Positions 1 to 21,364 of a stretch of DNA of 21,364 bases are shown here, one piece after another. A model generated the notes under the pieces. That model did no database searches. It had not been told where the DNA came from and was given only the letters and a program-made list of their open reading frames with translations. How positions within the stretch are numbered: the first letter of the stretch is position 1; each line of letters opens with the position of its first letter. Made by a program: the position numbers and the translations under genes. The DNA lies in the IMG/VR virus record IMGVR_UViG_3300021959_000488, positions 1 through 21,364 of that record. One strand, written 5' to 3'. The stretch is from a virus.

Positions 1-27
1 GGCGCAGTCGCATGGAGAATCACCTAA
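1..27 (+). CDS. C-terminal end of upstream gene, probably terminase large subunit (partial)
   Basis: An open frame enters from the left edge and ends in TAA at 25-27, leaving the last eight codons (GAVAWRIT). The stop overlaps the portal ATG in a TAATG junction, a common coupling in phage late operons. The gene just upstream of a portal is usually the terminase large subunit, so that is the likely identity. It rests on position alone, because the visible residues carry no motif. Confidence 0.4.
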   Translation, partial: GAVAWRIT

Positions 28-2021
28 TGGGAATACTAGATACATTTTTGGGGCGCAAGCAGGCGGTAGTTGGCAGAAAGTCGGAGTCAATGGTCGGTTA
101 TTTTGGAATAGATAGCTACCGATCAAAGTCAATGGGCTACGAGGATCTGGCCGAAGAAGGTTATTTAAAGAACGCCATTGTTTACAGGTGCGTAAACGAA
201 ATAGCCAAAGGAGCATCTGCCGTACCTTTTAGAGTTATGTCTGGCGATGAAGTTCTGGAAAGGCATCCAATTATTGATTTGCTTGACAGACCCAACCCTC
301 TGCAAAGTTATAGTGAATTTTTCAACGCCGCTTTTGGGTATTTGCTACTCGGAGGTAATACCTACATTCTCAAAGCTGGAATGGTTCAGCCTAGGGAGCT
401 TCACTTGCTTCGCCCTGACCGAATAAACATTAAGGGCGGGAAGGGCATAATGCCTCATTCTTACGAGTACAGAGTAGGAGGCTCAGTCAAAGATACTTAT
501 TATGTTGATCAGGAAACGGGATTCAGCGAAGTTAAACAAGTAAAGCTCTGGCACCCAATGAATGACTATTACGGTTGCAGCCCCTTGTCTGCGGCAGCAA
601 TGGAAGTAGATCAGCATAACGCCGTCACAAAGCACAATATCTCTCTGCTAGAAAATGGAGCAAGACCTTCAGGCGCGGTAGTCTTCAAGCCTAAAGATGA
701 TGCAGGGTATGCAGTACAGCTAAGTGATTCGCAGAGGCAGCAGCTTATGACCGATCTCAATACGAGGTTTTCTGGTTCGGGCAATGCAGGCCGGCCAATG
801 CTTTTAGAGGGAGATTTTGACTGGAAAGAGATGGGCATGAGTCCTAAAGATATGGACTTCATAAACCTAAAGCACATGAGCGCAACAGACATAGCGATGT
901 GTTTTGGCGTTCCTTCTCAGTTGGTTGGAGTTCCAGACTCTCAGACATACAGCAATGTAGCTGAGGCAAGGCTCGCCTTGTACGAAGAAACCATCATACC
1001 GTATTTAAGAAAAATGCAATCCGATCTGAATGAGTGGCTAGTTCCGCAATTTGGTGACGATATTAAATTCGAGTATGACATTGACAGAATTCCTGCTTTG
1101 TCTGAAAGGCGGAGAAGAATATACGAGAACGTTCTAGGAGCTGTTAGTCAAGGCATTATGACAAGGAACGAGGCAAGAGAGCTAATAGGACTAAGCCCTA
1201 TGGACGGCGCTGATGATCTTCTTGTTCCTGCAAACTTGTTTCCGATCAACGAAGGTTCGCCGGATGATTCTGAGAATGTTGAGGACGAAGACGATATAGA
1301 CTTGTACGAAGGTGACGAGGATGAAAAAGCTTTGTCTGATATTGACCTGCTGCCAACAGCAGGAATGAGAGAGGAGGCGCAGCAAGGACTTGACTGGCGT
1401 AAAGAATACAGCAGAGGAGGAACATCCGTAGGCGTTGCTAGGGCTAGAGACATCATTAACGGGAGATCAATGAGCGTCTCAACTGTTAAGCGGATGTACA
1501 GCTTTTTTGCGCGTCACGCAGTGGACGAGGAGGCGGAGGGCTGGCGCAGAGGTGAGGATGGATATCCAAGCGCGGGGCTAATAGCTCACAAGTTGTGGGG
1601 CGGTGATAGCGGCAGAAGCTGGGTTAACAAAAAAAGAGCACAAATAGCAAGAGAGGAAGGTGATAAGTCAGATGACTATTCCGACCTAGATGAGCATATA
1701 GAAATTTCTGGATCAAAAGCTGAGGTTTCAGAGAAAGTTAAAGCGGCATTGCAAAGCAAGGTAGAAGATCATAACGACAAGGTTGGTGATAACCCTGCAA
1801 AGAGAGCCACCTTAAGAATGCTCACAGCCTCTTTCAATCGCGGTGTAGGCGCTTACAGGACTAACCCTCAAAGTGTAAGGCCAAACGTTACAGGGCCGGA
1901 TCAATGGGCTTACGCTCGGGTAAATAGCTTGCTGTACGCGCTAAGGAACGGAAGATTCAGAAGCGGTAAACATGACACCGACCTGCTTCCTAAAGGCCAC
2001 CCTCAATCAACTAAAACCTAA
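27..2021 (+). CDS. HK97-family portal protein with two extra C-terminal domains
   Basis: This is the portal, the dodecameric ring at the head vertex through which DNA is packaged and ejected. I chose the ATG at 27 (664 aa) over the in-frame ATG at 12 because GGAG at 14-17 lies 9 nt upstream of it and the preceding gene stops at 25-27. Residues ~15-395 look like an HK97-type portal, including NAIVYRCVNEIAKGASAVPF near the start, PNPLQSYSEF, LLLGGNTYI, LWHPMNDYYGCSPL and the late CFGVPSQLVGVPDSQTYSNV region. An acidic linker follows (~405-440). Residues ~443-545 form a conserved phage module (PTAGM, RGGTSVGVARARDI, KRMYSFFARHAVD, YPSAG, LWGGDSGRSW). Residues ~560-664 form a second one (RPNVTGPDQWAYARVN, LRNGRFRSGKHDTDLLP). 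A typical HK97 portal is about 400-450 aa, so about 220 aa are additional. The role of the added domains is unknown. Confidence 0.93.
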   Translation: MGILDTFLGRKQAVVGRKSESMVGYFGIDSYRSKSMGYEDLAEEGYLKNAIVYRCVNEIAKGASAVPFRVMSGDEVLERHPIIDLLDRPNPLQSYSEFFNAAFGYLLLGGNTYILKAGMVQPRELHLLRPDRINIKGGKGIMPHSYEYRVGGSVKDTYYVDQETGFSEVKQVKLWHPMNDYYGCSPLSAAAMEVDQHNAVTKHNISLLENGARPSGAVVFKPKDDAGYAVQLSDSQRQQLMTDLNTRFSGSGNAGRPMLLEGDFDWKEMGMSPKDMDFINLKHMSATDIAMCFGVPSQLVGVPDSQTYSNVAEARLALYEETIIPYLRKMQSDLNEWLVPQFGDDIKFEYDIDRIPALSERRRRIYENVLGAVSQGIMTRNEARELIGLSPMDGADDLLVPANLFPINEGSPDDSENVEDEDDIDLYEGDEDEKALSDIDLLPTAGMREEAQQGLDWRKEYSRGGTSVGVARARDIINGRSMSVSTVKRMYSFFARHAVDEEAEGWRRGEDGYPSAGLIAHKLWGGDSGRSWVNKKRAQIAREEGDKSDDYSDLDEHIEISGSKAEVSEKVKAALQSKVEDHNDKVGDNPAKRATLRMLTASFNRGVGAYRTNPQSVRPNVTGPDQWAYARVNSLLYALRNGRFRSGKHDTDLLPKGHPQSTKT

Positions 2022-2023
2022 AA

Positions 2024-3688
2024 ATGCTCGCTCTTAAGCAAATATACGGATTTAGGCAGGGGCGAGTCGCTGCTAGACGCTACGCTAAGGAGCAGGCGGC
2101 GCTAAGAAATAGGTTGAGCAAGGGCTTCCAGAAAAAGCTGGACACGGTGTTCAACAAAGCTGTCAGGGTTGTGGCTCAACAAGTCAAAGATAGCGAAGAC
2201 CCAAGTTATTCCTCAATCACTCGGATGATCGGGTCTGAACTGGATTCCGTTCTAAAGGCTCAAGTCAGAAAAACTTTTGATGCCGTGTATTCATACAACA
2301 ACGATAAGTATAAAAAGATTGCTCAAAAAGCAGACGGGTTTGACTTTGGCAGATCAGATAGGTTTGAAAGCTCTGTAAACCAATACTTCAAGGGCAGGCA
2401 GCCCATGTTTTCTCAAATATCTCGGTCTTACGGTGAGCGCATACTAGACGAGGTTAGCGAACTCAGAGCTGCTGACAATAACCTAGATCAAATAGCTAGG
2501 TCTTTGACCAAAACCTTCCAGCCTATTAACCGAAAGAGGGCGGCAGTTATAGCTAGAACTGAGACGCATGGCGCTCAATCTTTTGCTAATGACGAGTATC
2601 ATCGACAAGTGTCTGATTCCTTTGGGGTTCGGATGGTTAAGCAATGGGTTTCAACGGCGGACGCGAGGACAAGACGCAGCCACGGATTGATGAACGGCGA
2701 AACGGCCCAAATGGATGAGGACTTTTTTATGCCAAATGGTTCTCGCATGTCCTACGCGGGAGACCCAAGAGGAGGAGCCGCCAACGTAGTTAATTGTCGT
2801 TGTGTAATTTTGTACATTGATTCAGATGATGAGATTGAAGACGGCGCTATTGCCGACAATATTGATGATGCACAAGAAAATTCTGACGGTCTTAAAGTTG
2901 ACGAAAAAGGCCGACCTGTAGGGCTTTCTCAGGATGAGTTCGACAGGATGTATGAAGGCCAAAACATGGAAAAGCTTGGGAAATTAAGTCATTCTCAAAT
3001 GGGTAAAAGATTCAGAGACTCTATGGATGGGACTTGGAGCGAGGATGGATGGGTTCCTTTCAGGTCAGAGAGGGTATATAGCGGGCGCAAATCTAGCCAG
3101 TACGGAAAAATTAGCTCAGGTTTAAAGCCAACCTCAAGCACCACCCCCTCTTTTAATACAGGCGTGGCTCAGTTAAGAGAGGTGCATAAAGAAATTGACC
3201 AACTTGCTGACTCGTTTGGCATACCGAGAACTAGAGGCTTTATAGCTTCACGCGGCGATTCTATTGCAAATATGGGTGATGGGGTTATGGGCTGGAGCAA
3301 GAAGTGGGTAGCGCATTTCGGAATGAGAAAAAAAGGAGTAGCAAGTAGCTGGAAGAAAGGCGATGCCGCTAGAGATCGGCCCTTTAACGCGATATCCTAC
3401 TTTGAGGACAGGATGGATCAGATGCGAACAGTTGCTTACCATGAGTTCGGGCATCAGATTCACCAACTCTATGGCCTCAACAAAGGAAAAGGCACTTATC
3501 GCATGCCTACCGTTGAAAGCAGAATTAGAGGGCAGAGAGTTACGGGAGGCCCAAGCAGGTATTCGCAATCAAATTCTAAAGAATGGTTCGCAGAAAACTT
3601 TGCAATGTGGGCTATGAGAAGAGAGGATTTGGTGGATTCAGACTTTATTGAGCTTATTGAAGATCTTTTGGAGGGAGCAAGTGGATAG
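2024..3688 (+). CDS. MuF-like minor head protein fused to a putative zinc metallopeptidase domain
   Basis: Residues 1-~150 are basic and helical. Residues ~175-262 form the phage Mu protein F-like domain: ARTETHGAQSFAND (R178, E180, H182), then a segment with STADARTRRSH, and the closing NCRC at 257-260, which is typical of this family. MuF proteins sit inside the head near the portal, aid morphogenesis and can be injected with the DNA. A linker (~265-385) leads to a C-terminal domain with HEFGHQIH (H473, E474, H477) and a downstream KEWFAENFA, in which E524 is a good third zinc ligand. This HExxH plus FAExF arrangement recalls anthrax lethal factor-like (M34/ATLF) peptidases. The dedicated prohead protease is a separate gene at 5531, so this peptidase is unlikely to be needed for capsid maturation. 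No clear Shine-Dalgarno site precedes the ATG, which lies 2 nt after the portal stop, so translation is probably coupled. The peptidase call rests on motif and spacing only. Confidence 0.85.
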   Translation: MLALKQIYGFRQGRVAARRYAKEQAALRNRLSKGFQKKLDTVFNKAVRVVAQQVKDSEDPSYSSITRMIGSELDSVLKAQVRKTFDAVYSYNNDKYKKIAQKADGFDFGRSDRFESSVNQYFKGRQPMFSQISRSYGERILDEVSELRAADNNLDQIARSLTKTFQPINRKRAAVIARTETHGAQSFANDEYHRQVSDSFGVRMVKQWVSTADARTRRSHGLMNGETAQMDEDFFMPNGSRMSYAGDPRGGAANVVNCRCVILYIDSDDEIEDGAIADNIDDAQENSDGLKVDEKGRPVGLSQDEFDRMYEGQNMEKLGKLSHSQMGKRFRDSMDGTWSEDGWVPFRSERVYSGRKSSQYGKISSGLKPTSSTTPSFNTGVAQLREVHKEIDQLADSFGIPRTRGFIASRGDSIANMGDGVMGWSKKWVAHFGMRKKGVASSWKKGDAARDRPFNAISYFEDRMDQMRTVAYHEFGHQIHQLYGLNKGKGTYRMPTVESRIRGQRVTGGPSRYSQSNSKEWFAENFAMWAMRREDLVDSDFIELIEDLLEGASG

Positions 3689-3869
3689 AACTAGAGAGCA
3701 GATTGAAAAGGTTGTTATGACCCTCTTAAAGTTGGAAGAGTGGACTGCTGATGAGGAAGCTGAATATGAGGCGCTGCTTTCGGAGTATCCAATGGAAAAC
3801 TCCGAAGACATGCTGGTCATAGCTAGTTTTGACGAGGCGGCTGGGCTAGTTACCAGAGACTTAAGATAG
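3681..3869 (+). CDS. Small acidic helical protein overlapping the MuF-peptidase gene
   Basis: This 62-aa protein starts at GTG 3681, overlapping the MuF stop by 8 nt. GGAGG at 3670-3674 stands 6 nt before it, which makes this start far better than the in-frame ATG at 3648, whose use would need a 41-nt overlap and has no such site. The protein is rich in Glu and predicted to be largely helical (DRTREQIEKVVMTLLKL, then DEEAEYEALLSEYP). It has no signal peptide, membrane segment or cysteine. I do not recognise the family. Its coupling to the MuF-metallopeptidase gene makes an inhibitor, immunity or chaperone partner possible, but this is inference from position only. Its stop converges with the minus-strand gene at 3861, overlapping by 9 nt. 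Confidence 0.7.
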   Translation: MDRTREQIEKVVMTLLKLEEWTADEEAEYEALLSEYPMENSEDMLVIASFDEAAGLVTRDLR

Positions 3870-4094
3870 CTCTTCAGTAATAGCGTCACAAATAGCGTTG
3901 TCATCTTCCGGTGTAATCTTGGCCTCAAGCCATTTTGCGGGGTAGCCTTTTCGGTCGTAAACGGTGTACTCGCACTCAACATAACCGTGGTAATCAAGAT
4001 CGCTTGTTTCGTTATAGCGAAAAGTCCCTTTCACGGCAGCAAAGTAATCAACCTCAACCAGACACGGAATCCCTTGTATTCTGCACTCAATCAT
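3861..4094 (-). CDS. Small phage protein of unknown function (minus-strand island, gene 5)
   Basis: This 77-aa protein begins at the ATG at 4094. The reverse-strand GGAGG (4104-4108) lies 9 nt upstream, which favours this start over an in-frame TTG at 4112. The first part, MIECRIQGIPCLVEVDYF, and the later YTVYDRKGYPAKWLEAKIT read like a compact beta-rich domain of a kind I have seen among uncharacterised phage proteins. The C-terminus is acidic (EDDNAICDAITEELS). The start overlaps the end of the preceding island gene by 8 nt, so the two are translationally coupled. The stop overlaps the convergent plus-strand gene. The function is unknown. It could regulate early or accessory functions, since it is antisense to the late operon. 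Confidence 0.75.
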   Translation of the reverse strand: MIECRIQGIPCLVEVDYFAAVKGTFRYNETSDLDYHGYVECEYTVYDRKGYPAKWLEAKITPEDDNAICDAITEELS

Positions 4095-4305
4095 TTCTGT
4101 GAGCCTCCACAACTATCTCTTTTGGGGTTACAACGTTATCGGTAACGCTGTAGCTGCGACAGAGAACAACTCCGCGCCAAGCGGGAAAATCGTTAGGAAA
4201 CGCTAGATTTTTGCAAACTCGAACAAACTCTTTGTTTGCTCCTGTAAACGTTTTGTGGGTGGTGACTCTTTTGTCTCCATCGTACCCAATTAATACGGTG
4301 TACAT
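4087..4305 (-). CDS. Hypothetical small protein (minus-strand island, gene 4)
   Basis: This 72-aa protein starts at the ATG at 4305 with AGGAG about 8 nt upstream on the reverse strand. The N-terminus (MYTVLIGYDGDKRVTTHKTF) and the alternation of hydrophobic and charged residues suggest a small alpha/beta or beta fold. There are two cysteines (in RVCKNL and VVLCRSY), no membrane segment and no motif I recognise. It sits between genes 3 and 5 of the island with an 11-nt gap upstream and an 8-nt overlap downstream, which fits a single transcript. Confidence 0.7.
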   Translation of the reverse strand: MYTVLIGYDGDKRVTTHKTFTGANKEFVRVCKNLAFPNDFPAWRGVVLCRSYSVTDNVVTPKEIVVEAHRND

Positions 4306-4316
4306 ATAACTTTCTC

Positions 4317-4829
4317 CTATGATTGTTTGGCGTTAAGGCCGGTTTTTAAGTTGTAAATATCTGATTGTTGCGGGGTCATAACGCATCTTTCATTGAAAAC
4401 GTACACGGGGAATTCTTCTTCCCAGCAAAACAGGTGGTATTGATTGCAGGTGTCCACTACGCGGCTTTCCGCTGGATACATTTCTACAGCCTCCCACTCG
4501 GGGCCAAGAATGCTAGTTTTTATTTTTTGAATCACTCGCCAATCATGAAAACGCTCTTTGTCATGCCGCTTAATACTTAGATAAGTCGGGGTTTTGTCGC
4601 CAAATCCGTGTTCATGACCCATAAGGACTCGCTTGGCAACTTGAAACGTAGGAGAAAGCCAATACTCGGTATCCTTCTCCTCTAGGTGTAGTTGTTTAGC
4701 GGCTTGTTTCCTGACCTCCTTGGGGCTTTCTGGGGACGCTGCTGTGATTCGCTTTAGCCACTCGGTAAAACTTACGGCGGGCGCTGACCCTTTTTCAAAA
4801 ACAAAGTCCGAATCTTGGTATGTGTCCAT
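4317..4829 (-). CDS. Conserved phage protein of unknown function (DUF7694-like; minus-strand island, gene 3)
   Basis: The 170-aa protein starts at the ATG at 4829, one base into the TAA of the preceding gene (a TAATG junction on the reverse strand). GGAG at 4839-4842 is 9 nt upstream. The in-frame TTG at 4844 is less likely. The middle and C-terminal part contains DWRVIQKIK, then GPEWEAVEMYPAESR, VDTCNQYHLF and NERCVM. That series is the signature of a small domain widespread in phages and prophages, which I believe is called DUF7694, though I could not confirm the accession. The N-terminal ~90 residues are separate, with a short helical EVRKQAAKQLHLEEKD stretch. The function is unknown. It is the longest and most recognisable gene of the island. 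Confidence 0.8.
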   Translation of the reverse strand: MDTYQDSDFVFEKGSAPAVSFTEWLKRITAASPESPKEVRKQAAKQLHLEEKDTEYWLSPTFQVAKRVLMGHEHGFGDKTPTYLSIKRHDKERFHDWRVIQKIKTSILGPEWEAVEMYPAESRVVDTCNQYHLFCWEEEFPVYVFNERCVMTPQQSDIYNLKTGLNAKQS

Positions 4830-5032
4830 TATATTTGGCTCCAACTGGAAGATAAAACTTTCACGGCACTTTCAAAATCCCAAGGACGGTTAGGACACAT
4901 AATTTCCTCTCGCTGTTTTTCGCCTCTATTTAACCGATAGCATTCTGGAGAGCAAAACCGTGTTGACCTGTGAGCAAGCTCGGGTAGTTCGTTGGTGCAG
5001 CTATTACGAAGGCAGACATTAGCGCCAGACAT
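4829..5032 (-). CDS. Small Cys-rich putative zinc-binding protein (minus-strand island, gene 2)
   Basis: This 67-aa protein starts at the ATG at 5032 with AGAGG about 8 nt upstream on the reverse strand. Cys7, Cys12, Cys27 and Cys31 are arranged as C-x4-C-x14-C-x3-C, and the FCSPECYR motif is like the second half of a treble-clef or FCS-type zinc knuckle. A fifth Cys is at 46. Such small zinc proteins often bind nucleic acid or protein, but no specific role can be read here. The stop shares bases with the start of the next gene. Confidence 0.75.
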   Translation of the reverse strand: MSGANVCLRNSCTNELPELAHRSTRFCSPECYRLNRGEKQREEIMCPNRPWDFESAVKVLSSSWSQI

Positions 5033-5074
5033 ATTTTTAACCTCTTTTGATGCGCCCCGTGGAGCGCTTGGTTG

Positions 5075-5311
5075 TTATTGCGTGGCATATACTGCTTTTT
5101 TGACTGAGGCGCGTACACCCTCCCAGCCGGTCTGAGCAATCCTAACTGCCGTGGCAGCTTGGGCGCGAGTAGCCTTTACACCGAACTCATCAGCAGCAAA
5201 CTCAGCCGCCTCTGTAAAAGCTCGCTTCCAACAGCAAGCAAACTCGTATGAAGTCAAAGCCGCCTCTGCCATTTGCTGAATTTCCCACTCTGATAAATAT
5301 GCTTTTTTCAT
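5075..5311 (-). CDS. Hypothetical helical protein (first gene of the minus-strand island)
   Basis: This 78-aa, Ala-rich protein starts at the ATG at 5311, with a weak AGAGA (5321-5325) 9 nt upstream on the reverse strand. It is predicted to be almost entirely alpha-helical (EWEIQQMAEAALTSYEFA, then FTEAAEFAADEFG and RAQAATAVRIAQTGWEGV). Two adjacent Cys residues lie in FACCWKR. There is no signal peptide or membrane segment, and I do not recognise the family. As the promoter-proximal gene of the island, it would be the first expressed from the leftward promoter in the 5312-5530 region. Confidence 0.7.
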   Translation of the reverse strand: MKKAYLSEWEIQQMAEAALTSYEFACCWKRAFTEAAEFAADEFGVKATRAQAATAVRIAQTGWEGVRASVKKAVYATQ

Positions 5312-5346
5312 AAGGCTTAATCTCTTTTGTCTCTAAACAGGTTGTA

Positions 5347-5374
5347 ATAATAACCTAACCCGAGATAATAGCAA
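5347..5374 (-). promoter_or_regulatory. Possible leftward sigma70-like promoter for the minus-strand island
   Basis: On the reverse strand, a -35-like TTGCTA (5369-5374) is followed after 16 bp by a -10-like TATTAT (5347-5352), 36 bp before the ATG at 5311. The match is moderate. It is supported mainly by the location upstream of the first island gene and by the AT-rich surroundings. Confidence 0.4.
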
Positions 5375-5406
5375 CCCATATTGTGCATTTATTTGATTAT
5401 TTTTGT

Positions 5407-5434
5407 TTAACAATGTTTTTCTTTGAGATATGAT
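5407..5434 (+). promoter_or_regulatory. Rightward sigma70-like promoter before the protease-capsid genes
   Basis: TTAACA (5407-5412, 5 of 6 with TTGACA) and TATGAT (5429-5434, 5 of 6 with TATAAT) are separated by 16 bp. Transcription would begin near 5441 and run into the prohead protease gene at 5531, leaving a leader of about 90 nt. Because the minus-strand island interrupts the late operon, a new rightward promoter here makes sense for supplying capsid protein. Confidence 0.6.
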
Positions 5435-5460
5435 GTGATAAATCTTTGTAGGATCAGTTG

Positions 5461-5472
5461 ATTCCTAGGAAT
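5461..5472. promoter_or_regulatory. 12-bp perfect palindrome, operator-like
   Basis: ATTCCTAGGAAT is a perfect 12-bp palindrome centred about 25 bp downstream of the predicted start of the rightward transcript. It is too short for a stable RNA hairpin, but symmetric sites at this position often bind dimeric regulators. No second copy was noticed in the intergenic region. Confidence 0.35.
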
Positions 5473-5530
5473 ACTCTGTTTTCAGAAGAGAGCAGAACAA
5501 AATTCGTTAAAGATCGTATGGAAGAGAGCT

Positions 5531-6376
5531 ATGGAAGACACTGATGCCGGTCAAGAATTTTCAGATTGCTTGGAAGTGTTGTCGGAAAGAATCCAAGAAT
5601 CGGAAGAGAAGCATGTAATGTCGGTCACCGAAACCGACGAATCTTATATTATAGAGTTTGAGAAAGATCACGAATCAGAAGATTCTGAAGAGGAAGAGGT
5701 AGAGGATGACGAAAAATCATCAGAGTTCCTTGACATCAAATCAGAAATCAAAGCCTACAACGAGTCCGACGAAGAGTATGGAACTTTTGAAGGTTACGGT
5801 TCTATTTTTAACAATACTGATCTTGGCAATGATGTGGTCATTCCGGGAGCTTTCTCACGCAGCCTTAAGAAAACTGGGCCTAAAGGGGTCAAGCTCTTAT
5901 ATCAGCACAAAACCGAAATGCCTATCGGAGTCTTTGAGGAAATTGAGGAAGACTCTAAGGGGCTGAGAGTTCGCGGACGCTTGGCAATGAAAACCCAAGG
6001 CGGACAAGAAGCTTATGAATTAATGAAGATGGGCGCATTAGATGGCTTGTCTATTGGCTTCCGAGTCTCTCCGAAAGGTCAAAGCTATGATGCTAAGACT
6101 AAGCGGAGAATGATTAAGGAAGTAGAGTTGATGGAAATATCGTTAGTTACCTTTCCGATGAACCCGAGGGCCAAGGTTCGATCAGTGAAGGCTGACAGTA
6201 TTTCAATCAGAGAATGGGAGAATGGACTGCGCGATGTTTTTCATCTTTCTCGTTCAGAAGCGAAAATAACGGCAAAAGCCGTTCACGATACGCTAAACCA
6301 GCGCGATGCTGGGCAAGGTGTTGACTTGGCGAAAGCCGTAAAATCTTTGACCGAAACCCTAAAAACATCTCAATAA
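5531..6376 (+). CDS. HK97-family prohead protease with an acidic N-terminal extension
   Basis: This serine protease of the HK97 prohead family (281 aa) removes the delta region of the capsid protein and then itself. The protease domain spans ~65-215: GTFEGYGSIFNN and VIPGAF, then LLYQHKTEMPIG with the catalytic His126, GALDGLSIGF with the nucleophile Ser174, and LMEISLVTFPMNPRA with an acidic third residue nearby. The C-terminal ~65 residues are helical (REWENGLRDVFHLSRSEAK) and are a usual target of self-cleavage. Residues 1-~65 form a strongly acidic extension with a run of Glu and Asp, not needed for the fold and longer than usual. The ribosome site is poor (AAGAGAG directly before the ATG), so a later internal start cannot be excluded. 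The capsid gene follows after 12 nt. Confidence 0.92.
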   Translation: MEDTDAGQEFSDCLEVLSERIQESEEKHVMSVTETDESYIIEFEKDHESEDSEEEEVEDDEKSSEFLDIKSEIKAYNESDEEYGTFEGYGSIFNNTDLGNDVVIPGAFSRSLKKTGPKGVKLLYQHKTEMPIGVFEEIEEDSKGLRVRGRLAMKTQGGQEAYELMKMGALDGLSIGFRVSPKGQSYDAKTKRRMIKEVELMEISLVTFPMNPRAKVRSVKADSISIREWENGLRDVFHLSRSEAKITAKAVHDTLNQRDAGQGVDLAKAVKSLTETLKTSQ

Positions 6377-6388
6377 GGAGAAAAACGG

Positions 6389-7600
6389 ATGGACGATATT
6401 AAAAACGCCATCTCCGACATGGGTCATGCTTTTGAAGAATTCAAAAAAAGCTATGATCAAAAGTTGGAAAACGTAGAGAAGGGTGTAAGCGATCCACTTC
6501 TGGATGAAAAGATCAGCAAGATTGAATCAAAGCTGAACTCTTTGGAAGATGTGAATCAGCATATCACTTCTCAGCAAAAGCAAAGCGAAAATATTAAAGA
6601 GCAGATGGATCGCATGGAAACCATGTTGCGTAGACCTGACTCTGGTATTGAATCAAAGCAGATAGACGAAACTCTACAGGCTTGGGATTCTTTTTGCCGT
6701 AAAGGTATTGAAGGAATCACTGCCGATGAGCGCAAAGCTTTGACGGTAAGCAATGACAGCACTGGTGGCTATCTTGCTCCCCCTGAGTACGTTCGCGAAC
6801 TGATCAAGTCAGTAACTGAAATGTCTCCAATACGAAGCATCGCCCGCGTTCGCTCAACAGCGCAACGATCAATCCAAGTGCCTAAGCGCACAGGACAGTT
6901 CGCTGCGGCATGGGTGGCTGAAAGCGGTACTCGCGCAGAGACTACAGGTTACAACGTAGGCTTGGAAGAGATTCCAGCCCATGAGCAGTATGCCTTGGTT
7001 GATATTTCAGAGCAGGATCTTGAGGATTCTGTGTTTGATCTTGAGGCGGAAATGCAATCTGAGTTTTCAGAGCAGATGGCTAAAGCGGAAGGAACGGCTT
7101 TCGTTTCTGGTGATGCGGTTGGCAAGCCTGAGGGCTTCATGACCAACACCTCTGTTTCGGAAGTGAATAGCGGATCAGGTACTCTTTTGACTGCTGACGG
7201 CCTCTTGACTTTGGTGCATAGCATTAAGTCAGACTACGGCAGAAACGGAACATTCGTTTTCAACCGTACAACTCTTGCGGCAATCCGAAAGCTAAAAGAC
7301 ACTGCGGGTCAGTATGTCTTTCAAGCTGGAATGTCATTAGAGAGCGGAGCGCCCAATACTATTTTGGGTTACCCGTACATTGAAGCGACTGATATGCCTA
7401 ACGTTGGCGCTGGCAATTACCCTGTAGCTTTTGGAGATTTCCAAAGGGCTTACATGATCGTTGACCGCATTGCACTTGCTGTATTGCGCGACCCGTTCAC
7501 TCAAGCTACTACTGGTAATGTGCGCTATATCGCTCGTCGCAGAGTAGGGGGCCAAGTTATTCTGGCTGAAGCAATCATCAAGCAGAAGGTTTCTGCATAA
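6389..7600 (+). CDS. HK97-fold major capsid protein
   Basis: This 403-aa protein builds the icosahedral shell. Residues ~5-95 are a charged coiled coil, the delta domain that acts as an internal scaffold and is removed by the protease encoded just upstream. The mature protein probably begins around residue 117-126 (KALTVSNDSTGGYLAPPEYV), as in other HK97-type capsids. Further family features are TEMSPIRSIARV, the E-loop region with QVPKRTG and AAWVAESG, VGKPEGFM, the FVFNRTTLAAIRKLKD helix, and the C-terminal DRIALAVLRDPF and VRYIARRRVGGQV. GGAG lies 8 nt before the ATG. It lies in the middle of the unit bounded by the 5407 promoter and the 8070 terminator, which would allow high expression. 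Confidence 0.96.
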   Translation: MDDIKNAISDMGHAFEEFKKSYDQKLENVEKGVSDPLLDEKISKIESKLNSLEDVNQHITSQQKQSENIKEQMDRMETMLRRPDSGIESKQIDETLQAWDSFCRKGIEGITADERKALTVSNDSTGGYLAPPEYVRELIKSVTEMSPIRSIARVRSTAQRSIQVPKRTGQFAAAWVAESGTRAETTGYNVGLEEIPAHEQYALVDISEQDLEDSVFDLEAEMQSEFSEQMAKAEGTAFVSGDAVGKPEGFMTNTSVSEVNSGSGTLLTADGLLTLVHSIKSDYGRNGTFVFNRTTLAAIRKLKDTAGQYVFQAGMSLESGAPNTILGYPYIEATDMPNVGAGNYPVAFGDFQRAYMIVDRIALAVLRDPFTQATTGNVRYIARRRVGGQVILAEAIIKQKVSA

Positions 7601-7610
7601 GGAGATGTAA

Positions 7611-8060
7611 ATGAAAGACTTAGCTAACAACGTTAAGGTCATTCAGTCTATCGCTCCAGTAGTTGGAACGGCTGACGCTAATGGTACAGGTGTTGATCTT
7701 CAAGGTTTTGAGTCTGCTATGGCTGTAGTAGATTCTGGCATTGAGGGTGATACTTTAAGCTCATCCGTTAAGATTGATTTCAAACTTCAAGATTCTGACG
7801 ACAACAGCTCATGGAGCGCGGTAAGTTCCGCATTGCATGTGACTGATGGCGCAGTTGATTCTAATGGAATCTTTCTGACTCTGGATGCTAACGCTGAGAC
7901 TCCACAAGTAACCTCTATTGGTTATGTGGGCGGCAAGCGATATCTGAGAGTAGTGGCTGATTTTACAGGCACTCACTCAAACGGTACGCCTTACGCTGTC
8001 TCAATTGTGAAGGGTTCTGCCCGACACAACACTGACGCAGACACCTTATCGGCTGTCTAA
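7611..8060 (+). CDS. Putative capsid decoration or stabilisation protein
   Basis: This 149-aa protein follows the capsid gene after 10 nt, with AGGAG upstream of its ATG. The sequence is beta-rich and Ser/Asp/Thr-rich. The core has VDLQGFESAMAVVDSG, IDFKLQDSDDNSSWS, then GYVGGKRYLRVVADF and a final SIVKGSARHN. Proteins of this type are common directly after HK97 capsid genes and are thought to bind the shell surface, but I cannot assign a named decoration family. There is no signal peptide and no Cys. It is the last gene before the terminator. Confidence 0.65.
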   Translation: MKDLANNVKVIQSIAPVVGTADANGTGVDLQGFESAMAVVDSGIEGDTLSSSVKIDFKLQDSDDNSSWSAVSSALHVTDGAVDSNGIFLTLDANAETPQVTSIGYVGGKRYLRVVADFTGTHSNGTPYAVSIVKGSARHNTDADTLSAV

Positions 8061-8069
8061 AAGTGAGTT

Positions 8070-8099
8070 AAGGGGGTCGAAAGACCCCTTTGATTTTTT
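8070..8099 (+). terminator. Rho-independent terminator after the capsid unit
   Basis: A 9-bp stem (AAGGGGGTC, 8070-8078, with GACCCCTTT, 8083-8091, one G-T wobble) closes on a GAAA tetraloop and is followed by GA and six T residues at 8094-8099. The hairpin begins 9 nt after the stop of the decoration-like gene. It would end or reduce transcription of the protease-capsid unit before the connector genes, a usual way of making capsid protein in excess. Confidence 0.88.
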
Positions 8100-8109
8100 G
8101 GAGTATTTT

Positions 8110-8373
8110 ATGAAGGCATACAAAATAATCGTTCCCAAGCCTTTTGAAAACAAGGACGGAAACCTTCAATTACTAGAAGTGGATACTGTTATATCTACTG
8201 ATAATGATTCTGAGAAAGCTTCTCTGGATCGCTTGGTTTCTAATGGCTGGGCTATTGAGGTTAAAACGGTGGAGCCAGAAACTGCCGATCCAGCACCTAA
8301 AAAAGAACCTAAAGCGAAGCGTAAAGCTCCCGCCAAGAAAAAAGCACCATCAAAATCAAAAGCTGAGAAATAG
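8110..8373 (+). CDS. Small head-region protein with a Lys/Ala/Pro-rich C-terminal tail
   Basis: The 87-aa protein starts at the ATG at 8110. TTGGAG at 8098-8103 serves as ribosome site 6 nt upstream, so the in-frame TTG at 8098 is probably not the start. Residues 1-~55 form a small domain (KAYKIIVPKPFENKDG, then LDRLVSNGWAIEV). Residues ~62-87 are a strongly basic, low-complexity tail of Lys, Ala and Pro (repeated KAPAKKKAP-like units) resembling histone H1 tails. A head-completion role or DNA contact is possible. The Shine-Dalgarno site overlaps the terminator T-tract. The family is not identified. Confidence 0.7.
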   Translation: MKAYKIIVPKPFENKDGNLQLLEVDTVISTDNDSEKASLDRLVSNGWAIEVKTVEPETADPAPKKEPKAKRKAPAKKKAPSKSKAEK

Positions 8374-8387
8374 AGACACTTAGCAAA

Positions 8388-8582
8388 ATGAGCGAGATTA
8401 AGACCTTGAATTCTGTTGCCGGTCAAATAGATACTCACGAACAAGTTTGTGCCGAAAGATACAAGCGCATAGAGGAGCGTCTGGATTCGGGGCAAAAAAA
8501 ATTTAGCAGGCTGGAAAACATGTTGTGGGGAGTTTATCTTCTAATGATCAGCTCTACCGTCCTATCAAATTTCATGCAGTAG
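8388..8582 (+). CDS. Small XhlA-like protein with a coiled coil and one membrane segment
   Basis: This 64-aa protein has an N-terminal amphipathic, charged helix (THEQVCAERYKRIEERLDSG) ending in a C-terminal hydrophobic stretch (MLWGVYLLMISSTVL). This is the layout of the phage hemolysin XhlA family and of related small proteins near lysis or head genes. If it belongs there it would sit in the inner membrane with the helix in the cytoplasm. No endolysin or holin is visible in the window, so a lysis role is unsupported by context. The ribosome site is weak. Confidence 0.65.
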   Translation: MSEIKTLNSVAGQIDTHEQVCAERYKRIEERLDSGQKKFSRLENMLWGVYLLMISSTVLSNFMQ

Positions 8583-8630
8583 ACCGCTCTAAAACATTAA
8601 CATTAATCTACGAAAGGTATTGAGGTCAGC

Positions 8631-9293
8631 ATGGCGGGTTTAGTAATTAGCACGGGGCCAACAAGCGAGCCATTAACCTTATCTGATGTTAAGGCGTATC
8701 TGAGAGTAACCGGCAGCGCTGAAGACACGCTTATCACTAGCCTTATCAAAGCGGCTAGGGTTTTCTGTGAGGATTTCACAGGCAGGGCTTTGTTTACTCA
8801 AACGCTTATATTAAAACTGGATACTGAAAACGAAATAGATGACCCTTTGTGGGAAGGCACAAAAGTCGGGCCTTACATCAATTTTTACAAGAACTTTATA
8901 TCTCTACCTAAACCTCCCGTGCAAACAGTAACCTCTGTTATTAGTTTTGATGATGCTGACACAGCAACAACTATGGCCTCCTCGCGCTATTATGTAGACT
9001 CTGCGCGAGAGCCTTCTAGGGTTGTCTTAAGAACAGGTGAAACATTTCCAACCGCTCTCAGGGTGGCTAACGCGATAGAGGTTACATATGTTGCTGGATA
9101 TGCTGCTGTAGCTGACATCCCTGAGCCTTTAAAGATTGGAATGTTGCAGCATATTGCTTACCTTTATGACCAAAGGGGTGACATGAAGGACTATCAGCAG
9201 GCAATGTCTTACCCTCCGATGGTGGCAAGCTTATACCAACCGTATAAGATTATGGATGGGCTGGGCGGTTCTAAGTACATGGCTCTCGGCTAA
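8631..9293 (+). CDS. Head-tail connector protein (HK97 gp6-like adaptor)
   Basis: This 220-aa protein matches the phage gp6-like connector family, which forms a ring beneath the portal and starts the neck. The N-terminal helical part (PLTLSDVKAYLRV, LITSLIKAARVFCEDFTGRAL) is the usual beginning of this fold. The central strands (LPKPPVQTVTSVISFD, YYVDSAREPSRVVLR) and the end (IEVTYVAGYA, PEPLKIGMLQHIAYLYDQRGD) also fit. GAGG lies 5 nt before the ATG. The stop overlaps the next gene's ATG (TAATG), so the two are coupled. The family is larger than HK97 gp6 but this length is normal for gp6-like proteins in other phages. Confidence 0.88.
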   Translation: MAGLVISTGPTSEPLTLSDVKAYLRVTGSAEDTLITSLIKAARVFCEDFTGRALFTQTLILKLDTENEIDDPLWEGTKVGPYINFYKNFISLPKPPVQTVTSVISFDDADTATTMASSRYYVDSAREPSRVVLRTGETFPTALRVANAIEVTYVAGYAAVADIPEPLKIGMLQHIAYLYDQRGDMKDYQQAMSYPPMVASLYQPYKIMDGLGGSKYMALG

Positions 9294-9622
9294 TGGCTTA
9301 CTCTAACGGCTCAATGAGAGAGCTTATCGCCATTGAGGGGGTGACCAGGACCGCTGACGGCGGCGGCGGCTTTACCAATGCTTGGAGTACGTCTCAGAGC
9401 GTATATGCTCACGCTGTACAGACTTCCGGCACAGAACCTTACACTCAGGGCCAGTTATCAGAAAAAGGCGCATGGAAGTTTACAACGCGCTATGTTTCCG
9501 GAGTTACAACGGCTAATCGAATCAATTGGGACTCAAAGCTGTTCAATATTCGTAGCGTAATCAATGAGGACGAGAGAGGAAAGTATCTTGTAATCGTTGC
9601 AGAGGAAGGCGTGGCCGCGTGA
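9293..9622 (+). CDS. Head closure / head-tail joining protein (SPP1 gp16-like stopper)
   Basis: This 109-aa protein is of the phage head-tail adaptor family that closes the connector channel after packaging. It is a small beta-barrel: a start with GSMRELIAIEGVTRTADGGG, a middle with QGQLSEKGAWKFTTRY, and the end KLFNIRSVINEDERGKYLVI, which is typical of the final strands of this fold. It begins at the ATG in the TAATG junction and ends in an overlapping GTG start for the next gene. It sits in the usual place between adaptor and gp10-like protein. Confidence 0.82.
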   Translation: MAYSNGSMRELIAIEGVTRTADGGGGFTNAWSTSQSVYAHAVQTSGTEPYTQGQLSEKGAWKFTTRYVSGVTTANRINWDSKLFNIRSVINEDERGKYLVIVAEEGVAA

Positions 9623-10059
9623 TTAAGAACAGGCAGCAGTTTCTAAACAGGTTAAGGGTAAGGCTGGGCGATCTTCCAGTTAAAAACTCAAAGGCGGCGA
9701 TGTTCAAGGCGGTCAATCTTGTTAAAAATGAAGCCCAGCAGAGCATTATGCGCGGCTCTAAAACTGGCGAAACTGTAAAAAAATACAATCCATCAAGAAC
9801 GCATACGCAGTCAGCGGCAGGACAGCCACCAGCAAGCGATACAGGCTTTCTAGTGTCCAATATAACCACGGATATTCAGTCGGAAGGGGTTGGTGCAGGG
9901 GCTCAAGTAGTAGGCTCTGTTATATCCTCAGCGCCTTACAGCAAGGCTTTGGAGTATGGGACGGTAAATATGCCGGCGCGTCCTTTTATGGGGCCGGCTT
10001 TGAAAAAGAATGCAGGAAAAATCAGGGTCATCTTTGTTAAGCAAGGGTTGATATCATGA
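9619..10059 (+). CDS. HK97 gp10-like head-tail / tail completion protein
   Basis: The 146-aa product starts at GTG 9619, overlapping the preceding stop by 4 nt, with GGAAGG upstream. It carries the signatures of the HK97 gp10 family: an N-terminal helix (KAAMFKAVNLVKNEAQQSI), a central STGxL-like segment (ASDTGFLVSNITTDI) and the C-terminal YSKALEYGT with ARPFMGPALKKN. Members act at the head-tail interface or tail terminus, and it is normally encoded next to the stopper and terminator genes, as here. It is slightly longer than usual. Confidence 0.87.
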   Translation: MIKNRQQFLNRLRVRLGDLPVKNSKAAMFKAVNLVKNEAQQSIMRGSKTGETVKKYNPSRTHTQSAAGQPPASDTGFLVSNITTDIQSEGVGAGAQVVGSVISSAPYSKALEYGTVNMPARPFMGPALKKNAGKIRVIFVKQGLIS

Positions 10060-10463
10060 GCGTAGGCCAGTTTGAGCTTCAAAAGACCATATATTCCGCA
10101 CTAAGCAGCGATAACACCTTAACGTCTACATTGGGGGCTTCTGTTCATGACGAGGTTCCTCAAGGTACAGCGTATCCTTTCGTTCAGATAGGGGAAGATA
10201 CGGCTGTAGACTACAGCACTAAAGATGAAACTGGTGCCGAAACTACAGTAGTTATGCACGTTTGGAGCAGGGTCGCTGGCTCGGCGCAGGCAAAAAACAT
10301 TATGGACAGAGTGCATACTTTGTTGCATGATAGCAATCTTACCGTCACTGGTTTTAATCTCGTTAATATGAGAATGGAGTTTAGTGATTTAATAAGGGAT
10401 CCAGACGGACTCACAAGACACGGCATCATGAGGTTTCGTGCAGTTATTTTAGGTACTTCTTAA
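10056..10463 (+). CDS. Tail terminator / tail completion protein (DUF3168-like)
   Basis: This 135-aa protein starts in an ATGA overlap with the previous gene. The sequence LQKTIYSALSSD, SVHDEVPQGTAYPFVQIGED and the later VMHVWSR and HTLLHDSNLTV are typical of DUF3168, which includes tail terminators that cap the tube. The final LIRDPDGLTRHGIMRFRA is also typical. It comes just before the tail tube genes, the usual position. Confidence 0.88.
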   Translation: MSVGQFELQKTIYSALSSDNTLTSTLGASVHDEVPQGTAYPFVQIGEDTAVDYSTKDETGAETTVVMHVWSRVAGSAQAKNIMDRVHTLLHDSNLTVTGFNLVNMRMEFSDLIRDPDGLTRHGIMRFRAVILGTS

Positions 10464-10475
10464 CGGAGATATAAT

Positions 10476-10883
10476 ATGGCGGCACAAAAAGGCAAGGCTG
10501 TCCTAATCAAATTGGATCAAAGCGGCAGCCAGACTACTATAGGTGGTTTGCGAAGCTCATCTATCACCCTCAACGACGAGATGGTGGATGTAACAAATAA
10601 GGATACCGTGGGCAACAGCAGGGCGCTTCTTCCTCAAGGCGGGAATACTAGCGTAACTATTGCGGGGTCAGGTATTTTTACTGGGGTAAATACTGAAACT
10701 ACTTTAGAGACCTATTTTGCATCTGGCACCTTGAAGGCATATAGCTTCATTATTCCAGATTTCGGCACTTACGCCGGAAGTTTTCTTATTACTAACTTAG
10801 AGTATGGCGGCGAGTATAACGGAGAGGTTACCTACAGTGTAACCTTTGAGTCCTCGGGCGCGGTAACGTTTACTAACGCTTAA
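10476..10883 (+). CDS. Major tail tube protein, TP901-1 family (copy 1)
   Basis: This 135-aa protein is of the TP901-1 major tail protein family (beta-sandwich tube subunit that stacks as hexameric rings). It has the family features MAAQKGKAVLIKL, TIGGLRSSSITLNDEMVDVT and the C-terminal YAGSFLITNLEYGGEYNGEV with a TFESSG end. GGAG lies upstream. It is 14 nt from a close paralogue (10898-11299); by hand alignment I count about 78 identical positions of ~133. One copy probably builds the tube. The role of the other is open. Confidence 0.9.
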   Translation: MAAQKGKAVLIKLDQSGSQTTIGGLRSSSITLNDEMVDVTNKDTVGNSRALLPQGGNTSVTIAGSGIFTGVNTETTLETYFASGTLKAYSFIIPDFGTYAGSFLITNLEYGGEYNGEVTYSVTFESSGAVTFTNA

Positions 10884-10897
10884 TAGGAGAATAGATT

Positions 10898-11299
10898 ATG
10901 GCGGCTCAAAAAGGTAAAAGCTTACTCCTTAAGATAAATACCACAGGCTCCACCTATGTGACTATAGGCGGTCTCAGGTCTACCTCTGTATCCTTGAACG
11001 ATGAGATGGTAGATATCACCAACAAAGACAGCTCTAACGTTCGGGAAATATTAGCTGGTGCGGGCGTGAACTCTATCACTATTAGCGGCAGCGGCGTGTT
11101 CACTGATTCGGCGGCAGAAACGACTATAAAGGATAAAATGGGATCGGCAACTTTCTCAAATTATCAGCTAATTATTCCGGGTCACGGCACTTACGCCGGA
11201 GCTTTTCAGCTCACCAGTCTTGAGTATGCGGGCGAGTACAACGGGGAAGCTACTTACAGCTTAACGCTAGAATCTAGCGAAGCAGTAACATTCTCATAA
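10898..11299 (+). CDS. Major tail tube protein, TP901-1 family (copy 2)
   Basis: This 133-aa protein is a clear paralogue of the gene at 10476 (about 55-60% identity by hand, with the same ends: MAAQKGK, TIGGLRSTSVSLNDEMVDIT and AGAFQLTSLEYAGEYNGEA). It differs in the loop after NKD (one residue shorter) and in the central segment. AGGAG lies upstream. Either both form the tube, or one is a specialised subunit at the tube's end. The intact frames and conserved cores argue that both are in use. Confidence 0.88.
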   Translation: MAAQKGKSLLLKINTTGSTYVTIGGLRSTSVSLNDEMVDITNKDSSNVREILAGAGVNSITISGSGVFTDSAAETTIKDKMGSATFSNYQLIIPGHGTYAGAFQLTSLEYAGEYNGEATYSLTLESSEAVTFS

Positions 11300-11308
11300 G
11301 GAGCTATC

Positions 11309-11554
11309 ATGGCTTGGATTCAGGTAAATATTAGCCACGGCAAGATAGAAAGAGACGGAATGATGAAAGGCTCTCAGATTGTTGTGGGCCAAGACTTCTC
11401 TAAAGCGAAAACCATAAAAGTAAACGGTAAGCCTTTTGAGGTTGAAAGTTGCGAGATGGATGCCAGAGAAGAAAATTGGGTAATAGAGCTTTCAAACGAA
11501 AGCGTACAGGAGCAGTCAGATGACGAACCCGTTGAAGGGGGAGATGCTAGTTAG
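11309..11554 (+). CDS. Small protein of unknown function between tail tube and chaperone genes
   Basis: This 81-aa protein is acidic at the end (QEQSDDEPVEGGDAS) and has a small beta-like core (GQDFSKAKTIKVNGKPFEVESCEM). A GGAG precedes the ATG. Its last 35 nt overlap the chaperone gene, which starts in another frame with AGGAG inside this gene. The family is not identified. The position suggests a tail assembly or tube-associated role. Confidence 0.75.
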   Translation: MAWIQVNISHGKIERDGMMKGSQIVVGQDFSKAKTIKVNGKPFEVESCEMDAREENWVIELSNESVQEQSDDEPVEGGDAS

Positions 11555-11867
11555 TCTTGGCAAAGAAGAACATTCTTGCAGGCTTACAGTAGATTCTCTT
11601 ATAAAAATAGAAACAGCCTTGGATAAAGGCATTCTCCAGATTACGCAGAGATTATCTGACGGTGATGTTCGCATCAACGATCTCTCTGTAATTCTTTTCC
11701 ACGCCTTACGGGGCGGCGGCAATAATGTCTCCGACAAAGATGTAAAGCAAATCATACAAAAGTCGGGCATTGTTCCTTGTTGTAGCGCAGTCGCGCAATT
11801 ATTAGTTTCCACTCTTAGCGATCCGGAGGCGGAAAGCGAAGAAAAAAAGCAGGAGAGGGAGAGCTAG
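11520..11867 (+). CDS. Tail assembly chaperone, short form (GTA gp10-like)
   Basis: This 115-aa protein starts at the ATG at 11520, with AGGAG (11508-11512) 7 nt upstream. It resembles the GTA-gp10 / phage TAC_11 family: PLKGEMLVSLG, then LTVDSLIKIETALDKGILQI, DLSVILFHALRG and VSDKDVKQIIQKSGI. The C-terminus is a charged tail (EAESEEKKQERES). In siphophages this protein (lambda gpG equivalent) coats the tape measure during tube assembly and has a frameshifted longer form (gpGT). The sequence at 11843-11849 and the overlapping ORF that follows fit this, so the 115-aa product is the short form. Confidence 0.88.
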   Translation: MTNPLKGEMLVSLGKEEHSCRLTVDSLIKIETALDKGILQITQRLSDGDVRINDLSVILFHALRGGGNNVSDKDVKQIIQKSGIVPCCSAVAQLLVSTLSDPEAESEEKKQERES

Positions 11868-11892
11868 AACCTATTCAATGGAGGAGGTTCTA
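11825..11892 (+). promoter_or_regulatory. Programmed -1 frameshift cassette: SD-like site, slippery heptamer, downstream hairpin
   Basis: Three elements occur in order: GGAGG at 11825-11829 (Shine-Dalgarno-like, 13 nt upstream), the heptamer A AAA AAG at 11843-11849 in the correct phase, and an 8-bp inverted repeat TAGAACCT (11865-11872) / AGGTTCTA (11885-11892) with a 12-nt loop. A AAA AAG is the heptamer used by Escherichia coli dnaX, which also relies on an upstream Shine-Dalgarno-like element and a downstream stem. The hairpin here starts 15 nt after the heptamer, longer than usual, so its role is less certain. Confidence 0.8.
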
Positions 11893-12061
11893 CGAGGTTT
11901 GCGTGGGGATGGCTGGCATACAGCCCTCTGAGTTTTGGCAAATGTCTCCTGTAGAAATCTACTCCGTACTTACTGGATTTCAGGAGTTTAACGGAGGCTC
12001 AAAAGATCAGCCGATGAGCAGGTCTGAGCTAGACGAACTAATGGAGTTGAATCCAGACTAA
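11849..12061 (+). CDS. C-terminal part of the tail assembly chaperone, made by -1 frameshift (GTA gp10.1 / TAC_6-like)
   Basis: An open frame in -1 relative to the 11520 gene runs from the slippery site to TAA at 12059-12061. After AAA AAG it would continue AGEGELEPIQWRRFYEVC. The segment from QWRRFYEV through GIQPSEFWQMSPVEI to MSRSELDELMELNPD matches the small tail chaperone that follows gp10 in GTAs (TAC_6-like: W, then LGLSP-FW-MTP-E). Its conserved part begins before the only ATG (11909), so independent initiation there would remove the W and following helix; a GTG at 11903 is also possible but cuts the same region. A frameshift fusion is the better explanation. The stop overlaps the tape measure ATG by one base. 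Confidence 0.8.
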   Translation, partial: AGEGELEPIQWRRFYEVCVGMAGIQPSEFWQMSPVEIYSVLTGFQEFNGGSKDQPMSRSELDELMELNPD

Positions 12062-14409
12062 TGGCTACCGTAGAAGAACTTTTAATCCAAATCAAAGCCG
12101 ACACTAAAGGCCTTAAAACAGAGCTTGGTAGAGTCAAGCAAAGCCTTAATAGTAGTTTAGACCCTAAGCCTGTTAATAGGCTTGGAGCCTCCCTTAGAGG
12201 CTTGGCCGCTCCCTTGGCTGGAATAATAGCTGGACTTAGCGGAGTCGCGGCTGTAAGAGGTATAGCAAGAATAGGGTCAGAGTTTGAAGACTTAAAAGAT
12301 TCATTAAACACTGTTTTTGGGTCTATTAAAGCTGGAGATAGGGCTTTATCTCAAATCATAGAATTTGCCCAAACGACACCATTTCAAGTTGAAGATGTAA
12401 CAAAAGCTTTTATCTCGCTGAAATCGGCGGGCATAGAGCCAACTAAGGACATGCTTCAAACCTTTGCAGATACAGCCTCTGTATCAATAGACCAGCTAGG
12501 TATTTTTGAGGCGCTTGTAAGGATCACTCAAAGATCCGCATCAGGGGGGTTGGGTCTTGAAGAGCTTAATCAAATTATGGATCGCGGCGTTGATGTCCTT
12601 GGGATACTCAAAAGAGAGCTTTCTTTATCAAAAGACGAAATAGCAAAATTCGGCGCAACAGCAGACGGCGCAAGAATTATAATGAGCGCGTTGACAAAAG
12701 GGCTGAATGAGCAATTTGGGGGCGCAATGGCCTCCAAGATGGACAACTTATCAACAAAAGCAACCAACACAGAGATAGCATTTAAAGGATTGGCGGACGC
12801 TATATTTACTGGGGGCTTGGGCAATATGCTCAAAGATATGGCTGATTATTTTGCGCGGATAGCGGCATCTGCCAGCACTATAGTAGCGTCAGTAAGCTCG
12901 GGGGCGTCAATTAATACAGTGCAGATAGCTGGTCAAGGTGATCCTACTGAGACTCTAACCGCTTCTGTGGGCGACATGAGAGAAGCCATTCAAAACGAAT
13001 TACGCATGGATGTGCTTTTCAATGAGGCTCTAGCCCGTGGCGATAAAAGCATGGCTTCAACATATAGAAGCAGGCGAGAGGGTTTCCAAAAAGATTTAAC
13101 CGATCTTAGTGATTTTTTAGAAAAATCAGGTGTTGCGGCAGCAAGAATAGATGACGTTTTCTCCAAGATGGCGCGAGAAGAGCTTGAATTATTGTCAGTA
13201 GGCGAGGGAGATATCGCGGAAGCATTTGATAACTTTGTTCTTGGCGATGTTTTAGACAACGAGAAGGTTCGCAACTTTATAGCTGGCAGGCTCGCATTCA
13301 TTACCGCTGAAATAGAGAAGCAAACTGAGGCAATCCCTACCGTCGCTACCGGTGATGGAGACAGCAAAACGGGGACAACTACAACAGGCCCAAGTGCTGA
13401 GTTAATAGCCGCAAGAAAAACTGTTTCTGATTTAATCAAAGACACTATTACTCCAGCTCAAGAGCTTGCCTCTGCATATGACGCTTTGAAATTAGCCGAG
13501 GAATCTTTAGGTGATGGCTCCGAAATAACAGCAGAACAAATTGCATCAGTTAGAGATATGCTTGCCGGTATAGCGAGTGATATATCGGCAGGAGAGTTGG
13601 AAGAAAGCTTCGGCTCTCTTCAGTCTGTGATTGACGGAACCGTTACACCCTTAGAAACTTTAAATGCTCAGCTTAAGAAGCTCCAAGAAATAGCCGATTC
13701 AGGCGATGCGGAAGTTAAAAAGTTTATATTTGGCACCGATGACTCGCAAGAAATCGAAGAGTCGTTGAGTAGAGTCACTAGCGAAATAAAAGAGTTACAG
13801 GATAAAGGCGCAGATGCTGCTGAAACGTTCGCGCAAACAATGGCACCCGCAATAGCGCAGTTATCGCACACCTTTACAAATGATTTTGTTAACTCTTTGC
13901 TGTCAGGTAAAGATGCGCTTGAATCGTTCAAGAGCTTTGCCAAAAATATCGTTTCTCAAATTATAGCTACGTTCTTGCAGATGGCCGTTGTCAACCAGAT
14001 ACTTAACGCAGTCTTCTCATCTATCCCCGGCTTTCAGGCTCAACCAACAATGGGCTTTGGTGGGGGCGGTGGTGGCGGCGGTGTTGGCGGCGTGGGGATG
14101 GCTGGTGGGGCGGCCTCCGGCGGCGCAATGATCAGAGGAAGACCGTACTTGGTTGGCGAGCGTGGCCCAGAGATGTTCATTCCTCACACAGCCGGCACGT
14201 TAAAAAATGGTAATGACACCAAAAGCATGATGTCAGGTGGCGATACTTTCGTAGTAAATCAGAGCTTAAATTTCTCGACGGGCGTAGTCCCAACGGTAAG
14301 GGCTGAGATTCAAAAAATGTTGCCTCAAATCAGTGATGTCACCAAAACGGCAGTGCTTGAGTCTACAAGACGAGGCGGGACATACAGAAAAGGATTATTA
14401 GGTGCCTAA
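12061..14409 (+). CDS. Tail tape measure protein
   Basis: This 782-aa protein sets tail length and is later ejected with the DNA. The N-terminal part is helical (ELLIQIKADTKGLKTELGRV), followed by a hydrophobic segment around 49-70, and a conserved block including FEDLKDSLNTVFGS, FAQTTPFQVEDVTKAFISLKS and NQIMDRGVDVLG. The middle is a long helical region. A hydrophobic segment occurs near 630-655, then a Gly-rich stretch (~666-690) and YLVGERGPEMF (Y696 onward), the typical tape measure end motif. At the accepted figure of roughly 0.15 nm per residue, the tail would be near 115-120 nm. The start lies in a TAATG overlap, so it is coupled to the frameshift gene; GGAG 14 nt upstream is far. Confidence 0.95.
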   Translation: MATVEELLIQIKADTKGLKTELGRVKQSLNSSLDPKPVNRLGASLRGLAAPLAGIIAGLSGVAAVRGIARIGSEFEDLKDSLNTVFGSIKAGDRALSQIIEFAQTTPFQVEDVTKAFISLKSAGIEPTKDMLQTFADTASVSIDQLGIFEALVRITQRSASGGLGLEELNQIMDRGVDVLGILKRELSLSKDEIAKFGATADGARIIMSALTKGLNEQFGGAMASKMDNLSTKATNTEIAFKGLADAIFTGGLGNMLKDMADYFARIAASASTIVASVSSGASINTVQIAGQGDPTETLTASVGDMREAIQNELRMDVLFNEALARGDKSMASTYRSRREGFQKDLTDLSDFLEKSGVAAARIDDVFSKMAREELELLSVGEGDIAEAFDNFVLGDVLDNEKVRNFIAGRLAFITAEIEKQTEAIPTVATGDGDSKTGTTTTGPSAELIAARKTVSDLIKDTITPAQELASAYDALKLAEESLGDGSEITAEQIASVRDMLAGIASDISAGELEESFGSLQSVIDGTVTPLETLNAQLKKLQEIADSGDAEVKKFIFGTDDSQEIEESLSRVTSEIKELQDKGADAAETFAQTMAPAIAQLSHTFTNDFVNSLLSGKDALESFKSFAKNIVSQIIATFLQMAVVNQILNAVFSSIPGFQAQPTMGFGGGGGGGGVGGVGMAGGAASGGAMIRGRPYLVGERGPEMFIPHTAGTLKNGNDTKSMMSGGDTFVVNQSLNFSTGVVPTVRAEIQKMLPQISDVTKTAVLESTRRGGTYRKGLLGA

Positions 14410-15289
14410 AACAATTGCTATACCATCAAGCCCGTGGTTTACGAAGTCTAACTTTTCTCTGGTCAGAGCAATAGGTGTATCTAGCTCGCCTTTCACCGGA
14501 AAGTTTAGAACGCAAGAATACGATTCGGTTTATTGGTCAGGGACGGTATCTCTTCCGCCAATGAGCAGGACGCAAGCCGCAAATTGGCAGGCGTTCCTTT
14601 TAGAGCTTACCGGCACATCTAACTATTTTATTTTTGGCGATCCGGACGCTAAAACGCCGCAAGGCACTTATAACGCGGATGTTTTGAAAGGAGATATAAG
14701 GGTTAATAATGGTACCAATGTGACATCTGTGTCCCTTTCATTCTCCGGAAGCACAATCACTGCTACAGGAACCCCGTTTTCAGGAATCGAAGTTAATGAT
14801 TATATAACCGTATCGGGAGCGACTAACGAGGCAAACGCGGGAACCTTTAAAATCGTCACAAAAACAAGCAGCACTGTAGTGGTCGTTGATGCCGACCTAA
14901 CAACGGAGGCAAATACAGCGGCATGCAAGATACGTCAAAACGTTAAAGGGTCTACAGCGTTATCTTTAGAGGCCTCGTCAAATACGGCAGCCGGAAGTAT
15001 AAAAAAAGGCGATTATTTGGCTATATACAACGGGGCTGCTGGCGGCAAGCCAATACAGCTCGTTATGGCTACAACTGATGCAAATGAGACCGCGCAGTCC
15101 GGATCACCTAATCATTTTTCGGTTGCCATACAGCCAAAGCTTCGACAAGATCTAACGGACGGCCACTATGTCGGGTTCTCTGAAGGATTTAATTTTTCTA
15201 GGTTCAGGCTTTCTCAAAACACCGTGGACTGGGATGCGGATAGAGTTTCTAATTACGGGATCACGTTTGACTTTATAGAGGCACTCTAA
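14402..15289 (+). CDS. Distal tail protein (GTA gp12-like) with an inserted beta domain
   Basis: This 295-aa protein starts at GTG 14402, overlapping the tape measure stop by 8 nt. The N-terminal ~95 residues (SPWFTKSNFSLVRAIGVSSS, SVYWSGTVSLPPMSRTQAAN, WQAFLLELTG) and the C-terminal RFRLSQNTVDWDADRVSNYG look like the two halves of a distal tail-type domain that opens the tube at the tip. Between them, ~95-245 hold one or two inserted beta-rich domains, one with a TITATGTPFSGIEVNDYITV block. Such insertions often carry carbohydrate-binding or other adsorption functions. It sits between the tape measure and hub genes, as expected. Confidence 0.75.
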   Translation: MPKTIAIPSSPWFTKSNFSLVRAIGVSSSPFTGKFRTQEYDSVYWSGTVSLPPMSRTQAANWQAFLLELTGTSNYFIFGDPDAKTPQGTYNADVLKGDIRVNNGTNVTSVSLSFSGSTITATGTPFSGIEVNDYITVSGATNEANAGTFKIVTKTSSTVVVVDADLTTEANTAACKIRQNVKGSTALSLEASSNTAAGSIKKGDYLAIYNGAAGGKPIQLVMATTDANETAQSGSPNHFSVAIQPKLRQDLTDGHYVGFSEGFNFSRFRLSQNTVDWDADRVSNYGITFDFIEAL

Positions 15290-15897
15290 TGTCTACAAGG
15301 CAGATAGATACAAAAACAGCGATCAAGCTGGCTGAAGACCAGCAAAACATAGTGTTTGCAATCAAAGCCGAGTTTGATACTGATGATATTTTGCTGAACA
15401 CAAGTATCGGAGACCTAGTAATTGACGGGGATACTTATGAAGGGGCTGGGCAGCTACTATCAATATCTGAAATTGAGGATTCAAACGACCTTAAAAGCGC
15501 CGGAGTTACGTTCTCTATAACGGGAATGGATCAACAGGTGTTGAGCTACGCCCTGACAGAAAACTACCAGAACAGGCCTATAACGCTTCTCATGGCGTTT
15601 ATAAGCGGTGGCACAGATCAAGTTTCCGCCTCAATGGTTCTTTATAAAGGGCGAATGGTTCAAATGAACATATCTGACGATCCTAACGGCGCTTCAATTA
15701 GCTTGCAGACGGAGAATCGGTTGATGGATTTGAGAAGACCTTCAAACTACCGATATACAAAAGAATCTCAAGCCTCTCTTTATGCGGGTGATAACAGTCT
15801 AAACGAGGTGGCAAAAATTCAGGACATGAAAATAAACTGGGGCAGAGGAAGAAATCAGTTTATTGATGAAAACGGCATTGGTATTGATAGACGGTAA
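15289..15897 (+). CDS. Baseplate hub protein (DUF2163-like, GTA gp13-like)
   Basis: This 202-aa protein begins at the ATG overlapping the preceding TAA (one base shared). The core has LLNTSIGDLVIDGDTYEGAG, LKSAGVTFSITGMDQQVL and the later RMVQMNISDD, then SLQTENRLMDLRRPSNYRYT and a final IQDMKINWGRG. These features match the N-terminal domain of tail hub proteins that hold the tip together (DUF2163-like). It is shorter than the full-length GTA gp13 (~300 aa). It sits between the distal tail protein and the peptidase-like gene, in the same order as in GTAs. Confidence 0.82.
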   Translation: MSTRQIDTKTAIKLAEDQQNIVFAIKAEFDTDDILLNTSIGDLVIDGDTYEGAGQLLSISEIEDSNDLKSAGVTFSITGMDQQVLSYALTENYQNRPITLLMAFISGGTDQVSASMVLYKGRMVQMNISDDPNGASISLQTENRLMDLRRPSNYRYTKESQASLYAGDNSLNEVAKIQDMKINWGRGRNQFIDENGIGIDRR

Positions 15898-15902
15898 TTC
15901 CG

Positions 15903-16316
15903 ATGAAGAAGCAATCAAATTGGGATGATGCCTTGCATCAATTTTTGGTAAGGCACAAAAAAACCCCTTTTGAGTGGGGCAAATGGGATTGCTGCCTGTT
16001 TAGTGATGCCGCAATAAAAGCAATGACAGGGGAACGCTTAATCCCGATTACGCTAAACTGGCGAGATGAGCCGTCAGCAAAAGAGGCTATAAAAAATTAC
16101 GGCGGCACTTTAGGGAAGAGCATAGAAAAGGCGGCGACGGCAAAAGGCTTGCTTAAGGTTGAAGAGGCGCAGAAAGGCGATCTAGTGGTAATTAAAGAGA
16201 ACGGTTCTGAGGTTGCAGGAATCAGTTATGGGGATAATGTTTTATGCCCTTCTGATAACGGTTTCACAAGGAAGAAAAACGACCTAATTAAAATGGTGTT
16301 TAGAATAAATGGCTAA
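15903..16316 (+). CDS. NlpC/P60-like tail peptidase, DUF6950-like (possibly inactive)
   Basis: This 137-aa protein corresponds in position to GTA gp14, a tail-tip peptidase acting on peptidoglycan. The N-terminal part (NWDDALHQFLVRHKKTPFEW, then GKWDCCLFSDAAIKAMTG) has the conserved WG-x-DC motif with Cys30/Cys31 as the candidate nucleophile. The rest has KEAIKNYGG, QKGDLVVIKENG and AGISYG, where an active NlpC/P60 enzyme would have a His. No His is present in that region, so the catalytic set looks incomplete and the protein could be structural. Overlap with the following gene is 8 nt. Confidence 0.8.
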   Translation: MKKQSNWDDALHQFLVRHKKTPFEWGKWDCCLFSDAAIKAMTGERLIPITLNWRDEPSAKEAIKNYGGTLGKSIEKAATAKGLLKVEEAQKGDLVVIKENGSEVAGISYGDNVLCPSDNGFTRKKNDLIKMVFRING

Positions 16317-19300
16317 AGTAATTAAAGCGGCGCTTATTGCGGCAGCAGTGGTAGCTCTTACCATTGTAACCTTAGGAGCTAGTCTTCCGGCCTTGTTTGT
16401 CGGCACAAGCGCTCTTGCCGGCCTGCATGTCGCGTTGCAGTATGCGATTGTTACTTTTGTTGGGTCGGTTATAGCTGGCGGCGTAGGAATGCTAACCAGC
16501 AAGGGAATTGAAGCCACCGCTCAAAACTTCGGGTCAAAGATAACCGGAACGGGCGCTCAAGTTCCTAGACAAATAGTCTACGGTGAGACCCGCATAGCGG
16601 GAAACATCGTTAGAATGAGAACTTCTGGCGATGAAAATAACACCCTCAATGTGGCTATCGTATTAGCGGGACATGAAATTGAGTCTTTAGAGGGTGTTTA
16701 TTTTGACACTACTCTTATAACTACTACGACATCAACGCTTCACAGCGAAACTGTATACAGCGCATCAAATGCGGATTTTGTTAACACGGACAACGGTAAC
16801 GCTTTTACGGGCGGAAGCTTGGTTCAGTACACTTTTCATGATGGAAGTCAGACAGCGGTAGATGGCTATGCCGCCAGCCTTACCAGCGTAGGTCTTAACT
16901 ATGATACAAATTCCAAGTTTCAGGGCATGGCTTATGTTTTTATGCGCCTTGTTTATGATCCGGAAAAACTTACATCTATCCCTAAGATTTGGTTCAAAGT
17001 TAAAGGAAAGAAGGTATACGATCCAAGAAATTCAACAACAGCTTGGTCTAAAAACCCCGCGCTAATAGTTCGCGATTTTTTGGTTGATACTACCTACGGC
17101 TTAAAATGTGTGTCTGGAGAGATTAACGATGCAAATGTAGTTGGTGGTTTTCACAAGGCCGCTGATATTTGCGATCAACAGGTTGTTTTGGCTAACGGCT
17201 CGTCTTATGAAAACAGATATACGTCGAGCGGCTTTACTAACGGATCCGCAAGCTTAGATGGAGTTCTTGAAGGGATATTAACTTCTTGCTCCGGCTCAAT
17301 ATCTTACACAAACGGGAAATTTAATCTTTTTGTGGGAGGCGATCAATCAGCCTCTCTTACTATTAGAGATGATGATTTGCTCGCGCCTGTCAGCATAACT
17401 ACGAAATCTTCGGGAGGAGATTTATACAACTCTGTCAAGGCTTTGCATATTGATCCGTCGAACAACTATCAAGGGGTAGAATCTCCAATACTTACTAGCT
17501 CTTCATACTTGGCGGCAGATACTCCGACAGGAGAGGCAACGGCTAACTTTAAAAAGACGCTAGAAATTCAGCTTCCTTTTACGACTAAATCAACTGAAGC
17601 TCAAAGGCTGCAAAAGATTGCGCTTATTCGTCAAAGGCAAACCACAACAATATCAGCCCTTGTTTCCTTGGAGTTCATGCAGTTGCAGCCTAATGACTGG
17701 GTTTATTTGGTCAATGATAGGTTGAATTTTGGTGAAAGCTATAATGGCACAGGAAACCCCAAAACATTTGAAGTTAAATCCATGCAAATGGAGTTTTTTG
17801 ACAACGAAGGGGTTATTTTTGCAGGAACAAGGCTGGTTCTTCAGGAGATAGACGACACTGTTTATGATTACGTTGCCTCGGATTATCAAAGCGAGGTAGC
17901 AGATTCATCTCAGCCAAGCACTGGAAACTTGTCTATCTCCGCTCCAACTATTGTTGGCTCTCAGGGTTTGACCCAAAGAAGCAGAATAGAAGGGCCAACA
18001 GCCAAGATAGATATTATAGCGACTTGGACTAATAATTCAGATGAGGCCATACAGGGTACAGAGATACAGTTTAAGGAAAGCACCGACTCAGATTATTCAG
18101 TTGTTACTATAGCGGGAAAGGCTTCCTCTTCAGCGGTTATACCGAACGTTAGTGTCGCTAAAGCATACGATGTTCGCATCAGACATTTTTCTTGGGACAA
18201 CGTAACATCTGGGTTTACTTCTTACAGTCAAATAACGATAGCCCAACCCGACACCGTGGCGGCCCCTACAAATTTTGCCGCTACCACTGACAAGCCTTTT
18301 TTCTCAGAGCTTACTTGGACTAATCCAGCAAACACTAACCTAAGAGCGGTTGAGGTTCATTTTTCAACGACTTCAGGATTCACTCCCAACTCCGGAACGC
18401 TGCTTAACACCTATTACGGCGATGTAGGCAAAACCAAGAAAGTTATCCTAGGAGTGTCGGCGGGGCTTTCATACGATACTAATTATTACTTTTTAGCTCG
18501 CTCAATAAACGTGTATGGATCAGCAAGCGGGTACACTTCTCAAGTAACCGGAAAGTTCAGGAAGGCTCAAAACGCAGATGTTGAAGAGCTAAACGCTTCA
18601 GCTATAACGGCAGGCACTATAGATGCCAGCTCTATAACTGTAGAGAACATAGATGCAGCAAAAATAACGGCGAACGAATTAAATCTGAGCGTCATACCCA
18701 GCTCCGTGGTTTTTACTTCAGAACTTTCCGACAACACCACGATAATTTCTGGCGGAAATATCAAGACGGGAAGTATTACCCTGTCAACAACAACTAATAG
18801 CGGTCTAGGCTCTCTTAAGGCGGGAAAAACATCTTACGAAGATACAACCACGGCAGGGTACTATCTAGGGTTTGTTGGAACTGGATCAGACGCTGGAGAT
18901 GCTGCATTTTCCATTGGCAACGCGACCAGCGGCCTAACTTACACGCCGGTTTCGGGTTTGACAGTCACTGGTAATCTTTCAGCGACAACCGGAGCTATTG
19001 GCGGCTTTTCAATACAAACCGACTATATTAAAGATGCCGCTGACTCTATGGGTCTAGCCTCAACGGTTACAGGGGGCGATGATGTAAGGTTTTGGGCCGG
19101 AAATACATTCGCAAACAGGGCATCAGCTCCTTTTCGGGTTACGGAGGCGGGTGTAGTCACTGCCTCATCAGGGGCTATCGGCGGGTTCACTCTGTCGGGA
19201 ACAAGCCTTATTGCTGGCTCTGGGGTCACTAGAGTCTCTCTGTCGACTGCTGACGGGATTAGCCTAGGTAACAACACGTTTGCATCAGCGCCATTCAGGG

Positions 19301-21364
19301 TTGATCGTGCTGGAGCTTTGACCGCAACAAACGCAACGATAACAGGCGCTGTTACAGCAACATCAGGAACCTTCACGGGAACTGTCAACGCAAACGCTGG
19401 CGCATTCACTGGAGACGTTTCCACCGACTCAAAGTTTATTGCTGGAACAGGTGACGCGACAACCGTTATTGATGGCGAAGCCTCTGCAACTTATAGAATA
19501 TTTAGCGGAGCGGCTCAAACTGAAAGTGAGAATGCGCCATTTCAAGTTAAGCCTGACGGTTCTGTTTTCGCTAAAAATATTACAGTGTTTGATTCGTCTG
19601 GAAACATCCTGCTTGATCAAGACGGACTAGGCGCAGCGGCGCTGGCTGGAATATCGCTTACTTCAGGAACGGCAGTTGACAAGGTAAGCGGCGTTTTATC
19701 TGGCGACGGTGGTGAGATGACGCTGACGCTAGATCAAACTGCGACAGTAACCTTAGAGACCAAATTCGCGATTTACGACAATTCAGTAGGCACCTTGTAT
19801 TTGCGCGGTACTGGAGCGTCATCCTCCGCTGCATTATCAGACATAACAAATTCAACGCTAAACATTATTTATAGCTTGCAGACTGATGGCGGCTCATATT
19901 CCACTGCCGCAACAAAACCAATAACATTCACAAGCACCGACTCAACGCCAAGCTCTACCGAAGTTTATGTTACTGCGGCTCTGATTTCTGGTTCGTATTT
20001 GACGATCTTGGTAGACGCTGGTGGCGCATTAGAATACATCGCAAATACTAGCACCTACGGCGCAACTGCTTACGTTGTAACTAGTCACACTTTTACCAAT
20101 CTAGCGGCTGGCGTTCACAAGGTAAAATTGTCATCTACGATAACGGGATCGGGCTCACCTGACGCTGCTGGTCAGTCAACATCAAATCGTTTATACGAAT
20201 TAACATCATCAGCAATTAACTTTGTTGAAAGTGCTGCAAATGTTTTTGCTAATGGTTCGCCTTCAGTACCTTCTGGCGGCGGCACAGTGTCAGGCAACTT
20301 AATTATTAGCGGTGACTTAACTGTAAACGGCACAACAACAACACTGAACACACAAACCCTCGACGTAGAAGACAAAAATATAACAGTCAACTACGGGGCT
20401 GGCGATACTTCCGCATCAGCGGACGGTGCTGGCTTTACGATTCAAGACGCAGTCAACTCCACCACCGATGCAACGCTCCTCTGGAAGACCGCGACAGATA
20501 CTTTTGAGTTTAGCCATCCGATCAAAGCTCAGTCGGATTTAACGCTTTCATCCGCTGGCGGTGACGCAGGAATCTATTGGAAAGACAGCAGCGCATCAGA
20601 CGCAACCGCTTGGCATCTTCACGCTGATGTCACGCAAGCAACAACCAATTTGCTTCTGAATTATGCGGGCGGCGGCACTAACTTCTCATTCGTCAACAAC
20701 GGTAATTTCTTAGCGCCCGGCACAATCTTCGCGGACGGTGCTGCGTCTAATTCGCTGCAGTGGGAAGCTGGGTATGATTATTCGCAAGTGGGTCATCTAC
20801 CGTTAGCCGGTGGTAACCTTACTGGAAATGTTAGATTCGGAAACACAAGCGTTGGCACTGAAGACGATAGCGAATATCTGCTGTCAACGGGCGGCCAGTT
20901 GATCATCAGAGCGAACGATTCTGCTGCTGATGATTCGTACACATATCTAATTCTAGATTCAGGCAACGCAAGCGGCGCAGCGTCCGCATATGCTGGCGTA
21001 ATGACACGCACAAACGGCGTTGAACGATTTCGTGTCGGAGGCGATGGCACGATTAAGTTCTTTGAGGATACCGGAACGACCGCGAAGCTGGTCTGGAATC
21101 CGACATCTGAAGAATTCCAGTTTGCTGATAACGTCAAGGCCATCTTCGGCGCTGGCAGTGACTTACAGATTTATCATAATGGTGGCGACAGTCTAATTGC
21201 TGACACAGGCACAGGTGATTTATACATACGCGGTTCTAACAATATCTTTCTTCAAAAAGGCGATGGGTCTGAAACATTTATTTCTACTGCTGATGATGGT
21301 GCCGTCACACTTCATTACGACAACGCAGCCAAACTAGCCACCAGCTCCACAGGTATTCAGGTCA
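16309..21364 (+). CDS. Giant tail-tip / host specificity protein (J-like, GTA gp15-like), partial
   Basis: The frame opens at the ATG at 16309 and stays open to the window edge: 1685 codons and no stop, so the true protein is longer. The N-terminus has two hydrophobic segments (~5-33 and ~40-62) and then the VPRQIVYGETRIAGNIVRM block, typical of J-like tip proteins. A conserved tip core follows (DPEKL, IWFKVKGKKVYDPR, NPALIVRDFLVDTTYG, LTSCSGSISY). Around 545-745 there are two fibronectin type III-like domains, then a helix-rich linker (ASAITAGTIDASSI). The C-terminal half is fibre-like, with three APFRV-type repeats at about 940, 994 and 1076, GAIGGF repeats, and a segment (~1325-1375) with GDLTVNGTTTTLNTQTLDVE, a fibre motif I associate with marine phages. 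It probably contacts the host receptor. Confidence 0.9.
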   Translation, partial: MAKVIKAALIAAAVVALTIVTLGASLPALFVGTSALAGLHVALQYAIVTFVGSVIAGGVGMLTSKGIEATAQNFGSKITGTGAQVPRQIVYGETRIAGNIVRMRTSGDENNTLNVAIVLAGHEIESLEGVYFDTTLITTTTSTLHSETVYSASNADFVNTDNGNAFTGGSLVQYTFHDGSQTAVDGYAASLTSVGLNYDTNSKFQGMAYVFMRLVYDPEKLTSIPKIWFKVKGKKVYDPRNSTTAWSKNPALIVRDFLVDTTYGLKCVSGEINDANVVGGFHKAADICDQQVVLANGSSYENRYTSSGFTNGSASLDGVLEGILTSCSGSISYTNGKFNLFVGGDQSASLTIRDDDLLAPVSITTKSSGGDLYNSVKALHIDPSNNYQGVESPILTSSSYLAADTPTGEATANFKKTLEIQLPFTTKSTEAQRLQKIALIRQRQTTTISALVSLEFMQLQPNDWVYLVNDRLNFGESYNGTGNPKTFEVKSMQMEFFDNEGVIFAGTRLVLQEIDDTVYDYVASDYQSEVADSSQPSTGNLSISAPTIVGSQGLTQRSRIEGPTAKIDIIATWTNNSDEAIQGTEIQFKESTDSDYSVVTIAGKASSSAVIPNVSVAKAYDVRIRHFSWDNVTSGFTSYSQITIAQPDTVAAPTNFAATTDKPFFSELTWTNPANTNLRAVEVHFSTTSGFTPNSGTLLNTYYGDVGKTKKVILGVSAGLSYDTNYYFLARSINVYGSASGYTSQVTGKFRKAQNADVEELNASAITAGTIDASSITVENIDAAKITANELNLSVIPSSVVFTSELSDNTTIISGGNIKTGSITLSTTTNSGLGSLKAGKTSYEDTTTAGYYLGFVGTGSDAGDAAFSIGNATSGLTYTPVSGLTVTGNLSATTGAIGGFSIQTDYIKDAADSMGLASTVTGGDDVRFWAGNTFANRASAPFRVTEAGVVTASSGAIGGFTLSGTSLIAGSGVTRVSLSTADGISLGNNTFASAPFRVDRAGALTATNATITGAVTATSGTFTGTVNANAGAFTGDVSTDSKFIAGTGDATTVIDGEASATYRIFSGAAQTESENAPFQVKPDGSVFAKNITVFDSSGNILLDQDGLGAAALAGISLTSGTAVDKVSGVLSGDGGEMTLTLDQTATVTLETKFAIYDNSVGTLYLRGTGASSSAALSDITNSTLNIIYSLQTDGGSYSTAATKPITFTSTDSTPSSTEVYVTAALISGSYLTILVDAGGALEYIANTSTYGATAYVVTSHTFTNLAAGVHKVKLSSTITGSGSPDAAGQSTSNRLYELTSSAINFVESAANVFANGSPSVPSGGGTVSGNLIISGDLTVNGTTTTLNTQTLDVEDKNITVNYGAGDTSASADGAGFTIQDAVNSTTDATLLWKTATDTFEFSHPIKAQSDLTLSSAGGDAGIYWKDSSASDATAWHLHADVTQATTNLLLNYAGGGTNFSFVNNGNFLAPGTIFADGAASNSLQWEAGYDYSQVGHLPLAGGNLTGNVRFGNTSVGTEDDSEYLLSTGGQLIIRANDSAADDSYTYLILDSGNASGAASAYAGVMTRTNGVERFRVGGDGTIKFFEDTGTTAKLVWNPTSEEFQFADNVKAIFGAGSDLQIYHNGGDSLIADTGTGDLYIRGSNNIFLQKGDGSETFISTADDGAVTLHYDNAAKLATSSTGIQV

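Follow-up and report, generated by a model that had tools for sequence, protein, structure and literature searches.

Two diverged tail tube genes side by side in a siphophage-type viral record, candidate subunits of one tail

Results

Gene order at the locus

The window, that is, the whole stretch of DNA analyzed here, is a 21,364-base viral record with a siphophage-type head-tail module. After the capsid region, genes for a head-tail adaptor, a head closure protein, a neck or tail completion protein and a tail terminator are followed by two adjacent genes for tail tube proteins, denoted copy A and copy B, and then, 3' of copy B, by genes for an 81-aa protein, a GTA-gp10-type chaperone and the tape measure protein:

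10056–10463, plus strand: tail terminator (PF11367 Tail_completion_gp17, phrog_176), directly 5' of the pair
10465–10468, plus strand: GGAG, Shine-Dalgarno-like sequence 5' of copy A
10476–10883, plus strand: tail tube copy A, 135 aa, PF06199, grouping with a tube type that occurs singly in other phages (with the LLP signature and without the PEVF loop)
10885–10889, plus strand: AGGAG, Shine-Dalgarno-like sequence in the 14-nt spacer between A and B
10898–11299, plus strand: tail tube copy B, 133 aa, PF06199, grouping with another singly occurring tube type
11309–11554, plus strand: 81-aa protein in the interval between the tube genes and the chaperone, without a family match above the cut-off
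11520–11867, plus strand: tail assembly chaperone, PF11836 (GTA-gp10)
12061–14409, plus strand: tape measure protein, 782 aa, PF20155 (TMP_3)

The 14-nt spacing runs from the stop codon of A (10881–10883) to the ATG of B at 10898, and each copy has a separate ATG with its own Shine-Dalgarno-like sequence. Among the matches listed, the tube genes of the relatives likewise lie between the terminator and the chaperone. The 81-aa protein yielded no Pfam match above the cut-off and, at E 0.1, none in PHROG; ORFs resembling it occupy the same place in some close relatives. At the 3' end of the chaperone gene (within 11520–12061), an in-register A AAA AAG heptamer is found at 11843–11849, after which the −1 frame stays open until 12061 and overlaps the start of the tape measure gene, an arrangement that we take to resemble the programmed frameshift of the lambda G/GT type. 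Elsewhere in the window, a 175-aa ORF on the minus strand (4317–4844), protein-like by eye, lies within the head-gene module, which is otherwise on the plus strand; the surrounding stretch, 3689–5530, contains no plus-strand ORF of at least 90 aa.

Both copies are predicted tail tube proteins

Copies A and B are identical at 78 of 134 positions (58%; BLASTP E 1e-52). Both match PF06199 (Phage_tail_2) over positions 1–132 of 132, with 115.6 bits for A and 126.1 bits for B at a cut-off of 23.8 bits, and both match PHROG 1407, ‘major tail protein’. An earlier note, made from the sequence alone, had described two adjacent tail tube paralogs here, 55–60% identical, and its positions proved exact, and it was also right on the identity and on the intactness of the frames. 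Between A and B, synonymous differences approach saturation (pS 0.78), so the pair is not a recent repeat.

The AlphaFold2 models, which are of middling confidence (mean pLDDT of 81.4 for A and 80.2 for B), show the tube topology, a beta sandwich with one helix and a long β2–β3 loop. The best PDB match of both models is 6tba, with a TM score of 0.62–0.68 to the chains from the gene transfer agent RcGTA and 41–42% identity, and a profile of 57 relatives matched the RcGTA tail tube protein Rcc01691 with E 1.2e-42. By PF06199 and by the models, each copy is a single tube domain with no added domain. Thus, A and B are predicted tail tube proteins of the PF06199 family with complete domains. The 31 columns that are invariant in the 57-row alignment are by definition kept in A and B; among 21 nearly invariant positions, read by eye, A departs from the family at 3 (44, 67 and 70) and B at 1 (128).

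Divergence between the copies of the window is spread unevenly along the domain. Identity is 7/8 over residues 1–8, 2/7 in strand 1 and 2/3 in the next turn, 11/16 in strand 2, 11/23 in the long β2–β3 loop, 7/11 in strand 3, 6/18 in the helix region, 3/7 in strand 4 and 1/3 in the turn that follows it, 13/18 in strand 5, 9/12 in strand 6, and 5/9 at the C-terminus. The proposal that the copies keep conserved ends and differ in central loops accordingly holds only approximately. Residues that differ between A and B in all three distinct lineage-1 genomes include V39I, G55A, I67V, L86F, S90Q and V118A (written from A to B). In RcGTA, rings are formed via strands 2 and 5.2, and ring stacking involves mostly the β2–β3 loop and, to a small extent, the N-terminus (PMC8718954); the corresponding ring and stack parts (residues 1–8, strand 2, the long loop and strand 5) diverge unevenly between A and B.

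Pairs occur in two lineages among mostly single-copy relatives

Loci were recruited from a viral collection and from genome contigs with pair-carrying queries, with no more than the 80 best kept in each scan, and merged into 266 distinct loci, 251 viral and 15 bacterial. Among the matches listed, an adjacent pair is present in 15 of the 251 viral loci and one gene in 236, proportions that are biased by the pair-carrying queries and do not amount to a population frequency; every bacterial locus (15/15) has one tube gene. Within this sample of listed matches, the gene is indeed usually single, as the earlier note had it. When the viral loci are restricted to those flanked on each side by more than 600 bases, pairs account for 11 of 207 (again among the matches listed). 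The counted tube genes of the 251 viral loci all encode 132–148 aa, and a tblastn search with ten tube proteins (one locus per viral group) detected no further tube-like stretch outside the counted genes in any of the 251.

In all 15 pair loci, the two genes are adjacent, on the same strand, 9–14 nt apart, full length and separate. Decay of the second copy in relatives, a possibility raised in the earlier note, was sought and not found: among the matches listed, no pair locus has a shortened copy and no viral locus a tube-like remnant. An assembly artefact is ruled out by the presence of the pair in 15 distinct viral loci together with the near-saturated silent sites between the copies.

Thirty of the records behind the loci, linear, 7 to 54 kb long and possibly fragments, were searched whole for PF06199: 28 contain one copy and 2 contain two, the latter being the records of loci L007 and L047, where the copies form the adjacent pair. 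In the named phage collection, 13 records match A and 13 match B, at one place each. No adjacent PF06199 pair was found in the 14 genomes behind the bacterial loci (that of L157 excluded), some of which have more than one match. The genome of the planctomycete Zavarzinella formosa (locus L162, G036) has six PF06199 matches, one of them below the cut-off and two inside frames of more than 500 aa.

The pairs fall into two lineages. Lineage 1 consists of the window with L003, L004 with L005, L006, L007 and L008, and comprises three distinct genomes; lineage 2 consists of L047, L054, L057, L066, L232, L302, L304, L305, L307 and L513 (10 genomes), and its two copies are 76–78% identical to each other where measured (L047 and L057). 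The tape measure proteins of pair phages are 746–859 aa long (8 measured), and those of single-copy phages have a median of 656 aa (175 measured), 35 of the 175 being at least 746 aa and 1 at least 841 aa. An association of the pair with long tails was set aside as evidence, given that only two lineages carry the pair and that the tape measure of the single-copy locus L149 is 800 aa long.

Both copies are under purifying selection

In close pairs of genomes, both copies evolve under purifying selection. Between L007 and L008, A has no amino acid change at a dS of 0.095 and B has an omega of 0.075; between L054 and L066, omega is 0.09 for A and 0.068 for B; and between L004 and L006, where changes are few, it is 0.129 for A and 0.305 for B. 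The values for the window and L004 (0.078 for A and 0.118 for B) come at a dS above 2 and so are indicative only. Protein identity between the window and L004 is 78.9% for A and 66.2% for B, and that between the window and L007 is 71.6% for A and 66.2% for B; in lineage 2, the rates of divergence of the two copies are similar. The earlier remark that both copies keep intact frames thus stands, with full-length genes in every pair locus and constraint on both.

In the best trees, the two copies group with different single-copy tubes

The phylogenetic trees of the tube proteins were built from only 137 columns. In a tree of 115 rows (kept from 156, with same-contig loci and identical proteins left out), the lineage-1 A copies belong to a 41-row clade (100/99) together with single-copy tubes, and the lineage-1 B copies fall in the remaining 74 rows, alongside other single-copy tubes. 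In a 75-row tree (bacterial loci L165–L170 and near-identical rows left out), the A copies of lineage 1 form one group (95/81) within an 11-row clade (100/98) that includes single-copy tubes, and those of B group together (86/95) within a different, 15-row clade (94/96). The branching order (L007,(window,L004)) is the same in the A and B groups, the inner fork of the B group being weak (95/55).

Holding the lineage-1 copies together worsens the log-likelihood by 22–31 units. Forcing lineage-1 A and B into one clade gives AU p values of 0.213 and 0.0748 in two tree sets, and forcing the window's own A and B to be sisters gives 0.0854; for lineage 2, both copies as one clade give 0.158. None of these groupings is rejected. 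A single clade of all pair genes of both lineages is rejected (AU p 0.0106; bacterial rows and L252 were left out of the test that yielded 0.0748, 0.0106 and 0.158). This rejection argues against one duplication behind all pairs and is still compatible with a single origin by combining two genes; the case for two origins comes from the 75-row tube tree and the tree of flanking genes, where the pair label needs 3 changes.

Two short signatures follow a similar division, although as imperfect markers. The LLP signature is present in 5/5 lineage-1 A copies, none of which has the PEVF loop (0/5), and the PEVF loop is present in 4/5 lineage-1 B copies, the window's own B being the one that lacks it. 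Among the 236 single-copy genes, PEVF alone is found in 107, LLP alone in 33, both in 2 and neither in 94.

On the tree of eight flanking genes (112 of 144 loci, the 32 omitted lacking the flanking genes; computed with a ‘quick’ method and with long branches flagged), the tube type, whether A, B or pair, needs 11 changes, so that phages seem to exchange their tube genes, with frequent replacement. In this tree, the window, L005 and L006 are sister to a group of the pair-carrying L007 and the single-copy L149 and L120 (SH-aLRT 99). The lineage-1 pair may have been gained once and then lost or replaced in some phages, or gained more than once, and both histories fit. The nearest flank relative of L007 is the single-copy L149; the pair is therefore dispensable over evolution.

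That the nearest relatives of A and B differ points to two pre-existing genes having been combined, or else to a very old duplication followed by many losses. A local duplication is disfavored by the trees but not rejected by the AU tests for lineage 1; the ‘clear tandem duplication’ of the earlier note is, by the same evidence, doubtful.

Matching residues in the two copies of lineage 2

Columns 8, 32, 36 and 61 (in copy A numbering) are variable in both copies of lineage 2, and at all four, the copies match within the genome in 10/10 genomes. The four columns were first named from nine genomes; the tenth, L513, was found later and matches at all of them. Homologous column pairs split the genomes alike in 5 of 22 cases, and non-homologous ones in 15 of 462. 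With re-pairing of columns as the control for relatedness, a match as extreme was obtained in 6 of 20,000 shuffles and, with near-copies removed, in 68 of 20,000 (six representatives) and 48 of 20,000 (five representatives). The lineage-2 matches exceed what relatedness accounts for.

Gene conversion as the source of these matches is rejected, because the silent sites are not matched and the serine codons at column 61 differ. At the matching residues, silent identity stands at 0.415 for copies of one genome and at 0.394 for copies of different genomes (six representatives), and the serine codon families at column 61 can differ between the copies of one genome, for example, AGC and TCG in L047. 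In the models, columns 8, 32 and 36 lie in or beside the elements that form rings or stacks, and column 61 lies in strand 3. On the simplest reading, the two copies would contact common partners within one tube, and each copy may be a partner of the other.

In lineage 1, where three distinct genomes give little power, this signal was looked for and not found: 231 within-genome matches were counted against a permutation mean of 228.7, and 9 of 32 columns gave the same split, the mean of the shuffles being 7.75, with matching letters at one column, 131. Nor did the two lineages show a signal when pooled, with 2 of 60 columns and a mean of 1.18 in the shuffles.

Discussion

A proposed tube built from two tail tube types

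We propose, with confidence that is evenly balanced, that both genes encode working tube subunits of one and the same siphophage tail, and that the pair came from combining two tube types and has been kept long-term. A phage with one tube type would have acquired, next to its own tube gene, one of another type; the two-gene cassette would thereafter have been inherited as a unit; and both proteins would co-assemble into one heterotypic tube, by alternation within rings, in separate segments, or with one copy supplying an end ring. For lineage 2, we infer co-assembly, and likewise the order of events, from the matched residues; for the window's phage, co-assembly is suggested by the protein family, by the constraint on both copies and by analogy with lineage 2. 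Consistent with co-assembly, the frames are intact, the tube domains are complete, both copies are constrained and the pair is kept in several genomes, and consistent with a combination of types, the best trees give each copy a different set of single-copy tubes as its closest relatives. Several observations pull the other way: the covariation is confined to lineage 2 and is absent from the three distinct genomes of the window's lineage; the matched residues could stem from a shared partner or shared conditions without direct contact; copy A is off the family at 3/21 nearly invariant positions, as is copy B at 1/21; and the AU values for lineage 1 leave room for local duplication. The mixed tube listed among the options in the earlier note is thus favored by the covariation in lineage 2, which is not seen in the window's own lineage, and the decorated tube, another of its options, is disfavored, neither copy having an extra domain in Pfam or in the models. 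A more specific version, in which the tube of a non-contractile tail is a regular co-polymer of two different hexamer-forming proteins, one from each of two phage lineages, whose contact residues are kept matched between the genes, and has arisen at least twice independently, we advance tentatively and consider doubtful.

One copy might instead build the tube and the other only one special ring at the tail end, either at the joint between tube and terminator or at the joint to the distal tail protein. The stopper, terminator and distal tail protein of RcGTA are, in the available parts of the reports, separate proteins that share the tube fold, the Mu tube initiator gp43 is described there as a separate tube-like protein at the tail end, and B varies more than A between lineage-1 genomes, as a copy with fewer neighbors might. 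We nonetheless find such a division of labor fairly unlikely, considering that a terminator gene is already present in the window and that the lineage-2 copies diverge at similar rates; that the RcGTA distal tail protein and Mu gp43 carry an added domain and A and B do not is a weak objection, since the RcGTA stopper and terminator, as far as the accessible descriptions go, lack a large added domain. An old local tandem duplication followed by divergence, with the kinship to other phages' tubes being an artefact of short sequences, appears unlikely on the whole: the adjacency of the copies on one strand, the AU values for lineage 1, for the window alone and for lineage 2, and the 137 columns all speak for it, but keeping the lineage-1 copies together is costly in likelihood and the signatures, imperfect as they are, divide A from B in all but the window's B.

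The pair could also be a gene swap caught in transit, a snapshot before the loss of one copy, with the second having no distinct job. The frequent changes of tube type on the flank tree agree with this, as does the position of the single-copy L149 and L120 inside a clade of pair carriers. Nevertheless, the pair is kept in two lineages, with every copy full length and no remnants in the viral loci listed, and, if lineage 1 had one origin, the pair outlived the split between the window and L007, whose flanking proteins are 40–68% identical, with both copies intact; we therefore rate a mere passing state as quite unlikely. Finally, a second tube version could keep tails assembling, or escape tail-tube sensing, under attack by host defense. 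The defense protein DSR2 recognizes the phage tail tube (PMC10981675, in its available part), and the DSR2-bound phage protein 8ygo is a weak match in the fold searches of both A and B. However, that match is poor (TM about 0.3), and two tubes would present a sensor with more targets, not fewer, which makes this role highly improbable.

Implications and comparison with known systems

Siphophage tails, in the accessible parts of the literature, have been described as having a tube made up of a single repeating protein, with or without a frameshifted longer form of it. If two distinct proteins share a tube, the choice of genes can set ring composition and end identity, and such tails offer a system in which to learn how a helical lattice accommodates a second subunit. 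If this is true, annotation that assigns a genome a single ‘major tail protein’ overlooks half of the tube. The pairs, together with the scatter of tube types over the flank tree, suggest that tail tube genes move between phages.

Afp5/Pvc5-type proteins are, we presume, to be grouped with Mu gp43 as tube initiators. As described in the available text on Mu, gp43 forms an additional tube-like hexamer located at one tube end and has an added, helix-rich domain; the window differs in that the tube domains of both copies are plain and their genes precede the tape measure gene, and neither A nor B is a tube initiator of this type, since no added baseplate-binding domain is found in either. In T5, going by the accessible part of the description, the tube domain is duplicated within one protein, pb6, which forms trimers with two tube domains per repeat unit. 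A fused double tube of this kind is not what the window encodes, with the stop codon of A ahead of the new ATG of B, and the genes are separate in all 15 pair loci.

The closest precedent for two tube proteins is that of Bacillus phage SPP1, where, according to the portions of the reports available, gp17.1 and gp17.1* co-assemble in one siphophage tail at about 3:1. Both come from one gene by a +1 frameshift and have the whole tube domain in common, the longer form adding an FN3 domain; the window, unlike SPP1, has two genes and two different tube domains with no added domain, and the separate ATGs, the Shine-Dalgarno-like sites and the 58% identity show that the pair is not a frameshifted one. 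The same literature offers in SPP1 a parallel for the frameshift candidate at the end of the chaperone gene (11843–11849).

The best match in both profile and fold is RcGTA Rcc01691 (PDB 6TBA and 6TSV, a five-ring tube), a protein of the same family and of similar length (137 aa), and the GTA-gp10-family chaperone near the tube genes of the window is another RcGTA-like feature. The rings of the RcGTA tube are made of one protein in the accessible account, whereas the window has two tube genes; the tube of the marine roseophage R4C is likewise reported, in the part of that account available, to consist of one protein. In a literature of mostly open papers, covered in part, we found no account of two adjacent, separately encoded siphophage tail tube paralogs, and no second tube gene in the accessible literature on ChaoS9 and phiCbK. 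As far as these sources go, none of RcGTA, R4C, SPP1, T5 and Mu carries a pair of adjacent tube genes that are separate, diverged and plain. What is new here is probably a PF06199 tube with a second, putatively co-assembled tube protein whose gene groups elsewhere in the family.

Follow-up and report, generated by a model that had tools for sequence, protein, structure and literature searches.

A -1 ribosomal frameshift is predicted to fuse two GTA-type tail assembly chaperones in an uncultured phage

The slip site of the lambda tail assembly chaperone genes G/GT, reportedly studied by Xu, Hendrix and Duda, is G GGA AAG. A -1 frameshift in tail chaperone genes is an event of a well-known kind; the lambda chaperones have been reviewed, and their G:GT ratio is 30:1 (PMC5009743). 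An HK97-type cluster likewise has a frameshift-fused tail chaperone, and frameshifting measured for two HK97-type chaperone genes was 6-7% (PMC3711429). The E. coli dnaX signal combines the heptamer A AAA AAG, set inside an A7G run, a Shine-Dalgarno-like (SD-like) element 10 nt upstream of it and a hairpin 6 nt downstream (PMC11162774). We examined how a locus from an uncultured phage compares with these systems. The DNA is a stretch of 21,364 nt from the IMG/VR virus record IMGVR_UViG_3300021959_000488, referred to below as the window. Its gene order runs from tandem tail tube genes through a small ORF to a first chaperone, a second ORF that overlaps the first in the -1 frame, and the tape measure gene:

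10476-10883, tail tube protein, first paralogue (PF06199)
10898..11299, + strand, tail tube protein, second of two paralogues (PF06199 Phage_tail_2, E 1.2e-36)
11309-11554, small ORF
11520..11867, + strand, first tail assembly chaperone, 115 aa, GTA-gp10 type (PF11836 Phage_TAC_11, E 3.1e-16)
11825..11829, + strand, SD-like GGAGG, possible stimulator (anti-SD pairing -10.3 kcal/mol)
11843..11849, + strand, slippery heptamer A AAA AAG, read in the sequence inside the A7G run 11842-11849
11849..12061, + strand, -1 frame with TAC_6 domain, 70 aa past the slip site (PF09550 Phage_TAC_6)
11865..11867, + strand, zero-frame stop TAG of the first chaperone, read in the sequence
11865..11892, + strand, 8-bp hairpin, doubtful stimulator (MFE -11.4 kcal/mol, z -1.5 in 50-nt context)
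12061..14409, + strand, tape measure protein gene (PF20155 TMP_3, E 5.6e-17)

As in lambda, two overlapping ORFs lie between the tail tube and tape measure genes, and a -1 slip late in the first is predicted to give a short form and a minor fusion. The chaperone families differ from those of lambda, being TAC_11 and TAC_6 here, and the heptamer is A AAA AAG rather than G GGA AAG, although GGGAAAG is found in 16-20 relatives. Both family assignments exceed their curated cut-offs: the first chaperone scores 59.7 bits against PF11836 (cut-off 27.8) and the -1 frame 37.8 bits (E 2.5e-9) against PF09550 (cut-off 23.4). By analogy, the first chaperone would be the functional equivalent of lambda G and the TAC_6 part that of lambda T. 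The tape measure protein is the expected client of both chaperones, and the tail tube protein encoded at 10898..11299 is the expected partner of the TAC_6 part. The two tail tube paralogues are 58% identical. The HK97-type cluster is likened to this locus by description, not by sequence. The gene transfer agent pair g10/g10.1 shares both Pfam families and their order. A nucleotide search of isolated phages and an Rfam search returned no match, a PDB search gave no convincing relative, and a profile search of genome contigs with alignment A1 found no relative. Elsewhere in the window, downstream of the tail tip genes, a single ORF of at least 1685 aa (16309-21363) runs off the contig end.

The heptamer lies in the X XXY YYZ phase, because the zero frame reads GAA (11841), AAA (11844) and AAG (11847). 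After it the -1 frame continues GCA GGA GAG, and that frame is free of stops from 11819 to a TAA at 12059-12061, whose last base is also the first base of the tape measure ATG (12061). Taking the sequence comparisons together, we conclude with a probability of about 0.93 that the two chaperones are fused by programmed -1 ribosomal frameshifting, as in lambda G/GT. Slippage probably occurs in this phage. The majority of ribosomes would stop at TAG 11865 and release the 115-aa GTA-gp10-like chaperone, and a minority, perhaps a few per cent by analogy, would slip back one base. Two tRNA-Lys would re-pair from AAA AAG to AAA AAA at 11843-11848, and the slipped ribosomes would resume at GCA 11849 to produce a fusion of 180 aa that includes the TAC_6 domain. 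If lambda is a guide, the short form would bind the tape measure protein and the fusion would recruit the tail tube protein. In an E. coli test mRNA, A7G also yielded a low-level -2 product (PMC11162774). At the A7G run of the window the -2 frame is open to 11931.

When the sequence is shuffled by dinucleotides, 14.5% of the shuffles have a strict in-phase slippery heptamer within the final 40 nt, so its presence in a single sequence is weak evidence alone, and it is conservation across relatives that decides. Seven profile searches of IMG/VR viral contigs gave 185 distinct loci with both domains, and TAC_6 lies in the -1 frame at 177 of them. From the first three of these searches we assembled a set of 80 distinct loci with the -1 geometry, less than 90% identical to one another. 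An in-phase slippery heptamer is present in 79 of the 80, compared with 6.9-10.6 expected. The types are AAAAAAG (49), GGGAAAG (16), GGGAAAC (8), AAAAAAA (3) and AAAAAAC (3), and tandem tRNA slippage accounts for every one. The single -1-geometry locus lacking a canonical heptamer (L053) has GGAAAAG in phase, perhaps as a degenerate slip site. The heptamer type switched about 14 times on the 96-sequence tree, each time to another slippery type, a pattern that suggests selection acting on slipperiness rather than on a particular sequence.

The reading frames of the relatives agree with entry by slippage. None of the 79 heptamer-bearing relatives has a start codon in the -1 frame ahead of the heptamer, and in 39 of them a stop shuts that frame within 3 nt upstream of it. 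The closest relative (L003, 80%) is one with such a stop, so its -1 frame can be entered only at or after the heptamer. Past the heptamer, the window and L003 differ mainly at third codon positions when read in the -1 frame, a bias that the zero frame does not show. The preliminary description had read A AAA AAG in the right phase at 11843-11849, a -1 frame open to 12061, and conserved TAC_6 residues ahead of the first usable ATG, and had proposed that a -1 frameshift joins two tail chaperones. The heptamer and its phase are read directly in the sequence, the frame closes where it was said to, and the residues IQWRRFYE precede both GTG 11903 and ATG 11909. The proposal itself is strongly supported by the protein families, the phase, the lack of an alternative start, and the conservation of heptamer and phase in related phages, the comparison that had been suggested.

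That description had also likened the site to dnaX, with three elements in place; in a stronger form of this likeness, the hairpin that begins in the stop would stimulate frameshifting and be tied to termination. All three elements are indeed present in the window. The spacings differ from those of dnaX, at 13 nt for the SD-like element and 15 nt for the hairpin versus 10 and 6. The dnaX protein is unrelated to tail chaperones, and its frameshift leads to a shorter product, whereas the predicted frameshift here leads to a longer one.

For the SD-like element, the pairing energy in the window compares with an average of -6.5 kcal/mol for synonymous recodings, 8% of which equal it. Across 89 relatives the mean is -7.7 kcal/mol versus -6.8 kcal/mol for synonymous controls, a comparison uncorrected for relatedness. 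Because synonymous recoding of the Glu/Gly-rich protein tail already gives -6.8, only a small share can come from selection on the RNA, and the recurrence of the element is mostly explained by that tail. Strong selection for an SD was rejected on the same grounds: an apparent excess on codon shuffles (-7.8 vs -4.2) shrinks to the modest one seen on synonymous controls. The GGAGG reported earlier is thus present 13 nt upstream and common in relatives, with a modest excess over synonymous controls, and it may raise frameshift efficiency.

The hairpin fares less well. It is formed by an inverted repeat, TAGAACCT at 11865-11872 and AGGTTCTA at 11885-11892, with a 12-nt loop. A perfect 8-bp stem within 60 nt after the heptamer occurs in 0.3% of mononucleotide shuffles; the whole window holds six such stems, and the 50-nt fold around this one is unexceptional. 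L003 retains seven of the eight pairs (one as G-U, with one A-A mismatch), but its fold differs and the window hairpin is not predicted there. The remaining clade members with a usable alignment retain 4-7 of the eight (L216 and L217, anchored on the wrong TGG, were left out). Retained pairs lie largely in TAGA/TCTA, which is constrained by coding (L-E and F-Y codons). We found no conserved downstream structure at the window site among the clade members compared, and we rejected conservation of the hairpin. Taken together, the AAAAAAG loci show no stronger folding than control stretches, with z -0.6 compared with -0.8 to +0.2.

What speaks for a stimulator comes from the GGGAAAG subgroup, in which a covarying stem starts from the stop codon at the same 15-nt distance. 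Six loci (L018, L119, L128, L149, L109 and L130) have a 6-bp stem from the zero-frame stop downstream of GGGAAAG, in the variants AGCTGA/TCAGCT, AGCCGA/TCGGCT and AACTGA/TCAGTT; read by hand, two pairs are altered on both sides. In L018 the fold has a z of -5.3, and the 6-bp stem is part of a much longer one. Downstream folds at GGGAAAG sites average z -3.0 vs -0.6, or -2.2 vs -0.5 with more loci. Against extending this to the window, the 3' arms are not homologous, since they run up to the W in the GGGAAAG subgroup and lie after the W in the window. We also rejected compensation by a stem at GGGAAAG sites, which independent tree pairs did not bear out (4 usable, median p 1). We therefore consider a dnaX-like signal with a functional, termination-linked hairpin unlikely, and the window hairpin is probably minor or incidental. 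Among the three elements first likened to dnaX, the heptamer stands and the SD-like element does so in part; the 8-bp repeat exists, but its stem is not kept in the clade, and nothing supports a coupling of its folding to termination at the TAG, as had been suggested.

Separate translation of TAC_6 from GTG 11903 or ATG 11909, with no frameshifting, is far less probable still. These are the earliest usable -1-frame starts; both are in frame, and a GAGG at 11894-11897 lies upstream of the GTG. Both also lie inside the TAC_6 domain, so that the conserved IQWRRFYE would be cut off. In addition, the GTG is missing in L003, the ATG encodes the conserved Met of the domain (CVGM), and the heptamers of 79 of the 80 relatives would be left unexplained. 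We rejected either start because it truncates the domain, and the window offers none from which the whole second domain could be made.

Equally hard to credit is slippage by RNA polymerase within the A7 run (11842-11848), by which a gained or lost base would let some mRNAs encode the fusion in one frame. A8-A9 runs in six of the 79 relatives would suit it, but the run at the same place has three As in 24 of the 79 and six in 18, where polymerase slippage is not expected. These A3 (among them GGGAAAG) and A6 orthologues all hold the ribosomal X XXY YYZ phase; they argue against transcriptional slippage, and we rejected it as the general mechanism.

The ribosomal frameshift is not shared by every relative. 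Six distinct contig sequences (L006, L007, L009, L013, L014 and L015), with first chaperones 55-65% identical to that of the window, have no heptamer. In these, TAC_6 occupies the +1 frame and has its own ATG, located 11-20 nt ahead of the first-gene stop, that gives a complete domain, for example MSKNSQPNQIDWQRLYQVCVGM. This ATG is without an SD (-2.9 to +0.4 kcal/mol, compared with about -8 for the first gene there). Two further loci (L079 and L265), in which the +1 relation resembles a contig indel, were left out of the own-start count. The six sequences form one clade (support 95/92), sister to a heptamer-bearing group of 13 rows that includes the window and has moderate support itself (89/72). 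Together they make a 19-row clade (96/98), and the difference amounts to one change on the tree. The simplest reading of these alignments is one derived loss of frameshifting with gain of an overlapping weak start, and a +1 or -2 frameshift in the sister clade instead is possible. Relatives that lack the heptamer and have a separate second start had been named in advance as evidence against a frameshift. They exist, in another lineage, and the window has no such start; because this is a single derived change elsewhere, frameshifting in the window is not refuted.

Similar variety appears in the wider family. Two more distant phages related at the tail tube gene (OP947159 and MW202777) have the same arrangement with GGGAAAC, and two others (MW462191 and MW091529) have AAACCCT immediately ahead of the stop; in all four the chaperones are annotated as separate genes with no join. 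Some alphaproteobacterial genome loci, which resemble gene transfer agent g10/g10.1, carry an in-phase heptamer (GGGAAAG, GGGAAAC, CCCTTTC or AAACCCT, as raw occurrences). Others, such as L170, L171 and L177, lack a heptamer and carry an ATG instead, within or close to the stop codon of g10, the first gene. In five alphaproteobacterial loci (L175, L179, L180, L182 and L183), in-phase CCCTTTC/TTTCCCT falls within the codons of the conserved TAC_6 motif PFPW; either an unusual kind of slip site or a coincidence of the coding is possible. In four loci (L166, L167, L202 and L187), where TAC_6 is in the -1 frame, an in-phase A AAC CCT abuts the stop codon of the GTA-gp10-like ORF or ends one codon short of it.

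Taken together, the phage locus is ordinary in kind and solid in evidence, a further lambda-type tail chaperone frameshift, and it documents a well-conserved -1 frameshift in the TAC_11/TAC_6 (GTA-type) pair across many uncultured phages. We lean slightly towards the view that the frameshift fusing the chaperones is evolutionarily replaceable, with the sister clade having swapped it for a +1-frame TAC_6 with its own start. If so, the covalent link between the chaperones would be dispensable, and a low ratio of second to first domain could be held by weak coupled re-initiation and not by slippage. The five heptamer types and a sister clade apparently without frameshifting form a natural comparison set, which would allow a test of whether tail assembly of the lambda type depends on the fusion itself or just on the right ratio of the two domains.
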